From NCBI RefSeq assembly GCF_004765815.2, contig NZ_SBIS02000007.1, forward strand, positions 558,001-622,000: a stretch of 64,000 nt of DNA. Direction: 5' to 3'. A program made the position numbers and the translations under genes. Shown in pieces: positions 1-64,000 of the stretch (its first letter is position 1; each line of letters starts with the position of its first letter). The DNA is from Halorussus salinus (GTDB lineage: Archaea > Halobacteriota > Halobacteria > Halobacteriales > Haladaptataceae). Under the pieces are notes generated by a model, which did not search any database, was not told where the DNA came from, and worked only from the letters and a program-made list of their open reading frames with translations.

Positions 1-546
1 CTCTCGGGAACCGACGGCAAGCTTCTGACCGGCCCGCGCAAGTCGGCGGTCAAGGTCCTCGAAGACGGTCGCAAGAAGATAAAGCGCGGCGACCACTCGG
101 GCAAAATCGAGGCGGTCAACGACGACCTCCTCGGGACCCTGCTCGCTGGGAGCTACGTCCCGGTCGTCACGGTGCCGATGCTCGCGGAAGAGAGCAACGA
201 GGGGACTGGGACCGAGTACACTCCCGTCAACGCCGACGCCGACCGCGCGGCCGCCGCGATTGCGGGCGCGTTGGGCGGCGAGTTGGTCGTCCTGACCGAC
301 GTGACGGGCGTCTACGAGGACCCCGAGGATTCGGACTCGCTCATCGAATCGGTCGGGACCCCCGAGGAGTTAGACGCCGCCGAGGAGGCCGCGGAGGGGT
401 TCATGACCAAGAAGGTCATGGCGGCGGTCGAGGCGCTGGAGGGCGGCGCGGCCTCGGTGACGGTCGCGGACGCGAACAACCGCGACCCCATCACCGCGGC
501 CCGGACCGGCCACGGGACGACCTTCGAACCGGAGGCGGTGAGGTAA
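1..546 (+). CDS. argB: Carrier-protein-linked acetylglutamate/aminoadipate kinase, C-terminal part
   Basis: The window opens inside this gene; frame 1 is open from base 1 to a TAA at 544-546, giving about 181 residues. The stretch GGELVVLTDVTGVYED, followed by a lid region ending in EALEGGAASVTVAD, is typical of amino-acid kinases of the N-acetylglutamate kinase / LysZ family, which phosphorylate the gamma-carboxyl of a (carrier-bound) glutamate or aminoadipate. The next genes are an aminotransferase, a deacylase and ornithine carbamoyltransferase, so arginine synthesis with a LysW/ArgW-type carrier is the likely role, as known in haloarchaea. The stop overlaps the next ATG by one base, so the genes are translationally linked. 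The N-terminal half and the carrier gene lie outside the window. Use for lysine instead of arginine cannot be excluded. Confidence 0.88.
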   Translation, partial: LSGTDGKLLTGPRKSAVKVLEDGRKKIKRGDHSGKIEAVNDDLLGTLLAGSYVPVVTVPMLAEESNEGTGTEYTPVNADADRAAAAIAGALGGELVVLTDVTGVYEDPEDSDSLIESVGTPEELDAAEEAAEGFMTKKVMAAVEALEGGAASVTVADANNRDPITAARTGHGTTFEPEAVR

Positions 547-1682
547 TGTCGGGGTTCGTCTACTCCGAGAAACCCATCCAAATAGAGTCGGGCGAGGACG
601 TGTATCTCTACGACGACTCGGGCGACGAGTATCTGGACTTCGGCGCGAGCTACGGCGTCGCCGCGGTCGGCCACTGCCACCCCGAGGTCGTCTCGGCAGT
701 CCAGTCGCAGGTCGAGAAACTGACCTTCGTGCAGGCCAGCTACCCCAACTCGGCCCGCGACGCGCTCTACGAGAAGTTAGCCGCGGTCGCGCCCGGCGAC
801 GTGGAGAACGTCTGGCTCTGCAACTCCGGGACCGAGGCCAACGAGGCGGCGCTCAAGTTCGCCCGGAGTGCAACCGGCAACTCCAAAATCGTCGCGGCCC
901 AGCGCGGCTTCCACGGCCGGACGATGGGGTCGCTCTCGGCGACGTGGAAACCGAAGTACAAGAAGCCCTTCGAGCCGCTTGCGGGCGATTTCGAGTTCGT
1001 CCCCTACGGCGACGACGAGGCCTTGAGCGAAGCGGTGGACGACGAGACGGCCGCGGTCCTGCTGGAACCGATTCAGGGCGAGGGCGGCGTCAATCCCGCG
1101 CCCGAGGGCTACCTCCAAACCGCCCGCGAGGTGACCGAGGAGACCGGTTCGGCCCTGATTCTGGACGAGATTCAGACCGGCTTGGGTAGAACAGGCGCGC
1201 TCTGGGCCTGCGAGAAGCGCGGCGTCGTGCCCGACGTACTCACGTCGGCGAAGGGGTTGGGCGGCGGCCTCCCCGTCGGCGCGACGCTCTGTGCCGACTG
1301 GGTAGCCGAGGAGTCCGGGCCTCACGGCTCGACGTTCTCTGGCGGCCCGGTCGTCAGCGCGGCCGCCGACGCGACGCTCTCGGTCGTCGCCGACGAGAAT
1401 CTGGCCGAAAACGCCGCGCAGGTCGGCGACTATCTCCAGTCGAAACTGAGGGGTTCCGAGCTGCCGATTCGCACGGTCCGCGGCGAGGGCCTCATGCTCG
1501 GCGCGGAGGTCGGCCGCGGCGCGAACCGCGCCCTGAAGCAACTGGCGATGAACCACGGAATTCTGGCGCTCCCCGCCGGTCGGACCGTGGTGCGCCTGCT
1601 CCCGCCGCTGACGGTCACGGAGTCGCACGCCGACGAGGTGGTCGCCGCGCTCGAAACGATTCTCGCGGGGGCCGAGACGTGA
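546..1682 (+). CDS. argD: Acetylornithine / [carrier]-lysine-type aminotransferase (PLP class III)
   Basis: The 378-residue product is a full-length class III aminotransferase. Visible features are the SGTEANEAA phosphate-binding region (near 94-102), GFHGRT, the LDEIQTGLGRTG cofactor segment (about 207-218) and the Schiff-base lysine in TSAKGLGGGLPVG (Lys236). It should transfer an amino group from glutamate to a (carrier-bound) semialdehyde in arginine synthesis, working in the cytoplasm. It starts at the ATG that overlaps the kinase stop by one base and ends by overlapping the GTG start of the deacylase gene. That places it firmly in the operon. Separation of an ArgD role from a LysJ role rests only on the neighbouring argF. 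Confidence 0.92.
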   Translation: MSGFVYSEKPIQIESGEDVYLYDDSGDEYLDFGASYGVAAVGHCHPEVVSAVQSQVEKLTFVQASYPNSARDALYEKLAAVAPGDVENVWLCNSGTEANEAALKFARSATGNSKIVAAQRGFHGRTMGSLSATWKPKYKKPFEPLAGDFEFVPYGDDEALSEAVDDETAAVLLEPIQGEGGVNPAPEGYLQTAREVTEETGSALILDEIQTGLGRTGALWACEKRGVVPDVLTSAKGLGGGLPVGATLCADWVAEESGPHGSTFSGGPVVSAAADATLSVVADENLAENAAQVGDYLQSKLRGSELPIRTVRGEGLMLGAEVGRGANRALKQLAMNHGILALPAGRTVVRLLPPLTVTESHADEVVAALETILAGAET

Positions 1683-2791
1683 GCCAGAGCGCCGACGTGA
1701 GCGTCGGCGAGGAGGCCGCCCGCGACCTCCTCGTGAGCCTCGTGGACACTCCCTCACCGACCGGCGACGAGGAGGAATGTGCGGACCTCCTCGCGGCGTT
1801 CTTCGAGGAGCGCGGCCGCGAGGTCTGGCGGGACGAGGCGGGCAACGTCCGCGCGCCCGCCGACGACTCGGTGCTGTTGACCTCGCACATCGACACCGTG
1901 CCGGGCGACATTCCCGTCCGCGTCGAAGACGACGGGGACGGCGAGTCCGCGACGCTCTGGGGTCGCGGAAGCGTGGACGCCAAAGGCCCGCTCGCGGCGA
2001 TGGCCGCGGCCGCCGTCGAGACCGGCGTCAGCTTCGTCGGCGTCGTCGGCGAGGAGACCGACTCCCGCGGTGCCCGCTTTCTCGTGGACGACCGCGAGGC
2101 CCCCGACGCGGTGGTCAACGGCGAACCCTCCGGCTGGGACGGCGTGACGCTGGGCTATCGGGGCTTTCTGGCCGGAGAGTACAGCGTCAACACCGAGTCG
2201 GCCCACACCTCCCGTCCCGACGCGAACGCGATTCAGGAGGCGATGGCGTGGTGGCGGGCGGTCGAGGAGTCGCTCTCGTCGGCAGGAGCCGACGGCGGCG
2301 GGGACGACGCGAAGGGCGCGGACGACGCGGAGGACGAACCCGCCGTCTTCGAGCGAGTGACGGCCAAGCCCGTCGCGTTCTCGGGCGGCGTCGCGGACGA
2401 CGGCCTCTCGGTGGCGGCGACCGTCGAGGTGCAGTTCAGGATTCCGCCCGGCGAGACCGCGGCGGGGATTCGCGGGACGGTCGAGGACGAGTTGGAGTCG
2501 GGCGCAATCGAGTGGAACGAGCCGATTCCGCCCGTGATGGAGACGCCCCGAAGCGAGGTGGCCCGCGCGTTCCGAACCGCGATACGACGAGTCGGGGGCG
2601 ACCCTCGACTCACCCGCAAAACCGGAACCAGCGACATGAACCTCTACGCCGCGGCGTGGGACTGCCCGATGGCGACCTACGGCCCCGGCGACTCCGAGTT
2701 GGACCACGCGCCGAACGAACACCTCGACCTCGGAGCGTTCGACCGCGCCGTCGCGGTCCTCGAACGCGTCTCCGAGACCCTGCAATCATGA
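1679..2791 (+). CDS. argE: Carrier-linked amino-acid deacylase, peptidase M20 family
   Basis: This 370-residue M20 metallohydrolase should release ornithine (or lysine) from the carrier protein or from the acetyl group. Expected metal and catalytic residues are present: H70 and D72 in LTSHIDTVPG, D100 in RGSVDAKGP, and the E125/E126 pair in GEETDSRG; a KTGTSDMN segment follows near the C-terminus. A GTG start overlaps the upstream TGA by four bases, and the end overlaps the argF ATG, both typical of this operon. A low-complexity acidic insert (GADGGGDDAKGADDAED) near residue 202-218 is unlike bacterial relatives and probably reflects halophilic adaptation. The name LysK/ArgE-like is equally fitting. 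Confidence 0.88.
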   Translation: MSQSADVSVGEEAARDLLVSLVDTPSPTGDEEECADLLAAFFEERGREVWRDEAGNVRAPADDSVLLTSHIDTVPGDIPVRVEDDGDGESATLWGRGSVDAKGPLAAMAAAAVETGVSFVGVVGEETDSRGARFLVDDREAPDAVVNGEPSGWDGVTLGYRGFLAGEYSVNTESAHTSRPDANAIQEAMAWWRAVEESLSSAGADGGGDDAKGADDAEDEPAVFERVTAKPVAFSGGVADDGLSVAATVEVQFRIPPGETAAGIRGTVEDELESGAIEWNEPIPPVMETPRSEVARAFRTAIRRVGGDPRLTRKTGTSDMNLYAAAWDCPMATYGPGDSELDHAPNEHLDLGAFDRAVAVLERVSETLQS

Positions 2792-3810
2792 CCGACTACG
2801 CGACCCACTCATCGACAGACCCGACCGACGACGAGAACGATTCCCTCCCGGCCGACGACGGGAACGATTCCGCCTCGACCGACGCCAGCACCGCGTCGCC
2901 AGCCGACCACTTCCTGCAAATCGACGACCTGTCCGGCGACGAACTCGCCGAGCTGATTTCGACGGCGGCGGAGTTGAAGGTGGCCCACCGAACCGGGAAG
3001 TCCCACGCGGTCCTGCCGAACCACAGCCTCGCGATGCTGTTCGAGAAGCCCAGCACCCGGACGCGGGTCTCCTTCGAGACGGGGATGACCCAACTGGGCG
3101 GTCACGCGGTCTACCTCGGGCCGGACACGACCCACTTGGACCACGGCGAACCGGTCGCCGACACCGCCCGCGCGCTCTCCCGGTACGTGGACGCGGTGAT
3201 GGCCCGCGTGTTCGACCACGACGCAATCGAAACGATGGCGGAGTACGCGACGGTGCCCGTCGTCAACGGACTCTCTGACGCGGCCCATCCGTGCCAGACG
3301 CTCGCGGACCTGTTCACCATCTACGAGGAGTTCGGCGGCTTCGAGGACGTATCGGTCGCGTGGGTCGGCGACGGGAACAACGTCGGCCAGTCGTTCGCGG
3401 TCGGGGCCGCGATGGCCGGACTCGACCTGACGATGGCGACGCCCGAGGAGTACGGTCCCGCCGACGACGTGCTGGCCCGCGCCGACGACTTCGGGGCGGC
3501 CCCCGAAGTCGTCCACGACCCCGAGGAGGCCGTGGCGGGCGCGGACGTGGTGTACACCGACGTGTGGGTCAGCATGGGCCAAGAGGACGAGCGCAACGAG
3601 AAGTTAGCCGACTTCGAGGGCTTTCAGGTGAACGACGACCTGCTCGCGGCCGCGCCGGAGGCCAGCGTGATGCACTGTCTGCCCGCCCACCGCGGCGAGG
3701 AGATCACCGGCGACGTGCTGGAGGGCGACCGGTCGATGGTCTGGGAGCAGGCCGAGAACCGGATGCACACCCAGAAGGCGCTTCTGGTGGGTCTCCTCGG
3801 AGAAAAGTAA
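2788..3810 (+). CDS. argF: Ornithine carbamoyltransferase
   Basis: The 340-residue enzyme makes citrulline from ornithine and carbamoyl phosphate. It shows the carbamoyl-phosphate motif KPSTRTRVSF, the HPCQTLADL motif, GDGNNVGQS in the ornithine domain, DVWVSMGQE and the catalytic-loop motif MHCLPAHRGEE. The ATG at 2788 overlaps the previous stop by four bases, which fixes the start and closes the operon. The first 40 or so residues, before DHFLQIDDLSGDEL, are an extra Asp/Ser/Thr-rich extension not needed for the fold. A start nearer residue 40 is possible but would break the overlap. No terminator-like hairpin is obvious after the TAA at 3808-3810. Confidence 0.95.
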   Translation: MTDYATHSSTDPTDDENDSLPADDGNDSASTDASTASPADHFLQIDDLSGDELAELISTAAELKVAHRTGKSHAVLPNHSLAMLFEKPSTRTRVSFETGMTQLGGHAVYLGPDTTHLDHGEPVADTARALSRYVDAVMARVFDHDAIETMAEYATVPVVNGLSDAAHPCQTLADLFTIYEEFGGFEDVSVAWVGDGNNVGQSFAVGAAMAGLDLTMATPEEYGPADDVLARADDFGAAPEVVHDPEEAVAGADVVYTDVWVSMGQEDERNEKLADFEGFQVNDDLLAAAPEASVMHCLPAHRGEEITGDVLEGDRSMVWEQAENRMHTQKALLVGLLGEK

Positions 3811-3870
3811 AGACTCATCCAGAATTTGGAGCGAAGATTTTTGTTTTACTGGATAGTAGTGTAAGACAAG

Positions 3871-4173
3871 ATGAGCAGTAAAACGGACGGTGGGCGAGTC
3901 GTCCGCGTCTCGAAGAAGGGACAGACGACGATACCCAAGTCCCTCCGGGAGAAATTCGACATCGACGCCCCCGGACGCGTCCGATTTCGTGAGACGGAAA
4001 GCGGGGAAATCGTCGTCGAACCCGTCCCACACCCCTCCGACCTGCGCGGTTCGCTCGCCAGCGAGAAGCGCGAATCCGGCGAGGTGTGGGAGGAGTTAGA
4101 CGAGATGCGGCGAGAAGACGAGGAGCGCGAGAGCGACGACCTCGACCGACTCGTCGAGCGCAAGGAGTCATGA
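3871..4173 (+). CDS. AbrB/SpoVT-type antitoxin (VapB-like)
   Basis: A 100-residue protein whose N-terminal half is a swapped-hairpin AbrB/MazE DNA-binding domain: VSKKGQTTIPKSLREKFDI is the standard family core (residues about 12-30). The charged C-terminal tail probably wraps the partner toxin. The start ATG follows an AT-rich box at about 3841-3850. The TGA overlaps the ATG of the PIN-domain gene (4170), the usual antitoxin-toxin arrangement. As in other VapB proteins, it is expected to repress its own promoter and neutralise the toxin. Confidence 0.87.
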   Translation: MSSKTDGGRVVRVSKKGQTTIPKSLREKFDIDAPGRVRFRETESGEIVVEPVPHPSDLRGSLASEKRESGEVWEELDEMRREDEERESDDLDRLVERKES

Positions 4174-4613
4174 GCGGTCCGTTCGTATTCGACGCGGAAC
4201 CGCTCATCGCGTATCTCTACGACGAACCGGGGTCCGGAAGAGTCGAGGACGTACTCGGGGACGTGTACGACGAGGACGCGGAAGCCGTACTGAGCGAAGT
4301 GACCGCGACCGAAATCGCGTACAAGACCGCGTGGATACACGCCGAAGACAGACCGACCGACTCGGACCTCGAACTCGGCCGTCGGCAAGTCCGAAACTTC
4401 GTGGACGGCGGCGTCGAACTCGTCGCGCCGACCGAGTCGTGGGAAACTGCGGCGGCAGTGAAGATGCACGGCGGAGTCGCACTCGGTGATGCGTTTGCCG
4501 TCGCTCTGGCCGCGGAACGTGAGGCGACGCTTCTCGTCGGAGCGGACGACGACTTCGAAGACGTAGGAGTTGCTGTGAAGATAGAGCGTATCCGAACCGA
4601 GCCAGCACAGTAA
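4170..4613 (+). CDS. PIN-domain ribonuclease toxin (VapC-like)
   Basis: The 147-residue PIN-domain protein keeps the acidic metal-binding residues expected of an active nuclease: D8 in FVFDAEPLIAYL, E48 in TATEIAYK, D107 in ALGDAFAVALA and the D126-D128 cluster. VapC proteins cleave tRNA or rRNA and arrest growth when freed from VapB. The chosen ATG at 4170 overlaps the antitoxin stop by four bases; an in-frame start further upstream (4086) would lie inside the antitoxin and is not credible. Both partners appear intact, so the locus is probably functional. Confidence 0.87.
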   Translation: MSGPFVFDAEPLIAYLYDEPGSGRVEDVLGDVYDEDAEAVLSEVTATEIAYKTAWIHAEDRPTDSDLELGRRQVRNFVDGGVELVAPTESWETAAAVKMHGGVALGDAFAVALAAEREATLLVGADDDFEDVGVAVKIERIRTEPAQ

Positions 4614-4724
4614 TCGAATCGGGACGGGCGGACCTCCTCGTTCGTTTTCAACTAGTCCGAAACAAATGTCAACTGCCAAAAACGATTACGGGCTTCTCGC
4701 CGTGTCTTCGTTCGGAGAGACACG

Positions 4725-5546
4725 ATGTTCTACCACGACAACGAACTCCAGTACGAAGTGGAAGTCGAAGAACCCGACCCCTATTTCGCCAAGATGCTCC
4801 AGCAGGCCATCGGGGGCGTCGAGGGCGAGATGCGCGTCGCGCTCCAGTACATGTTCCAAGCGTTCGGACAGCCGAAGGAGCGCCAAGAGTACCGCAACCT
4901 CCTGATGGAGACCGCGGCCGAGGAGCTAGGCCACATCGAGATGCTGGCCACCGCGGTCTCGAAGAACTTGCAGGGCGCGCCCGACGAGATGCGCCGGGAG
5001 GCCCGCGAGAACGACGCGGTCATCGACGCGATGATGAGCGGCGGCCAGCCCCGACAAGCCCTATCGGCCGGACTCCACGCCATGCCGGTGGACGCCAACG
5101 GCAACGCCTTCAGCGGGAACTTCATCGTCGCTAGCGGGAACCTCGCGGCGGATATGTACGCCAACATCATGGCCGAATCGACCGGCCGACTGCTGGCGAC
5201 CCGGCTGTACGAGATGACCGACGACGAGGGGATGAAGGACATGCTGGCGTACCTCATTGCCCGCGACACGATGCACCAGAACCAGTGGCACGCCGCGCTC
5301 GAAGAGATGGGCGAGACGGTCCCCGTGCCCGCGAGCTTCGACCAAGAGAAGGAGAATCAGGACTACAACTACGAGTTCATGTCCACGTTCCGGGAGGACC
5401 GCGAGGACCCCCACGAGCGCTGGACCGAGGGCGTCTCCATCGACGGGAACGGCGAGTTCTCCTTCGGCACCCAACCCGGCGGCGGCAACCCGCAACTGGA
5501 GAAGGCCATCGAGGAGATGTACAACGAGGCCAACGAGCAGAACTGA
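4725..5546 (+). CDS. Manganese catalase-like ferritin-superfamily protein
   Basis: The 273-residue protein matches non-haem manganese catalase: MLQQAIGGVEGEMRVAL and METAAEELGHIEML supply helix-borne Glu/His ligands (near E33/E35 and E66, E67, H70), and YLIARDTMHQNQWHAALEE gives the second half of the four-helix ligand set. The likely reaction is disproportionation of hydrogen peroxide in the cytoplasm. The start ATG follows a purine-rich stretch (GGAGAGA). It is monocistronic: a TA pair lies upstream and an oppositely oriented membrane protein downstream. The length fits the family. The exact metal and activity are inferred from family only. Confidence 0.85.
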   Translation: MFYHDNELQYEVEVEEPDPYFAKMLQQAIGGVEGEMRVALQYMFQAFGQPKERQEYRNLLMETAAEELGHIEMLATAVSKNLQGAPDEMRREARENDAVIDAMMSGGQPRQALSAGLHAMPVDANGNAFSGNFIVASGNLAADMYANIMAESTGRLLATRLYEMTDDEGMKDMLAYLIARDTMHQNQWHAALEEMGETVPVPASFDQEKENQDYNYEFMSTFREDREDPHERWTEGVSIDGNGEFSFGTQPGGGNPQLEKAIEEMYNEANEQN

Positions 5547-5574
5547 GAGTCGGGACGAGACCGAGGGAGTCGAA

Positions 5575-6036
5575 TCAACCGCGCAGGGCGGCGTACAGCC
5601 CGCCCAACACGACGCCGTAGAGGACGTGCCCGACCAAACTGGCGACGCTCAGGTCGGGAATCGGGAGCGCCCAGACGGTGTTCGCCAGCGCCCAGAACGC
5701 AACGGCGACCCCGGTCGCGACCGCCCAGAGCGCGACGCCGAACGCCGCCCCGAGGACGACTCCGGTCGCGGGCCGGTCGGCGAACCGGGCGACGCGGGGG
5801 AAACTCACGACGCCGACGTAGACCAGCGCGAACACGAGGCTGTGAGACAGGTGGACGGTCCAACTGTACGCCAGCGTCTCGGGACCGACGACCTCCTCGC
5901 GCGGCGGGAGGACCCCGACGACGAACTGGAGGTAGAGTCCGAAGGCGAGTCCCGCCGCGAGTCCGGCGATAGCGCCGCCGACCCAGCGACTCCTCTCGGG
6001 GCGGTCGCGCCGAACCGCGGTCTCCGTTTCGGCCAT
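5575..6036 (-). CDS. Small four-helix membrane protein, paralogue 1 of 3
   Basis: The 153-residue integral membrane protein has about four hydrophobic segments. The N-terminus is charged and probably cytoplasmic. Repeated landmarks shared with two downstream paralogues are HLSHSLVFALVYVG (second segment), LGAAFGVALWAVATG (third) and SLVGHVLYGVVLGGLYA (last). Histidines in the second and last segments are kept in all three copies. I do not recognise a characterised function; relatives in haloarchaeal genomes are usually left hypothetical. It faces the catalase gene convergently, and an AT-rich box lies just upstream of its ATG at 6036. Confidence 0.75.
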   Translation of the reverse strand: MAETETAVRRDRPERSRWVGGAIAGLAAGLAFGLYLQFVVGVLPPREEVVGPETLAYSWTVHLSHSLVFALVYVGVVSFPRVARFADRPATGVVLGAAFGVALWAVATGVAVAFWALANTVWALPIPDLSVASLVGHVLYGVVLGGLYAALRG

Positions 6037-6255
6037 AACGTGTGAAATATGCTACCACGTCTGAAAAGCAGGTGCGTTCGTTCGGACCGTTCACGGCGCG
6101 CCGACGCCGCGCTCGGGTCCCGAGTGTGGCGTTACGCTCGATTATCCGCGGAAAGTGAAGGTTATGATACTTGTTCCGTGGCGAAGTCCTCAGGCAGTCT
6201 CGCGCGAGAGCGTCGGCTCTGCGAAACGAGTCGAAGTAATCACGAAAAGTGCGAA

Positions 6256-6741
6256 TTAGCGCCGCCGCACGAACGCGAACACTGCGCCGAGGAGCGCCCC
6301 GTAGAGGACGTGCCCGACGAGGCTGTTCACGTCGAGGTTCGGGATGGCGGGCGCGGCGAGTCCGACGGCGCTCATCCAGAGCGGCATCACGACGGCCGCC
6401 GCGACGAGCCAAAGGACGACGCCGTAACCGGCCCCGAGCGCCGCAACTCGTGCGGGTTCCGCGTCGCGGTAGTCGGTCCGGACCACCGCGGCCGCGAAGA
6501 CGAGCGCGAACACGACGCTGTGGAACAGGTGGGCGACCCACCCGACCGCGACGCTCTCCATGCCGTACAGCGACCCGATGACGGGCATCATGCCCAGCGA
6601 TTGGAGCAGGAGACCGAAGACGAGGCCGCCCGCGAGACCGCCGAGGGCCGCGCCGGTCCACGTCCGCTCGCTCGTCTCGATTTCGCGTACGGTTTCTTCA
6701 CCAGCGATACGCTCCGCTTCGGTTTGGATTTTGGAAGCCAT
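6256..6741 (-). CDS. Small four-helix membrane protein, paralogue 2 of 3
   Basis: The 161-residue paralogue of the proteins at 5575-6036 and 6968-7432 has the same order of hydrophobic segments. Conserved segments are WVAHLFHSVVFALVFAA, LGAGYGVVLWLVAAAVVM and SLVGHVLYGALLGAVFAFV. A longer first loop contains MMPVIGSLYGMESVAVG, closely resembled in paralogue 3. The start ATG at 6741 is preceded, about 30 bp away, by a box reading TAGGTATATC on the coding strand, so each copy seems to have its own promoter. About 220 bp separate it from each neighbour. Function unknown. Confidence 0.75.
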   Translation of the reverse strand: MASKIQTEAERIAGEETVREIETSERTWTGAALGGLAGGLVFGLLLQSLGMMPVIGSLYGMESVAVGWVAHLFHSVVFALVFAAAVVRTDYRDAEPARVAALGAGYGVVLWLVAAAVVMPLWMSAVGLAAPAIPNLDVNSLVGHVLYGALLGAVFAFVRRR

Positions 6742-6967
6742 ACCCTCGCAGACGCTCGCCGAGAAGATATACCTATCCGACGAAAACGGACACGACAGGC
6801 ACTGAGAGCGACGGTATCGCCGTCAGAGCGAGCGACGCGAGCGAGCGGCGTCGGCGACTGAGCGCGAGTGTGGCAGTTCCCGGAGACGAATCGAGGAGGT
6901 CGGCGGTCTCCAATCGAAACGGAGGGGTGGAAACGCCTACCACGACTCGGTTTCGCGGAGACCGATG

Positions 6968-7432
6968 CTACAGGTTCCGAACGTACGGGAAGACGGCTCC
7001 GAGAACCACGCCGTAGACGACGTGACCGACGAGGCTCTGGACGTTGACGTTCGGGAACGGTGGATTCGCTGGCGACCCGACCGCGCCGAGCCAGACCGGC
7101 ATGACGAGGACGGCCAGAAGCGCCCAGAGGAGAACGCCGTAGCCGACGCCGAGCGCCGCACTTCGTCCGAGCGAGTCGCCCGCGTCGAGCGCGTCGGCGA
7201 CGCCAGCGAAGGCGACCCCGAGGACGACCGAGTGAAAGAGGTGTGCGACCCATCCGGCCGCCAGCCCCTCCAAGCCGTACATCGAGGGGATAGCGACTCG
7301 GATGACGGGACCCATCTGCGTGGTGAGCATCGCGCCCATGGCGATACCGGCGACGAGACCGGCGAGCGCGCCGCCCGTCCACGCGACGCGACGAGTTTGC
7401 GATTCGACTGCCGTGGTGGTTTCTGATGCCAT
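6968..7432 (-). CDS. Small four-helix membrane protein, paralogue 3 of 3
   Basis: The 154-residue product begins at MASETTTAVES (ATG at 7432); the upstream in-frame extension is basic, serine-rich and not protein-like, so the shorter start is preferred. Segments WVAHLFHSVVLGVAFAG, LGVGYGVLLWALLAVLVM and SLVGHVVYGVVLGAVFPYV match the two downstream copies. It is the copy farthest upstream of the three on this strand and is divergent from the esterase gene. Paralogues 2 and 3 resemble each other more than either resembles paralogue 1 (for example in the SMYGLEGLAAG loop). Function unknown. Confidence 0.75.
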   Translation of the reverse strand: MASETTTAVESQTRRVAWTGGALAGLVAGIAMGAMLTTQMGPVIRVAIPSMYGLEGLAAGWVAHLFHSVVLGVAFAGVADALDAGDSLGRSAALGVGYGVLLWALLAVLVMPVWLGAVGSPANPPFPNVNVQSLVGHVVYGVVLGAVFPYVRNL

Positions 7433-7606
7433 CGCGTCGGCCACTACGCCGACCGGTGAGAAACTGGTTCGGCGGCCGTGCAACCGGACGCCCGCCGGAC
7501 GAAGAGTTAAATGGGGGTAGCCGGTGGGCACACCGCCAGCGTCGGCGCGCGCCAGCGAAACACCCGTTCGAGAGCCACCATAATAGTTCAGACATGTCCG
7601 AATTCT

Positions 7607-7632
7607 GTTTTCAGCCGAGGTATCGTTTATCA
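7607..7632. repeat. 26-bp direct repeat, copy 1
   Basis: The core CAGCCGAGGTATCGTTTATC recurs 59 bp downstream at 7666-7691 with two mismatches over 26 bp. Each copy ends in a TTTATC box resembling a haloarchaeal TATA element. The pair lies 100-185 bp upstream of the esterase start, and may be a duplicated promoter or operator. Confidence 0.75.
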
Positions 7633-7665
7633 ACACCGTGTTACAAATATTTTTGTTCAAATTTC

Positions 7666-7691
7666 GTTTACAGCCGAGGTACCGTTTATCA
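7666..7691. repeat. 26-bp direct repeat, copy 2
   Basis: Second copy of the element at 7607-7632, reading CAGCCGAGGTACCGTTTATC in its core. The DNA between the copies is AT-rich and not itself repeated. Confidence 0.75.
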
Positions 7692-7790
7692 TTGACATCC
7701 TCTAAATCGGCCCTCCAGCCCATAATTCCCCCAATTTAGATTTAAAAACAAATAGTCAGGTTTTTGTAAGGGGTGTTCTTGCGATGGAAT

Positions 7791-8750
7791 ATGTCAGAGG
7801 CTCACCCCGACATCAAAGCGGTCGTCTCCGAAGTACCACCCCTTCACCAGTTCTCCGTCGAGCAAGCGCGCGAAGGGTACGCCGACTACCTCTCGGTCGA
7901 GCAGGACCTCGCCTCGCTGGCGGACGTTCGGGACAGCGTCGTCCCCGGTCCGGACGGCAACACCGTCCCGATTCGGGTCTACACCCCCGAGGGCGAGGGG
8001 CCGTTCCCGGTCATGGTCTGGCTACACGGCGGCGGCTTCCTGTTGGGCGGCATCGAGTCCTACGACCCGGTGTGTCGGGTACTCGCCGACGAACTCGACT
8101 GCATCGTCGTCTCGCCCGAGTACCGACTCGCGCCCGAACACAAGTTCCCGGCGGGCCTCCGGGACTGCTACGCCGTCACGGAGTGGGCGGCCGACCGGAC
8201 GGACGTGTTGGGCACCGACTCGGACGAACTGTTCGTCGGCGGCGACAGCGCCGGTGGCAACCTCGCGGCCGCAGTCTCGCTCATGGCCCGCGACAAGGGC
8301 GGCCCTGATATCGACTACCAAGTGCTTGTCTACCCGACGACGACCTTCTCCTACGAGTTCGCCGACGAGGCCTCCGGCGGCGAGAGCTACTTCATCACCG
8401 AACCCGACTTGGAGTGGTCGTGGGAGCATTACCTCGAAAACGACATCGACGGGATGAGTCCCTACGCCTCGCCGCTCCGGGCCAGCGACCTGAGCGACCT
8501 GCCGCCCGCGACCGTCCTCACCGCCGAACTCGACCCGCTCCGCGAGGAGGGCGTCGCCTACGCTGACCGCCTCGAAGACGCCGGGGTCCCCGTCGAACAC
8601 ACCCACTACGACGAGATGGTCCACTCGTTCTTCACGAACGTCGCCGAACCCCGCGTCGAGCGGGCGTGGGACGCGATGGCCGAAATCGACGCCCACCTCG
8701 ACGCCGCCTTCGCCGACGACAAGGAGCAAGAGGACCTCCTCGTGGCCTGA
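7791..8750 (+). CDS. Alpha/beta hydrolase, HSL-type esterase/lipase
   Basis: The 319-residue cytoplasmic esterase has every hallmark of the hormone-sensitive-lipase family: oxyanion-hole motif WLHGGGFLLGG (H79-G82), nucleophile elbow GGDSAGGN with Ser153, and a triad completed by Asp248 (TAELDPLREEG) and His278 (DEMVHSFF). It should hydrolyse short-chain acyl esters; the natural substrate cannot be told. An in-frame ATG 18 bp upstream would add MFLRWN, but MSEAHPD is the usual type of start and is preferred. The gene stands alone between the small membrane proteins and threonine synthase. Confidence 0.9.
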   Translation: MSEAHPDIKAVVSEVPPLHQFSVEQAREGYADYLSVEQDLASLADVRDSVVPGPDGNTVPIRVYTPEGEGPFPVMVWLHGGGFLLGGIESYDPVCRVLADELDCIVVSPEYRLAPEHKFPAGLRDCYAVTEWAADRTDVLGTDSDELFVGGDSAGGNLAAAVSLMARDKGGPDIDYQVLVYPTTTFSYEFADEASGGESYFITEPDLEWSWEHYLENDIDGMSPYASPLRASDLSDLPPATVLTAELDPLREEGVAYADRLEDAGVPVEHTHYDEMVHSFFTNVAEPRVERAWDAMAEIDAHLDAAFADDKEQEDLLVA

Positions 8751-8846
8751 CGACCCGGCCGGGTCGAACGCCACCACGTCGCGTCTCCCGAGCGTAGAAC
8801 TACCTCGAACCGACCGCTTTTACCCGTCGCTTCCCTCGGACAGAAC

Positions 8847-10112
8847 ATGACTCTGCGTCTGTCCGAAGCGCGACCCGACCCGCCGGAGACGGCGAGCGAG
8901 GGCGTCTGGCTGTCCTGCATCGCGTGCGACGCGACCTTCGCCCCGTTCGAGGCCGTCCGATACACCTGCGACGACTGCGACGGCCTGCTCGAAGTCCGGT
9001 ACGCCGACCTGCCGACCTTCGAGGAGTTCGAGGGCCGGACCCCCGGCGTCTGGCGGTACGCCGACGCGCTCCCCTTCGACGAGGGCGTGAGCATCGACGA
9101 GGGCAACACGCCCCTCTACGAGGTGCCGACCATCGAGGCCGAAACCGGCGTCGCCGACCTCCGGGTCAAACACGAGGGGATGAACCCGACCGGGAGTTTC
9201 AAGGACCGCGGCATGACCGTCGGCGTCCGCGTCGCCGAGAAACTGGGCGTGGACCGCCTCGCATGTGCGTCCACGGGCAACACGAGCGCGGCGCTGGCGT
9301 GCTACGGCGCGCGAGCGAACACCGAGACGCTCGTCCTCCTCCCGGCCGGAAAAGTCGCCGCGGGCAAGGTCGCGCAGGCTAGCCTCCACGGTGCCCGAAT
9401 TCTCGAAGTGGACGGCAACTTCGACGCCTGTCTGGACATCGTGTCGGACCTTGCCGACCGCGGCGAGGCCTACCTGCTGAACTCGCTCAACCCCTTCCGA
9501 CTGGAGGGCCAGAAGACCATCGGCCTCGAAATTCTGGAGCAGTTCCGGGACCAAACCGGCGACCTGCCCGACCGCATCGTCCTGCCGGTCGGCAACGCGG
9601 GCAACACCGCGGCGCTCTACAAGGCGTTCCGCGAGTTGGTCCAGAGCGGCGCGCTCGACGCCGACGAGGTCCCGACCCTGACCGGCGTGCAGGCCGCGGG
9701 TGCGGCCCCGATGGTCGAAGCAATCGAGGAGAACGCCGACGAAGTGCGCCGCTGGGAGGAAGTCGAGACCCGCGCGACGGCCATCCGCATCGGCAACCCC
9801 GTCAACGCGCCCAAGGCCCTGCCCGGCATCCGAGAGACCGGCGGGACCGCGGTCGCGGTCTCGGACGAGGAGATAACCGACGCCCAGCGCGCGCTCGCCC
9901 GCGACGGCGTTGGCGTCGAACCCGCGAGCGCCGCCTCCGTGGCGGGCCTCCGCAAACTGCGCGAGTCGGGCGACATCGCGGCCGACGAGCAGGTCGTCTG
10001 CCTGACGACGGGCCACCTCCTGAAGGACCCCGACGCCGCGGCGACCGCCGGGGCCGACCCCGAACCGGTCCCTGCCGACACCGACGGCGTGTTGGACCAC
10101 CTCGGCGAGTGA
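8847..10112 (+). CDS. thrC: Threonine synthase
   Basis: The 421-residue PLP enzyme converts O-phosphohomoserine to threonine. An N-terminal zinc-ribbon-like pair of CxxC motifs (C24/C27 and C41/C44) precedes the catalytic fold. The PLP lysine is K119 in MNPTGSFKDRG; ASTGNTSAALACYG and the glycine-rich LPVGNAGNTAALYKA bind the cofactor phosphate. This domain order is typical of archaeal threonine synthase. The gene is single, preceded by a TATA-like TTTTACCC stretch near 8818 and followed at once by a hairpin. Cysteate synthase is a related alternative, less likely here. Confidence 0.93.
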   Translation: MTLRLSEARPDPPETASEGVWLSCIACDATFAPFEAVRYTCDDCDGLLEVRYADLPTFEEFEGRTPGVWRYADALPFDEGVSIDEGNTPLYEVPTIEAETGVADLRVKHEGMNPTGSFKDRGMTVGVRVAEKLGVDRLACASTGNTSAALACYGARANTETLVLLPAGKVAAGKVAQASLHGARILEVDGNFDACLDIVSDLADRGEAYLLNSLNPFRLEGQKTIGLEILEQFRDQTGDLPDRIVLPVGNAGNTAALYKAFRELVQSGALDADEVPTLTGVQAAGAAPMVEAIEENADEVRRWEEVETRATAIRIGNPVNAPKALPGIRETGGTAVAVSDEEITDAQRALARDGVGVEPASAASVAGLRKLRESGDIAADEQVVCLTTGHLLKDPDAAATAGADPEPVPADTDGVLDHLGE

Positions 10113-10137
10113 GGTCCCCGTCGGCGAGTCGGACCTC
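10111..10137 (+). terminator. Hairpin after thrC
   Basis: The inverted repeat GAGGTCC / GGACCTC (10111-10117 and 10131-10137) overlaps the last base pair of the thrC stop and is followed by CTCGTTCGTCTCC. The stem is perfect over 7 bp with a 13-nt loop. It may be a terminator or a 3' stabilising element; the following tract is only moderately T-rich. Confidence 0.4.
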
Positions 10138-10172
10138 CTCGTTCGTCTCCAGTCGAAACGGTGTCGTGCGTG

Positions 10173-10227
10173 CGTCTGACGCCGTCTTTCCCCCGTCCGA
10201 CGCCGTCTTCCGTCCGTCTGACGCGCC
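10173..10227. repeat. 21-bp tandem repeat, 2.6 copies
   Basis: Units begin at 10173, 10194 and 10215, each starting CGTCYGACGC; the first two are 21 bp with few mismatches and the third is truncated at 13 bp. The array lies between thrC and the coiled-coil gene, ending just before a CCTTTTTGAC box that may be that gene's TATA region. Confidence 0.75.
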
Positions 10228-10257
10228 TTTTTGACGTTCGATACCGTGTATCACTCC

Positions 10258-10704
10258 GTGAGCATCGACACCCCCGACGGCGCTCACGACCCCGAGAGGC
10301 TACCCGAGGGAGAGCGAGCAGACGGGTCCGACGAACGGCCCGACGACGAGGAGTTGGTGGTGGTCGTCTGTGAGCGACGCGTCTACGAGCGACTGCGACC
10401 GGAACTGGACGAACGGAGCGAGCGTCGGTACGGCGAGTACGAACGAGAGTACGAGGAGTTGCTTGCCGAGCGCGCGCGGCTGGCCGACGAGGCGAATCGA
10501 CTCGAACGACGACTGGAGGACAAGAAGTCCCAACTCGACGCGGTGGTTGAGCGAAACGAGGAGGTGCTGGAGGCGCGCACCGAGTCGTACCGCGAGCGAA
10601 TCGGAGACGCCGAGAGCGACGAGACGGGCGACGACGGCTTCGCGTGGACTGGCCGGAGACAGGCGGCCGGAATCCTGTCGAAGCTACAGCACTGGCTTCG
10701 GTAG
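10258..10704 (+). CDS. Acidic coiled-coil protein of unknown function
   Basis: From the GTG at 10258 the product is 148 residues; a TTG at 10231 would add nine. The GTG is preferred because a TTTTT-rich box lies about 28 bp upstream, as for leaderless haloarchaeal transcripts. After a short acidic head and a small beta-like stretch (ELVVVVCERRVYERL), residues about 65-125 form a continuous charged heptad pattern (YEELLAERARLADEANRL and following), a clear coiled coil. The tail ends ILSKLQHWLR. I do not recognise the family. It is convergent with the MFS transporter gene. Confidence 0.7.
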   Translation: MSIDTPDGAHDPERLPEGERADGSDERPDDEELVVVVCERRVYERLRPELDERSERRYGEYEREYEELLAERARLADEANRLERRLEDKKSQLDAVVERNEEVLEARTESYRERIGDAESDETGDDGFAWTGRRQAAGILSKLQHWLR

Positions 10705-10736
10705 TCCGACGGTGACGTTCGTTCGCGCTCGGCGGT

Positions 10737-11999
10737 TCACCCGTTTCGCGCCAAGCCGACCACGACGAGCGCACTGACGAGGAGACACCCCAACAACCCG
10801 GCGAACGCCGCGGCGTAGGAGACCCGGCCTGCGACGAACCCGACGTAACTCGGCCCGAGGCTCCCGAGACCGAGGTAGACGGTCCGGGTCGCGCCGAGGT
10901 CCCCGCCCATGCTCCCGTCCGGGAACGTATCCATCAGAAGCGCCTGCATCACCGGCGGGTAGGCCATCAGTCCGCCAGCGAAGACGACGACCGCGGCACC
11001 GACCGCGAGCGTTCCGGAGGCGGCGAGCAACCCGGCCAGCGCGCAGGCCGCGACGACCAAGGCTCCGGCCGCGACCCCGGCCCGCGGGAACCGGTCGCCC
11101 AGCGACCCCGAGAGGGGCTTGACCGCCGCGCCGACGACGAAGAGCGCGGCGAATCCGCCGCTGGCGAGACCCGGCGGGAACCCCTTCGACACCCGGAGGA
11201 ACGTCGGCAGGAACCCGGCCGCGCTCTGCCACGTGAACGCGTAGAGCGCGTAGGCCAGCAGGAGCCACCGCATCCGGGGGTTCTTCCGGAGCCGTCTTCC
11301 TGTCGCCGCGGCGTCCGAGAGACCAGCGGCGAGGGAGTCGCGATCCACCGCCGGGAACGCGTACTCCTCGCGCCCCCAGACGTGGAGCGCGACGGCGACG
11401 CCCGCGAGGACGAGGACGATTGGTGCGTACGCCGACCGCCAGCCAGCGAGCGCGAGCGCCGCGACCGCGAGTCCCGCCGCGGCCGCGCCGCCTACGTCGC
11501 CCGAGGCGGTGTGGAGACCGAACGCCTGTCCCCGCCGCTTCACGAATAGGTCCGAGACGAGCGCCCGCGCCGGGGTCGGGTAGAGTCCCGCGCCGGTCCC
11601 GACGACGACCGCACCGACGAGGAACACGGGGTAGGTCGGCGCGCTGGCGAGGACCGCGAACCCCGCGACGACCAGCGAGAGACCGGTGACGAGCAAGGTC
11701 TTGCGCGTCAGCCCGTCAGAGAGCCGACCGCTGGGGTACTGACAGAGCGCGTACAGCCCCCAGAGCGTCGTGAACGCGAGACCGGACTGGAAGTCGGTGA
11801 TGGCGAGGTCGGCCATCACGGCCGAAAGCATCGGCGAGAGGACGAGTCGCCCGGTCTGGATGGCGGCCCAACCGAGCGAGACCGCGAGCAAGAGCCGCCC
11901 GGAGTAACCGGTCAGCAGTCGCTCGTCGGACGCGTCGGTCTCAGGGATACTCGATGCGGAGTCGTCGGAGACTGTTTCGTCGGCACGACCGCGTGACAC
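10737..11999 (-). CDS. MFS transporter
   Basis: The product has about twelve hydrophobic segments and the loop 2-3 motif GRLSDGLTRKTLLV, the hallmark of the major facilitator superfamily; a second copy, SGSLGDRFPRAGV, lies between helices 8 and 9. The substrate is unknown. I place the start at the GTG at 11999 (420 residues, VSRGRADETVSDD) because ACTCAAATAC at 12021-12030 sits at the right distance for a leaderless start. An in-frame GTG at 12080 would add 27 basic residues and is less likely. The gene is divergent from the HTH/PemK-like locus and convergent with the coiled-coil gene. Confidence 0.85.
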   Translation of the reverse strand: MSRGRADETVSDDSASSIPETDASDERLLTGYSGRLLLAVSLGWAAIQTGRLVLSPMLSAVMADLAITDFQSGLAFTTLWGLYALCQYPSGRLSDGLTRKTLLVTGLSLVVAGFAVLASAPTYPVFLVGAVVVGTGAGLYPTPARALVSDLFVKRRGQAFGLHTASGDVGGAAAAGLAVAALALAGWRSAYAPIVLVLAGVAVALHVWGREEYAFPAVDRDSLAAGLSDAAATGRRLRKNPRMRWLLLAYALYAFTWQSAAGFLPTFLRVSKGFPPGLASGGFAALFVVGAAVKPLSGSLGDRFPRAGVAAGALVVAACALAGLLAASGTLAVGAAVVVFAGGLMAYPPVMQALLMDTFPDGSMGGDLGATRTVYLGLGSLGPSYVGFVAGRVSYAAAFAGLLGCLLVSALVVVGLARNG

Positions 12000-12118
12000 G
12001 CTCGGAGCAAAGAGGCGCGAGTATTTGAGTTCGGGCTTTGCGGCAGGGGCGTGAGTACGTCGGCTGTATTGATTGTCCACGCGTAACGGACGTATTTTCG
12101 CGGGGGCTTACCACGGGT

Positions 12119-12145
12119 GATACAGCTGATACGGTAGATACAGCT
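12119..12145. promoter_or_regulatory. 9-bp iterated repeats upstream of HTH/PemK-like locus
   Basis: GATACAGCT occurs at 12119-12127 and 12137-12145, with GATACGGTA exactly between them at 12128-12136, giving three 9-bp units in register. They lie 30-56 bp upstream of the HTH gene, around its likely TATA/BRE. This is the pattern expected of an operator for cooperative autoregulation. Confidence 0.55.
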
Positions 12146-12174
12146 AAGTACATAGAATACGAAATACGATCGAG

Positions 12175-12531
12175 ATGCCTGTCCACTTCGACGAATACGA
12201 GTCTTCGAACGCCGACATCGAGAGCGGGTCGAACGCTGGCCAAATTCTTCGGTTCTTGGCAAAGTCGCCCGAAACTGGCTACCGTCCGATGGAAATCTAC
12301 GAAGCGCTCGGCCTCGCGCGGGGGAGCGTCGGCCCGACGCTCAAGCGACTGAAAGAGCGCGGACTGGTCCGACACAAGGAACCGTACTGGGCTATCGCCG
12401 TGAGTCCCAAAGAGGTCGCGCAATTGCTCCACGTAGACGACGCCTACGAGATGCTGAACGCGCGGTACGGCGAGGAGGACTTCGAGTCGGCGATGGAGAA
12501 CGCCGTAGACCCCCGCGAAATGAGGGAGTGA
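12175..12531 (+). CDS. Winged-helix DNA-binding protein, probable antitoxin partner of PemK-like gene
   Basis: The 118-residue protein has a MarR-like winged helix: NAGQILRFLAKSPETGYRPM leads into EIYEALGLARGSVGPTLKRL (recognition helix, about 44-63) and the wing GLVRHKEPYWAI. The C-terminal 45 residues are acidic and could clasp a toxin. Its stop is five bases before the ATG of a PemK/MazF-like frame, an arrangement seen in haloarchaeal toxin-antitoxin loci. Iterated 9-bp repeats lie just upstream. The fold is clear; the antitoxin role is inferred from context. Confidence 0.75.
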   Translation: MPVHFDEYESSNADIESGSNAGQILRFLAKSPETGYRPMEIYEALGLARGSVGPTLKRLKERGLVRHKEPYWAIAVSPKEVAQLLHVDDAYEMLNARYGEEDFESAMENAVDPREMRE

Positions 12532-12536
12532 CGAAG

Positions 12537-12892
12537 ATGGCTGTAGTCGGTGAGACGCCCTTCCAGCGAGGAGACGTAGTCTGGCACGAAGCCCCGTTCA
12601 AGGAAGCAACAGGCGACCCTTCGTCGTCGTCAGTGACGATTCGAGACCGTTCCACGGCGAGGAGTACACCGTAGTCGCGCTCACGACATCGCCGAAAGAC
12701 GAGACGATACCGCTCGACTCCTCGGACTGGCTCTTCGGAGAGATGGACGAACAGTCCCACGCATCGCCGTGGTTCGCGTTTACCGTCAAGCACTCACGCA
12801 TCGTCGCTCCGCAAGGAAGTCTCACGGAAGACGCGACGGACAGAATTGCGAGAGCCGCGGCCCGAAACTTCGGACTGCAAGCAGAGGGATAA
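12537..12892 (+). pseudogene. PemK/MazF-like toxin, interrupted by a frameshift
   Basis: Reading from the ATG at 12537 gives MAVVGETPFQRGDVVWHEAPFKE, a typical PemK/MazF start in which RGDVVW is the first SH3-barrel strand. That frame then runs into a stop at 12664-12666. One frame back, from about 12608, the sequence continues as NRRPFVVVSDD, EEYTVVALTTSPKDE, SPWFAFTVKHSRI and so on to the TAA at 12890-12892, which are the family's later strands. One base appears to be missing near 12603-12608. Restored, the protein would have about 118 residues. Such toxins are mRNA-cleaving endoribonucleases. The break may be a real inactivation, programmed frameshifting or a sequencing error. Confidence 0.75.
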
Positions 12893-12922
12893 GACCGGAC
12901 TCCTCGCGCGGGCGTCTGTCTG

Positions 12923-13150
12923 TCAGAACGCCCCCGTCCCGAAGTACAGTCCGACCGCGACGAGCGCGACGCCGACCACCTGCACCAGTCGCCGCCACTT
13001 CCCCGCGACCGCGTCGTCGCCGTACTCGCCGCCCCGGCCGGGCGGCCGCCGACCTGCGGCGTGCATCCGGACGACCGTCTCCGGGGCCGCGAGGAAGAAC
13101 AGTCCGAGGCCGACGCCCAGAACCGCCGCGAGGAGGGTTCGGAAATCCAT
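12923..13150 (-). CDS. Small two-helix membrane protein
   Basis: A 75-residue protein with two predicted membrane segments (TLLAAVLGVGLGLFFLA near residues 5-21 and VVGVALVAVGLYFGTG near the C-terminus). They are separated by a basic loop containing GRRPPGRGGEYGDDAVAGKW. It resembles small conserved haloarchaeal membrane proteins of unknown function. Its ATG is 15 bp after the end of the htpX gene on the same strand, so the two are probably co-transcribed. Confidence 0.65.
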   Translation of the reverse strand: MDFRTLLAAVLGVGLGLFFLAAPETVVRMHAAGRRPPGRGGEYGDDAVAGKWRRLVQVVGVALVAVGLYFGTGAF

Positions 13151-13165
13151 CTCCGGGCTCCGGGG

Positions 13166-13990
13166 TTAGCTCCGCAGGCGCTCGATTCGCTTCTCGACCG
13201 GCGGGTGACTGGCGAACAGTCGCGCGAGGCCGGACCCCTCGCCGAAGATGCACAGGGCGCTGACCTCCGAGTCGATTTCGGACTCGCGGGCGCGCTCGCT
13301 CCCCGAGCTAATCTTTTCGAGGGCGCGAGCGAGCGGTTCGCCACTGCCGATTTCGGCGGCGGCGTCGCGGTCCGCGACGTACTCCCGGTAGCGCGAGATG
13401 GCGAAGACGAACACCATCACGAGCATCTGGGTGATCTGGCCGACGACCATCGCGAGGAAGAAGTCCGCGAGGTCGTTGTCGCCGGTCAGCAGGACGGCCC
13501 ACTGCGCGACGATGGCGACGATGGAGGCGACGCCCTGCCCGAGGACCATCATCACCACGTCGCGATTCCGGATGTGGGCGAGTTCGTGGGCGAGGACGCC
13601 CTCTATCTCGTCGTCGTCGAGCATCTGGAGCAACTCCTCGGAGACGACGACGGTGCCCGCGCCCTTTCGCCCGACCGCGAAGGCGTTGGGCACGCCCATC
13701 CGGGCGACCATCAGTCGGGGCTTGTCGATACCCATGTCCTTCGACAGCGACTCGACGCGGCGGTGGATGGTGGGGAACCGGTCTTCGGGCATGTCTTCAG
13801 CGCCGACGCTCCGGAGCGCGGCCCACTTGCCGATTTTGTACTGGACGCCGACGAAGGCGAGGCTCCCGAGCGCGACGAGCCAAATCGGGACGCCGAACGC
13901 CCCCATCGCGACGACCGACGCGAGCGCGTAGAACGCGAACAACAGCGACCCGACGACCGCCATGCGCGCTTTCAGTCCGAGATGTCTCAT
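13166..13990 (-). CDS. htpX: HtpX-like membrane metalloprotease (M48)
   Basis: The 274-residue protein has two N-terminal membrane segments (about 10-30 and 35-50) and a zinc-protease motif VLAHELAHIRNRD with H135, E136 and H139. Two more hydrophobic stretches follow (VMMVLGQGVASIVAIVAQW and FLAMVVGQITQMLVMVF), then the third zinc ligand region RYREYVADRDAA. HtpX degrades misfolded or damaged membrane proteins. The start at 13990 gives the usual family length. The gene probably forms a two-gene unit with the small membrane protein downstream. Confidence 0.92.
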   Translation of the reverse strand: MRHLGLKARMAVVGSLLFAFYALASVVAMGAFGVPIWLVALGSLAFVGVQYKIGKWAALRSVGAEDMPEDRFPTIHRRVESLSKDMGIDKPRLMVARMGVPNAFAVGRKGAGTVVVSEELLQMLDDDEIEGVLAHELAHIRNRDVVMMVLGQGVASIVAIVAQWAVLLTGDNDLADFFLAMVVGQITQMLVMVFVFAISRYREYVADRDAAAEIGSGEPLARALEKISSGSERARESEIDSEVSALCIFGEGSGLARLFASHPPVEKRIERLRS

Positions 13991-14134
13991 GTGCGAATCG
14001 TGGACGGAGAAGACACTAATAAGCGATGGATACCCGAATATATAAACTATATTGAACCGCGGGAAAGAAGACGGCTTCGACCAGTCTTCGGTCCGGCCGT
14101 CGGTTCCCCCGAGGAGTCAGGGAGCAGGGTTACC

Positions 14135-14293
14135 CTACTGTGACTCCGTGTGGGTCAACCGTCGGTAGGTGTGATACAGCCCAACGAGGGCCGTCACCAA
14201 TCCAACGAGTGCGGTCGCCAGTTCGACGACGACCGTCGCTCGCTGGAGGTTGACGATAGCACCGACGATGACAACCGGCCAAGGTTCGGTCAT
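14135..14293 (-). CDS. Very small single-pass membrane protein
   Basis: A 52-residue frame from ATG 14293 to TAG 14135-14137 begins MTEPWPVVIVGAIVNLQRAT, contains one clear hydrophobic helix (VVVELATALVGLVTALVGLY, about 21-40), and ends in a charged tail (HTYRRLTHTESQ). Codon use and composition are protein-like and the helix is well placed. No family is recognised. The first 17 bases of the gene and 10 bases upstream are duplicated in inverted orientation at 14471-14497. Confidence 0.5.
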   Translation of the reverse strand: MTEPWPVVIVGAIVNLQRATVVVELATALVGLVTALVGLYHTYRRLTHTESQ

Positions 14294-14303
14294 CGCATAC
14301 CAC
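14277..14303. repeat. 27-bp inverted repeat, arm 1
   Basis: Covers the start codon and first codons of the 52-residue membrane-protein gene plus 10 bases upstream. The reverse complement recurs at 14471-14497 with 25 of 27 bases identical. Confidence 0.75.
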
Positions 14304-14470
14304 TGCTTTAGACAGTGGTAAGAGTCAATTTCGACTAAATAACTAAAAGAGTTTATATTCTGGTGTGGAGTGGTGGGACTACCGTTACTCTCTACCCGCT
14401 ACTGCAAACGACACTCGTCGCTCTCAACGGCAGTATCTCCGTCGAAAATATCCGCGGGTCACCGCATGCG

Positions 14471-14497
14471 GTGGCATACGATGACCGAACCTTGGCC
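14471..14497. repeat. 27-bp inverted repeat, arm 2
   Basis: Reads GTGGCATACG followed by ATGACCGAACCTTGGCC; the reverse complement of 14277-14303 differs only at the fifth and eighth bases. The identical part covers the start codon of the small membrane-protein gene, so this looks like a partial inverted duplication of a gene start. Confidence 0.75.
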
Positions 14498-14644
14498 ACC
14501 TATCACTACTTTGGCGTTCGACAAAAACGTTTCCCAAACGAGAGGGTGTATTCGAACACGTTATAACTTCTCCTGAACGAATTACGAGTGAAGGCTGGAC
14601 TCCCAGTCAGCGAGCTAGGAGCGTTTTCCAGACCACGGTTGCGC

Positions 14645-14662
14645 GCGGTGCTGCAACACCGC
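14645..14662 (+). terminator. Hairpin followed by T-rich tract
   Basis: GCGGTG, a six-base loop CTGCAA, then CACCGC, followed by TCTTGATTTCTCTCTTT. This looks like a terminator for plus-strand transcription, but no plus-strand gene ends here, so it may belong to a decayed element. Confidence 0.3.
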
Positions 14663-14758
14663 TCTTGATTTCTCTCTTTAGAAAACTTAGATAGTAGCCC
14701 TTGGAGCGGACGATGGAGTACCGAGAATAAGTCTGCGGAAATAGAAGACGGCTTCCCC

Positions 14759-16345
14759 CTACTCCGCGCCGTTCAGTTCGATATACCGCGCTTCGATGAT
14801 GCGCTCGTCGGCCTCCAGCGCCTCCTTCGCCTCGTCGGGGACCTGCGCGTCGAGCGTGTAGACGGTCAGCGCCTCGTCGCCGTGGGCCTCGCGGGCGTTG
14901 AACATCCCTGCGATGTTGACCTCGTGGTCGCCCAAGACGGTTCCGATGAACCCGATGACGCCGGGCACGTCCTCGTTACGGGCGACCAGCATGTGGCCGT
15001 GCGGGATGGCGTCGATGCGGTAGTCGTCCACGCGGACGATGCGCGGGTCCTCGTCGGCGAACAGGGTCCCCTCGACGCTGATGGACTCGTCGTCGCCCGA
15101 GACCGTGACGCGAACGAGGCTCTGGAAGTCGTCGGTCTGGCGGGTCTTGGACTCGGTGACTTCGACGCCGCGCTCCTCGGCGATTTGGGGCGCGTTGACC
15201 GCGTTGACCTGCCATTCGAGCGGTTGGAACACGCCCTTCTGGGCGCTGGCGGTGACGAGTTCCACGTCCTCCTCGGCGATGTCGCCCTCGTAGTGGACCT
15301 CGATAGAGGAGATGCGTTCGTCCAGCAGTTGGGTCGCTATCTTGCCCGCGGTCTCGGCGAGACCGATGTACGGCTCGACGCGCGGGAACGCGCTCTCGTC
15401 GATGGACGGCGCGTTCAGGGCGTTGACGACCGGCTCCTCGGCGAAGGCCGCGACCACTTGGTCGGCCGTGCTGGTGGCGACGTTCTCTTGGGCGGCTTCG
15501 GTACTCGCACCGAGGTGGGGCGTGACGATGGCGTCCTCCACGTCGAGCAGGGGGTTGTCCGGCGAGACGGGTTCGTCGGCGAACACGTCCACCGCGGCAC
15601 CCGATAGGACGCCCTCCTCGACCGCTTCGGCGAGGGCCTCCTCGTCCACGACGCCGCCGCGGGCGCAGTTGACGAGGTAGCCGCCTTCGAGTTGGGCGAG
15701 TTCCTCCTCGGCGATGAGGTTCTCGGTCTCGGGGGTCAGGGGCGTGTGGACCGTCAGGAAGTCCCCGCGTTCGAGACACTCGTCTAAGTCCACCAGCTCC
15801 GCGCCGAGTTGCTTGGCGCGGTCCTCGCTGATGTAGGGGTCGTAGGCCACGAGGTCCATCCCGAGCGAGTGGAGCTTCTTGGCGACCTCTTGGCCGACCC
15901 GGCCCAGTCCGACGATACCGAGGGTCTTGCCGTTGAGTTCGGTGCCGAGGTAGTCGCCCTTGGCCCACTCGCCGTCCTTGAGTCGGGCGTGGGCCTGCGG
16001 AATCGAGCGCGCGCTGGCGAACGCCATGGCGACGGTGTGTTCCGCGGCGGCCCGGACGTTGCCCTCCGGCGCGTTGGCGACGATGACGCCGTGTTCGGTC
16101 GCCGATTCGATGTCGATGTTGTCTACGCCGATACCCGCACGGCCGACGATGACGAGGTCGGACGCGGCCTCGAAGACCTCCTCGGTCACCTCGGTTCCCG
16201 ACCGAACGATGAGACCGTTGGCGTCCGAGACAGCAGACAGAAGCGCGTCCCCTTCCACGTCGTAGGCAGTTTCGACTTCGTGACCCGCGTCTCGAAGCCG
16301 CTCTAAGCCTGCGTCGGCGATGGGGTCCGTTACGAGGACCTTCAT
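14759..16345 (-). CDS. serA: D-3-phosphoglycerate dehydrogenase
   Basis: The 528-residue enzyme starts serine synthesis by oxidising 3-phosphoglycerate with NAD. An in-frame start 12 bp upstream (MGTF) is possible but MKVLVTDPIAD is standard. The NAD-binding motif is LGIVGLGRVGQEVAK (about 143-157); catalytic residues are in NCARGGVVDE (Arg) and TPHLGASTEAAQ (His). The C-terminal 200 residues form the intervening domain and an ACT-type regulatory domain (HGHMLVARNEDVPGVIGFIG), the long form found in many archaea and bacteria, often serine-inhibited. It is a single gene on this strand. Confidence 0.94.
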   Translation of the reverse strand: MKVLVTDPIADAGLERLRDAGHEVETAYDVEGDALLSAVSDANGLIVRSGTEVTEEVFEAASDLVIVGRAGIGVDNIDIESATEHGVIVANAPEGNVRAAAEHTVAMAFASARSIPQAHARLKDGEWAKGDYLGTELNGKTLGIVGLGRVGQEVAKKLHSLGMDLVAYDPYISEDRAKQLGAELVDLDECLERGDFLTVHTPLTPETENLIAEEELAQLEGGYLVNCARGGVVDEEALAEAVEEGVLSGAAVDVFADEPVSPDNPLLDVEDAIVTPHLGASTEAAQENVATSTADQVVAAFAEEPVVNALNAPSIDESAFPRVEPYIGLAETAGKIATQLLDERISSIEVHYEGDIAEEDVELVTASAQKGVFQPLEWQVNAVNAPQIAEERGVEVTESKTRQTDDFQSLVRVTVSGDDESISVEGTLFADEDPRIVRVDDYRIDAIPHGHMLVARNEDVPGVIGFIGTVLGDHEVNIAGMFNAREAHGDEALTVYTLDAQVPDEAKEALEADERIIEARYIELNGAE

Positions 16346-16427
16346 GAATGTCCCCACTCGTGCCGCCGGGATAACCCTTTCCTCGCCCGTGTCTTTTGCC
16401 AGAAGTCGGCTTCGGAGGTTCGACGAA

Positions 16428-16820
16428 CTACTTCCTGTCCGGCAGAGCGTGGTTGCTTCGGTATATCTTCGCCCAGTGTTCGGCGTTTCGCCCGGCGATT
16501 ATCTCCGCCTCACGGAGGCTGAGCGTCCCGTCGAACCAGACGAGTTTGTTGCCACGAGGAATCGAATCGTCCGGCAAGAACTGATAGTCGATGTGACCCT
16601 CGCCGCCCTCGGTGTTGTCTATCGTCGCAATTTCGGCGTTCTCTTCGTCGGGTCGGTTTCCGGGGACTTGAAGGACGACGACCCACGTCTCGGCATCCTC
16701 GTGTCGGTCGAACTTTGGTACATCTCGTGGTCCCGGTTCAGTAAAGACGAGTCGTTTGACAGGGCGCTCAGCGTCAGAAACGCGAACGTGGCCGACGACG
16801 AGAGTTTGGACCCTCTGCAT
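16428..16820 (-). CDS. Hypothetical soluble protein
   Basis: A 130-residue acidic protein begins at ATG 16820, with an in-frame stop nine bases upstream. It contains an ETWVVVLQVPGNRPDEENAE segment, then HIDYQFLPDDSIPRGNKLVW and LREAEIIAGRNAEHWAKIYR near the C-terminus. Composition is that of a real haloarchaeal protein, with alternating hydrophobic and acidic residues. I do not recognise the family. It is divergent from the winged-helix regulator at 16973 and lies behind serA on the same strand with an 82-bp gap. Confidence 0.55.
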   Translation of the reverse strand: MQRVQTLVVGHVRVSDAERPVKRLVFTEPGPRDVPKFDRHEDAETWVVVLQVPGNRPDEENAEIATIDNTEGGEGHIDYQFLPDDSIPRGNKLVWFDGTLSLREAEIIAGRNAEHWAKIYRSNHALPDRK

Positions 16821-16949
16821 CTGAACTCACCAGCACGCGAATCGTCACTGCCGCAACTGCGCTTAGTCGATATAGTCACTTAATTCGTTCCATTTCAGCC
16901 GACAGACTTCTCTCTGAACGTTTCCCGAATCCATTTATGTTTGTAGATT

Positions 16950-16963
16950 CTAACAAAGGTTAG
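16950..16963. promoter_or_regulatory. Inverted repeat at the winged-helix gene's start site
   Basis: CTAAC AAAG GTTAG, a perfect 5-bp inverted repeat, lies 9 bp before the ATG at 16973 and about 12 bp after a possible TATA element (CATTTATG, 16932-16939). Its place over the expected transcription start suits a repressor site, perhaps autoregulatory. Confidence 0.4.
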
Positions 16964-16972
16964 GGGAATACG

Positions 16973-17350
16973 ATGTCCGAGACCAGAAAGTCACCGGAAG
17001 AATCCGCACCGAGACGCCCGACCGAGGAGGACGTACCACGCGAAGTCGAACGACGCGAGATGCTGGCAGACGCGCTGACGAGCGCGGGCCACGAAGACGT
17101 GTACGTCCTCGCCCGCGAGGACGCCCGCGAAGTGCTGGACGACCACCGCGAGGAGATACTCGACTACCTCCGAGACCACGACGTGGCGTCGGTGAGCGAA
17201 CTCGCCGACGCGCTCGACAGAGATACCGGAAACGTCTCGCGCGACCTGACACTGCTCGCGGACTACGGTATCGTGAACGTGACGAGGGAGGGCCGGTCGA
17301 AGGTGCCCGAACTCGTCCACGAGTTCGTCGTGGTCGAACCGCTGTACTGA
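16973..17350 (+). CDS. Winged-helix transcriptional regulator
   Basis: A 125-residue protein has a long charged N-terminal helix region and a winged helix at about 60-110: EILDYLRDHDVASVSELADA, then LDRDTGNVSRDLTLLADYGI (turn and recognition helix) and the wing VNVTREGRSKVPEL. This pattern is common in archaeal ArsR/MarR-like regulators. It lies 39 bp upstream of two PiT-type phosphate transporter genes on the same strand, so it may regulate phosphate uptake. That link is inference from position. The start follows a TATA-like box and a small inverted repeat. Confidence 0.78.
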   Translation: MSETRKSPEESAPRRPTEEDVPREVERREMLADALTSAGHEDVYVLAREDAREVLDDHREEILDYLRDHDVASVSELADALDRDTGNVSRDLTLLADYGIVNVTREGRSKVPELVHEFVVVEPLY

Positions 17351-17389
17351 CCGACACCATTTAACCCCCTCTCACCCGATATACGTTAC

Positions 17390-18652
17390 GTGACCAGTCT
17401 CCTCCTCTATCTCGGCGTGGCGGTCGCCATCTTCGTCGGCTTCAACATCGGCGGGTCGAACACGGGCGTCGCGTTCGGCCCGGCGGTCGGGAGCGGAACC
17501 GTCTCGAAACTCGGTGCGGGCGTGTTGATGAGCTTCTTCTTTCTGTTGGGCGGGTGGACGCTCGGCCGCCGGGTCGTGGACACGCTCGGCAAGGACCTCG
17601 TGTCCGGGGACCCCTTCACGATGCGCGTGGCGGTCGTCGTCCTACTGTTCATCGGACTGGCACTGTTCGCCGGGAACGTCCTCGGCGTCCCGGCCTCCAC
17701 GTCGATGACCGCGGTCGGGGCCATCGTCGGGTTAGGTCTCGCCATCGGCCAACTGAAGACGAACGCGGTCCTCGAAATCGTCGGCTGGTGGCTCGTCGCG
17801 CCCATCGTCGGCTTCTGGGTCAGCGCGATGGTCGGCCGGTACTGGTACGACGACTTGGACGACTACATCGACATCGACCAGAGCGAGGGACCGCTGGTGA
17901 CGCTCGACCGGTCGGGCGGGCTTCCCGAACCGGAACTCGGGCCGGGGACCACGCGCCGCGAGTTCGGCGGCACGCTTCTGGTCGTCGGCATCGGCTGTTA
18001 CATGGCGTTCTCGGCGGGCACGAGCAACGTGGCCAACGCGGTCGCGCCGCTGGTCGGCAACGGCGCGATTACGATGACGCAGGGCGTCCTGCTGGCGGCC
18101 GGGGCGACCGCAATCGGCGCGCTCACCATCGCGCGCCGGACCCTCGACACGGTGGGCAACGACCTCACCGACCTCCCGCTGGTCGCGGCGGTGGTCGTCG
18201 CGGTCGTGAGTTCCTCCATCGTGACGGTGCTGTCGGCGCTCTCCATCCCCGCGAGTTTCGTCGTCATCGCCACGATGAGCGTCGTCGGTCTCGGGTGGGG
18301 TCGCGCCACGGTCGCCGACCCGGTTCCCGACGCCCCGGAGGTCCCCGGCGCGAGCGTCGGCGTCCCCGGCGAGAGCGCCAGCATGCCCGGCGAGAGCGCC
18401 GGTCTGCCCGGCGAGGGCGCGACGCTCCCCGGCGGAAAAGCCGGTCCCACCCGCGAGACGACGGACGAAGACCGCGAAACCGGGGACGCAGACCTCGACC
18501 CCGACGCGGGCGCGGCCGCCGACGGCGACCCCTCCGCGGCCGAACTCTACCAGCCAGCGACGACCGCGAGAGTCGTCCTCTTGCAGAATCTCGTGCCGGG
18601 AATCGCGACGGTCGTCGCGTACGTCGTCTTCCGGTACGTGCCGATTCTGTGA
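17390..18652 (+). CDS. PiT-family inorganic phosphate transporter
   Basis: A 420-residue membrane protein with about ten helices and the two inverted PiT repeats: FNIGGSNTGVAFGPAVGSG (about 20-38) and AFSAGTSNVANAVAPLVGNG (about 206-225). PiT proteins carry phosphate, usually as a metal-phosphate complex, driven by protons or sodium. The GTG start gives MTSLLLYLGVAVAIF directly as the first helix. A cytoplasmic loop before the last helix holds five PGES-type heptapeptide repeats and an acidic stretch. It is followed by a close paralogue at 18742. Confidence 0.88.
   Translation: MTSLLLYLGVAVAIFVGFNIGGSNTGVAFGPAVGSGTVSKLGAGVLMSFFFLLGGWTLGRRVVDTLGKDLVSGDPFTMRVAVVVLLFIGLALFAGNVLGVPASTSMTAVGAIVGLGLAIGQLKTNAVLEIVGWWLVAPIVGFWVSAMVGRYWYDDLDDYIDIDQSEGPLVTLDRSGGLPEPELGPGTTRREFGGTLLVVGIGCYMAFSAGTSNVANAVAPLVGNGAITMTQGVLLAAGATAIGALTIARRTLDTVGNDLTDLPLVAAVVVAVVSSSIVTVLSALSIPASFVVIATMSVVGLGWGRATVADPVPDAPEVPGASVGVPGESASMPGESAGLPGEGATLPGGKAGPTRETTDEDRETGDADLDPDAGAAADGDPSAAELYQPATTARVVLLQNLVPGIATVVAYVVFRYVPIL
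18341..18445 (+). repeat. Five tandem 21-bp units coding (x)PGESA(x) heptads
   Basis: Units start at 18341, 18362, 18383, 18404 and 18425, in frame within the PiT gene. They encode VPGASVG, VPGESAS, MPGESAG, LPGEGAT and LPGGKAG. The Pro-Gly pair is constant. The paralogue at 18742 lacks them, so the expansion is specific to this copy. Confidence 0.9.
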
Positions 18653-18741
18653 CCCGCCGCGCTCGCCGCCGAGGAGGGACCCGTCGCTCCGGGGGGTCGA
18701 AAATCGGTACGATTTAACGGCCGACGCGTCTTCGTATAGAT

Positions 18742-19947
18742 GTGATTAGCGTACTTCTCCTCGTCGGTCTCGCGGTCGCGGTCTTCGTCGGCTTCAACAT
18801 CGGTGGCTCGTCTACCGGCGTCGCGTTCGGTCCCGCGGTCGGGAGCGGCGTCCTGTCGAAACTCGGTGCCGCCGCGTTGATGGCGAGTTTCGCACTGCTC
18901 GGCGGGTGGACCGTCGGCCGGAACGTCGTCGAGACGATGGGCGGCCAAATCGTCCCCTCGGCGCTGTTCACGCTTCCCGCGAGCGTGGGCGTCCTGTTCT
19001 TCGTCGGACTGGCGTTGCTGGTCTCGAACCTGTTCGGCGTCCCCGCCTCCACCTCGATGACCGCCGTGGGTGCCATCGCCGGACTGGGCGTCGCGGCCGG
19101 GGACATCGACTGGGGCGTGATGGGCCAAATCGTCTCGTGGTGGCTCGTCGCCCCCATCGTCGCGTTCTGGGTCTGCGCGGTCATCGGACGGTATCTCTAC
19201 CCGTATCTCGACGTGTGGTTCCGCATCGACCGGTCGGACGGCCCGCTCTTGGAGTACAACCGCGTCGGGTCGGTCCCCTACCCTGTTCCGAGCGCGACGA
19301 CGAATCGCCGCGAGTTGGTCAGCAGCGTCCTCGTGGTCGTCATCGGCTGTTACATGGCCTTCTCCGCGGGCGCGAGCAACGTGGCGAACGCGGTCGCTCC
19401 TCTCGTGGGGAGCGGCGAGTTGCAAATCAATCAAGGCATCCTGCTCGCGGCGGGTGCCATCGCACTCGGCGCGTTCACCATCGCGCGCCGGACTCTCGAT
19501 ACCGTGGGCAACGACCTCACCGACCTACCCCTGCTGGCCGCGCTCATCGTCGAAGTCGTCTCGGCGTCGCTCATCACGTTCCTCTCGTATCTCGGCATTC
19601 CGGCGAGCCTCGCCGTGAGCGCGACGATGTGCATCATCGGTCTCGGGTGGGGCCGGGCGACCCGCGCCGTCAGAGTTCGGGACGCCGCGGCCGCGGCGGT
19701 CAAAGGAGACGGCGAGGAGCGCGCCGAGTCGGGCGAGGGCGAGTCGAAGATGTCGGTGGACGCGCTGACCGCCGAACCCGAGGACGAAGTGCAGAAGATC
19801 GGCGAGGAGGACCCCGACGAACTCCAGACCAAGGACCTGTTCGACCCGGCCTCGACCGGCCGCGTCATCATGCTCTGGATTCTGACGCCGAGCATCTCGG
19901 CGGTGGCGTCGTTCCTCCTGTTCGAGTTCTTCCCGATTTATCGCTAA
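18742..19947 (+). CDS. PiT-family inorganic phosphate transporter (paralogue)
   Basis: A 401-residue paralogue of the preceding transporter, with the same repeats (FNIGGSSTGVAFGPAVGSG and AFSAGASNVANAVAPLVGSG) and the ARRTLDTVGNDLTDLPL loop nearly unchanged. The last loop is acidic (DGEERAESGEGESKM onward) without the heptad repeats. The GTG start at 18742 is about 28 bp after a GATTTAACGG box, so it can be transcribed on its own. The two genes arose by tandem duplication; different affinity or regulation is a reasonable guess but not shown. Confidence 0.88.
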   Translation: MISVLLLVGLAVAVFVGFNIGGSSTGVAFGPAVGSGVLSKLGAAALMASFALLGGWTVGRNVVETMGGQIVPSALFTLPASVGVLFFVGLALLVSNLFGVPASTSMTAVGAIAGLGVAAGDIDWGVMGQIVSWWLVAPIVAFWVCAVIGRYLYPYLDVWFRIDRSDGPLLEYNRVGSVPYPVPSATTNRRELVSSVLVVVIGCYMAFSAGASNVANAVAPLVGSGELQINQGILLAAGAIALGAFTIARRTLDTVGNDLTDLPLLAALIVEVVSASLITFLSYLGIPASLAVSATMCIIGLGWGRATRAVRVRDAAAAAVKGDGEERAESGEGESKMSVDALTAEPEDEVQKIGEEDPDELQTKDLFDPASTGRVIMLWILTPSISAVASFLLFEFFPIYR

Positions 19948-20010
19948 CGTCGGGGCTCCTCGGGGGAAAACAATAACTACTAACCATGTCGCGGCCGAAC
20001 CTTCGTCTTG

Positions 20011-20400
20011 ATGCCAACCGTAGAATACCTCAACTACGAAGTGCTGGACGACCAGGGCTGGGACATGGACGACGACGACCTCTTCGAGCAGGCCGCCGAC
20101 GCGGACCTCGGCGACGAGGACTACGGCAGCCTCGACGTGGCCGAAGGGGAGTACATCCTCGAAGCCGCCGAGGCGCAGGGCTACGACTGGCCCTTCTCGT
20201 GCCGCGCCGGTGCCTGTGCGAACTGCGCCGCCATCGTCAAAGAGGGCGAAATCGACATGGACATGCAGCAGATTCTCTCCGACGAGGAGGTCGAAGACAA
20301 GAACGTCCGTCTGACCTGCATCGGTAGCGCGGCTACCGACGAGGTCAAGATCGTCTACAACGCCAAGCACCTCGACTACCTCCAGAACCGCGTCATATAG
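20011..20400 (+). CDS. 2Fe-2S ferredoxin, halobacterial plant-type
   Basis: The 129-residue ferredoxin carries CRAGACANC (C64, C69, C72) and C103 in LTCIG, the four ligands of a plant-type 2Fe-2S cluster. The acidic N-terminal insert (residues about 17-42, such as [20 protein letters not shown]) is the hyperacidic domain known from halobacterial ferredoxins. It is an electron carrier, in haloarchaea mainly for 2-oxoacid:ferredoxin oxidoreductases. The ATG at 20011 is preferred over the TTG three bases upstream. Single gene. Confidence 0.95.
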
Positions 20401-20504
20401 ACCGTTCCGGATTTTCCGGGTTCGATTTTTTCGCGTCCCGACGCCACGTAGCGGTAGCTCTACGGACGGCACTTTTACCCGCGTCGCTGACCTCACTGTA
20501 GCCG

Positions 20505-20771
20505 ATGACCGCCGACTCCGACCCCGACGGTTCGGCTCGTCGGATGCGAGACAGTTTTCGCGTCTGGAACGTCGATACGGTCGAACGCGAGGTCGTCCTC
20601 CGAAGTTCCGACGACCAGTACGTCTCGGTCCCACTTCCCGAGGAGAACGCGGCCGCGTTCGGGCGACTGGCGGACTCGTCGGGGACCGTGGACGCGACGT
20701 TGGTGGAAAGCCGAGGAGCAGGTGGGTCGTGGCGGGTCGAGGAGATTCACGGAATCGACGATAACGAATGA
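20505..20771 (+). CDS. Small acidic hypothetical protein
   Basis: An 88-residue protein. It alternates short strands and acidic turns (FRVWNVDTVEREVVLRSSDD, QYVSVPLPEENAAAFGRLAD, SWRVEEIHGIDDNE), suggesting a small beta-rich domain. A TTTTACCC box lies about 30 bp upstream of the ATG. No cysteines or membrane segments. Function unknown; probably a conserved haloarchaeal small protein. Confidence 0.65.
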   Translation: MTADSDPDGSARRMRDSFRVWNVDTVEREVVLRSSDDQYVSVPLPEENAAAFGRLADSSGTVDATLVESRGAGGSWRVEEIHGIDDNE

Positions 20772-20831
20772 CTGAAAGAAACGAAATCAACGGGCTGGAT
20801 GCTTCGAGCGACGGTCGAAGTGAAGAACGAA

Positions 20832-20948
20832 TCAGTCGAGTAGCCGCTTTACGAACCGGTAGAGCGAAGGTGCCTTCCACTCGGTGACGCCGTTCGATTG
20901 CACGTGAGCGTCTTCCGTGTCAGGCGCGGGTTGTTCTGTAGCGGCCAT
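20832..20948 (-). CDS. 38-residue conserved-looking small protein
   Basis: The frame from ATG 20948 encodes MAATEQPAPDTEDAHVQSNG, then VTEWKAPSLYRFVKRLLD. A strong TATA-like box (TTTTATAA on the minus strand, near 20977-20984) lies about 30 bp upstream, which supports this start over an ATG at 21062. The C-terminal half could form an amphipathic helix. Very short genes are hard to prove by eye. Confidence 0.45.
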   Translation of the reverse strand: MAATEQPAPDTEDAHVQSNGVTEWKAPSLYRFVKRLLD

Positions 20949-21077
20949 TCCTATCGGAACGTTTCTACTCCCGACGTTATAAAATAGGTCGTTTGAAAAC
21001 GGTATCCCCCGCGCTCTACCCCTCCTACATTTATATACGATGACGAAACAAACCTCGCTCACGGAGAACTACTCGCC

Positions 21078-22073
21078 GTGCCAGTACTCGACGCTTCGAT
21101 ACCCGACCTGCTGCGACTCGTCGTCGTCCCCGTCTTCGGGTGGGCGGCGTGGCGAGACGTGAAGACCCGCCGGATTCCCAACCGAACGTGGTACCCCCTC
21201 GCCGCGCTCGCGGTCGTCCTGCTGGCAGTGGAGGGCTGGCAGGCGTGGACCGGCACCGCCTACGAGACCCGCGCGTTCGCGCTTCGGGCCGCCATCAGCC
21301 TCGGCTTCGTCGCGCCCCTCGTGATTGCCTTCTGGTGGTTCCGAGCGTTCGGCGGCGCGGACGCGAAGGCCTTCCTCGTCGTCGCCGCGCTGTTCCCGAC
21401 GTTCCCGACCTACGAGGCGTTCGGGTGGGTCCTTCCCCACCAGCAGACGACCGTCGGCGTGTTCTCGCTGACGATTCTGACGAACACCGTCCTGCTCGGC
21501 GCACTCTACCCCCTCGCGGTCTTCGCTCGGAACGCGGTCGCGGGGCGGTTCTCCTCGGTGATGGTCGTCGGCAAGCCGGTGTCGTGGGATGCGGTGCCCG
21601 ACGAACACGGCCGCCTGCTGGAGACGCCCGAGGGCGTGACTCGCAACGGCGCGGACTTGGACGCGGTGCGGATGTACCTCCGCTGGCGCGGCCTGACGCT
21701 GGCGGAGTTGCGTGAGCGCGCCGACCACTTCCGGGACCCCGCGACCTTGCCCGCCGAACCGAATCAGCCGGGCGACGGCTCGACCGTCGTCGCTCAAACC
21801 GACGGCGGTGCGGTCGCGGAGGCAGTTCCAGAGGCGGACGCGCCCGACGACGACCCGTGGGGCGCGGCCGCGTTCTTGGACGACATCGACCACGGCGCGT
21901 ACGGCACGACGCCAGCGGGCCTGCGCGACGGTCTCGACGTGCTGACCGCCGAAGACGAGGTGTGGGTCTCGCCGGGCATTCCGTTCGTCGTCCCGCTATT
22001 CGTCGGAACCGTGGTGGCGATGACCTACGGCGACCTGCTGTTCGGGGCGCTGTCGGCGGTCGGACTGGCGTAG
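21078..22073 (+). CDS. A24-family prepilin/prearchaellin peptidase
   Basis: The 331-residue membrane protein keeps both aspartates of type IV prepilin peptidases: D27 in [17 protein letters not shown] and D95 in the GGADAKAF (GxxD-like) motif, with several membrane helices around them. It should cleave class III signal peptides of pilins or archaellins at the membrane. A long soluble loop (about 150-300, with [20 protein letters not shown]) precedes a last hydrophobic pair, a layout found in haloarchaeal PibD-like enzymes. The GTG start at 21078 is preferred. No pilin genes are adjacent. Confidence 0.82.
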
Positions 22074-22304
22074 CGTCCTCGTTCGGGTTCGGAGTCGAAG
22101 TTCGGCCGCGACCGGGGAGTACGCTGGGCGTCGAGAGCGAGGTCCGATTCGAGGAGTACCGTCCGGTCGCTAGGAAACGCCACCTTCGAAACGACGTGAG
22201 AGTCCGAAAGAACGGTACGTATTCGTTTCGAGTGACTATAGCATCGTTTCGGGTCTCGAAGAACCGTCGAGTCGGCGTCCGCGAGCGAAAGACGGGCGAG
22301 GAGG

Positions 22305-23189
22305 TTACTCGTCGCCCTGCGTTCCGGCGACGTAGCCGGTGACGTTACCGACGTTCATCGCCACCGCCAGCACGATTGCGATGACGAAGACGATGAACGA
22401 CGAGATGGCGTTCATCTTCGGTGCCGTCCCGTACTTTATCATCGAGTACATCGAGGTCGTCAGCACGTCCATCGTCCCCTTCACGAAGTACGCGCGGATG
22501 AAGTCCTCGAACGACCGAATCCACGCGAACAGGAACCCCGCGCCGATGGCCGGGGCCACGATGGGGAGCGTGATGTCCCAGAAGGTGGTGAGCGGGTCGG
22601 CCCCGAGGTCGCGGGCGGCCTCCTCCAGCGACTCGTCGAACGTGTAGAGTCTCGCGGTGACCATCAACAGCACGAACGGGAAGCCGTAGACGCTGTGGGT
22701 CAGCACGACTGTCAGGAAACCGGGCGTGATGCCCAGTAGCGTCCGGAAGTAGATGAGCAGCGCGATGCCCAACACGACTCCCGGAATCACCATCGGCAGG
22801 ATGCCGAACGTCCGGTAGAGTTCCTTGAACGGGAAGTCGTACCGAGCGAGCGCGAAACTCGCCAACACGCCCAGCACCGTGGCGATGGACGCCGACAGCG
22901 TCGCGATTTGAATACTGTTGAACAGCGAGGACATGAGCGCCTCGTCGGCGAACGTCGCGGCGTAGTGGGCCAGCGTGAACCCCCGGAACGGGAAGAACGT
23001 GCTGGCGTTGACCGCGAACGAGAGGAACATCATGACGAGGAGCGGAATCCAGAGGAACACCAACAGCGCGCCCGCGACGGTCCACAGGCCGCGACTCAGG
23101 AGCCACTCCTTGGCGTCGTAGTCGAGTCGGAGCGACCGCCCCGTCGTCTCCGTCGGGTCGTCGGTCGAGGTACCGGTCTCGGTCGCCAT
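22305..23189 (-). CDS. ABC transporter permease, PotC-type (locus 1)
   Basis: The 294-residue permease has six hydrophobic segments and the EAA loop EEAARDLGADPLTTFWDITL, which docks the ATPase. It is the PotC-like partner in a spermidine/putrescine-type importer. The ATG at 23189 starts one base after the stop of the PotB-like gene; a GTG nine bases earlier would overlap it. Gene order on the minus strand is binding protein, PotB, PotC. The copy at 26553-27470 is closely similar, including long identical DNA stretches. Confidence 0.88.
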   Translation of the reverse strand: MATETGTSTDDPTETTGRSLRLDYDAKEWLLSRGLWTVAGALLVFLWIPLLVMMFLSFAVNASTFFPFRGFTLAHYAATFADEALMSSLFNSIQIATLSASIATVLGVLASFALARYDFPFKELYRTFGILPMVIPGVVLGIALLIYFRTLLGITPGFLTVVLTHSVYGFPFVLLMVTARLYTFDESLEEAARDLGADPLTTFWDITLPIVAPAIGAGFLFAWIRSFEDFIRAYFVKGTMDVLTTSMYSMIKYGTAPKMNAISSFIVFVIAIVLAVAMNVGNVTGYVAGTQGDE

Positions 23190-23190
23190 C

Positions 23191-24123
23191 TCAGGCACCT
23201 CCCAAGTCCTCGATGCTGACGTAGCGGAACGCGACCGCGAACGCGATTACGATGCTCATCACGATGAACATCGACGCGGCGCTCCCGTACCCGATGGCGT
23301 ACAGCGAGTTGATTCGCTCCTCGATGAGTTGGCCTATCATCAGCACTTTCCCCTGCCCGAGGAACCGCGGCGTGATGAACGCCCCCAACGCGGGCACGAA
23401 CACGAACAGACTCCCGCTTATCATGCCCGGAAGCACGAGCGGAACGATGATGTCGCGGAGCGACTCGGAGCGACTCGCACCGAGGTCGCGGGCCGCCTCG
23501 ACCAGCGAGAAGTCCAACCCGTCGAGGCTGGCGTACAGCGACAACAGCATGTACGGGAAGTACGCGTGAGTCAGCCCCACGATGATAGCCGGGACGCCGT
23601 AGTTGAACAGCCCGACCGGCCCGCTGACGATGCCGATCTTCACGAGCGCGCTGTTGATGACCCCGCTCGGGCCGAACATCAGATACCACGAGTACGCCCG
23701 CACGAGGTACATCGTGAAGAACGGCAACAACACGAGGAAGATGACGACCTTGAACGTGGTGCCGCCGCGCCGCGCCAGCAGGTACGCGAGCGGAAACGCC
23801 AGCGTCAGGCACAGCACCGTCGTCACCGCCGCGATGAAGTACGACAGCAACAGCGAGTCGAAGAACGCGGTCTTCCAGAACGGACCGTCGCCAGCCAGCA
23901 ACTGGCCGTAGTTCTCCATCGTCGGTTGCCAGACGATCTGGTAGGCGTCGTTGACGTTCAGGAAGCTGACCGTGACCATGAACGTCAGCGGTGCGAGCAA
24001 CAGCAAGAGGAGCCATATCAGGCCGGGCGTCGTGGTGAGCGCGAGCTGGCTCTGCCGGGAGACGAACCGCCCGACCAGCCGCTCTCGGAGCGATTCCGAC
24101 CGACTGGGTGTATCGACAGACAT
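23191..24123 (-). CDS. ABC transporter permease, PotB-type (locus 1)
   Basis: The 310-residue permease has an N-terminal helix, a periplasm-facing loop and five further helices, with the EAA loop VEAARDLGASRSESLRDIIV (about 210-229). This is a binding-protein-dependent inner permease of the PotB/AfuB type. It lies 10 bp behind the binding-protein gene and 1 bp ahead of the PotC-type gene, so all three are one operon. It shares near-identical stretches with the gene at 27472-28407. Confidence 0.88.
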   Translation of the reverse strand: MSVDTPSRSESLRERLVGRFVSRQSQLALTTTPGLIWLLLLLLAPLTFMVTVSFLNVNDAYQIVWQPTMENYGQLLAGDGPFWKTAFFDSLLLSYFIAAVTTVLCLTLAFPLAYLLARRGGTTFKVVIFLVLLPFFTMYLVRAYSWYLMFGPSGVINSALVKIGIVSGPVGLFNYGVPAIIVGLTHAYFPYMLLSLYASLDGLDFSLVEAARDLGASRSESLRDIIVPLVLPGMISGSLFVFVPALGAFITPRFLGQGKVLMIGQLIEERINSLYAIGYGSAASMFIVMSIVIAFAVAFRYVSIEDLGGA

Positions 24124-24133
24124 AGCGTGGCGA

Positions 24134-25276
24134 TCAGGCCGTCTTTATCTCTTCCCACGCCTTGATCCACGCGTCCTCCTTCTCGACCGCCTTGAACGGA
24201 ATCATGTTTTCGAGCCGGGAGGGGTCGATGGAGCCGAACATCTCGTTTTGCTCGTCCGAGAGGTGGTCTTGGGTCTTCGGGTTGACGCTCGGCGAGTAGC
24301 CGACCTTCGCCAACTTCGCGCCGAGTTTCGGGGCGATGAACTCGTTGACGACCTGCCACGCCTTCTCCTTGTTGCTGGAGGCCTTCGAGACCACCGCGGA
24401 CTCGAACCACGCCAGCGACCCTTCCTTCGGGGCGGCCATCTCGGGCCAGTCGTCGCCGTTGGTCCACATCTCGACGATCTCGTTCCGTCCGGACTGGCCG
24501 ATGACGAAGTTGCCCTGCCGGAGCGACTTGATGTAGGTCGGGTCCGCCGCGATGTACCCCTGCAACATCGGCTTCTGGTCGATCATCGTCTGCTTGACCT
24601 CCTCGATTTGCTTCTCGGAGAGGGTGACCTTCCCGCCCTCGAAGGCGTCCCGGTAGCCCAGATAGAGCGCCGCCGCGCTCATCGCCTTGAAGTGGTTGTC
24701 GTACATGATGATCTGCCCGCTGTACTCGTCGTCGAACAACTTCGCGTAGGTGGGTTCGTGGTCGTCGACCTTCCGGGAGTCGTACGAGTAGCCGTACCAG
24801 CCGAACCGAATCGGGACGCCGTACATCTCTCCGCCGCTGGTGAACTGGTTGTCGGCGAACCCTTTGAACACGTCGTAGGTGGAACTGTAGTTCGACACCA
24901 CGTCCTTCGGAACCGAATCGACCAGTCCCGCCTCCATCATCTTCGGGACGTAGTTGTTGTTCGGCACCGCGATGTCGTACTGTTCGTTCTGGCCCGAGTT
25001 CCACGACGAGAACATCTTCGAGGAGGACGTGGACTTGGTGAACTTCACGTTCACGTCGAGTCGGCTCTCGATGTCCGACTTGAGGTCGGCGTACTCCTCC
25101 CACGTCAGGATGTTGATGGTCGGGGTGCCGCTCCCGCCGCCGAAGCTTCCGATACAGCCAGCGGTCAGTCCGACGGTACCCGCCGCACCGGTCGCCTTGA
25201 GGAACGTCCGGCGGTCGTTGCGATGCTCGTTCGTCGTCTCCGATTTCTCGGCCTGCTCGGTTCGGCTACTTGGCAT
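24134..25276 (-). CDS. Tat-exported lipoprotein, PotD-type substrate-binding protein (locus 1)
   Basis: The 380-residue protein has a Tat signal (NDRRTFLKATGAAGTVGL) ending in a lipobox LTAGC, so it should be a membrane-anchored lipoprotein outside the cell. The mature part opens PTINILTWEEYADLKSDIES, typical of PotD/PotF-type binding proteins. Polyamine is the family default, but substrate cannot be read from sequence by eye. A TATA-like GAATTAAGTC box lies about 25 bp upstream of the ATG, in the region shared with the divergent ATPase gene. Confidence 0.88.
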   Translation of the reverse strand: MPSSRTEQAEKSETTNEHRNDRRTFLKATGAAGTVGLTAGCIGSFGGGSGTPTINILTWEEYADLKSDIESRLDVNVKFTKSTSSSKMFSSWNSGQNEQYDIAVPNNNYVPKMMEAGLVDSVPKDVVSNYSSTYDVFKGFADNQFTSGGEMYGVPIRFGWYGYSYDSRKVDDHEPTYAKLFDDEYSGQIIMYDNHFKAMSAAALYLGYRDAFEGGKVTLSEKQIEEVKQTMIDQKPMLQGYIAADPTYIKSLRQGNFVIGQSGRNEIVEMWTNGDDWPEMAAPKEGSLAWFESAVVSKASSNKEKAWQVVNEFIAPKLGAKLAKVGYSPSVNPKTQDHLSDEQNEMFGSIDPSRLENMIPFKAVEKEDAWIKAWEEIKTA

Positions 25277-25454
25277 GTCATATCACCACATAGAGCTACG
25301 ACTTAATTCTTACGTCGAAAATCTATAGGGGTATTCGGTATTTCGCACAGAATTAGGGTTCGTAAGTAAAATTTAGTATTAATATATTGGACAAATTACT
25401 GGATTACTGTCTTGACCGAAACTGTTTATGTGGAGCAGTTTGCAAGCCACTGGT
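25277..25454. promoter_or_regulatory. Divergent promoter region, ABC locus 1
   Basis: 178 bp of AT-rich DNA between the binding-protein and ATPase genes. On the minus strand GAATTAAGTC (about 25295-25304) and on the plus strand CTGTTTATGTG (about 25422-25432) lie 20-30 bp from the respective start codons, consistent with leaderless transcripts in both directions. The corresponding region of locus 2 (29558-29755) has the same layout but differs in sequence. Confidence 0.6.
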
Positions 25455-26528
25455 ATGGCAACCGGTAACGAGTCGCTGATACGATTGGACGGGGTGCGCA
25501 AGGAGTTCGGCGACGTGACCGCGGTCGAGTCGGTGGATCTGACGGTGAGGCGCGGCGAGTTCTTCTCGCTGGTCGGGCCGTCCGGGTGCGGGAAGACGAC
25601 TACTCTCCGGATGATAAGCGGGTTCGAGACCCCCACGGAGGGACGGGTCGTCCTCGACGGACACGACATGCAGGGCGTGCCGCCGGACGCCCGCGACAGC
25701 AACCTCGTCTTCCAGCATCACTCGCTGTTTCCCCACATGAGCGTTGGCGAGAACGTCGCGTACGGACTCGAAAAGTCCGGCGTCGATACCGGCGAGCGCG
25801 AGGAGTACGTCGAGGAGTACCTCGAACTCGTGGACCTCGACGGCTACGAGGAGCGCAATCCGGGCGACCTCTCGGGGGGCCAGCAACAGCGCGTCGCGCT
25901 GGCCCGCGCGCTCGTCAACGAACCGAGCGTCCTGCTGTTCGACGAGCCACTGGCCTCGCTCGACCGCAAACTCCGCAAGCAGATGCAGGTCGAGTTACGC
26001 AAGATTCACGAGAAAACGCAGGGCGCGTTCTTCTACGTCACCCACGACCAAGAGGTCGCGATGACCCTCAGCGACCGCCTCGCGGTGATGAACGAGGGCC
26101 AAATCGAGCAGGTCGGCCCGCCCGAGGAGATCTACCGGAATCCGGCGAGTCCGTTCGTCGCGGACTTCATCGGCGACACCAACCTCTTCGACGGTCGCGC
26201 GCGCACCGAGGACGGCCGCACGGCCGTCGAAGTCGGTAACGGCGACGGGTTCTCGTTCACCTCCTCGAAGGAGGTGCGCGAGGGGGACGTGACGGTCTCC
26301 ATCCGGCCGGAGGACTTCTCGCTCGTGGAAAACGGCGGCGCTACCTTCGAGGGCGAAATCGTCGAGCGGTACTTCCAAGGCGACCAGACCAACTACATCG
26401 TGGACACCGGCGCGGAGGACCTCTCTGAGGTGCAGGTGGTCATGCAGGGCCGGGACACGCCCGTCTCGCGCGGTGAGCGCGCGTCGTTCGCCGTCGAGGA
26501 GGACGCACCGGTCGTCTTCGAGGCGTAG
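25455..26528 (+). CDS. ABC transporter ATPase, PotA-type (locus 1)
   Basis: The 357-residue ATPase shows Walker A ([13 protein letters not shown]), Q-loop (LVFQHHSLFPHM), signature [15 protein letters not shown], Walker B (LLFDEPLASLD) and the switch His in [12 protein letters not shown]-terminal TOBE-type domain follows (from about residue 235). It powers the PotBC-type permease encoded divergently. The start at ATG 25455 (MATGNESLIRLDGV) fits a leaderless transcript from the TTTAT box 27 bp upstream; the in-frame extension from 25428 is rejected. Residues 1-235 are nearly identical to the ATPase at 29756. Confidence 0.92.
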   Translation: MATGNESLIRLDGVRKEFGDVTAVESVDLTVRRGEFFSLVGPSGCGKTTTLRMISGFETPTEGRVVLDGHDMQGVPPDARDSNLVFQHHSLFPHMSVGENVAYGLEKSGVDTGEREEYVEEYLELVDLDGYEERNPGDLSGGQQQRVALARALVNEPSVLLFDEPLASLDRKLRKQMQVELRKIHEKTQGAFFYVTHDQEVAMTLSDRLAVMNEGQIEQVGPPEEIYRNPASPFVADFIGDTNLFDGRARTEDGRTAVEVGNGDGFSFTSSKEVREGDVTVSIRPEDFSLVENGGATFEGEIVERYFQGDQTNYIVDTGAEDLSEVQVVMQGRDTPVSRGERASFAVEEDAPVVFEA

Positions 26529-26552
26529 CGGCGAAAAAGCAGCGGCGGGACC

Positions 26553-27470
26553 CTACTCGTCGTCGCCGTCGGTCCCCGCGACCATCCCCGTCACGTTACC
26601 GACGTTCATCGCCACCGCCAGCACGATTGCGATGATGAAGACGATGAACGAGGAAATCGCGTTCATCTTCGGTGCCGTCCCGTACTTTATCATCGAGAAC
26701 ATCGAGGTCGTCAGCACGTCCATCGTCCCGCGGACGAAGAACGCCCGGATGAAGTCCTCGAACGACCGAATCCACGCGAACAGGAACCCCGCGCCGATTG
26801 CTGGCGCGACGATGGGCAACGTCACGTCTCTGAACACCGTCAGCGGGTCCGCGCCCAAGTCGCGGGCGGCCTCCTCCAGCGACTCGTCGAACGTGTAGAG
26901 CCGCGAGGTCACGATGAGGAGGACGAACGGGAGTCCGTACACGCTGTGGGTCAACACGACCGTCCAGAACCCCGGAACGATGGTGATGCCGAACAGTTGC
27001 GGCAGCAGCGTCCGGAAGTAGATGAGCAGCGCGATGCCCAACACGACCCCCGGAATCACCATCGGCAGGATGCCGAAGGTTCGATACGTCTCCTTCAGCG
27101 GGAAGGAGTACCGCGCCAGCGCGAAACTGGCGAGGACGCCGAACACCGTGGCGATGGAGGCCGCGATGGTGGCGACCTGCACGCTGTGCCACAGCGAAGT
27201 CATCAGCGCGCCGTCGGCGAACGTCGCGGCGTAGTGGGCCAGCGTGAACCCCCGGAACGGGAAGAACGTGCTGGCGTTGACCGCGAACGAGAGGAGTATC
27301 ATCACCGCGAGCGGAATCCAGAGGAACACGAGGAGCGCGCCCGCGATGACGTACAGGCCCCGCCCGAGGAGCCACTCCTTGCGCTCGTGGTCGAGGAGTC
27401 GCGTGCCGGTGTCCTGCTGGCTCACCGTCCCGCGGTCCGTCTCGGTGCCCGAATCGGTCTCGGTCGCCAT
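26553..27470 (-). CDS. ABC transporter permease, PotC-type (locus 2)
   Basis: The 305-residue paralogue of the permease at 22305 keeps the EAA loop EEAARDLGADPLTVFRDVTL and the six-helix plan. An 8-10 residue insertion (LLPQLFGITIVPGF) distinguishes the middle loop from locus 1. The start ATG at 27470 follows the upstream stop by one base, exactly as in locus 1. It is convergent with the locus 1 ATPase, 24 bp away. Confidence 0.88.
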   Translation of the reverse strand: MATETDSGTETDRGTVSQQDTGTRLLDHERKEWLLGRGLYVIAGALLVFLWIPLAVMILLSFAVNASTFFPFRGFTLAHYAATFADGALMTSLWHSVQVATIAASIATVFGVLASFALARYSFPLKETYRTFGILPMVIPGVVLGIALLIYFRTLLPQLFGITIVPGFWTVVLTHSVYGLPFVLLIVTSRLYTFDESLEEAARDLGADPLTVFRDVTLPIVAPAIGAGFLFAWIRSFEDFIRAFFVRGTMDVLTTSMFSMIKYGTAPKMNAISSFIVFIIAIVLAVAMNVGNVTGMVAGTDGDDE

Positions 27471-27471
27471 C

Positions 27472-28407
27472 TCAGACACCCCCCAAGTCCTCGATGCTGA
27501 CGTAGCGGAACGCGAGCGCGAACGCGACCACGATGCTCAGGACGATGAACATCGACGCGGCGCTCCCGTACCCGATGGCGTACAGCGAGTTGATTCGCTC
27601 CTCGATGAGTTGGCCTATCATCAGCACTTTCCCCTGCCCGAGGAACCGCGGCGTGATGAACGCCCCCAGCGCGGGCACGAACACGAACAGGCTCCCGCTG
27701 ATGATGCCCGGCAACACCAGCGGGAGAATCACGTCTTTCAGCGTCTCGACCCGACTCGCGCCGAGGTCCCGCGCGGCCTCGGTCAGCGAGAAGTCCAGCC
27801 CGTCGAGGCTGGCGTACAGCGACAACAGCATGTACGGGAAGTACGCGTGAGTCAGCCCCACGATGATGGCTGGCACCCCGTAGTTGAAGATGCCGAGCGG
27901 CCCGTTCGTGACGCCGAGTCGCATCAGCGTGCTGTTGATGACGCCGCTCGGGCCGAACATCAGGTACCACGAGTAGGCCCGCACGAGGTACATTGTGAAG
28001 AACGGCAACAACACGAGGAAGATGACCACTTTGAACGTGGTGCCTCCTCGGCGCGCCAGCAGGTACGCGAGCGGAAACGCTAACATCAGACACAGCACCG
28101 TCGTCACCGCCGCGATGAAGTACGACAGCGCGAGCGACTGGAAGAACGCGGTCTGCCAGAACGGCCCTTCGCCCGCGAACAGCTGATTGTAGTTCTCCAT
28201 CGTCGGCTCCCAGATAATCTGGTAGGTGAACGTATCGACGCTCGTGAAGCTGACCGCCACCATGAACGTCAGCGGCGTCAACAACAGGAGGAACAACCAG
28301 ACCAGCGCCGGTCCGGTCGTTATCCCGAGCTTGCTGGCCCGCGAGGTGAACGCGCCGACGAACTGCTCGCGCGCGGACTGGCCGCGCTCGGACGTTTCGG
28401 TGGACAC
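27472..28407 (-). CDS. ABC transporter permease, PotB-type (locus 2)
   Basis: The 311-residue paralogue of the gene at 23191 has EAA loop TEAARDLGASRVETLKDVIL. The DNA from about 27560 to 27690 is almost identical to that at 23290-23420, pointing to recent duplication or gene conversion. It starts at a GTG (MSTETSERGQ) one base before the binding-protein stop codon region ends, so translation is tightly coupled. Substrate as for locus 1 is unproven. Confidence 0.88.
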   Translation of the reverse strand: MSTETSERGQSAREQFVGAFTSRASKLGITTGPALVWLFLLLLTPLTFMVAVSFTSVDTFTYQIIWEPTMENYNQLFAGEGPFWQTAFFQSLALSYFIAAVTTVLCLMLAFPLAYLLARRGGTTFKVVIFLVLLPFFTMYLVRAYSWYLMFGPSGVINSTLMRLGVTNGPLGIFNYGVPAIIVGLTHAYFPYMLLSLYASLDGLDFSLTEAARDLGASRVETLKDVILPLVLPGIISGSLFVFVPALGAFITPRFLGQGKVLMIGQLIEERINSLYAIGYGSAASMFIVLSIVVAFALAFRYVSIEDLGGV

Positions 28408-28408
28408 G

Positions 28409-29557
28409 TCAGGCGACCTTAATTTCTTCCCACGCCTGAATCCACTGCCGTTCGTTCTCGACCGCCTTGAACGGGATGAAGCTCTCCAGTTTCGCGGGGT
28501 CCACCGCTCCGTAGAGGTCGTTCTGTTGCTGGGTCAGGTACTGCTGGGTCGCCGGGTTGACGCTGGGCGAGTAGCCCACCTTCGCCAGCGTCGCCCCGAG
28601 CTTCGGCGAGATGTACTCGTTGACGACCTCCCACGCCTTCTGTTTGTTGCTGGACGCCTTCGAGACGACCGCCGACTCGAACCACGCGAGCGCGCCCTCT
28701 TGGGGCACCGCCATCTCGGGCCAGTCGTCGCCGCTGGCCCACATCTCGACGATCTCGTTGCGACCGGACTGGCCGACAAGGAAGTTGCCCTGCCGGAACG
28801 ACTTGATGTAGGTCGGGTCCGCCGCGATGTACCCCTGCAACAGGGGTTTCTGGTCGATCATCGTCTGCTTGACCTCCTGAATCTGGTCCTCCGAGAGGGT
28901 CACCCGCTGGCCCTCGAAGGCGTCGCGCATCCCGAGGTGGAGCGCGGCCCCGCTCATCGCCTTGAAGTGGTTGTCGTACATGATGATGTCGCCACTCAAG
29001 TTCGTCCCCTCGAACTCCTCGCTGAACAGAATCTCGTAGGTCGGTTCGTGGTCCGGTATCTCCCGCGAGTCGTACGAGTAGCCGTACCAGCCGAACCGAA
29101 CCGGGACGCCGTACCGCTGGCCGTTGGCCGTGAACTGCGTGTCGGCGAACCCTTTGAACGTGTCGTAGATGTTGCTCTGGTTGTTGACCACGTCCTCTGG
29201 CACCGGTGCCAGCAGGTCCGCGTTCATCATCTTCGGCACGTAGTTGTTGTTCGGAATGGCGATGTCGTACTGGCGGTACTGCCCGGCGTTCCACGACGAG
29301 AACATCTTTGCCGACGACGTGGACTTGGTTATCTGGATGTCCACCCCGACCTGCTCTTGAATCGGCCCGAGGAGTTGCTGGTCACCGTACTCCTCCCACG
29401 TCAGAACGTTGAGCGTCGGTCGCTGTGCGGAGACCGACCCGACGTAGTTCGGCAGTCCAACCAGTCCGGCCGCTCCGGCCGCGCCGCTGGCCTTCAGAAA
29501 CCGCCGACGGGAGTTGTTGCTCTGTTCGGTACGACCGCTGTCACCGTCTCGTGTCAT
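28409..29557 (-). CDS. Tat-exported PotD-type substrate-binding protein (locus 2)
   Basis: The 382-residue binding protein starts at MTRDGDSGRTEQ (ATG 29557). The Tat signal NNSRRRFLKASGAAGAAGLV is followed by GLPNYVGSVSA and no lipobox cysteine, so unlike the locus 1 protein it should be cleaved by signal peptidase I and released or held otherwise. The mature part, TLNVLTWEEYGDQQLLGPIQ, aligns with locus 1 to the end. An in-frame start 42 bp upstream is rejected because it lacks signal character. Confidence 0.87.
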   Translation of the reverse strand: MTRDGDSGRTEQSNNSRRRFLKASGAAGAAGLVGLPNYVGSVSAQRPTLNVLTWEEYGDQQLLGPIQEQVGVDIQITKSTSSAKMFSSWNAGQYRQYDIAIPNNNYVPKMMNADLLAPVPEDVVNNQSNIYDTFKGFADTQFTANGQRYGVPVRFGWYGYSYDSREIPDHEPTYEILFSEEFEGTNLSGDIIMYDNHFKAMSGAALHLGMRDAFEGQRVTLSEDQIQEVKQTMIDQKPLLQGYIAADPTYIKSFRQGNFLVGQSGRNEIVEMWASGDDWPEMAVPQEGALAWFESAVVSKASSNKQKAWEVVNEYISPKLGATLAKVGYSPSVNPATQQYLTQQQNDLYGAVDPAKLESFIPFKAVENERQWIQAWEEIKVA

Positions 29558-29755
29558 TTGGTATCCCCCACCACGTCGAGAGTCGAGAGAATAAGTCATA
29601 AAAGTTTATGCTTTTTGTGTGGCCCGGCGGACTAATTTCGATGACTCGGGCCGCAGACGCTTGTCCGCCGAAAATTTCAATCGAACTGAACTTCCGCGCC
29701 GAGCTATTCCGAATCACCCCGAGGCGTTTTATATTGTGATGCAGTACCATGCGTC
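29558..29755. promoter_or_regulatory. Divergent promoter region, ABC locus 2
   Basis: 198 bp between binding-protein and ATPase genes. GTTTTATATTG (29726-29736) lies about 25 bp before the ATPase ATG, and on the minus strand TTTTATGACTTATTC lies 35-50 bp before the binding-protein ATG. The central part is GC-richer and carries no evident gene. Confidence 0.6.
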
Positions 29756-30856
29756 ATGGGAGTGGATGGGGAGCTAATACGATTGACCGACGTGCGAAAG
29801 GAGTTCGGAGACGTGACGGCCGTGGACGGCATCGACTTCGACATCGAGCGCGGCGAGTTCTTCTCGCTGGTCGGGCCATCCGGGTGCGGGAAGACCACCA
29901 CCCTCCGGATGATAAGCGGGTTCGAGACGCCGACCGACGGCGATGTCGTCATCGACGGCCGGGATATGCAGGGCGTACCGCCCGACGCGCGAGACACCAA
30001 TCTCGTCTTCCAACACCTCTCGCTGTTCCCGCACATGTCCGTCGCGGAGAACGTCGGCTACGGTCTGAAGAAGTCCGGCGTCGGGAAGAGCGAGCGCGAG
30101 GAGCGCGCCTCTCGATACCTCGAACTCGTGGACCTCGGCGGGTACGAGGAGCGCAATCCGACCGAACTCTCGGGCGGCCAGCAACAGCGCGTTGCACTTG
30201 CCCGTGCGCTCGTCAACGAGCCGAGCGTCCTGCTCTTGGACGAACCGCTGTCGAGTCTCGACCGCAAACTCCGCAAGCAGATGCAGGTCGAGTTGCGCAA
30301 GATTCACGAGAAAACGCAGGGCGCGTTCTTCTACGTGACTCACGACCAAGAGGTCGCGATGACGCTCAGCGACCGCCTCGCGGTGATGAACGAGGGGGAA
30401 ATCGAGCAGGTCGGCCCGCCCGAGGAGATCTACCGAAACCCGGCGAGTCCGTTCGTCGCGGACTTCATCGGCGACACGAACCTGCTGGACGGGGAGGCCC
30501 ACGCCGAGGAGGGCCGGACCGTCGTGGCGGTCGGCGGTCGGGACGGCATCGAGTTCGTCCCCGACGAGTCGGTCGGCGAGGGGCCGGTCAGCGTCTCGAT
30601 TCGCCCCGAGGACATCTCGCTGGCCGACGCGGGCGGCCCGAGCGCGAAGTCCGACGGCGGCCGCGCGTCGGGGGGCGGCACCTTCGAGGGTGAGATAGTC
30701 GAGCGGTACTTCCAAGGCGACCAGACCAACTACGTCGTGGATGTCGGTGAGAACGTCGAACTCTCGGTGGTGATGCAGGGCCGGAGTACCCCGGTCGAGC
30801 GCGGCGAGCGCGCGACCTTCTGGTTCGCCGACGACGCGCCCGTGGTGTTCGACTGA
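29756..30856 (+). CDS. ABC transporter ATPase, PotA-type (locus 2)
   Basis: The 366-residue paralogue of the ATPase at 25455 has the same Walker A, LSGGQQQR signature and Walker B ([11 protein letters not shown]) motifs. The nucleotide-binding domain is nearly identical to locus 1; the C-terminal TOBE region diverges and carries an extra Ala/Gly/Ser-rich insert ([15 protein letters not shown]). It is presumed to energise the permease pair encoded divergently at 26553-28407; cross-use between the two loci is plausible given the identity of the ATPase cores. Confidence 0.92.
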
Positions 30857-30928
30857 GTTCCGGGAGTCTCGGCGGTGCTATGTTTTCGAATCGAAATAAT
30901 ATTGAGCGTCCGTTCGTAGTCGGACTGT

Positions 30929-32983
30929 ATGGAGACGGTTCGTGCGAGCGATTATCACGACATCGTGCAGGCCGAGGAGCCCCGAATCTCGCCGGACGGC
31001 GACGAGGTCGCCTTCGTCAGGAAAGTCCCCGAGTCCGACGACGAGTACGAGGCGACGATACACGTCGTCCCGGTCGGGGGCGACGAGCCGCGGCAGTTCA
31101 CCGTCTCGGAGGGCGTCGATAGCCAGCCGCGGTGGAGTCCGAGCGGCGACCGCCTCGCGTTCGTCAGCACGCGGGGCGCGGACGACGACCGCCCGCAGTT
31201 GTGGGTGATGCCGACCGGCGGCGGCGAGGCCCGACGGGTGACCGACGTGGTGGGCGGCGTCGCCGAAATCGCGTGGTCGCCCGACGGGAGCCGAATCGCG
31301 TTCACCCAGCAGGTCACCGACGAGGACCGCGACGAGGACCGCGACACCGGTCTCGACGGCGACGAGTTCGAGCCCGACGAACCGGACCCGCGCGTCATCG
31401 ACCGGAAGGTCTACCGAGCGGGCCAGCGGTACTTCGACGGGAAGCGTGCCCACGTCTACGTCGTGGACCTCGAAAGCGACGACGAAATCCGGCGGCTCAC
31501 CGACGGCGACTACGACCACGTGAACCCCGAGTGGGCCGACGCCGGGAGGCTCCTCTACGGCGCGCGCCGGACCGGCGACCCCGACGACAACATCGTCATC
31601 GACGTGGTGGAGTACGACTTGGACGCTGACGAGGAGACCGAGACAGTCACCCAGACCACGGGGTGGACGCCGATGCTGGCGGCCACGAGCGACGGGCGAC
31701 TCGCGTACGCCTACACGCCCGAGGAGAACGCGACGCTCCGTCAGACCGAAATCGAGGTGCTGGACCGCGAGACCGGCGAGGTGACGACGCCGACCGAGTC
31801 GCTGGACCGGACACTCTCGATGGCGGTGTCGCCCCAGTGGGGACCGAACGAGGAGCGAATCTACTTCTCGACGCCCGACGAGGGCGAGTACGCCGTCTGG
31901 CGCGCGCCCGGCGACGCCGGTTCGGACCCCGAGCGCGTCGTCGGCGACGGCGAGGTCGAGGCCGCCACGGTCGGCGCGGACAAGATAGCGTTCGTCCGGT
32001 CGGAGTGGGACCACCCCGGCGACGTGTTCGTCTCGACGCTGGGCGGTGCCGAGTCGCGGCGACTCACGCGGGTCAACAGCGACTACCTCGACGACCGCGC
32101 CGTCTGCCAGCCCGAGGAGGTCCGCTTCGAGAACGAGTCGGGCGACGAGATTCAGGGGTGGATGCTCACGCCGCCCAACTTCGAGGAGGACGAGGAGTAC
32201 CCCCTCGCGGTCGAAATCCACGGCGGCCCCCACTCGATGTGGTCCACCAGCGGGACGATGTGGCACGAGTTCCAACTGCTGGCGGCGCGGGGCTACGTCG
32301 TCTTCTGGTCGAACCCCCGCGGTTCGACGGGGTACGGCGAGGAGTTCATGGCCGCGCTCGAAGGCGGCGGGTGGGGCGAGGTCGCCTACGAGGACGTGAT
32401 GGCTGGCGTGGACGAGGTAGCGAGCCGCGACTACGTGGACGACGGGGACATGTACGTCACCGGCGGGAGCTACGGCGGCTACATGACGACGTGGATAGTC
32501 GGCCAGACCGACCGGTTCGCGGGCGCGGTCAGCCAGCGCGGCGTCTACGAACTCAACAGCTTCTACGGTTCGACGGACGCGTTCAAGCTCATCGAGTGGG
32601 ACTTCGACGCGAACCCGTGGGACGACTACGAGTTCCTGTGGGAGCGGTCCCCGACCGCCTACGCCGACGAGGTGGACACCCCCACACTGCTCATTCACAG
32701 CGACGACGACTACCGCGTCCCGGTGAACAACGCCGAAATGCTGTATCTCATGTACAAGAAAAACGACGTGGAGACCCGACTGGTCCGCTACCCCCGCGAG
32801 GGCCACGAACTCTCCCGGAGCGGCGAACCCGCCCACGTCGTGGACCGACTCGAACGCATCGTGCGCTGGTTCGACGGCTACTCGGACCACCACGACGCGC
32901 CGAAGGCCCTCGACCGCGGCGACGACGGCCTCTCCGCGGCTGAGGACGACGAAGACGGAGAGAGCGACGACGGCGACGAGTAG
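30929..32983 (+). CDS. S9-family serine peptidase (acylaminoacyl-peptidase type)
   Basis: The 684-residue enzyme has an N-terminal beta-propeller (WD40/PD40-like repeats such as RWSPSGDRLAFVS and IAWSPDGSRIAFTQQ, residues about 10-390) and a C-terminal alpha/beta-hydrolase domain. The catalytic Ser514 is in GGSYGGYMT, the Asp is D594 in DDDYRVP and the His is H626 in REGHELSRSG. Such enzymes trim short peptides or acylated residues in the cytoplasm. The start follows a TATA-like AATATTGAGC stretch. A very acidic tail closes the protein. No signal peptide. Confidence 0.92.
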   Translation: METVRASDYHDIVQAEEPRISPDGDEVAFVRKVPESDDEYEATIHVVPVGGDEPRQFTVSEGVDSQPRWSPSGDRLAFVSTRGADDDRPQLWVMPTGGGEARRVTDVVGGVAEIAWSPDGSRIAFTQQVTDEDRDEDRDTGLDGDEFEPDEPDPRVIDRKVYRAGQRYFDGKRAHVYVVDLESDDEIRRLTDGDYDHVNPEWADAGRLLYGARRTGDPDDNIVIDVVEYDLDADEETETVTQTTGWTPMLAATSDGRLAYAYTPEENATLRQTEIEVLDRETGEVTTPTESLDRTLSMAVSPQWGPNEERIYFSTPDEGEYAVWRAPGDAGSDPERVVGDGEVEAATVGADKIAFVRSEWDHPGDVFVSTLGGAESRRLTRVNSDYLDDRAVCQPEEVRFENESGDEIQGWMLTPPNFEEDEEYPLAVEIHGGPHSMWSTSGTMWHEFQLLAARGYVVFWSNPRGSTGYGEEFMAALEGGGWGEVAYEDVMAGVDEVASRDYVDDGDMYVTGGSYGGYMTTWIVGQTDRFAGAVSQRGVYELNSFYGSTDAFKLIEWDFDANPWDDYEFLWERSPTAYADEVDTPTLLIHSDDDYRVPVNNAEMLYLMYKKNDVETRLVRYPREGHELSRSGEPAHVVDRLERIVRWFDGYSDHHDAPKALDRGDDGLSAAEDDEDGESDDGDE

Positions 32984-33731
32984 TCAGACGACGCAGAAAC
33001 CCGACTCGACTACCGACGTTTGCGCTCGACAGACCGAGTACCCGGCGCGTGCTGGCGAACCCTCGTGGGTCGCCGAGCGCGCGAGGGACGAGGACCGCAG
33101 GTCGGAGCGAAGCGGAGACCGAGGACCGCAGGCGGTTGGGGAGGACGAGGAGCGGTGTCTGTTCTCGCTTCGTTCGAACAGGCGCGTCAGTGCTTGCTCC
33201 GACGGTGCCGTGCAGGGCGGTCGCGGGAGCCTCCTGTTTGTCGGCGAGAGTCCGTCGAGCGGTCGTACTGCTGTCGCGGTGCGGGGCGATTGGCGGTACG
33301 ACTGGTGTCGGTATCCGGCCAGTTCGCCGTGCTGTCGTAGTGTCGCAGGGATTTCCGAGGGGAACGACTTCGGCAAAACGGCACTCCTCTCGACCTACGT
33401 CTCAGTTCCGTTCACACCCCTCCATTGGCAATTTTTCGCACAGGAAGGACCGCTTCGGTAGTGGCTCCCGCGGGGAAAATCCCGCCGCCGTCTTGCGGTC
33501 GTTCACCCGAAACGGAGGGGTTCGACAGCGGTGACTATCCACCGACAGGAACGCCTCCGGAGAACTACGTTCGGGAACGGGGGTCGCCTTCGTCAGGAGA
33601 AATACGCGCGAGAACTGCCCGTAGTCCTGCGTTTTTCCAGTGGACACGGAGGGGTTCGCCGACGAGGGAGTCGGCGGCGGTTCGCCGTCGGCGAGACGAA
33701 AGTCGGCCGACGATTCGCGGTCGCGGAGAGT
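32984..33731. other. Long intergenic region without recognisable gene
   Basis: In 748 bp between the S9 peptidase and the zinc-ribbon gene, all open frames have arginine/serine-rich, non-haloarchaeal composition and no family motif. The stretch 33065-33150 is GA-rich, with GAGGACCGCAGG present twice (about 33093 and 33120). A hairpin CTGTTC/GAACAG occupies 33159-33181. I see no RNA gene or mobile-element end. It may be decayed sequence. Confidence 0.5.
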
Positions 33732-33950
33732 TCAGTCCACGATGATGTCGGTGTCGCCGTCGTCGATGACCGGGCGCTCGTCCGGTTGCATCTCGGTCTC
33801 GTAGCGGTCTATCCAGTCGGCGAAACACTCGGGGCAGAGCCGCTGGCTGTCTATCTGCGAGCGGTCCACCGTGAGTCGGACGGTGCGCGCCAGCGCGTCC
33901 GAGACGGGGTCCCGGCAGTCGTCGCAGGGGTCGGACTCCTCGTCGGTCAT
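33732..33950 (-). CDS. Small zinc-ribbon-like protein
   Basis: A 72-residue protein (start ATG 33950, MTDEESDPCDDC) has two CxxC knuckles, CDDC near residue 9 and CPEC near residue 40. They are separated by a VRLTVDRSQIDSQRL strand region, consistent with one small zinc-binding domain. The tail is acidic. Haloarchaea have many such small zinc-finger proteins, mostly uncharacterised. The ORF could extend nine codons upstream, but MTDEE is a typical start. Confidence 0.7.
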   Translation of the reverse strand: MTDEESDPCDDCRDPVSDALARTVRLTVDRSQIDSQRLCPECFADWIDRYETEMQPDERPVIDDGDTDIIVD

Positions 33951-34071
33951 GACTTGGCGTGAGTAGCGGAGACACAAAGGTCTTAGCTGTTGGTTCGTCC
34001 CTCAGTAGGGGTTAGGCCCGGTGTTAAACGAGTACTAAGAGTAGGGAGTCGAATATCAGATATCTCAGTAT

Positions 34072-34482
34072 TTAGACGCGAGAGGTATGCGGACGAGTTG
34101 TCGCGGTATGGGTGAAATTGAACGTCTTACCCGTCTCGACCGCAGTTGCTACGATGTGGTTCGAGCGAGACGAAAATTTGCGGAACTCGCTGGGACGAAG
34201 CGGAATCAGGTCGAGTGTCGGATACTCGTCGTAGTTCCAATCCCAGTCCCAGTGGTAGCGCCGGGCGTGTACGTCGTCTTCCTCAAAATCCGGGCTTACG
34301 ACGACTACGTCCACATCGCTAGACGGCGTCGGGTCGCCACGAGCATACGACCCAAATACGACTACGGTGGTCGGATTGATTCCGTTTTGATGACCGATGC
34401 GGACAACCTCCTGAGCAACTTCTTCGGCAGAGGGAAGAGTCTCCCGCGGATTATCTGGACCGCGGTCCACATCGGTACTCAT
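34072..34482 (-). CDS. MNT-type nucleotidyltransferase (antitoxin of HEPN/MNT pair)
   Basis: The 136-residue protein has the minimal nucleotidyltransferase signature VVVFGSYARGDPTPSSDVDVVVV (GS then DxD) and a third acidic position in TLDLIPL. In HEPN/MNT toxin-antitoxin systems the MNT protein neutralises HEPN, in studied cases by AMPylating it. Its ATG overlaps the HEPN stop by three bases (34480-34482 against 34479-34481). The active-site residues are intact, so modification activity is plausible. Confidence 0.83.
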   Translation of the reverse strand: MSTDVDRGPDNPRETLPSAEEVAQEVVRIGHQNGINPTTVVVFGSYARGDPTPSSDVDVVVVSPDFEEDDVHARRYHWDWDWNYDEYPTLDLIPLRPSEFRKFSSRSNHIVATAVETGKTFNFTHTATTRPHTSRV

Positions 34483-34832
34483 TTGAAATACTGTTGGTCA
34501 GCCCAATTCTTTAGCTCTTCGGTCGCTCGAATCGCATCTTTCGGAGACGTGTTCCGAGCGTAATCCAAGTCATCCGGGTATCGACGGTCATAAACTGAAT
34601 ATAAATATGAAAGGAGCTGACGTTTTTCTTTGGGAAATCGAGGAACATCTTGAGCGAGTTGGATAGTGTTATGTATCTCGTCTGGAACGCCACCACGCTT
34701 GACTATAATTGCTTTCAGTAGCGATTCGACAGCCAGATGGCACTCCTTCAATTTTTTCTGTGGTTGTGTGTTATCTCGTGCCGCTCGAAGGTCGCGCTCG
34801 TGTTTATCGAGCCACTCTTGGACCGAAGCCAT
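34479..34832 (-). CDS. HEPN-domain protein (toxin of HEPN/MNT pair)
   Basis: The 117-residue all-helical protein matches the HEPN fold: KKLKECHLAVESLLKAIIVK is the standard helix pairing segment, followed by a PDEIHNTIQLAQ helix and YDRRYPDDLDYARNT. The classical R-x4-6-H RNase motif is not obvious here; R83/R84 followed by Y85 and Y91 may correspond to a variant. It leads the two-gene operon with the MNT protein. Base composition around the gene is lower in GC than its flanks. Confidence 0.8.
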   Translation of the reverse strand: MASVQEWLDKHERDLRAARDNTQPQKKLKECHLAVESLLKAIIVKRGGVPDEIHNTIQLAQDVPRFPKEKRQLLSYLYSVYDRRYPDDLDYARNTSPKDAIRATEELKNWADQQYFK

Positions 34833-34951
34833 CGAGTTGACTTTATTTTAGCTATTATTACTACTTTCGACTAACTCGTCTTTTCGGAGCGACGAGACCG
34901 CGTAGAGTAACGACGCGAACACTTTTGCTCGCCGACGCCGTGAATTAGCCA

Positions 34952-35821
34952 ATGAGCGACGACGACTACTGCATCGCCGTCGCGGTGGGCAACCCCGACA
35001 ACGCCGAGCAGTTGGTCCGGACCGCGCGGGACGTGGCCCGCGAGCGCGGCGGCGAGGTGTTCGTCCTCGGCGTCGTCGTCACACCCCGCGAGTCGCCGTT
35101 CGCGCTGTTCACCGACGAGGTCATCACCCGCGAGTTCGGCGACGAGCGACAGGCCGTCCTCGACCGCGCGGTGTCGGTCGCCGCCGAGAGCGACGTGCCG
35201 GTGAGCGGCAAGCTCTTCGTCGCCTCGTCGGTCGCTCGGGGCGTCCTCCACGGCGTGCGCGAGCGCGACTGCGACGCGCTTCTCCTCGGGTGGGAACAGC
35301 GGACTCGACAGGACGCGGTCCTCGGGACCAACGTGGACCGCATCGTGCGCCGCGCCGACTGCGACGTGCTGGTCGAGAAAATCGGCGCGCTGGCTGGCAC
35401 CGTCGAACGCGTCCTCCTCCCGGTCGCCGAGAGCCGACACGCCGCCCTCGCGGCGTCGGTCGCGCGCGCCATCGCGGTGACCAACGACGCCACCGTGACG
35501 CTCCTCCGGGTCGTCGGGTCGCGAAGCGAGGAGGCCGCCGCCCAAGACCTGCTGGCGGCGAAGGCCGACTCCCTATCCAGCGTCGATTCGCGGTCCGGGG
35601 TCGCGGTCGAGACCGCGATTCGGGAGGGCGACGTGCCGGACGTAATCGTCACCGAGTCCGAGCGCCACGACGTGACGGTCCTCGGCGCGACGCGGACCGG
35701 TGCGATTCGGCGGCGAGTCGTCGGCTCGACGCCCCAAGCGGTCGGGCGGCGCGCGGAAGGGACGATTATTCTGGCCAAGCGCGGCGACGGGTCGCTGGTC
35801 TCGCGGGTGCTTCGGTTGTAG
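34952..35821 (+). CDS. Universal stress protein, two tandem UspA domains
   Basis: The 289-residue protein has one Usp domain at about 5-140 (ending LLLGWEQRTRQDAVLGTNVDRIVRRADCDVLV) and a second at about 150-280, with VTVLGATRTGAIRRRVVGST matching the GxxGxxxxxxxxGS nucleotide-binding pattern. In the first domain that loop is altered (GWEQRTRQDAVLG). Usp proteins modulate stress survival; the partner is unknown. ATG 34952 follows a modest TATA-like box. Monocistronic and convergent with upp. Confidence 0.88.
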   Translation: MSDDDYCIAVAVGNPDNAEQLVRTARDVARERGGEVFVLGVVVTPRESPFALFTDEVITREFGDERQAVLDRAVSVAAESDVPVSGKLFVASSVARGVLHGVRERDCDALLLGWEQRTRQDAVLGTNVDRIVRRADCDVLVEKIGALAGTVERVLLPVAESRHAALAASVARAIAVTNDATVTLLRVVGSRSEEAAAQDLLAAKADSLSSVDSRSGVAVETAIREGDVPDVIVTESERHDVTVLGATRTGAIRRRVVGSTPQAVGRRAEGTIILAKRGDGSLVSRVLRL

Positions 35822-35858
35822 GGACGGAGAGAAGCAGAAATAGCGGGTCAGAGAACGA

Positions 35859-36536
35859 CTACGTCGTCCGGAACGCCCGGTCGCCAGCATCGCCCAGTCC
35901 GGGGACGATGAAGCCCTCGTTGTTGAGTTCGTCGTCGATGGCGACCGTCAGGAGGTCGCACTCGTTGAACTCGTCGTCGACGCGGAGCAGGCCCTCGGGC
36001 GCACTGACCGCCGAGAGGACGAACAGGTCCTCTGGGTTCGACTGCTCGTTCAGGACCTCTTCGAGGACGGCGCACATCGTCGAACCGGTGGCGAGCATCG
36101 GGTCGGCGACGATGACGGTGTCTTTCTCCTGAATCTCGGGCAACTTCACGTAGTCGATGGTGATGGGGAAGGTGCCGTCCTCGCCGCGACCGGCCTCTTC
36201 GTCGCGGCCCGCGCTGATGACGCCCTGCTTGGCGCGGGGGAACGCTTTGAGAAGCCCCTCGACGAAGGGCGTGGCGGCCCGGAGGACGTTGATGATGACC
36301 ACGTCGTCCAGCCCTTTGACTCGCTGGCCGGTCGTCTCGGTCAGGGGCGTGTCGATGGAGACGTACTCGGTCTCCATCGCGCCGTCGATTATCTCGTAGC
36401 CACAGATGCGGCCGAGTTTGACCAGCCCTTTCCGGAACCCGACCTGTTCGGTCTCTACGTCCCGGAGTTTCGAGAGCGTGTCCTGTGCCAAGGCGTGGGT
36501 GACGAGTTTGGCGTCTCCTCGGTCTTCGATGGTCAT
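35859..36536 (-). CDS. upp: Uracil phosphoribosyltransferase
   Basis: The 225-residue salvage enzyme makes UMP from uracil and PRPP. The PRPP-binding motif is [20 protein letters not shown] (about 138-157). Other family segments are present: [20 protein letters not shown] and, near the end, the uracil-binding [29 protein letters not shown] region. Length and motif order are standard for the upp family. The gene is single. Confidence 0.94.
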
Positions 36537-36897
36537 GTCTAGTCCGTATGCGGGAGACGCGGGGGTTTAGCTTTTGATATGAGCGACGGGTCCGCGCGTG
36601 AGTCTCACGGGCCAGCGTGCCAGTCCGACGACGAGGCCAGCGAACGGGAGCGGTGGTCGGGTCCGATGGGTCGGTGAGGGCGACGACGGAGAACGTGTCC
36701 TCACGACGAACGACGACCGCCGAAACCTTAATAATCCGGACACACAATCACCGTGCAAGACCAACCCGTGGACGGCAAACGAACCGAAGCGCGGTCGGTG
36801 TTCGACGACCGTCGGTCGTCCCCGGTGTACGGTAGCGTCAGACGCGCGTCGGCGTCGCCCGACAAGCGTATAACAGAGCCACCCTAGGAGGATTCAA
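36537..36897. other. Intergenic region with possible long leader
   Basis: Between the divergent upp and DUF5828-like genes. CCTTAATAATCC at 36725-36736 looks like a TATA/BRE for the right-hand gene, and CGTATAAC at 36867-36874 is a nearer alternative. GACGACC-GTC-GGTCGTC at 36804-36820 is a perfect 7-bp inverted repeat. A Shine-Dalgarno GGAGG lies at 36887-36893, just before the ATG. No gene seen. Confidence 0.5.
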
Positions 36898-37584
36898 ATG
36901 GAAGAGAGCGTTTCGGGATTCAAACTGCGCGGCACGTGGGGTGACATCGTCGAACACGGCGAGCGAATCACCGAAGCCCTCCGCGAAGCCGGAGCCTCCG
37001 GCGACGCCTACGACGAGTGGGAGGAGTGGCGACCCAAACACCACGAACGACTCGGCGAGGACGTGTCCGAGAAGACCGCCGAGCAGGCCTCCGTCGGCGA
37101 GGGCGAGGGCGAGAAGAAGGGCAAAGCGCCCGACGACGACCTGAAGACCGCGGGCGAGAAGATAAGCGAGTCCTACGAGAAGTTAGAAGACGAGGAGACC
37201 GACGAGGCCGTCAGCAAGTGGCAGGACTCGGTGAGCTACGTCGCGCGCGCCGCCGACTCCGCGAGTCGGAAGGCGCTCCGGAAGGTCGAGGACACGGTGT
37301 ACCAGAAGGTGATGACCCGACTCGCGCCCTACTACTTCGACAACGACCTCATCAGCGCCAACGTCCAGCAGGTCGGCCGCGGCGACGACGAGGAGCTGTT
37401 CGTCTTCGAGGTCAACGTCAACGACGACGAGTTGAAGGAGGCGGTCAGCGAGACGTTGGCGGACTACGAGGACGAGATTTCGCGCTGGCACGTCGATACC
37501 GAGAAGCGTACCGACACCGCCGAGGCCGCCGAGGGCGTCGAAGCGCCCGACGAGCCCGAGGAACCCCACTCGAAGACGACGTAG
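36898..37584 (+). CDS. Acidic haloarchaeal protein (resembles DUF5828)
   Basis: The 228-residue protein has an N-terminal helical part (LRGTWGDIVEHGERITEALR), a flexible Glu/Lys/Gly-rich linker (about 65-82), a long helical segment, and a C-terminal domain beginning KVMTRLAPYYFDNDLISANV with alternating beta/alpha character. I recall this type only as an uncharacterised haloarchaeal family. Unlike many genes here it has a strong Shine-Dalgarno (GGAGG) a few bases before the ATG, so the transcript has a leader. No membrane segment or catalytic motif seen. Confidence 0.75.
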   Translation: MEESVSGFKLRGTWGDIVEHGERITEALREAGASGDAYDEWEEWRPKHHERLGEDVSEKTAEQASVGEGEGEKKGKAPDDDLKTAGEKISESYEKLEDEETDEAVSKWQDSVSYVARAADSASRKALRKVEDTVYQKVMTRLAPYYFDNDLISANVQQVGRGDDEELFVFEVNVNDDELKEAVSETLADYEDEISRWHVDTEKRTDTAEAAEGVEAPDEPEEPHSKTT

Positions 37585-37667
37585 CGCGGGCCGAAATCGA
37601 CCGGCAGAACGACCCTGCGAGAGGCGCAAGCCGGTAGACTATTTTATCGTCGGCGAAAGGGTCCGGT

Positions 37668-38867
37668 ATGGTCGGGACTGGGGTCGTGACGTTGGTAATC
37701 GCAGCTATCGCCAGTCTGTTCATGGCGTGGGCCATCGGCGCGGGGTCGTCCGGCTCGACTCCCTTCGCGCCCGCGGTCGGCGCGAACGCAATCTCGGTGA
37801 TGCGGGCCGGGTTCTTCGTCGGTCTCCTCGGCTTCGGAGGAGCCGTCTTACAGGGCGCGAACGTCTCGGAAGCGGTCGGCACGGAACTCATCGGCGGCGT
37901 CCAGTTGACCGCCATCGCGGCGACGACCGGCTTGTTGGTCGCCGCGGTGCTAGTCGCCATCGGCGTGTTCACCGGCTACCCAATCGCCACCGCCTTCACC
38001 GTCACGGGAGCCATCGTCGGCGTCGGTCTGGCGATGGGCGGCGACCCGGCGTGGGCGAAGTACCGCCAGATTTCGGCGCTGTGGGTGCTGACGCCCTTCG
38101 TCGGGAGTTCCATCGCCTACACCACTGCGAAGCTCCTGCGCTCGGAGCGCACGTCGGAGGAGGTCGTCATTCCCCTCCTCGGGGCGCTCGTCGGTCTCAT
38201 CGTCGCCAACGTGAAGTTCGTCGTCCTCGGCCCGTCGGACGTGAGCCAGTCCATCGCCGAGACCGCGGGCGACGCACTGGCGCTTCCGGCGACGGCGGGC
38301 GTCGAGACGGGCACGGTCGTCGTCTCGCTGGCGATAGCTGGCTTCGTCGCCGGACTGCTAGCGTGGGACGTACGCCGGAATCTGGCGGCCGGACAGCGCC
38401 ACTTCCTGCTCGCGCTCGGGAGCCTCGTCGCCTTCTCGGCGGGCGGGTCGCAGGTCGGCCTCGCCATCGGCCCGCTGGTGCCCCTGCTTGACCCATTCGA
38501 GATTCCGCTCGTGCCGGTGCTGGTCGGTGGCGGCCTCGGCCTGCTGGCCGGGTCGTGGACCGGCGCTCCTCGGATGATAAAGGCGCTGGCGCAGGACTAC
38601 TCGGCACTCGGCCCCCGCAGGTCCATCGCGGCGCTCATCCCCTCGTTCGCCATCGCCCAAATCGCGGTGTTCTTCGGCATCCCGGTCTCGTTCAACGAAA
38701 TCATCGTCAGCGCCATCGTCGGGAGCGGGTACGCGGCCGCCGACGGCGACGGCGGTGGCGTGAGCAAGGAGAAGATGGGCTACACCGTGCTGGCGTGGCT
38801 GGCGTCGCTCGTCCTCGCTATCGGGGTCGGGTACGGCGCGTTCGCGGCGATAGAGATATTCTTCTAG
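37668..38867 (+). CDS. PiT-family inorganic phosphate transporter (third copy)
   Basis: The 399-residue membrane protein is a more distant PiT homologue: WAIGAGSSGSTPFAPAVGAN (about 22-41) and FSAGGSQVGLAIGPLVPLLD (about 255-274) are the paired PiT signatures, and LGPRRSIAALIPSFAIAQ marks the loop before the final helices. A box CTATTTTATCG lies 25 bp before the ATG, typical of a leaderless gene. It is not adjacent to the other two PiT genes and is less similar to them than they are to each other. Confidence 0.83.
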   Translation: MVGTGVVTLVIAAIASLFMAWAIGAGSSGSTPFAPAVGANAISVMRAGFFVGLLGFGGAVLQGANVSEAVGTELIGGVQLTAIAATTGLLVAAVLVAIGVFTGYPIATAFTVTGAIVGVGLAMGGDPAWAKYRQISALWVLTPFVGSSIAYTTAKLLRSERTSEEVVIPLLGALVGLIVANVKFVVLGPSDVSQSIAETAGDALALPATAGVETGTVVVSLAIAGFVAGLLAWDVRRNLAAGQRHFLLALGSLVAFSAGGSQVGLAIGPLVPLLDPFEIPLVPVLVGGGLGLLAGSWTGAPRMIKALAQDYSALGPRRSIAALIPSFAIAQIAVFFGIPVSFNEIIVSAIVGSGYAAADGDGGGVSKEKMGYTVLAWLASLVLAIGVGYGAFAAIEIFF

Positions 38868-39037
38868 TATATAATTGATTCAAGATTGTCTTCTCATTAG
38901 CCAGTATTATTTTCAATTAGTATGACAGTAGTAGAGTTTTTTGGCTTTGAAACAATACTATTTTTATACTATATGAATTTATTAGTAATTCATATATAGA
39001 AACATTTTTATTATTTCCTCGCGTATCAATATACGCA
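38868..39037. promoter_or_regulatory. AT-rich intergenic region with promoter of exported-protein gene
   Basis: Strongly AT-rich, in sharp contrast to the preceding gene. ACATTTTTATTATTTCC (39002-39018) supplies a TATA region. GCGTAT-CAAT-ATACGC at 39021-39036 is a perfect 6-bp inverted repeat ending one base before the ATG, placed where the transcription start should be. GAATT/AATTC flank 38974-38990. Confidence 0.55.
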
Positions 39038-39847
39038 ATGGAAAACGATAAAATGAATAGAAGAAGTTTCGTGGAATACGCAGGAATCGCTACCACCGGC
39101 CTATCGGCGATCTCAGGACTTGGTTCAGCGAAAGGTAATAATCAAAGTAATATATATGAACAATCGCTGTTTCTACGTAAGAAAAATAACTGGTCGGTCC
39201 ATACTTGGCGAAAATACCTTTTGAAAAGGGGTGTTAATGTCAAACTGAAGGATAGAACGGTGGATTTACCAGCACCAGCAAAGAAAGAAGATGAAGTCTC
39301 GTCTGAGTGGTTAACGCGGGATAAACTTACCATAGCCGTATCGCACAGTTACGGTACAGGTATGGACTATCCACGTTTTGATGTTGACTGGGAATTCAAA
39401 GTCTGTGATGGGCACTGGGCAGAGAAACCGTTCGACCTCATTGACATCAAGTGGGAAGGCCCAGAGTATGACCGGCAAAAATCGCCATACTACGGGAAGT
39501 ACGCAAGCGAAGTTTCTAACGAGGAGTCTGAAGGCCTAAACGGATGTGTCTGTGAATACAACGACGCTCAACATAGCCTAGATCATTATTACGACAACGG
39601 AGACTGCTACTCCTTCGGTAGTTTCTTCGGTACTCCACTTTCGGCCGAAAAGAACAGTGTTTGTGATCGGCAAATTGAGGCTAACTACTACCACACGTGG
39701 CCTAGCCAAAGTTATAGCATCGGTTGGACAGTTGGGGCCCCAGTAATTTCATTCTCCAGTTCCAAAAATAAGTACGTCGCTGAGACTCTTACCAAGGAGT
39801 GCGAGATGGATGAGGGCGAAAAGGTATATACGTTCAGCAAGGCGTAA
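39038..39847 (+). CDS. Tat-exported protein of unknown function in low-GC island
   Basis: The 269-residue protein begins MENDKMNRRSFVEYAGIATT, a Tat signal with RR followed by a modest hydrophobic stretch and GLGSAKG as a likely cleavage area. There is no lipobox. The mature part contains six or more cysteines (in KVCDGHW, NGCVCEYND, GDCYSFG, SVCDRQ and TKECEMD), which outside the cell could form disulfides. It is rich in Tyr, Trp, Lys and Asn, and the codons are AT-rich, unlike the rest of the window. No family recognised. Foreign origin is likely. Confidence 0.7.
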   Translation: MENDKMNRRSFVEYAGIATTGLSAISGLGSAKGNNQSNIYEQSLFLRKKNNWSVHTWRKYLLKRGVNVKLKDRTVDLPAPAKKEDEVSSEWLTRDKLTIAVSHSYGTGMDYPRFDVDWEFKVCDGHWAEKPFDLIDIKWEGPEYDRQKSPYYGKYASEVSNEESEGLNGCVCEYNDAQHSLDHYYDNGDCYSFGSFFGTPLSAEKNSVCDRQIEANYYHTWPSQSYSIGWTVGAPVISFSSSKNKYVAETLTKECEMDEGEKVYTFSKA

Positions 39848-39906
39848 CAACTAGAATAAACGCAACATTTTTATTTAGAGAGTCTAAAGACGAAGTACTC
39901 CGTTGT

Positions 39907-40407
39907 ATGAATCGTAGAAGTTTGATGGATAAACTTGCGGCAGGAGCGACGACAATTTTGCTCTCGGGTTGTAATAGATCAATAAGAGTGTCAGCTACTA
40001 ACGTAAGAGAATTACGAGCCGATACTAATCACTCAATAATAGATAATGAATCAGAGTTACAGAACAACTGGGATACGAACTCTTTACTCATAACTAAAGA
40101 AGAAGATATGAATAGGTTCAAACAAAATATCTCTCAAGCGGTAAGTGACTGGCGACCAGTAGAATTTTCAAGACAATTCGTCTCTCTTATTTCTGTCGTA
40201 GTCCCTGCCAAGAATACGCTAGTACCGAAAAAAATTGAACTTCAAGAAGATAGATGCTATTACAAGCTCCACATAGACGAAAATAAATCAACTGACCCTG
40301 ACTTGCCTGACCCATATGTATTTAATATAGTCAATTTGTGGAATTTAAACGGGCATAGAACGCCAACAAGAATATCGGTCAACATCAACGAGAAACACAG
40401 TCAATAA
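39907..40407 (+). CDS. Tat lipoprotein of unknown function in low-GC island
   Basis: The 166-residue protein starts MNRRSLMDKLAAGATTILLS and has a lipobox LLSGC (Cys near 22), so it should be a Tat-exported lipoprotein. The mature part is rich in Asn, Ser, Lys and Arg; one stretch, DWRPVEFSRQFVSLISVVVP, looks like a buried strand pair. Its promoter (AACATTTTTATTT, 39865-39877) nearly matches that of the preceding gene, so the two are probably controlled together. No known family. Codon use is AT-rich like the neighbour. Confidence 0.68.
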   Translation: MNRRSLMDKLAAGATTILLSGCNRSIRVSATNVRELRADTNHSIIDNESELQNNWDTNSLLITKEEDMNRFKQNISQAVSDWRPVEFSRQFVSLISVVVPAKNTLVPKKIELQEDRCYYKLHIDENKSTDPDLPDPYVFNIVNLWNLNGHRTPTRISVNINEKHSQ

Positions 40408-40471
40408 AAAATATATTTCTGGATGTATTCTCAAACTATGCTTCATCATAGGTAATCTGAAATCGACCTGT

Positions 40472-41878
40472 TCAGTTACTTCCCGTCTCGACGCCCTCTT
40501 CCAGTTCTTCCGCGCCGTCCTCACTCTCGGCGCGCTCCTCGCGGTCGAGTTTCGTCACCCGCGCCTTCATGATGCGGGTGTTCTCGACCTGTTCGACGTG
40601 GAGGCGCACGCCGTCGTAGGTGATGTCCTCGCCCTCCTCGACCAGTCGGCCCGCGCGGTTGAAGATGAACCCGGCGATGGTCTCGAACTCCTCGCCCTCG
40701 GGGAGGTCGATGTCCAGCGCCTCGTTGACCTCGTCGATGTTGAGTTCGCCCCGGACGATGATGGTCTCGTCGTCCACGTACTCGATGGGTTCCTCCTCTT
40801 CGCCTTCGAGGATGTCGCCGACGATCTCCTCGACCATGTCCTCCATCGTGACGAGTCCCTCGGTAGTCCCGAACTCGTCGATGACGATGACCATCTGCAT
40901 CCGGTTCTCGCGCATCTCGGTCAGGAGTTCGTCCACGTTCTTGCTCTCGGGGACGTGGAGGGTCGGCTGAATCACGTCCTCCAGTTCGAGTTCGTCGTGT
41001 TCGCCGTAGGTATCCTCTCGGACCAGATCGCGGATGTGGATGACGCCGATGACGTTGTCGAGGCTCCCCTCGTAGACCGGGACGCGCTCGTGGCCGCTCT
41101 GGACCAGCGTCTCGATGGCCTCCTCGACGCTCGCGGTCTTGGGTACCGCGGTCATGTCGAGCCGAGGAGTCATCACTTCCTTCGCGATGGTGTTGTTGAA
41201 CCGGAAGATGCGCTGGAGCATCTCGCGCTCGTCCTCCTCGATGACGCCCTCGCGCTCGCCGGTCTCGATCATGTCCTGAATCTCGTCGCGGGTAACGTAG
41301 GAGGTCTCGATGGCCGAGCGACCGCCCGTAACCTTGTTGACGAGACGGGTCAGGTAGTCGAACAGGACGACCAGCGGGAGGAGAACGTACTCCGAAATCT
41401 TCAGCGGGCGGGCGATGCGGAGTGCCCACGATTCGGTGTTCTCGACGGCGTAGGACTTCGGTGCGCTCTCGCCGAACAGCAGGACCAGCGAGGTGATTCC
41501 GAACGTCGAGATGAGGACGGCCGCACCCGCGCTCTCGACGTAGATGCCGACGAGCGCGGTCGCTATCGAGGACATCGCGATGTTGACGAGGTTGTTACCG
41601 ACCAGAATCGTCACCAGCAGGCGATGGGGGTCGGATTTGAGTTGGGCGACCGCCTCCGCGCCGGGGACGCCGTCTTCCATGAGCGCGTCGACGCGGTGCT
41701 TGGCGAGCGAGAACATAGCGATTTCCGAAGAGGAGAAAAAGCCCGAGAGGGCGATGAGGACCACGATAGCCAAGGCTCCAAGAACCGTAATCTGCCCTTC
41801 GTTGAGGCCGACACCGAGGACGTTTGCCAGCGGAACGGCACCGACAGACGAGGCAGTGAGTATCGGAAGTGACACCAT
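40472..41878 (-). CDS. CNNM/HlyC-CorC-type membrane protein with CBS pair
   Basis: The 468-residue protein has an N-terminal DUF21/CNNM membrane domain of about four helices (GFFSSSEIAMFSLAKHRVDA, then LVTILVGNNLVNIAMSS), two CBS domains (MTPRLDMTAVPKTASVEEAI and the following ELEDVIQPTLHVPESKNVDE), and a C-terminal CorC/HlyC transporter-associated domain (EFETIAGFIFNRAGRLVEEG). Such proteins are linked to magnesium or other cation efflux. Single gene, divergent from the redox pair at 41992. Confidence 0.9.
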   Translation of the reverse strand: MVSLPILTASSVGAVPLANVLGVGLNEGQITVLGALAIVVLIALSGFFSSSEIAMFSLAKHRVDALMEDGVPGAEAVAQLKSDPHRLLVTILVGNNLVNIAMSSIATALVGIYVESAGAAVLISTFGITSLVLLFGESAPKSYAVENTESWALRIARPLKISEYVLLPLVVLFDYLTRLVNKVTGGRSAIETSYVTRDEIQDMIETGEREGVIEEDEREMLQRIFRFNNTIAKEVMTPRLDMTAVPKTASVEEAIETLVQSGHERVPVYEGSLDNVIGVIHIRDLVREDTYGEHDELELEDVIQPTLHVPESKNVDELLTEMRENRMQMVIVIDEFGTTEGLVTMEDMVEEIVGDILEGEEEEPIEYVDDETIIVRGELNIDEVNEALDIDLPEGEEFETIAGFIFNRAGRLVEEGEDITYDGVRLHVEQVENTRIMKARVTKLDREERAESEDGAEELEEGVETGSN

Positions 41879-41991
41879 TCAACAACTCACCTTGAGAGTC
41901 GGAAGGATTAACTCTTTATTCTTTTCCCCGGAGATGACGCCGGACTGCCGCGAGCGAAGACCTTACCACCGATTCAGACGAACGGTGGGAC

Positions 41992-42312
41992 ATGAGCCAG
42001 TCAGCGTCCGGCAGTTCGGGGATTACGCTGTATCGCTTGGAGGCGTGTCCGTTCTGCGAGCGCGTGGTCCGAAAGCTACAGGAGTACGACCTCGACTACC
42101 GCTCGCGCTTCGTAGAGCCGATGCACAGCGACCGCAACGTCGTCAAGCGAATCTCGGGCAAGCGGACCGTCCCGGCAATCGTGGACGAGAACACGGGCGT
42201 CACGATGAGCGAGAGCGCCAACATCGTGGAGTACTTGGAGAAGACCTACGGCGAGGAGGCCCGAGCGGACGGCGGCGAGGCGCACGCAGACGCCGAAGGG
42301 GGTGACGCCTGA
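41992..42312 (+). CDS. Glutaredoxin-like protein
   Basis: The 106-residue thioredoxin-fold protein has the redox motif CPFC (C19, C22) in YRLEACPFCERVVRKL, the cis-proline TVPAI and the C-terminal ESANIVEYLEKTYG helix, as in glutaredoxins and GST N-terminal domains. In haloarchaea, which lack glutathione, it would act with another thiol such as gamma-glutamylcysteine or with a protein partner. The stop overlaps the ATG of a peroxiredoxin-like gene by one base, so the two products are likely made together. Confidence 0.87.
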   Translation: MSQSASGSSGITLYRLEACPFCERVVRKLQEYDLDYRSRFVEPMHSDRNVVKRISGKRTVPAIVDENTGVTMSESANIVEYLEKTYGEEARADGGEAHADAEGGDA

Positions 42313-42824
42313 TGGTGGATTTCGAGGTCGTGAGCCTTCCCGACACCGACCACGTAGACGTGGGCGACACCGCGCCCGACTTCACCCGGCCGCTGGTCAA
42401 CGACGAGTTCTGGGAGGACGCCGCCCTCTCGGAGTTGACCGCCGAGGGACCGGTCCTGCTGGTCTTTTTCACGATGGACGGGGCGTTCCCCGCGACGTAC
42501 ATGTGGAACGAGATTCGGGACAGAGCGTGGGAAGCCGACGGCGACCTCACCATCGTCGGCCTCTCCATCTCGGACCCCTACGCTCACAAGCAACTCATCG
42601 AGGAGCGCGGGATGGACTACCGACTCTTCTCGGACCCGCAGAACGGCGTCGCCGAGGAGTACGGAATCGGCCACGACTTAGACGGAATGGCTGGCGTGAG
42701 CGAACCCCGGCCCGCCGTGTTCCTGCTGGACGACGAGCGCACCGTCGAGTACGCGTGGGTGGCCGACGAGTGGCCCGACTTCCCGGACTACGACGAAGTC
42801 GAGGACGCCATCGACGGACTGTAG
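42312..42824 (+). CDS. Peroxiredoxin-fold protein lacking all cysteines
   Basis: The 170-residue protein follows the AhpC/TSA plan: VGDTAPDFTRPLVNDEFW, the strand VLLVFFTMDGAFPA, VGLSISDPYAHKQLIEERGM and PRPAVFLLDDERTVEYAW. The position where peroxiredoxins carry the peroxidatic cysteine (after FxxxxFxxxC) reads AFPATYMWNE, and no cysteine exists anywhere in the chain. It therefore cannot be a classical thiol peroxidase. It is translationally coupled to the glutaredoxin-like gene, so it may be a non-catalytic partner or have gained another role. Confidence 0.82.
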   Translation: MVDFEVVSLPDTDHVDVGDTAPDFTRPLVNDEFWEDAALSELTAEGPVLLVFFTMDGAFPATYMWNEIRDRAWEADGDLTIVGLSISDPYAHKQLIEERGMDYRLFSDPQNGVAEEYGIGHDLDGMAGVSEPRPAVFLLDDERTVEYAWVADEWPDFPDYDEVEDAIDGL

Positions 42825-43033
42825 ACGAGCGCACCCGCCTCTCGCTGTCGGACCCGTACGGAGGGGACTCCTCGCGTTGGAACTTCGAGTGGAAATACGT
42901 GTTTTGACGCCTCGAAGCGTAGCCTGTATCCCGGCAGCGTTCTAGTATATCTTTCCATAGCTCCAATTTAGAATATTAGTATCGGACCATCTAGAATTAA
43001 TTTTTAGTTGCTACAATAACTGTTGTAAAGTGC

Positions 43034-43747
43034 ATGAACTTCGACAGGCGGAGCTTCCTGAAAGCGAGTAGTGCGGCAATCGTCGGCGGCGCGGCCCTCA
43101 GCGGGTCGGCCTCGGCGAGTCACGTCGGGGTCAGCGACCCGGTCATCTCGACGACCGACCTGAACATCCGCGAACAACCCAGTACCAGCGCGTCGGTCAA
43201 GGCCAGCGCGGACCAGTGGACCGGCGGTCACGTCGTGGACGGTCCCCGGAGCGCGGACGGCTACACGTGGTGGAAGGTCTCGTTCAACCAAGACAGCGAC
43301 AACGGCCGCATCACCGGTTGGGTCGCGGAGGGCGACGCGTGGCTCGACGGCCCGACCGACTTCTCGTACCCCTGCTGGGGCTTCATCACCCAGACTTCCG
43401 CTCAAGACGGCGGTGCCATCGACATCGGCAACGACTACGGGACGCCGCTGGTCGCCGCGCGCGGGGGGACCGCTACCACCGGCTACGGCGACCGGTGTGG
43501 CTACTACGTCTCCATCGACCACGGCGGCGGCTGGACCAGCATCTACTGCCACATGCAGGAACGGTACGTCTCGAACGGCCAGACGGTCTCGGAAGGCCAG
43601 CAAATCGGCGAGATGGGTAGCACCGGCAACTCGACCGGGCCGCACGTTCACTTCGCCATCCGATACAACGGTGCGAACCAGAACATCCCCGGCTTCGACG
43701 GACAGGACCTCATCGCCGGGTCGGGCATCCCGAAGAGCTATCTGTAG
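43034..43747 (+). CDS. Tat-exported SH3b-M23 peptidase-like protein, copy 1
   Basis: The 237-residue protein has a Tat signal (NFDRRSFLKASSAAIVGGAA), an SH3b-like domain at about 37-108 (LNIREQPSTSA, GYTWWKVSF, GRITGWVAEG) and an M23/LytM-like domain. The catalytic His of the YCHM segment and the HxH of GPHVHFAIRYNG are present. The first zinc ligand is not: the usual HxxxD reads GGAID, with Gly for His. Archaea here lack murein, so the target, if any, is unknown. A very AT-rich promoter (about 42985-43010) precedes it. The paralogue follows at 43852. Confidence 0.85.
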   Translation: MNFDRRSFLKASSAAIVGGAALSGSASASHVGVSDPVISTTDLNIREQPSTSASVKASADQWTGGHVVDGPRSADGYTWWKVSFNQDSDNGRITGWVAEGDAWLDGPTDFSYPCWGFITQTSAQDGGAIDIGNDYGTPLVAARGGTATTGYGDRCGYYVSIDHGGGWTSIYCHMQERYVSNGQTVSEGQQIGEMGSTGNSTGPHVHFAIRYNGANQNIPGFDGQDLIAGSGIPKSYL

Positions 43748-43851
43748 GCCAGAGTTCATATTCCAGCTATTTTTGAAGTATTTCCAAATAACAATTAATT
43801 TGCTTTATAGTTAATTTTATTATTTGGTGCCGCATCTAGTGGAAAGAAGTC

Positions 43852-44595
43852 ATGAAAGACGACAAAACCAGCAGACGCAGCTTCCTGAAAGCGAGCGGCG
43901 CAACGATTGCGGGCGCGGCGGCCCTCTCGGGGTCCGCGGCCGCGGCGAAAGACTACAGTTACCTGACGCCGGTGTTCACGACTTCGGACCTCAGCGTCCG
44001 GGAGAATCCGACGACGAGCGCGGCACGAAAGGCCGTCGCCAGCAATCGAACCGGCGGACGCGTGTTCGAGGGTCCCGAGACGGCGGACGGCTACAACTGG
44101 TGGAAGGTCCAGTTCTCCGGCGACGCGAACAACGGCTCGGTCACGGGTTGGGTCGCCGAAAACTGGCTCTCGTCGGCCAACTTCGCCTGTCCGATGACCG
44201 GTACCGTCACCTCGACGTACTGGGACACCCGCGACGGCGGCAGTCGCTACCACCGCGCGGTGGACTTCGCGGACGGCGGCGGCACGCCCATCCACGCGGC
44301 CGCGGGCGGCACCACCGAACACCGCTACGACGAAGGCGGCTACGGCAACTGGCTCCTCATCTACCACGGCAACGGCTGGAAGACCGGCTACGGACACCTC
44401 AGTTCGTTCAACGTCGGCGACGGCGTGTCGGTCAACCGCGGCGACGTGGTGGCCTACGAGGGCGACACCGGTGCTGGCACCGGCCCGCACCTCGACTTCC
44501 AAGTGTGGGACCCGAACTGGGAGAAGAAGCGTTCGTACTACGACGACGGCGACGCGGCCGTGCAGGGCACCGGCGTCCCGCGCGCATTCTTCTGA
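43852..44595 (+). CDS. Tat-exported SH3b-M23 peptidase-like protein, copy 2
   Basis: The 247-residue paralogue of the preceding gene has Tat signal KTSRRSFLKASGATIAGAAA, SH3b-like repeats (LSVRENPTTSAARKAV, NWWKVQFSGD, GSVTGWVAENWL) and an M23 domain with the first zinc motif intact (YHRAVDFA, HxxxD) and GYGHLSSF. The final HxH motif reads GPHLDF, with Asp in place of the zinc-binding His. Asp can sometimes replace His as ligand, so activity is open. Its own AT-rich promoter lies at 43795-43825. Confidence 0.85.
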   Translation: MKDDKTSRRSFLKASGATIAGAAALSGSAAAAKDYSYLTPVFTTSDLSVRENPTTSAARKAVASNRTGGRVFEGPETADGYNWWKVQFSGDANNGSVTGWVAENWLSSANFACPMTGTVTSTYWDTRDGGSRYHRAVDFADGGGTPIHAAAGGTTEHRYDEGGYGNWLLIYHGNGWKTGYGHLSSFNVGDGVSVNRGDVVAYEGDTGAGTGPHLDFQVWDPNWEKKRSYYDDGDAAVQGTGVPRAFF

Positions 44596-44643
44596 CCGGT
44601 CACAGACGCTACGCTTTTTTCGACGGGTTCCCGAGGTAGCGCC

Positions 44644-45231
44644 ATGACAGACGAGTCGATAGCGGCGGCGGCCGATGCGATTGGCAGGGGCGAACTCGTC
44701 GTTTACCCGACCGAGACGGTGTACGGCCTCGGCGCGGACGCGCTGGACGAGGAGGCAATCGAACGCGTCTTCGAGGCGAAACGCCGGGCGCGGGACAAGC
44801 CGGTCTCGCTCGCGGTGCCGGACGTGGACGCGGCGCTGGAGTACGTCCGCGCGACCGACCGCGAGGAGCGGTTCATGTGCGAGTTCCTCCCCGGTCCCGT
44901 CACCGTCCTGTGCGAGAAGCGCGAGGAGGTCCCGGACGCGTTGACCGGCGGGCGCTCGCGCGTGGGGATTCGAGTCCCCGACCACGAGGTCGCGCTCGCG
45001 CTCTTGGGCGAGACCGCGCCCGTCACGGCCACGAGCGCGAACGTGAGCGGGCGGCCGAGCGCGACCCGCGTCGCCGACCTCGACGACGAGATTCGAGACG
45101 CCGCGGCGGTCGTCGTGGACGGCGGCGAGACCGGCGGGACCGGGAGTACGGTCGTGAACGTCGCGGACGGGAGCATCGTGCGCGAGGGACCGAACGCCGA
45201 CGACGTGCGGGCGTGGCTCGGCTCGGAGTAG
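44644..45231 (+). CDS. Sua5/YrdC-type threonylcarbamoyl-AMP synthase
   Basis: The 195-residue protein has the YrdC-domain signatures GELVVYPTETVYGLGADAL (about 18-36), KRRARDKPVSLAVPD (about 49-63), FLPGPVTVL and VTATSANVSG (about 130-139). The enzyme makes threonylcarbamoyl-AMP from threonine, bicarbonate and ATP, which KEOPS proteins use for t6A37 in tRNAs reading ANN codons. It has only the YrdC domain and lacks the Sua5 C-terminal domain. The start ATG at 44644 is 49 bp after the M23 gene. Confidence 0.9.
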   Translation: MTDESIAAAADAIGRGELVVYPTETVYGLGADALDEEAIERVFEAKRRARDKPVSLAVPDVDAALEYVRATDREERFMCEFLPGPVTVLCEKREEVPDALTGGRSRVGIRVPDHEVALALLGETAPVTATSANVSGRPSATRVADLDDEIRDAAAVVVDGGETGGTGSTVVNVADGSIVREGPNADDVRAWLGSE

Positions 45232-45253
45232 TTCACCGAAATCAGTCACACCC

Positions 45254-45287
45254 GTAATACTTTTTTGGTATTACGACGGAGTATTAC
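45254..45287. promoter_or_regulatory. Triple GTATTAC operator before AbrB-VapC locus
   Basis: GTAATAC at 45254-45260 and GTATTAC at 45268-45274 form a perfect inverted pair around TTTTTTG, and a further GTATTAC sits at 45281-45287, two bases before the ATG. The spacings of 14 and 13 bp put the sites over the TATA and transcription start, as expected for autorepression by an AbrB-type antitoxin. Confidence 0.65.
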
Positions 45288-45289
45288 TT

Positions 45290-45508
45290 ATGAGTCGAGT
45301 GACGAAGAAGGGCCAAGTAACGATCCCGAAGGAAGTGAGAGAGAACCTCGGGATTCGGCCCGGCGACGAAGTGGAGTTCGTCGAAACCGAGAGTGGCTAT
45401 CAAATCAGGAAGGAAGCCGAAGAGAATCCCTTCGAGAAGTGGCGTGGAGTCGCCGACACCGAAAAAAGCGTCACGGAGCGGATGACCGAGTTACGGGGCG
45501 AACGGTGA
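45290..45508 (+). CDS. AbrB-type antitoxin (VapB-like)
   Basis: The 72-residue protein is almost only an AbrB swapped hairpin: MSRVTKKGQVTIPKEVRENL, then GIRPGDEVEFVETESGYQI. The short C-terminal tail (NPFEKWRGVADTEKSVTERM) would contact the toxin. A VapB role is supported by overlap of its TGA with the GTG start of a PIN-domain gene. An elaborate repeated operator immediately upstream suggests autoregulation. Confidence 0.88.
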   Translation: MSRVTKKGQVTIPKEVRENLGIRPGDEVEFVETESGYQIRKEAEENPFEKWRGVADTEKSVTERMTELRGER

Positions 45509-45981
45509 AAACCGTCGTAGACACGAGTGCAGTAATTGCACTCATGAACTCCGACGAAAAGCACAACGAACGAGCGGCGGATTTACTCATGCAGGCGTAC
45601 TCTGAGGGTGCGCTAATCGTTGCACCCGTGACGTACACCGAATTGAGTGCAGACTCGTACTTCCAGACCGCATCCGACCTCGACGCTTTTCTCGAAGACA
45701 CCGGAATTCGTGTCGAAGAGCCAAACACGGATGCATTGTTCAGGGCAGGTGACGCGTTCCAAACGTATCTCGACCGGCGAGGTGAAGAACTCCAGTGTAG
45801 CGAGTGTGGTACAGAACGCGTCTTCGACTGTCCGAACTGCAATGCAAACGTCACCGCACGTCAGCACGTCCCTGCCGACTTTCTAATCGGCGCACAAGCA
45901 GAGACGCAAGCCGACCAGTTGCTGACGTTTGACGGTGGATTCTTCGAGACGTACTTTACCCTCGACATCCGCTCGTTCTGA
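45505..45981 (+). CDS. PIN-domain toxin (VapC-like) with zinc-ribbon insert
   Basis: From the GTG at 45505 the product has 158 residues. PIN acidic residues are present: D6 (VVDTSAVIALM), E46 (TYTELSAD), D125 (PADFLIGAQAE) and D143 (LLTFDGGF). Between the second and third, a loop contains C98xxC101 and C109xxC112 (QCSECGTERVFDCPNC), a likely zinc knuckle not found in ordinary VapC proteins. It could steer RNA recognition. A longer in-frame reading from 45265 would start inside the antitoxin and is rejected. The stop is one base from that of the convergent Cas4-like gene. Confidence 0.86.
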   Translation: MKTVVDTSAVIALMNSDEKHNERAADLLMQAYSEGALIVAPVTYTELSADSYFQTASDLDAFLEDTGIRVEEPNTDALFRAGDAFQTYLDRRGEELQCSECGTERVFDCPNCNANVTARQHVPADFLIGAQAETQADQLLTFDGGFFETYFTLDIRSF

Positions 45982-45982
45982 A

Positions 45983-46651
45983 TTAAAACCCCAGTAACGA
46001 CTTCAGCGACCGCGTTTTCACGCCGCACTCCGCCCGAAAATCGCAGGCACCACACTTGGCGTCGTTCGTCAGCCGCGGCGGCGGGCCGTCGAGCGTCCGG
46101 GCGGCCTCGACCGCGGTCCGGTAGGCCGCCTTCCGACGCGTGCCGATGGAAATCTCGCGGACGATACCGTGGGTCGGGTACTCCACGAACGCGCGCTCGA
46201 CGGACTCCTCGTTCTCCCACGAGAGCGCCTTCGCCGCGGCGACGAGTCGGACCGACTGGGGTTCCCAGACGCCCTGTTCCGGCGGGTCGCCGGTGAAGAC
46301 CATGGCGGGCGTGGGCACGTCGAGCGACAGGACCTTGTGGACGATGCCCCGGCACTCCCTGCCCTCGGTCAACTGCTCGCGCTCGCTCGGGTCCCGAATC
46401 TCCGGCCACGCACCGTCGAACCGGTGGCGAGCGTGGTCCAGATTCGACCGGAACTCGTCGGGTTCGACCGCGAGCGGGAGAGTCGCTAACTCCTCGCGGT
46501 CGGCCGCCAGCAGGTCGCCGTAGCGAAAGGCCAGTTCCCGGCGCTCGGTAACTTCGTCGGGGACCGTTATCTCGTCCTCGCGCCGTCGGTAGTACAACTT
46601 CCGCGGGCAGTACGCCGCGGTTTCGAGATCGCTGAACGGAATCTTCGACAC
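45983..46651 (-). CDS. Cas4/Dna2-type nuclease-like protein (solo Cas4)
   Basis: From GTG 46651 the product has 222 residues, MSKIPFSDLETAAYCPRKLY, a standard Cas4 opening with the first Fe-S cysteine (C15). Three C-terminal cysteines (KCGACDFRAECG) complete a 4Fe-4S site. The middle (VFTGDPPEQGVWEPQSVRLV, then AAAKAL) holds plausible RecB-type D and K residues. The start is chosen because a TTTATC box lies about 30 bp upstream; a GTG at 46702 has TTTAA almost touching it. No CRISPR array or other cas gene is visible, so this is a stand-alone Cas4 homologue. Confidence 0.72.
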   Translation of the reverse strand: MSKIPFSDLETAAYCPRKLYYRRREDEITVPDEVTERRELAFRYGDLLAADREELATLPLAVEPDEFRSNLDHARHRFDGAWPEIRDPSEREQLTEGRECRGIVHKVLSLDVPTPAMVFTGDPPEQGVWEPQSVRLVAAAKALSWENEESVERAFVEYPTHGIVREISIGTRRKAAYRTAVEAARTLDGPPPRLTNDAKCGACDFRAECGVKTRSLKSLLGF

Positions 46652-46975
46652 GCGAATGGTTCGTCCCGGCTTCGGAGATAAATCTTGACCAACTATAGAC
46701 ACGTTAAAGAAAGGAAGATATGTTTCTGACCGACGAAGTTATCGAGCGCCCGGCCGAACCCCTGACGGCAGAAACTCGACTAAGCCACCGATACGGAACT
46801 AGCATCCGTGCGAGCGAAGCGAGCGCGGTTCACCGCGAGCAACGCGAGCGGACCAAGGAACCGTCGAAGGAGCGTCCGAACGAAGTGAGGACCGACCGAG
46901 GCGGTGACGCCGTGTTTTTGATCGAGCTTTTGCAAGGGCGGCGCTCTCGTGCGCCGCCCGCAGGAAAAGGTCGTC
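46652..46975. other. Repeat-like intergenic region, no gene
   Basis: The 46800-46860 stretch reads as runs of GCGAGC/GAAGCGAG and ACGCGAGCG, a style common in haloarchaeal intergenic DNA. It is followed by TTTTTGATCGAGCTTTTGCA and a strong stem-loop at 46936-46959. The open frames across it are Arg/Ser-rich and not convincing. Confidence 0.5.
46936..46959. terminator. Strong GC stem-loop
   Basis: GGGCGGCGC, loop TCTCGT, GCGCCGCCC: a perfect 9-bp stem. It lies 16 bp beyond the end of the Cmi4-like gene, which is on the minus strand, so it would be a fitting terminator for that gene; on the minus strand it is followed by TTGCAAAAGCTC and later AAAAACAC rather than T-runs. Confidence 0.45.
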
Positions 46976-47578
46976 TCAGAAGGAAACGTTCGTCTCCATC
47001 CCCTCGGTCGCGTCGTCCAAGCCGTCCTCTTGAACGCTCTCGGTCATTCGGTCCGAGAGTTCGCGGTCCTGAAGGATGTTCTCGAACTCGTTGCGGAACT
47101 GGTCGTTGACGGTGCGGCGCTGTCGTTTGGCCTCGACGACCCGGCGGTAGCGCCGGACCGTCGATTCGCTCACGTCGAGTTCGGCGGCGCACTCGCTGGT
47201 CGAGGAGTCCGCTTCGAGGAGGTCCCGAAGTGCGTCCAACTCGAAAGGCGCGTCTTCGTCGGCGTCGCGCAAGAGGTGGAGGTCGATGCGGGCGCGAGCC
47301 ACCGTCTTGCCCAGCGAGGCGTCGCCCAACTCGCGGGCGATGTCGGCGTCGGAATCGCCCGCGTAGAAGCCGCGGACGACGGTTACGAGGTCCGTGTCCG
47401 AGAGCGTCGTGGCGAAGTCGTAGCGGTCGCGCATCTGTCCGACGACCTCCGCCAACCGGTCGTCGATAGCCGCCTCCGAATCCAGTGACCCGTGGGTCTC
47501 GACCTGCTGTTCGGTGACGGTGGATTCGTCGGTGACATCCATGAAGATGTCCCGGAGTTCCTCTGTCTTCTCGTCCAT
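46976..47578 (-). CDS. HTH protein resembling conditioned-medium-induced protein 4
   Basis: From ATG 47578 the product has 200 residues. It begins MDEKTEELRDIFMDVTDES and contains two helix-turn-helix-like units: LVTVVRGFYAGDSDADIARE (about 84-103) and ECAAELDVSESTVRRYRRVV (about 137-156). I recall proteins of this type in haloarchaea as conditioned-medium-induced protein 4, putative transcription factors. The long upstream in-frame extension lacks protein-like composition. TTTTTATAC on the minus strand, about 40 bp upstream, may be the TATA box. Confidence 0.75.
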   Translation of the reverse strand: MDEKTEELRDIFMDVTDESTVTEQQVETHGSLDSEAAIDDRLAEVVGQMRDRYDFATTLSDTDLVTVVRGFYAGDSDADIARELGDASLGKTVARARIDLHLLRDADEDAPFELDALRDLLEADSSTSECAAELDVSESTVRRYRRVVEAKRQRRTVNDQFRNEFENILQDRELSDRMTESVQEDGLDDATEGMETNVSF

Positions 47579-47648
47579 TATTTTACGATGTGGGGTGGGT
47601 CGTGATGGGTGTATAAAAACCTGTCGGCGGATGGGAACCACGCGAGCG

Positions 47649-47680
47649 TCGTCAACCGAAGCCCTCTTTCCGGTTGACAG
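47649..47680. promoter_or_regulatory. Putative BirA-type biotin operator before bioY
   Basis: GTCAACCG at 47651-47658 and CGGTTGAC at 47671-47678 form a perfect 8-bp inverted repeat. Written as GTCAACC-N14-GGTTGAC it matches the architecture and most bases of the known BirA site (T-GT-AACC, 14-15 bp, GGTT-AC-A). It ends 15 bp before the bioY ATG. Confidence 0.65.
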
Positions 47681-47693
47681 TCCACGGGCGAGT

Positions 47694-48278
47694 ATGAGTA
47701 CCGACACGGCTTCAGTCGAGTTGGTCGGCGAGGAAACCGCCGAAAACGTCGCCCGCGCGGCCCTGCTGGCCGCGCTCACGGGAGCGTTCGCCTACGTCTC
47801 GTTCCCGAATCCGGTTTCACCCGCACCGGTGAGTCTGCAAGTACTGGGCGTCTTCCTCGCCGGACTCCTGCTCGGTCCGGTCTGGGGCGGCGTCTCGATG
47901 GCGCTGTACCTCGCCGCCGGAGCGGTCGGCGCGCCCGTCTTCGCTGGCGGGTCCGCCGGAGTCGCGGTGCTGTGGATTCAACCGACCAGTGGCTATCTCT
48001 GGTCGTACCCCGTCGCGGCGCTCCTCGTCGGTGCAATCGCACACGGCGGTCTCCAGTTGCGCGAGTCGGTTCCCCGCTCCATCCCGCGACTCGTCGGCGC
48101 GATGGTCGTCGGCACCGCCGTCATCTACGCCTTCGGCGTGGGCGTGATGTCGTTCGTCCTCGACATGACCCTCCAGAAGGCGTTCCTCGCCGGAGCGGCC
48201 GCCTTCATCCCCGCCGAAGCGTTCAAAATCGCGGCCGCCATCGGCGTCGTCCGGAGCGACCAAATCGTCGCCGAGTAG
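47694..48278 (+). CDS. bioY: BioY biotin-binding membrane subunit (ECF transporter S component)
   Basis: The 194-residue membrane protein has about six helices and BioY landmarks: ALTGAFAYVSFPNPVSPAPV, SLQVLGVFLAGLLLGPVWGG and LYLAAGAVGAPVFAGGSAGV. BioY binds biotin at the membrane; with the ATPase and EcfT subunits encoded next, it forms an energy-coupling-factor importer. The ATG at 47694 is chosen over starts upstream because the MSTDT opening is followed directly by the first helix. A BirA-like operator lies in the promoter. Confidence 0.9.
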   Translation: MSTDTASVELVGEETAENVARAALLAALTGAFAYVSFPNPVSPAPVSLQVLGVFLAGLLLGPVWGGVSMALYLAAGAVGAPVFAGGSAGVAVLWIQPTSGYLWSYPVAALLVGAIAHGGLQLRESVPRSIPRLVGAMVVGTAVIYAFGVGVMSFVLDMTLQKAFLAGAAAFIPAEAFKIAAAIGVVRSDQIVAE

Positions 48279-48335
48279 CGAGACGAAGACGAGACAGGGA
48301 CCACAAAGAGATTCGAGGACACACGAGGACAGTTC

Positions 48336-49145
48336 ATGATAGAGACCCGAAATCTGGTCCACCGGTACGGCGGCGCTGGCGACGCCAGCGGAGGAGACGA
48401 CGAGGAGAGCGTCGAGAGCGACGGCAGTGGCGGTGACGCCAGTGACGGCGACGACCACAGACCCGCCGCAGTAGACGGCATCTCGCTCCGTATCCCGGAC
48501 GGCGAGTTCGTCCTGCTGGCTGGCCCGAACGGGTCGGGCAAGTCCACGCTCGTCCGGCACTTCAACGGCCTGCTGGACCCCGACGAGGGCGAGGTGCTGG
48601 TGGACGGTACGCCCGTCGCCGACGACCTCGTGGCGGCCCGGACCAGCGTCGGGATGGTGTTCCAGCAACCCCGCGACGGGTTCGTCGCGGCCACGGTCGG
48701 CGCGGACGTGGCGTTCGGCCCGGAGAATCTGGGCCTCTCTCACGACGAGATAGACCGGCGAGTCTCCGACGCGCTCGCGGCGGTGAACATGGCGGGCCGC
48801 CGCGACGAGCGCATCGACGAACTCTCGGGCGGCGAGCGCGAGCGCGTCGCCATCGCGGGTGCGCTGGCGATGGACCCCGACCACCTCGTGCTGGACGAAC
48901 CGTTCACCGGACTGGACGCGCCGGCGCGCGAGTCGGTGGTCGAGCAGTTGCGGAGTCTGAAAGCGTCGGGCACCGGCGTCCTCCTCGTGACTCACGACCT
49001 CCGGGACGCCTTCGACCTCGCGGACCGAATCGTCGCGCTCGCGGACGGGCAGGTGGCCGTGGACGAGGTGCCCGCTGACGCCCGCGAGCGGCTTCCGGAC
49101 CTCGGGATTCGCGTGCCGCCGCGGGAGGTTTCCGGAAAACGGTGA
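48336..49145 (+). CDS. ECF transporter ATPase (BioM/EcfA)
   Basis: The 269-residue ATPase has Walker A LLAGPNGSGKSTLVRHF, Q-loop GMVFQQPRDGFV, signature LSGGERERVAIAGAL, Walker B LVLDEPFTGLD and VTHDLRDAFDLA. An unusual 35-residue Asp/Gly/Ser insert (residues about 12-47, for example DASGGDDEESVESDGSGG) separates the first two strands. It energises BioY with EcfT. Start ATG 48336 is 57 bp after bioY, and its end overlaps the ecfT start by four bases. Other S-components might share it, but the location favours biotin. Confidence 0.9.
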   Translation: MIETRNLVHRYGGAGDASGGDDEESVESDGSGGDASDGDDHRPAAVDGISLRIPDGEFVLLAGPNGSGKSTLVRHFNGLLDPDEGEVLVDGTPVADDLVAARTSVGMVFQQPRDGFVAATVGADVAFGPENLGLSHDEIDRRVSDALAAVNMAGRRDERIDELSGGERERVAIAGALAMDPDHLVLDEPFTGLDAPARESVVEQLRSLKASGTGVLLVTHDLRDAFDLADRIVALADGQVAVDEVPADARERLPDLGIRVPPREVSGKR

Positions 49146-49849
49146 CGCTCAGTTACCGCCCCGGCGACTCGCTCGCCCACCGACTCGACCCCCGGAGCAA
49201 GCTGGCCTTTCAGGTCGCGTTCGCGCTCGCGGCGTTCGCGCACACGACTCCTCGGGGACTCGCCGCGCTGACCGCGCTCGTCCTCGGGGTCCTCGTCGCG
49301 TCGGGGCTGTCGGTCCGGCGGGCGCTCGCGGAGTACCGGTTCGTCTTCCCGTTCCTCGTCGCCGGACCGCTGTTCTCGGCGGCGACGCTCGGCCCGCCGT
49401 GGATTCGCTGGCAGGCCGGGTTCGACACCCTGCTCGCGAGCTATCGCGTCGTGTTGGTCCTGCTGGTGAGCGCGGCGTACCTCCGGACGACGCCGGTCAG
49501 GGACTCGCGCGCCGCGATTCAGCGCCTCGTGCCGGGGAAAACCGGGCGACTCCTCGGGACGGGCGTCGGCTTCGTCTTCCGGTTCCTGCCGGTCTTGCAG
49601 GCGGACCTCCGGCGGATTCGAGACGCCTCGGCCGCGCGACTCGGCGACCAGCAGTCGCTCGTCGCCCGGATGCGCCGGGTCGGCATCTCGGGACTGGCGC
49701 GGGCGCTCTCGCGGGCCGACCGGTTCGCGCTCGCGCTCCGGGCGCGGTGTTTCTCGTGGAACCCGACGCTTCCGCCGCTGGCGTTCTCGCGGGCCGACCT
49801 GCCGGTCTTCGGCGCGAGTCTCACGTTGCTCGCGTGGGCGGTAGTCTGA
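49142..49849 (+). CDS. ECF transporter transmembrane subunit (BioN/EcfT)
   Basis: The 235-residue membrane protein starts with GTG overlapping the ATPase stop. The N-terminus SYRPGDSLAHRLDPRSKLAF is the classic EcfT opening. A coupling-helix region ARLGDQQSLVARMRRVGISG, with the Ala-Arg-Gly-type motif region nearby (ALRARCFSW), contacts the ATPases. It completes the bioYMN-type operon. Length is normal. Confidence 0.88.
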   Translation: MTLSYRPGDSLAHRLDPRSKLAFQVAFALAAFAHTTPRGLAALTALVLGVLVASGLSVRRALAEYRFVFPFLVAGPLFSAATLGPPWIRWQAGFDTLLASYRVVLVLLVSAAYLRTTPVRDSRAAIQRLVPGKTGRLLGTGVGFVFRFLPVLQADLRRIRDASAARLGDQQSLVARMRRVGISGLARALSRADRFALALRARCFSWNPTLPPLAFSRADLPVFGASLTLLAWAVV

Positions 49850-49999
49850 ACCGTCGCCGACAGAGAACGAACGTCCTCGCCACCGGGTCGCAGTTCCGAC
49901 TCCGAACCGAAGGATGCGAACAGTTCCGGAAATTAACTAATCGAGGAGGGAGCGAGACCATCAGTGTGAGTTATCTCGCACCCCGTGCCATCGACTGTC

Positions 50000-50461
50000 A
50001 TGGGAATCCTTCGAGGCACCAAACTGGCGTTCGTCGGGGTAGTCGGTGCGGCCCTCGCGTGGTGGTTCGGAGTCGGGCCGATGCTACGAGAGTACGAAGT
50101 AGTCGAGGCGGCCCTCCGGTTGCCGGTAATCGCGCGACTCGTCGAGGAGTACGCCGCCCTCCTCGACTGGAGCGTCGGGGTCTTCGTCGCCGTCGTCGTC
50201 GCCGACCTGTTCGGCTACCTCGGGGCGCGGAACACGAATCGGAACGTCGAACTGAGTTCGACGTTGGGTGTCGGCAAAGGAGCGAGTGCAGTCGTCGCGG
50301 GAGTCGTCGTGTTGGCGTTCGAAGAACCTCTCTTCGCCGAGTTCGCGCGCCGAGCGCCCGAGGTCACGGATTTCGTTCGGACGTACCTCGGGGAGGCCGG
50401 GTTCTGCTTCGCGCTCGGAATCTGGGCCGGTGCGGTCGTCGCGGACGTGATACGGCTGTGA
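50000..50461 (+). CDS. Membrane protein of unknown function
   Basis: From ATG 50000 the protein has 153 residues with about four hydrophobic stretches (LAFVGVVGAALAWWFGVG, SVGVFVAVVVADLFGYLG, GASAVVAGVVVLAFEEPL and FCFALGIWAGAVVADVI). A GTG 15 bp upstream is possible, but a GTTATCT box about 25 bp before the ATG suggests leaderless initiation here. No charged motif points to a function, though acidic residues sit at helix ends. It lies between ecfT and the Fe-S oxidoreductase gene. Confidence 0.6.
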   Translation: MGILRGTKLAFVGVVGAALAWWFGVGPMLREYEVVEAALRLPVIARLVEEYAALLDWSVGVFVAVVVADLFGYLGARNTNRNVELSSTLGVGKGASAVVAGVVVLAFEEPLFAEFARRAPEVTDFVRTYLGEAGFCFALGIWAGAVVADVIRL

Positions 50462-50559
50462 CTCGATAGCGGGAAAACTGTAAACTCCGAGTCCGTTTTC
50501 GGCCGGGGAAGCGGGCTGAGTCGGTAAAACTTAAGCGAATCCTGTGCCCCGTGTACAAC

Positions 50560-52680
50560 ATGGCAAAATTTGTGCTGGCGCAGGCGGGGAGCGAGGCCAC
50601 CCGCCCCACGTTTTGGAAGATCGGCCATCTGGGCGAGGCCATCTTCTACTACCTCGCGGCGGTGGCGATAGCCATCTTCGCCGTCGGGGCCTACCAGCGA
50701 TTCGCGACCTACGCGCAGGGGACCGAATCGTGGTTCGACCGCCTCGACGACCTCACGGGGCGCATCGTCTCCGCGACGAAAATCGTCTTCTCGAACCAGA
50801 AGCAGTTCGACCGGGACCTCTACGGAGGTCTGATGCACGCGTTCATCTTCTGGGGCTTCCTGACCCTCCTCATCGGGACGACGATTCTGATGATAGACAT
50901 GGACATCTGGACGAAGGCGCTCGGCCAGCCCTCGTTCTTCGAGGGCGCGTTCTACCTTTCGTACTCGCTGGTGATGGACGCGATGGGACTGCTGTTCGTC
51001 GTCGGCGTCGGCATGGCCATCTACCGTCGCTACTGGGTCCGGGAGGGTCGCCTCTGGGGCAAGCACACCTCGACGGAGGACGACCTGTTCGTCTGGACGC
51101 TCTTCCTGCTCGGCGTCGGCGGCTATCTCACCGAGGGCGTCCGCATCCTCGGCACGAGCGCGACCCGCGACGTGTCCTTCGAGACGGTGAGCTTCGTCGG
51201 TTGGTTCGTCTACGACGTGTTGCAGGTCGCGGGCGTGACCCCCGCGATGGCGACCGCGGCCTACCCCGTCATCTGGTGGTCTCACGCGCTGTTGGCGCTC
51301 GCGTTCGTCGCCGCGATTCCCTACGCCAAACCGTTCCACATGATTTCGAGCTTCGCCAACGTCGTCACGCGCGACGAGAAGGCGGGCAAGCGCCTCCCCG
51401 GCGTTCCGGACGACGCCAGCCCCGAGGAGATCGGTCACGGCTCCATCGAGGACTTCTCGTGGAAGGAACTGCTCGACCACGACGCCTGTACGAAGTGCGG
51501 TCGCTGTTCGTCGGTCTGTCCCGCGAAGGCCTCGGGCCGACCGCTCGACCCCCGCGACGTGATTCTCGACCTGAAACAGTACCGCGAGGACCTCGAAGCG
51601 GGCCGGACCGAGGAGAAAGACATCATCGCCGACGGCGGTGCCTCGGTCATCAATTCGGAGACGATGGAGTCCTGCATGTCGTGCATGGCCTGCATGGACG
51701 CCTGTCCCGTCGAAATCGAACACGTCGAGCAGTTCACGCAGATGAACCGGCGGCTCACCGAGTCGGGCCAGATGGACAAAAACGTCCAAGACGCGATGAT
51801 GAACGTGTTCCAGAACGGCAACACGTTCGGCGAACCCCAGCGCAAGCGCCCCGACTGGGCCGACGAGTTGGACTTCGAGATTCCCGACGCGCGCGACGAA
51901 TCCGTCGAGTATCTGTGGTACGTCGGCGACTACCCGAGCTTCGACGAGCGCAACCGGAAGGTGGCCCGCTCGTTGGCGACCATCCTCGAGGAGTCCGGCG
52001 TCGAGTACGGCATCCTCTACGACGACGAGCAGGCCGACGGCAACGACGTGCGCCGCGTCGGCGAGGAGGGCCTCTACGAGATGCTGGTCGAGGACAACGC
52101 CGAGGCCATCCAGAACTGCGACTACGACAAAATCGTCTGCACGGACCCCCACAGCTACAACACCTTCAAGAACGAGTATCCCGAGTTCGAGGAGTGCGAC
52201 TGGACCGAAGACGACGTGTTCCACTACACGCAGGTCGTCGAGAACCTGTTCCGCAAGTTGGGTCTCTCGGGCAACGAACTCGACTACACCGTCACCTACC
52301 ACGACCCCTGTCACCTCGGCCGGTACAACGACGAGTACGAGGCACCCCGCGAAATCGTGAAAGCGACGGGCTGTGAGCTGGACGAGATGCCCCGCAACCG
52401 CGACGATTCGTTCTGTTGTGGCGGCGGCGGTGGCGGCCTCTGGATGGACTTCGAGGAGGACCCCAAGCCGAGCGAGGAGCGCCTGCGCGAGGCGCTGAAC
52501 GACACCGACGCGGGAGGCCGCGTCGAGAAGTTCGTCGTCGCCTGCCCGATGTGCATGACGATGTACGAGGACGGCCGCAAGACCGGCGGCTACGAGGAGG
52601 ACATCGACATCGTGGACGTGTCGGAACTCCTCGTGGAGGCCATCGGCCGGAAAGAGCAGGTCGAAGTCGCGGCGGACTGA
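50560..52680 (+). CDS. Membrane-bound HdrD/GlpC-like Fe-S oxidoreductase
   Basis: The 706-residue protein has an N-terminal membrane domain of about six helices (NarI/HdrE-like, residues about 20-280), then two 4Fe-4S motifs (CTKCGRCSSVCPAK from C310 and CMSCMACMDACPVE from C372) and a C-terminal HdrD-type part with two CCG domains (DPCHLGRYN near 583 and CCGGGGGGLWMDF near 617). It probably moves electrons between a membrane quinone or haem and a soluble partner; in haloarchaea such fusions accompany fatty-acid oxidation. A GTG nine bases upstream is possible; TATA-like AAAACTTAAG favours ATG 50560. Confidence 0.87.
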   Translation: MAKFVLAQAGSEATRPTFWKIGHLGEAIFYYLAAVAIAIFAVGAYQRFATYAQGTESWFDRLDDLTGRIVSATKIVFSNQKQFDRDLYGGLMHAFIFWGFLTLLIGTTILMIDMDIWTKALGQPSFFEGAFYLSYSLVMDAMGLLFVVGVGMAIYRRYWVREGRLWGKHTSTEDDLFVWTLFLLGVGGYLTEGVRILGTSATRDVSFETVSFVGWFVYDVLQVAGVTPAMATAAYPVIWWSHALLALAFVAAIPYAKPFHMISSFANVVTRDEKAGKRLPGVPDDASPEEIGHGSIEDFSWKELLDHDACTKCGRCSSVCPAKASGRPLDPRDVILDLKQYREDLEAGRTEEKDIIADGGASVINSETMESCMSCMACMDACPVEIEHVEQFTQMNRRLTESGQMDKNVQDAMMNVFQNGNTFGEPQRKRPDWADELDFEIPDARDESVEYLWYVGDYPSFDERNRKVARSLATILEESGVEYGILYDDEQADGNDVRRVGEEGLYEMLVEDNAEAIQNCDYDKIVCTDPHSYNTFKNEYPEFEECDWTEDDVFHYTQVVENLFRKLGLSGNELDYTVTYHDPCHLGRYNDEYEAPREIVKATGCELDEMPRNRDDSFCCGGGGGGLWMDFEEDPKPSEERLREALNDTDAGGRVEKFVVACPMCMTMYEDGRKTGGYEEDIDIVDVSELLVEAIGRKEQVEVAAD

Positions 52681-52733
52681 ACTGGGACCGACCGAATCCG
52701 ACCAACCAATTCGACCGACCGAACCGCGACCGA

Positions 52734-53166
52734 CTACGCCGCGATTTCCGCCGGGTCGAGTCGCGGAACGAGACCGTCGAAATCGTCGTCGAACGCCAGC
52801 ACCGCGTCGAAACCGTGTTCTTCTATCAGCGCAACCGTGGACGCGTCGGTGAAACTGAGGTCGTGGTCCCGGTAGCGGTCGAAGACCGCGACCGACCGGT
52901 CGAACAACTCCTCGGAGATGGTGACGAAATCTATCGCGTCGGGGTATCGGTCGCGGCCGAGAATTCGGTCTCCGACGACGGCCGCCTCCCGGAAACTGTT
53001 CGTTCGGCTACGAACGAGCGTCACCGTCTCGTCGTAAACGTAATCCGTCGTGTACGGACGACCGAACTCGCCGGACGTAACTCTCGACAGCGCCGCCGTC
53101 GCTATCTCGTGATTCGCGTTCGTTCTGGACGGCGCAGAAGACGCCGGTGTCGATGACGACGCTCAT
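52734..53166 (-). pseudogene. VapC-like PIN toxin, frameshifted
   Basis: The ATG at 53166 (overlapping the antitoxin TGA) starts MSVVIDTGVFCAVQNER, a normal PIN opening with the first acidic residue D6, but that frame stops after about 52 residues. The rest continues in another frame from about 53114 as NHEIATAALSRVTSG, VYDETVTLVRSRTN, LSFTDASTVALIEEH and a C-terminal DDDFDGL, holding the later PIN residues. The switch lies at 53112-53118. Family relatives usually read NERDANHE here; loss of one CGCGA unit would explain the break. Restored length would be about 145. It could be a sequencing error or a true disruption. Confidence 0.75.
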
Positions 53167-53462
53167 TTCCCGTACAGCGTCCGGTCTATCTCGTCTTCGG
53201 AGGTTTCGACGCCCCAGTCGCTCGTTCCTGCGAGAAAGGCGTCCCGCTCATCTTCCGAGAGACCTTCCCAGTCGTCGGAATCGGACTCACCCGCGTCGCG
53301 GAACGACGCGACGAACGCCGCCTTCGAGTCGTACCCCTCGCCGACGAGTCGGTCGAGGAGTTCCCGCTGGCTCACCTCCCGGCCGGTGGCCTCCTCGACC
53401 GCCGCTTGCAGTTGCTCTAATCGTCGCTTCGTCCGGTCCGAAACGTCCACCGACGAACTCAT
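53163..53462 (-). CDS. VapB-like antitoxin
   Basis: The 99-residue protein has an N-terminal ribbon/helix region MSSSVDVSDRTKRRLEQLQA with GREVSQRELLDRLVGEG, resembling haloarchaeal VapB-type antitoxins of the ribbon-helix-helix kind. An acidic C-terminal tail follows (ESDSDDWEGLSEDERDAFLA, ending TLYGK). ATG 53462 is supported by a CAAATACG box about 27 bp upstream. Its stop overlaps the toxin ATG. The antitoxin frame is intact though the toxin frame is not. Confidence 0.77.
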   Translation of the reverse strand: MSSSVDVSDRTKRRLEQLQAAVEEATGREVSQRELLDRLVGEGYDSKAAFVASFRDAGESDSDDWEGLSEDERDAFLAGTSDWGVETSEDEIDRTLYGK

Positions 53463-53697
53463 GCTATCAAACTGTTGTCCGTTTTCGTATTTGAAGGTTC
53501 GCCCAAAAACGACGACTGCCGCACCCATCGCGGCAGAGGTGCGCTCGCGTGAGTTCATTGCATGGCACGCGATGAATCGGCACGCGAGCGCAAATCGACC
53601 TACGAACCGAGCGTTGTTAGGTCTGACGCCTACCAGTTCGGAGAGAAACGCGCGGGGATAGCACGAGGAGTTCGTCGGGAGCAGAGAACGACCGGGG

Positions 53698-54414
53698 TTA
53701 GAGGAACCCGAAGAAGCCCTGCCCGGCCAAATAGAGCGCGGCCACCGCGAGCCACGACTGGAAGACGAGCGTGCCCAGCGCCGAGAGGAGAACGAACTCC
53801 CAGTCGCGCATCTCGGCGAACCCGGCCGGAACGGTGAGCATCCCGCGAGTGAACAGCAGGGCGTTGCTGACCGGGACGATGATTCGGCCCCACTTCTGGA
53901 ACCAGCCGTCGAAGCGGTCGAGTTGCTCCTCGTCGATTCGGAACCACCGCTTTTTCAGCAGGTACTCGCGGCCGCCCCGCTTGGCCAGCGAGAACAGCGC
54001 GAACTGGCCGATGGTCGCGCCGACGACCGCGACGAGGATGACCGCGGCGATGGCGTCGTAGTCGCTCGCGGAGTCGGCCAGCAAGGTGACCCCGATGGGG
54101 ACGAGGCTCTCGCTCGGCGCGAAATAGAGGAGCATCGCGCCCTCCAAGATGAGGATGAGAAACAGCGCGAGCAGGCCGTACTGGTCGAGCCACGCTCGGG
54201 CTAGCTCCTCGTTGCCGACGAAGAACAGGCCGACGCCGACCACTGCCGCGAGGACGATGCCCACGGTCAGTAGGACGACGCCGTTGTCGGCCAGAAACTC
54301 CCGGACGCGGCCGGGTTCGGTCGCGTTCGACAGCAACACGCCTCCGAGGACGATTACGACGAACCCGAGCGCGACTGGCGCGTCGGGAGCGACGAGAGCG
54401 GGCGGGGACAGCAT
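53698..54414 (-). CDS. DedA/SNARE-associated-type membrane protein
   Basis: The 238-residue protein has five to six helices. After two N-terminal helices comes the DedA-like core: EGAMLLYFAPSESLVPIGV, a loop KRGGREYLLKKRWFRIDEEQ, then the re-entrant FTRGMLTVPAGFAEM with the conserved Arg and Pro-Gly-type turn. DedA proteins flip or carry lipid head groups such as undecaprenyl or phospholipids and support membrane homeostasis. Start ATG 54414 (MLSPPAL) is preferred over a long Arg-rich extension. Divergent from hemB. Confidence 0.84.
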   Translation of the reverse strand: MLSPPALVAPDAPVALGFVVIVLGGVLLSNATEPGRVREFLADNGVVLLTVGIVLAAVVGVGLFFVGNEELARAWLDQYGLLALFLILILEGAMLLYFAPSESLVPIGVTLLADSASDYDAIAAVILVAVVGATIGQFALFSLAKRGGREYLLKKRWFRIDEEQLDRFDGWFQKWGRIIVPVSNALLFTRGMLTVPAGFAEMRDWEFVLLSALGTLVFQSWLAVAALYLAGQGFFGFL

Positions 54415-54587
54415 TCGTGAGTGTCGTATCGACTGGGCGTAGTAAATGCGTTGTGACCCCGACCGAGTAGGAATCGCCGACGGACCCCGAACAGGAGCGG
54501 TGAATCGACGCCGAGGAGACCGGCGAATCGCCGCGAAGGGGTCGCCGCGAGCGACGCGGTTTTGAGACCCGCGGCGCAAGTGCCGAC

Positions 54588-55583
<996 letters not shown>

Positions 55584-55687
55584 ATCGCCGAGCGGCCCTT
55601 TTCGTCGGCTTCAGTAATATCACTCCTCGTCCGCCAAGAAATCGGCCTGCACAAAATATAATCAGTAGTAGCTCAAATAATCCTGTA

Positions 55688-56254
55688 ATGGCTGAACACA
55701 CTGGCGAACCGTCCGTTCCGTCGCCGCTGGACGACTACCGAGCGAAAACGGAGAGTCGGAGCGCCTTGGACCGTGTGTCGATACTCGTCCCGAATCTGAC
55801 CGAGAAGACTACCGTGGCGGAAGTCGCAGACAACGCCGACGTGTCGAAAGAGACCGCCAGAAAGCATCTGAACCACTTCGAGAACTGGAACGTGCTTGTC
55901 CGGACCGGAAAGAACCCGGAGACGTTCGTCCGGAACGAGTCGTACTTCGACTGGCTCAGGGTCGATACGCTCCAGCGCGAGCAGTCCGTCGAAGAGCTAC
56001 AGGAGACCCTAAGCGAACTCGCGGAGGAAGACGAGCAGTTCGCCGAGGAGTTCGACGTGGATTCGCCCAGAGACGTAGATATTTTGAGTGGAGGGTACGA
56101 GAATGCGGGAGAGTCGGCGGAGAAAATCCGACGGTGGCAGAGCGTCCGCGACCGGATGGACGACGTGGCGGCCGCGCTCCGAAACGAACTCGACCTCGGT
56201 TCGACTGCTCCGCGGGACGATAGTTCCGGAAACCGTCTCCGGATTTCGGAATAA
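55688..56254 (+). CDS. HTH protein, likely partner of TumE-like gene
   Basis: The 188-residue protein has an HTH at about 40-75: KTTVAEVADNADVSKETARK then HLNHFENWNVLVRTGKNPET (recognition helix and wing). The second half is a long acidic helix region (SVEELQETLSELAEEDEQFA) ending in a variable tail. ATG 55688 is about 30 bp after a strong ACAAAATATAATC box. The next gene, 41 bp downstream, resembles the TumE/DUF6516 toxin type, so this is probably its antitoxin or regulator. That role is inference. Confidence 0.73.
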   Translation: MAEHTGEPSVPSPLDDYRAKTESRSALDRVSILVPNLTEKTTVAEVADNADVSKETARKHLNHFENWNVLVRTGKNPETFVRNESYFDWLRVDTLQREQSVEELQETLSELAEEDEQFAEEFDVDSPRDVDILSGGYENAGESAEKIRRWQSVRDRMDDVAAALRNELDLGSTAPRDDSSGNRLRISE

Positions 56255-56295
56255 GTATATTTAAATTGTGTAGTCAAAATAGTCTAACTAGCGTC

Positions 56296-56724
56296 GTGAG
56301 TCGAGCGCCAGTAGACGACCGGGTGTTGCGCGACATCGCCGACGAGTGGCGAGGACTAACTTGGGTGACGGCTATCGCTGTCCGACCGCGAAATAAACCG
56401 AAGAAGGCGGTCATCGAACTCGAATCCGACTATTACCCGAGTGAAGTCCGACAAGTATCGGTCGAGTTCGAGGTACTGATAAGCGGAGACTTCTTCGCCA
56501 CGTATCGTGAGGTCTGGGACCGAGAGGCCGACGATTACCGGTGTCGATGGGACCGGCACCCGAACGACCACAACTCCAGAGACCACTTCCACGAACCGCC
56601 GGACTGCGAACGGGCGATAGACAGAGACGACTTTCCGAAGTACCCGTACCAGATGACCGAACTCGTTCTCCGGTTCGTAGAGCGCCGACGCGGGACGGCG
56701 TTCGAGGAGTCACGACTCGACTGA
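56296..56724 (+). CDS. TumE/DUF6516-like protein (putative toxin)
   Basis: From the GTG at 56296 the protein has 142 residues. The stretch YRCRWDRHPNDHNSRDHFHE with following PPDCE resembles the DUF6516/TumE family, where HP.PHN..DHFH is the conserved core; TumE proteins are annotated as toxins of two-gene systems with HTH partners. A TTG at 56266 would add ten residues, but the TATATTTAAA box at 56256-56265 fits transcription starting near 56290. Nuclease activity is suspected for the family because of the histidines, not proven here. Confidence 0.66.
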   Translation: MSRAPVDDRVLRDIADEWRGLTWVTAIAVRPRNKPKKAVIELESDYYPSEVRQVSVEFEVLISGDFFATYREVWDREADDYRCRWDRHPNDHNSRDHFHEPPDCERAIDRDDFPKYPYQMTELVLRFVERRRGTAFEESRLD

Positions 56725-57061
56725 CGTTTCGACGCCCGAGATGCTCGGTTTCTCGCGCGCGTCGCCGACTCGTGGGATACCCTGCCAGTCGCGGACCCCG
56801 GCCTACGAACGTCAGGAAATCGACCGCCCGAACGTCCGCTTTCTGGACGGAATACAACCTTATATCCGTATTATCCGATTTTAAATCGGACGGTCGTCTA
56901 CCGCAGACACGATATTCTGTATATCTTCAACACTTACCCTTATGTACTGCTTTGCCGTCACACTATATCGTGAGCGAACACACGAACTCGGTGGAATTCG
57001 AGATATTCCTGAACAGTCGTCCAGACGATTTGGTGGAGATGCCGACCGAGGAGGGAGAGAG
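56725..57061. other. Intergenic region before the Amt-PII gene
   Basis: No gene fits; frames here are Arg-rich. The part from 56860 to 57000 is AT-rich with several TATA-like boxes (CTTATATCC, CTGTATATC, CACTATATCG). A 17-bp palindrome at 56874-56890 is listed separately. GAGGAGGGA at 57049-57057 is a good Shine-Dalgarno for the ATG at 57062, so the transcript carries a leader. Confidence 0.55.
56874..56890. promoter_or_regulatory. 17-bp palindrome upstream of Amt-PII gene
   Basis: TCCGATTT-T-AAATCGGA has perfect 8-bp arms around one base. It lies about 170 bp before the start codon, next to TATA-like CTTATATCC (56859-56867), and could bind a dimeric nitrogen regulator. It does not match the GGAA-N6-TTCC NrpR site. 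Confidence 0.5.
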
Positions 57062-58732
57062 ATGCTAGATGCACCCATGCAGGTGGACCCCTCGTCGATA
57101 GCCAGCGGGGTCAACAACGTCTGGGTCCTGACCGTGACCTTCCTCATCTTCTTCATGCACGCGGGCTTCGCGATGCTGGAGGCCGGGCAGGTTCGGTCGA
57201 AGAACGTCGCCAACCAGTTGACGAAGAACATGCTGACGTGGAGCGTCGGCGTGCTGGTCTACTTCCTCGTCGGCGCGGGCATCTCGTCGGTCGTCGGCGG
57301 GGCCGCCGACCCCTTCGCCTACGTCTCGGGCGGCTCGGACTCGTGGATAGGCTGGCTCTTCGGCGCGGTGTTCGCCATGACCGCGGCGACCATCGTCTCC
57401 GGCGCTGTCGCGGGCCGCGCGAAGCTCCGGGCCTACGTGAGCTACACCGTCCTGCTGGCGGCGGTCATCTACCCGGTCGTCGTCGGCTTCACGTGGGCTG
57501 GCGGCTTCCTGAACGACATCGGACCGGGCTTTCAGGACTTCGCGGGCGGCGTCATCGTCCACGGGATGGGCGGCATCGCGGGCCTGACCGCGGCGTGGAT
57601 TCTCGGCCCCCGGATGGACCGCTACGACGACGACGGCTCGGTCAACGTCATCCCCGGCCACTCCATCACCTTCGCGGTACTCGGGACGCTCATCCTCTGT
57701 TTCGGCTGGTACGGCTTCAACGTCGGCACGGCCGCGAGCGTCTTCGTGGTCGAGAACGGGACGCTCGCGCTCGGCGCGTTCGCCGACACGGTGGGCCGCG
57801 TCGCGCTGACCACCACGCTGGGCATGGCCGCGGGTGCAATCGGCGCGAGCGCCGTCTCGCTGGTCAAGACGAAGAAAGTCGATACGCTCTACGTCGCCAA
57901 CGGAATGTTGGCCGGACTGGTCGGCATCACCAGCAACACGAACGGGATTACGTGGGTCGGCGCGCTAGTCGTCGGCCTGCTGGCTGGCGGACAGCTTCCG
58001 GTCGTCTTCGAGTTCGTGGAGAAGAAGCTGAAGATAGACGACGTGTGCGCGGTCTTTCCGGTCCACGGCTCGGCGGGTCTCCTCGGGGCGCTCGCGTTCC
58101 CCTTCTTCGCCATTCCGGGCTACGAGGTCAGCTTCGTCGCCCAACTGGTCGGCGTCTCGGTCATCGCGCTGTGGACGGTCGCCGGGACCGGACTCGTCTT
58201 CGGCGTGTTGAAACTGCTGGGACAGGCCCGCGTCAGCGCGGAACACGAGCGCGAGGGCCTCGACATCGCGGAACACGGCGTGGACACCTACCCCGAGTTC
58301 GGCGGGCCCGACGTGGACGCGGGCGCGGTCAGAACTGACGGTAGCGGTGTCGTCCGCGCGGACGGTGCGGGCGACCCGCCCAACGCGGGGAAGATCAAGA
58401 TGGTCACGGCCGTCGTCCGGCCCGACCGCCTCAGCAACGTCAAGACCGCCCTCGCCCAAGTAGGCGCGCCGAGCCTCACGGTCACGAACGTCTCGGGCCG
58501 CGGGAGCCAGCCCGCCAAGACCGGCCAGTGGCGCGGCGAGGAGTACACCGTGGACCTCCACCAGAAGGTCAAAGTCGAGTGCGTCGTCGCCGACGTGCCC
58601 GCCGACGAGGTAGTCGAAGCCATCCGCGAGGCCGCCGACACGGGCGAGCCGGGCGACGGCAAGATATTCGTCGTGCCGGTCGAGGACGCCTGTCAGGTCC
58701 GGACCGGCGTCCGCGGTCCGGAAGCGGTGTAG
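57062..58732 (+). CDS. amt: Ammonium transporter fused to a PII (GlnK-type) domain
   Basis: The 556-residue protein is an Amt/Rh transporter (residues about 15-400, eleven helices) followed by a GlnB/GlnK domain (from [15 protein letters not shown] at 444). In the channel D158 and the twin histidines H167 ([12 protein letters not shown]) and H335 ([11 protein letters not shown]) are kept. The PII part has a T-loop region [20 protein letters not shown] with the Tyr, and the closing [18 protein letters not shown]. Separate GlnK proteins normally block Amt; here blocker and channel are one chain. Start ATG 57062 has a good Shine-Dalgarno. Confidence 0.9.
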
Positions 58733-58803
58733 CGCACTCCCGAACGCCTCCTCTCTTTCCGGTCCGCGAAAGTTTATTATCGCGGTCCGAGTCTCGATTC
58801 ACG

Positions 58804-59229
58804 ATGAACAACGGGGAAGTGACCGACGGCGGCGAGCCTCTCGTCGATTTCCTGCGGTCGAAGGCCGGAGATTCACTGCGAGGCGTCATCAGATACGACA
58901 GCGACGACTACCGGTTCCTCTACGTCCGAACCGACGTTACCGAGGCCTACGGCGGAACGTCGAATTTCGAGGCGGTGGTCAGACAGTACCGGGAAGCCGA
59001 GCCGACCGAGTCCAAGCAGGAGGGGACCCTCTACGCCGGAAACCATCACGTCACGGTCCGGCTGTACGACGACGCCGCGATTCTTCACTTCCCGCAGGGC
59101 GAGGAGTACGGAACCATCGTGAGCGTGGACCCGAACGTCGCGCAGGGGCTATCGACGTTCACGTACGACTGTCTCGAACGCATCTTTCGGGATTCCCCCC
59201 AGCGAATCTCGAACGTGCCCGACTGGTAG
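58804..59229 (+). CDS. Haloarchaeal hypothetical protein, related to 60502-60942
   Basis: The 141-residue soluble protein reads SLRGVIRYDSDDYRFLYVRT DVTEAYGG and later VTVRLYDDAAILHFPQGEEY, then GLSTFTYDCLERI. The same sequence of landmarks (RYxxDxxxxLYVRxDV, HFP, a closing helix) occurs in the protein at 60502-60942, so the two are distant paralogues. Such proteins are widespread in haloarchaea without known role. ATG 58804 follows a TTTATTATCG box at 58772-58781, about 25-30 bp upstream, a leaderless pattern. Confidence 0.68.
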   Translation: MNNGEVTDGGEPLVDFLRSKAGDSLRGVIRYDSDDYRFLYVRTDVTEAYGGTSNFEAVVRQYREAEPTESKQEGTLYAGNHHVTVRLYDDAAILHFPQGEEYGTIVSVDPNVAQGLSTFTYDCLERIFRDSPQRISNVPDW

Positions 59230-59282
59230 CGCGCCGCGGCCCGGAGCCAACGTATATCCCGTCTCGCCGGGAAACACTCGCC

Positions 59283-59699
59283 ATGGTCGAGAAACAGACT
59301 ACCGCTCGGTCCGCCGACCGCCCTCCCGCTACCGGCAGGCGTCCGCCCGACGACGACCCCAACACACTGATGAACGCTATCGTCGGTGCCGTCGTGACGG
59401 TCGTCACCGCGCCCGCGCTCCCGTTCGCGGCCATCGCTGGCGGCGGGGTCGCGGGCTACTTGCAGGGGACGGACCTCGGAGACGGCGCGAAGGTCGGTGC
59501 CATCTCCGGCGCGCTGGCGGCGGTTCCGGCGTTCTTCTTCGCGTGGTTCGTCGCGGCCTTCCTCCTGCTCGGCGCGGACCCAGTTCTCGCAGTCACGAGC
59601 GTCTTCGCGGTTCTCCTCTTCGTGGTCGTCGCTGGCTACCTCGTCGGTGCCGGGGCGCTCGGCGGCGCGCTCGGCGCGTACCTACACCGGGAACTCTGA
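59283..59699 (+). CDS. DUF5518-like membrane protein
   Basis: The 138-residue protein has a charged N-terminus (about 30 residues) and four hydrophobic stretches. The glycine-rich AIAGGGVAGYLQGTDLGDGA and KVGAISGALAAVPAFFFAWF segments resemble haloarchaeal membrane proteins grouped as DUF5518. GALGGALGAYLHREL closes the chain. Function unknown. It lies between two hypothetical genes on the same strand, each with its own short upstream gap. Confidence 0.7.
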   Translation: MVEKQTTARSADRPPATGRRPPDDDPNTLMNAIVGAVVTVVTAPALPFAAIAGGGVAGYLQGTDLGDGAKVGAISGALAAVPAFFFAWFVAAFLLLGADPVLAVTSVFAVLLFVVVAGYLVGAGALGGALGAYLHREL

Positions 59700-59816
59700 G
59701 CCGAATCGGACCGGGCACCCCGACCTGCTCGAATCGGGTCCCGACTGACCCGCCCGAACGGGACGAGGACGGACGTACCATTTTTATAAACTCGTCCCGA
59801 GGAGGTTCCGATAACA

Positions 59817-60467
59817 GTGTCCGACGCCGAGACCGGTGGCGCGTTGCCCGTGTCGCCCGAATCGCTGGCCGACGAGACGAACGTCCTCGTCGCCGGAGAG
59901 CCGTTCACGCGCAAGCGCGAGGTGATGCTCGAACTGTTGGACACGCCCGACCGAGGAGCCATCCTCGCGACGACGAAACTGAGCGCGGCCCGACTCAAGC
60001 AGGCGTTCGACCGGCGGTACGACGCCGCGGCGTGGGACCTCCGGTTCGTGGACTGCGTGAGCAAGGGGCGGTCGGTCGAGGCCGTCCGGGAGACCGAGAC
60101 GGTCCGGTACGTCGCCGACCCCGGCGACCTGACCGGCATCGGCATCGAACTCTCGGGGTTCATGCAGGAGTTCTACCACCGCGACGACTTGGCGCGCGCC
60201 CGACTCGGCTTCGACTCGCTGTCGCCGGTCCTGATGTACGCCGACCTGCGTCGGGTCTACCAGTTTCTCCACGTCGTCACCGGCCGCATCGCCAGTTCCG
60301 GCTTCGCGGGCGTGTTCACCCTCGATACGGTCCGCGGGGACCGGCAGGCGGCCGACCGACTGATGCAGGTGTTCGACGCGCTCGTGGAAGTCAGAGAGAC
60401 CGACGACGGCGAGCAGTTGCGCGTCCGCGGCGGCGACTTCGGCCCGAAGACGTGGACCGAGTTCTGA
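59817..60467 (+). CDS. RecA/KaiC-like protein with degenerate Walker A
   Basis: The 216-residue protein follows the RecA-superfamily outline: NVLVAGEPFTRKREVMLELL at the Walker A position (lacking the GK[ST] ending), a GAILATTKLSAARLKQAF strand-helix, GIGIELSGFMQEF and RLGFDSLSPVLMYADLRRVY, where KaiC-like proteins have Walker B. Haloarchaea have many such ATPase-like proteins, often next to sensor or regulator genes. Without a P-loop lysine ATP hydrolysis is doubtful. GTG start at 59817 follows TTTTTATAAAC about 30 bp upstream, a strong leaderless promoter. Confidence 0.68.
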   Translation: MSDAETGGALPVSPESLADETNVLVAGEPFTRKREVMLELLDTPDRGAILATTKLSAARLKQAFDRRYDAAAWDLRFVDCVSKGRSVEAVRETETVRYVADPGDLTGIGIELSGFMQEFYHRDDLARARLGFDSLSPVLMYADLRRVYQFLHVVTGRIASSGFAGVFTLDTVRGDRQAADRLMQVFDALVEVRETDDGEQLRVRGGDFGPKTWTEF

Positions 60468-60501
60468 GGCTGGAGAGACGAGACTCGTCGTGCAGTCCGA
60501 C

Positions 60502-60942
60502 CTATTCGTCCTGAAGGTGCCGTTTCGCCAAATCCACGATGGGCGACTCGCGCCGGTCGAAGACGAACGCCAGCCCGGACCACTCCCGGTAGGGGAAGTG
60601 GGCGACCTGCACGTTCTCGTACCAGCGAATCGTTGCGTCGAGCGTCCCGAAGTCGAACAGCGGTCGCTCGCGCGGCGGGTCGCCCAGCCCCTTCATCACG
60701 ATGGTCTCGATGCGCGCTTCGAGTTCGTCGTCGGTGTACTGCTCGCGCACGTCCTCGCGGACGAAGAGTACGTCCGACTCGTCGCCGCTGAACCGGACCG
60801 CGAGCCGGAGCGGCGCGTCGGTCTGGTCGCGGAGTTGGTCGATGAGTCCCCGCACGTCGGTCTTTACGTCCTCCAAATCGTCCGAGATGTCGTCGAGTTC
60901 TTCGTCCAGATTCTCCTGTGGCTCCTGTGGCGCATCGACCAT
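60502..60942 (-). CDS. Haloarchaeal hypothetical protein, paralogue of 58804-59229
   Basis: From ATG 60942 the protein has 146 residues. The first 40 are an acidic helix (NLDEELDDISDDLEDVKTDV). The rest parallels the protein at 58804: LRLAVRFSGDESDVLFVRED, VREQYTDDELEARIE, and VQVAHFPYREWSGLAFVFDR. Longer upstream reading is Arg/Ser-rich and rejected. Function unknown. A TATA-like AACTGTTATACTCC stretch lies at about 60968-60981 on the minus strand. Confidence 0.68.
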   Translation of the reverse strand: MVDAPQEPQENLDEELDDISDDLEDVKTDVRGLIDQLRDQTDAPLRLAVRFSGDESDVLFVREDVREQYTDDELEARIETIVMKGLGDPPRERPLFDFGTLDATIRWYENVQVAHFPYREWSGLAFVFDRRESPIVDLAKRHLQDE

Positions 60943-61111
60943 GTTGGACCAACCGAGGAGCGGTCGGAGTATAACAGTTGTTGTAAGCCGCGGGGTGTCG
61001 GGGACGAGCGCGCGACGACTCGAAATCCGCGCTCCGGTTCGGCGTGGCGTGGAGTGGACGAATCGGTCGGAAAGATATTGTGCGTCCGACGACTGACTGC
61101 CGGACACGAAG

Positions 61112-61450
61112 ATGGGACGGTCTATCGAGCTGTCGGGGAACTCGGTCGTCTACCTCTTCTACGCCTCCTCGCTGGCAATCGTGCCGGTTCTGACCTACTT
61201 CGTGGTGTTGCCCCTCGACGGCCTCGACAGCGTTCTGGCCGCCATCCTGCTGGCGGCGTTGGTACTCGTAGCGGCGGTAGACTGCTGGTACTGGAAGACC
61301 GGGAAACTGAGCGACCACCTCACCGCGGCCGCGAGGAGGAGACTCTACGACATCACGTACGACCCGTTTGCCGACCCCGGACGCGCGGCCGGACGGAGTT
61401 GGAGGGCGGCGATTCGTCGCTCGCTCGGCGGGGACGACGACGAGGAGTGA
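61112..61450 (+). CDS. Small two-helix membrane protein
   Basis: The 112-residue protein has two membrane helices ([20 protein letters not shown] and [20 protein letters not shown]) and a basic/acidic cytoplasmic tail ([20 protein letters not shown]). No recognised family. It directly precedes hemL: its stop is 23 bp before one candidate hemL start and 56 bp before the preferred one, so co-transcription is likely. Confidence 0.62.
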
Positions 61451-61505
61451 CCGGTCGGTCGCCGAGACAGAAATGGACTTCACGCAGGAGTCCGAAGTCC
61501 GGACC

Positions 61506-62846
61506 ATGCACGACGCGAACTCCCGCGAGTTGTACGACCGGGCGCTCTCGGTTCTGCCCGGCGGGGTCAACTCCCCGGTCCGGGCCGTCCGACCCTACCC
61601 CTTCTTCGTCGAGCGCGGCGACGGCGCACACGTCGTGGACGCCGACGGGAACAAGTTCGTAGACTACGTGATGGGCTACGGCCCCCTGCTTCTGGGCCAC
61701 GACCTGCCCCAAGAGGTCGAGTCGAGGATTCAGTCCCAACTCTCGGACGGGCCGATGTACGGCGCGCCCGCCGAGGTCGAGGTCGAACTCGCGGAGTTCA
61801 TCGCGCGCCACGTCCAGAGCGTCGAGATGCTCCGGTTCGTCAACTCCGGCACCGAGGCGACCACCTCCGCGGTCCGCCTCGCGCGGGGCTACACCGGCCG
61901 AGACAAGGTGGTCGTGATGCAGGGCGGCTACCACGGTGCCCAAGAATCGACGCTCGTGGAGGGCAAGACCGGCGGCACCGGGTCCCCGAGTTCGGCCGGG
62001 ATTCCCCAATCCTTCGCCGAGGAGACCATCACCGTCCCCTTCAACGACGCGGAGGCCGTCCGCGAGGTATTCGAGGCCCACGGCGACGACATCGCGGCGA
62101 TTCTCACCGAGCCGATTCTGGGCAACTGCGCGTCGGTCGGGCCTGTAGAGGGCTACCTCGACAGCCTGCGCGAGATTACCGACGACCACGGCGCGCTCCT
62201 GATTTTCGACGAGGTGATGACCGGGTTCCGCGTCGGCGGGCTTCAGTGCGCCCAAGGCAAGTTCGGCGTCACGCCCGACCTGACGACGTTCGCCAAGGTC
62301 ATCGGCGGCGGGTTCCCCGTGGGCGCAATCGGGGGTCCCGCCGAAATCATGGAGTCGTTCACGCCGACCGGCGACGTGTTCCAAGCGGGCACCTACTCGG
62401 GCCACCCGCTCTCGCTGACCGCCGGACTGGAGATGCTCCGCTACGCCGCCGAAAACGACGTGTACGACCACCTCGCCGACCTCGGCGAACAGATGCGCTC
62501 GGGGCTGACCGACCTCCTCGAAGACCACGCGCCCGAGTACACCGTCACGGGCTACGACAGCATGTTCAAGGTCGTCTTCACCCGCGACGGCCCCCGCGAC
62601 CGGCAGGGCCAGTGCGATGCCGGATGCCGACAGGACCCCGACTGCCCCCGGTTCGACTACTGTCCGAAGAACAAGGCAGACGTAAACGCCGCCGAGACCG
62701 AGCGGTGGGAGCGCCTGTTCTGGCCCGCGATGCGCGACGAGGGCGTCTTCCTGACGGCCAACCAGTACGAGTCGCAGTTCATCAGCTACGCCCACACCGA
62801 GGAGGACGTAGCGGAGACGCTGGAAGCGTACAAAGAAGCGCTGTAG
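61506..62846 (+). CDS. hemL: Glutamate-1-semialdehyde 2,1-aminomutase
   Basis: The 446-residue PLP enzyme makes 5-aminolevulinate, the substrate of HemB. PLP lysine is K264 in [35 protein letters not shown] and [13 protein letters not shown] are standard motifs. A Cys-rich insert, [17 protein letters not shown], sits at about 375-391, before the C-terminal segment; haloarchaeal GSAMs appear to share it and it may bind metal. ATG 61506 ([14 protein letters not shown]) matches the usual start; ATG 61473 would add 11 residues. Confidence 0.93.
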
Positions 62847-63004
62847 CGACCGGCGTATTGTAGTGACCTCCACCACCGTAACGTAGCGTCGCTGTGCGGG
62901 TAGGTCACGCGAGCCGTTCGGCCCACCGTCGCACGATTATTGCCGCTGTCCGCCGACCGCGTTCCGGCAAATATTTTATATTTCTCTCCGAAGTCGGCGC
63001 GTAG

Positions 63005-63706
63005 ATGACCGACGAGACGCGGCGCGTGACCGTTCGGTCCCGGTGGGCGACGGGAGTCGAACTGGGCGTCCTCGGGTGGCCCGCGACGTTCGGAGCAGTC
63101 GGACTCGGGTTCTTCGTTCCGGGTCTCGGCGTGGAGAGCGGCGAGTTCGCCGAGACGTTAGCACTGCTGGCGGTCCTCTCGCTCGTCGTCGGAGTCGCAC
63201 TCCGACTGTTGCTCGCAGTGACGCTCTACTTCGACGCGACGCGAGTGTACGAGTCGGACGCCGACTGGGACCCGTCGCCGGTGGTGTACGCGCTCGGCGG
63301 TCTCTTTCTCGCGTCGCTGACCGGTCTCGTCTACCTCCTCAAGCGCCACGACTACGTCGAACCGCCCGCGGTCCGTGGGGGTTGGTGGTACGGCGTGGGT
63401 GGAGCGTTCGCCGCGATGGTCCTCGTTCCGACGGCGACGTTACTCGTCGGTTCGACGGGAATCCAGCTGTCGAACGAGGCGATGGCGACGTTTCCGGAGT
63501 TCGGACTGTCGCTACTTCTCTGCGGCGTGCTACCGATTGCGATATACAAAGATGCCGTCTACGTGCGCGCCACCGACCGCCGCTGGTCGCCGAACCCGGT
63601 CGTCTACCTGCTGGGGACCTTCGTCACCGCCTTCCTGCCGGTCGTTCCGGCCGTCGTGAGCGGCTACTACCTCTACAAACGCCACGAACACGTCGGCACG
63701 CCCTGA
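63005..63706 (+). CDS. Multi-pass membrane protein of unknown function
   Basis: The 233-residue protein has six or so helices arranged as an internal repeat: YFDATRVYESDADWDPSPVV followed by YALGGLFLASLTGLVYLLKR, and later YKDAVYVRATDRRWSPNPVV followed by YLLGTFVTAFLPVVPAVV and YYLYKRHEHVG. Each half thus ends in Y(L)LKRH. Such repeats occur in haloarchaeal membrane proteins of unknown role. ATATTTTATATTTC about 30 bp upstream of ATG 63005 is a strong TATA region. Confidence 0.7.
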   Translation: MTDETRRVTVRSRWATGVELGVLGWPATFGAVGLGFFVPGLGVESGEFAETLALLAVLSLVVGVALRLLLAVTLYFDATRVYESDADWDPSPVVYALGGLFLASLTGLVYLLKRHDYVEPPAVRGGWWYGVGGAFAAMVLVPTATLLVGSTGIQLSNEAMATFPEFGLSLLLCGVLPIAIYKDAVYVRATDRRWSPNPVVYLLGTFVTAFLPVVPAVVSGYYLYKRHEHVGTP

Positions 63707-63760
63707 CGGCGCGGTTCGGAGTGCGACACCGGTTTATCGCTTCGTTCCTAACACGACGCC

Positions 63761-64000
63761 ATGAGCAGTGAACGGACCAACCGGGGCCGGATACGACGCC
63801 GCCAGTCCCACCACTGGTACTGGGTGGCCGCCATCCCCGCGGGCTTTCTCCTCTGGGTCCTGACGGTCGGGTGGCTCGCGCTCGCCTCGTCGTGGGAGGC
63901 GTTCGGGTTCGGTACCGACCTCGTGAACCTCTCGCTGGTCGCGCTCGGAGTGCCCTTCGCCTTCCTGACGGCGTACTTCCCGGTGGCGGTCTACCGGGAC
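63761..64000 (+). CDS. Membrane protein, N-terminal part (runs off window)
   Basis: The frame from ATG 63761 is open to the end of the window (80 codons). After a basic head (SSERTNRGRIRRRQSHHWYW) come two hydrophobic stretches, VAAIPAGFLLWVLTVGWLAL and LVNLSLVALGVPFAFLTAYF, with an aromatic YWVAAIP boundary. A GGTTTATCGC box lies about 28 bp upstream. The family cannot be assigned from this part. Confidence 0.62.
   Translation, partial: MSSERTNRGRIRRRQSHHWYWVAAIPAGFLLWVLTVGWLALASSWEAFGFGTDLVNLSLVALGVPFAFLTAYFPVAVYRD

What the first reader, a model, noticed from the sequence alone, without database searches (positions are those of the whole stretch)
38868..40471. Low-GC island with two unknown Tat-exported proteins under matching promoters
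The DNA changes abruptly to AT-rich, and both genes use AT-rich codons. Each gene has AACATTTTTATT about 30 bp before its start. One product is cysteine-rich and soluble, the other a lipoprotein, as if one were a secreted effector and the other an anchored partner or immunity protein. A GCGTAT/ATACGC palindrome sits at the start site of the first. Neither has a recognised family. A secreted antimicrobial (halocin-like) system is possible.
Basis: partly seen in the sequence, partly recalled or inferred. Interest (0 to 1): 0.7.

Follow-up and report, generated by a model that had tools for sequence, protein, structure and literature searches.

The report
Haloarchaeal secreted protein with swappable partner
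An AT-rich insert in a salt-loving archaeon carries an undescribed secreted protein next to a membrane-anchored lipoprotein, and relatives of the secreted protein across haloarchaea repeatedly sit beside one of several unrelated envelope proteins, which looks like a toxin-and-immunity pair but has not been tested.

Summary
The island is real. 38868-40471 is 39.7% GC in a 64% GC window and is inserted between two convergent genes that are neighbours without it in 15 other Halorussus-group genomes. It holds two Tat-exported proteins with no Pfam, NCBIfam or PHROG family: A (269 aa, soluble) and B (166 aa, lipoprotein). The shared AACATTTTTATT occurs exactly twice in the window, probably as an archaeal BRE/TATA box.

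A belongs to an undescribed, divergent family found only in Halobacteriales in the genomes searched. At 16 of 45 other A loci a small Tat lipoprotein lies within 125 bp (1.7 expected, p about 5e-11); four more carry B-type anchored proteins and three a DUF5518 membrane protein. At least three unrelated partner types, in every orientation, replace one another across the A tree. Several A genes are broken.

Best explanation: A is a secreted antagonist and the envelope partner gives immunity; killing is not shown. A's AlphaFold model matches alpha-hemolysin/leukocidin pore-forming toxins best in Foldseek (E 1.6e-6, TM about 0.3, VIA Z 9.0), but there is no sequence match and no evident stem. The pairing claim is strong, the effector-immunity reading moderate, pore formation speculative.

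The parts
38868..40471 (.). AT-rich island (1,604 bp, 39.7% GC) inserted between two convergent genes
   Evidence: Composition; flanking genes adjacent without it in 15 other genomes of the genus
39038..39847 (+). Gene A: Tat-exported soluble protein, 269 aa, predicted beta-sandwich after two N-terminal helices
   Evidence: ORF; family alignment; AlphaFold model pLDDT 79.6, pTM 0.76
39038..39133 (+). Tat signal peptide of A (NRRSFVE, hydrophobic stretch, GSAKG)
   Evidence: Read from the sequence; both arginines conserved in at least 90% of the family
39907..40407 (+). Gene B: Tat lipoprotein, 166 aa (B1 family), proposed immunity or anchored partner
   Evidence: ORF; B1 family next to A at 7 other loci; model pLDDT 83.4, no fold match
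39907..39972 (+). Tat signal plus lipobox of B (MNRRS...LLSGC, Cys22)
   Evidence: Read from the sequence; most but not all B1 relatives keep the Cys
39001..39012 (+). AACATTTTTATT upstream of A (probable BRE/TATA)
   Evidence: Two exact copies in the window, 0 expected
39864..39875 (+). AACATTTTTATT upstream of B (probable BRE/TATA)
39021..39036 (.). Inverted repeat GCGTAT-CAAT-ATACGC before the start of A; possible operator, possibly chance
   Evidence: About 7% chance per 60 bp
37668..38867 (+). Left flank: PHO4 phosphate transporter (core genome)
   Evidence: Pfam E 6e-44; conserved in relatives
40472..41878 (-). Right flank: CNNM/CBS/CorC_HlyC transporter-like protein (core genome)
   Evidence: Pfam; clear ortholog at 82-93% identity in 16 other genomes of the genus

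Best explanation
A and B form a two-gene antagonism cassette. A is exported folded through Tat and released; it acts on the envelope of competing haloarchaea. B is a lipoprotein on the producer's own surface that blocks A there, so it is the immunity protein. In relatives the same role is taken by an unrelated short Tat lipoprotein (B2) or a small DUF5518 membrane protein. Shown: the two genes, their export signals, the insertion, the family, and the repeated adjacency with several unrelated envelope partners. Inferred: that A harms other cells, that B protects, and that the target is the cell envelope. Speculative: that A works by forming a pore like alpha-hemolysin/leukocidin proteins.
For: Adjacency of A with a small Tat lipoprotein at 16 of 45 other loci, expected 1.7, Poisson p 5e-11; 12 of 41 after collapsing close relatives, p 1e-7. 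Four further loci have a B1 relative without a detected lipobox (L083, L027, L101, L092) and three have DUF5518. Tandem, divergent and convergent arrangements all occur, so adjacency is not just an inherited operon. Partner type is clustered on the A tree yet needs 13 changes (shuffled mean 20.8, 0 of 200 as low): repeated partner replacement. Patchy distribution, insertion with an empty site in relatives, GC below flanks in 33 of 37 A genes, several broken A genes, tandem A copies (L024) and several A paralogs in this genome fit fast-turnover conflict genes. B1 also occurs alone, as orphan immunity genes do. The A model's best structural neighbours are pore-forming toxins.
Against: No activity, secretion or protection data. 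No sequence similarity to any toxin, halocin or immunity family. About 20 A loci have no obvious partner. B1 orphans beside housekeeping genes could mean that B1 has another role. The leukocidin match has TM about 0.3 and rmsd 14-25, and pilin domains score VIA Z 8.2; no amphipathic stem is apparent in the family.
Confidence: 0.48

Rival explanations
1. A is a non-toxic secreted beta-sandwich protein (adhesin, matrix or ligand-binding protein) that is held at the cell surface by its lipoprotein or membrane partner, for example for attachment or nutrient capture.
For: Adhesin and pilin beta-sandwich domains align at VIA Z 7.2-8.2 with lower rmsd, 2.9-3.6; partner swapping would also suit a generic anchor; no toxin sequence signature.
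Against: Foldseek ranks leukocidins first, and all 50 listed hits are of that class; patchy presence, broken copies and orphan B genes are more typical of conflict genes than of structural components.
Confidence: 0.27
2. A is a pore-forming protein of the alpha-hemolysin/leukocidin structural class; the envelope partner stops assembly or insertion in the producer. (A more specific form of the best explanation.)
For: Foldseek E 1.6e-6, probability 1.00, over nearly the whole length; VIA Z 9.0, rmsd 4.3 over 151 residues; viral proteins reach only E 5e-3 for the same model; a lipoprotein or membrane partner is where immunity to a membrane-active protein would act.
Against: TM about 0.3; no Pfam Leukocidin hit in 34 members; the segment 140-195, where a stem would lie, shows no conserved alternating hydrophobicity.
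Confidence: 0.17
3. A and B were co-acquired by chance and have unrelated functions.
For: Each gene has its own promoter-like motif; A and B1 also occur separately.
Against: The adjacency statistic across genomes and the recurrence with independent partner families.
Confidence: 0.08

Closest known systems
Halocins / archaeocins (HalH4, HalC8, HalS8)
   Same: Secreted proteins of haloarchaea; HalH4 and HalC8 are exported precursors activated by proteolysis (as summarised in PMC12893001)
   Different: No family match to a halocin model in NCBIfam or Pfam; adjacent separate envelope partner of several types; killing untested
HapP (HFX_0892) protease-activated antagonist precursor of Haloferax mediterranei (PMC12893001)
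   Same: Secreted protein of similar size (mature 235 aa); activity lies in two N-terminal helices, and A too is predicted to start with two helices
   Different: Sequence not held; five short peptides deduced from printed primers are absent from A-family members; no partner gene is described
Alpha-hemolysin / leukocidin beta-pore-forming toxins
   Same: Best Foldseek and VIA neighbours of the A model
   Different: No sequence similarity, TM about 0.3, no evident stem, archaeal Tat export, partnered with an envelope protein
Bacteriocin or polymorphic-toxin effector-immunity modules
   Same: Exported variable effector beside interchangeable small immunity proteins, orphan partner genes, broken copies
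   Different: No known toxin domain, trafficking domain or immunity family; activity unproven
Thermococcales hypervariable Ig-domain module (PMC8416519, abstract only)
   Same: Archaeal locus with a variable protein and changing downstream genes, discussed in terms of conflict
   Different: Large Ig proteins in Thermococcales; no relation shown here

Membership tests
Halocin / archaeocin | Secreted protein or peptide that inhibits other haloarchaea | not testable with these tools
   Only the Tat signal is seen; no assay possible
Halocin / archaeocin | Sequence match to a known halocin family | tested here: inconclusive
   No NCBIfam, Pfam or PHROG hit; halocins are mutually unrelated and not all are in these libraries
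Effector-immunity two-gene module | Genetic linkage of an exported effector with a cognate small protein beyond chance | tested here: met
   16 of 45 loci against 1.7 expected, robust to collapsing relatives
Effector-immunity two-gene module | Partner diversity and exchange | tested here: met
   B1, B2 and DUF5518 partners; 13 changes on the tree
Effector-immunity two-gene module | Partner neutralises effector | not testable with these tools
   Needs expression assays
Leukocidin / alpha-hemolysin superfamily (Pfam Leukocidin) | Sequence profile match | tested here: not met
   None of 34 A members matched it in Pfam at E 1; profile search of PDB sequences found none
Leukocidin / alpha-hemolysin superfamily (Pfam Leukocidin) | Beta-sandwich fold of the class | tested here: inconclusive
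   Foldseek E 1.6e-6 but TM about 0.3; VIA Z 9.0 against 8.2 for pilins
Leukocidin / alpha-hemolysin superfamily (Pfam Leukocidin) | Amphipathic pre-stem hairpin that forms the barrel | tested here: inconclusive
   No conserved alternation in residues 140-195; family-averaged profile only, no per-residue structural alignment
HapP-type precursor | Homology to HFX_0892 | tested here: inconclusive
   Gene not found in the collections by a printed primer sequence; primer-derived peptides absent from A family
DUF5518 (partner at three loci) | Pfam PF17647 above gathering score | tested here: met
   L100, L103, L082 partners: 42.9, 28.2, 32.9 bits against 27

The most novel reading that the evidence does not exclude
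A large, previously unnamed haloarchaeal family of Tat-secreted membrane-attacking proteins with a leukocidin-like beta-sandwich, each paired with one of several interchangeable lipoprotein or membrane immunity proteins: an archaeal pore-forming weapon system with swappable immunity.
Probability: 0.17. Interest if true: 0.85.

Novelty: new variant of a known kind. Interest (0 to 1): 0.62.

Why it matters
Haloarchaea are known to inhibit one another, yet few effectors and hardly any immunity genes are known at sequence level. A divergent effector family that can be recognised by profile, and whose neighbours supply candidate immunity proteins of several unrelated kinds, would make archaeal protein warfare directly testable in laboratory strains. 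If the leukocidin resemblance is real, it would place this toxin fold in archaea that lack animal hosts, which bears on where such proteins came from.

Tried and rejected
Viral origin: no match in viral contigs with A alone or in phage records; no significant viral fold match. Mobile-element boundary: the only direct repeat is the promoter motif, no terminal repeats or transposase in the island. A special shared regulator from AACATTTTTATT: no exact or near match upstream of other A genes (best 3 mismatches), so it is probably the local BRE/TATA. Cysteine-rich secreted peptide: cysteines not conserved. Fold of B: no match. HapP identity: primer sequence not found in GTDB contigs or 392 order genomes. 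The 74 of 392 genomes with an A1 profile hit include hits to the Tat signal alone and are not used as a prevalence figure. Profile growth also pulled in the two M23 proteins of the window by their Tat signal; they were excluded.

Full report
What was checked. The island at 38868-40471 has 39.7% GC in a window of 64.4%. It contains two ORFs on the + strand, A (39038-39847, 269 aa) and B (39907-40407, 166 aa). Third-position GC is 0.48 and 0.35, against 0.86-0.92 in neighbouring genes. Both proteins begin with a twin-arginine signal; B has a lipobox (LSGC). The 12-mer AACATTTTTATT occurs exactly twice in the window, 25 and 31 bp before the two start codons, and never in 100 shuffles. From general knowledge of haloarchaeal promoters (TATA box about 25 bp before the start of transcription, many leaderless genes) this is most likely the BRE/TATA element of each gene. 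It is not shared by homologs. The palindrome at 39021-39036 is real, but such a repeat is expected in about 7% of 60-bp stretches.

Where it sits. The window belongs to a 4.75-Mb genome, G000. A plasmid record of Halorussus aquaticus (NZ_CP100401) has the length of contig C2 of its genus-mate G004, so the genus is very likely Halorussus. The flanking genes encode a PHO4 phosphate transporter and a CNNM/CBS/CorC protein. In 15 other genomes of the genus these two genes are convergent neighbours with nothing, or a different small insert, between them: 11 gaps are 37-262 bp long, four hold 528-764 bp with other ORFs. The island is therefore a genome-specific insertion in a variable slot. No repeats or transposase mark its ends.

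The A family. A has no Pfam, NCBIfam or PHROG match. Direct search found relatives at 21-34% identity in Halobacteriales; profile searches found many more, and none outside the order in a sample of the phylum. This genome has five matches at E 1e-5 or better, the two weakest at 1.5e-19 and 2e-18. Three relatives lie on plasmids. The family shares the twin arginines, an invariant Asp (D133) and a mostly conserved His-Thr-Trp stretch near residue 219. Cysteines vary. A genes are lower in GC than their flanks by 10 points on average; 33 of 37 are more than 3 points lower. Several are split or stopped (L003/L018, L084, L085, L097, L109).

The partner. Around 46 A loci, including the window, small Tat lipoproteins lie next to A far more often than chance allows. 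Outside the window 16 of 45 loci have one within 125 bp; from their density further away (10 in 420 kb) 1.7 would be expected, p about 5e-11. After merging close relatives it is 12 of 41, p about 1e-7. The background density comes from the same loci with the same regular-expression criteria, so it is a fair but simple control. The lipoproteins fall into at least two families. B1, the window's type, is next to A at seven other loci, some of them anchored without a clear lipobox (L083, L027, L101, L092, L094, L099, L105). B2 is shorter (L016, L021, L022, L024, L081, L084, L087, L089, L093, L096, L097, L109); the grouping of its most divergent members rests on weak alignments. At L082, L100 and L103 the neighbour is a DUF5518 membrane protein. 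Arrangements are tandem, divergent and convergent. On the A tree partner types are clustered but change repeatedly: 13 changes against 20.8 after shuffling (a quick tree with long branches). About 20 A loci have no recognised partner. B1 also occurs without A beside housekeeping genes.

Structure. With 34 homologs A folds to a confident model (pLDDT 79.6, pTM 0.76): two helices followed by a beta-sandwich. Foldseek against the PDB lists alpha-hemolysin, leukocidin, NetF, beta-toxin and related pore-forming toxins in all 50 shown rows, E from 1.6e-6, probability 0.96-1.00, but TM is 0.23-0.34 and rmsd 14-25. VIA-align gives Z up to 9.0 with rmsd 4.3 over 151 residues, only slightly above pilin and adhesin domains at 7.2-8.2, and the tool's own note says Z 7-8 is common by chance. 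Viral structures reach only E 5e-3. No member matches the Leukocidin family by sequence. The stretch between the strands at 133-139 and 191-203 is hydrophilic and shows no conserved alternation. The resemblance is a lead, not a membership. B also folds confidently (pLDDT 83.4) but matches nothing.

Reading. An exported, fast-diverging, patchily distributed and often broken protein that keeps an envelope partner at its side, while the identity of that partner changes, is what one expects of a secreted antagonist with immunity proteins. A generic surface protein with exchangeable anchors would look partly similar, and this is the main rival. The pairing itself I hold at about 0.85, the effector-immunity function at about 0.5, and pore formation at about 0.17. 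No activity has been demonstrated.

Against the literature. Haloarchaeal antagonists known at sequence level include halocins, lanthipeptides (in Halorussus), contractile injection systems, peptidoglycan hydrolases and the HapP precursor (PMC12893001; PMC10105419, PMC11566945, PMC12352652 by abstract or passages). Text searches for a leukocidin-like or pore-forming protein of haloarchaea, and for DUF5518, found nothing relevant, within an open-access library only. HapP is of similar size and its activity resides in two N-terminal helices, as A is predicted to have; its sequence could not be obtained, and primer-derived peptides do not occur in the A family.

Noticed in passing
43034-43747 and 43852-44595 (+): Two adjacent Tat-exported Peptidase_M23 proteins, one with a weak SH3_3 domain: candidate peptidoglycan hydrolases in an archaeon without peptidoglycan (compare PMC12352652).
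   Followed up: partly
34072-34832 (-): Nucleotidyltransferase (MNT-like) and HEPN genes side by side with lower GC: a probable HEPN-MNT toxin-antitoxin pair.
   Followed up: partly
L126, L127, L130, L131 (gap between the PHO4 and CNNM genes): The same intergenic slot holds different small ORFs, partly with membrane-protein-like sequences, in other genomes of the genus, as if it were a variable insertion site.
   Followed up: partly
L024:5360-7458: Two A genes in tandem followed by a B2-type lipoprotein.
   Followed up: partly
45265-45981 (+): PIN-domain protein.
   Followed up: no
L111-L117 and L026: B1 lipoproteins without an A neighbour, beside housekeeping genes.
   Followed up: partly
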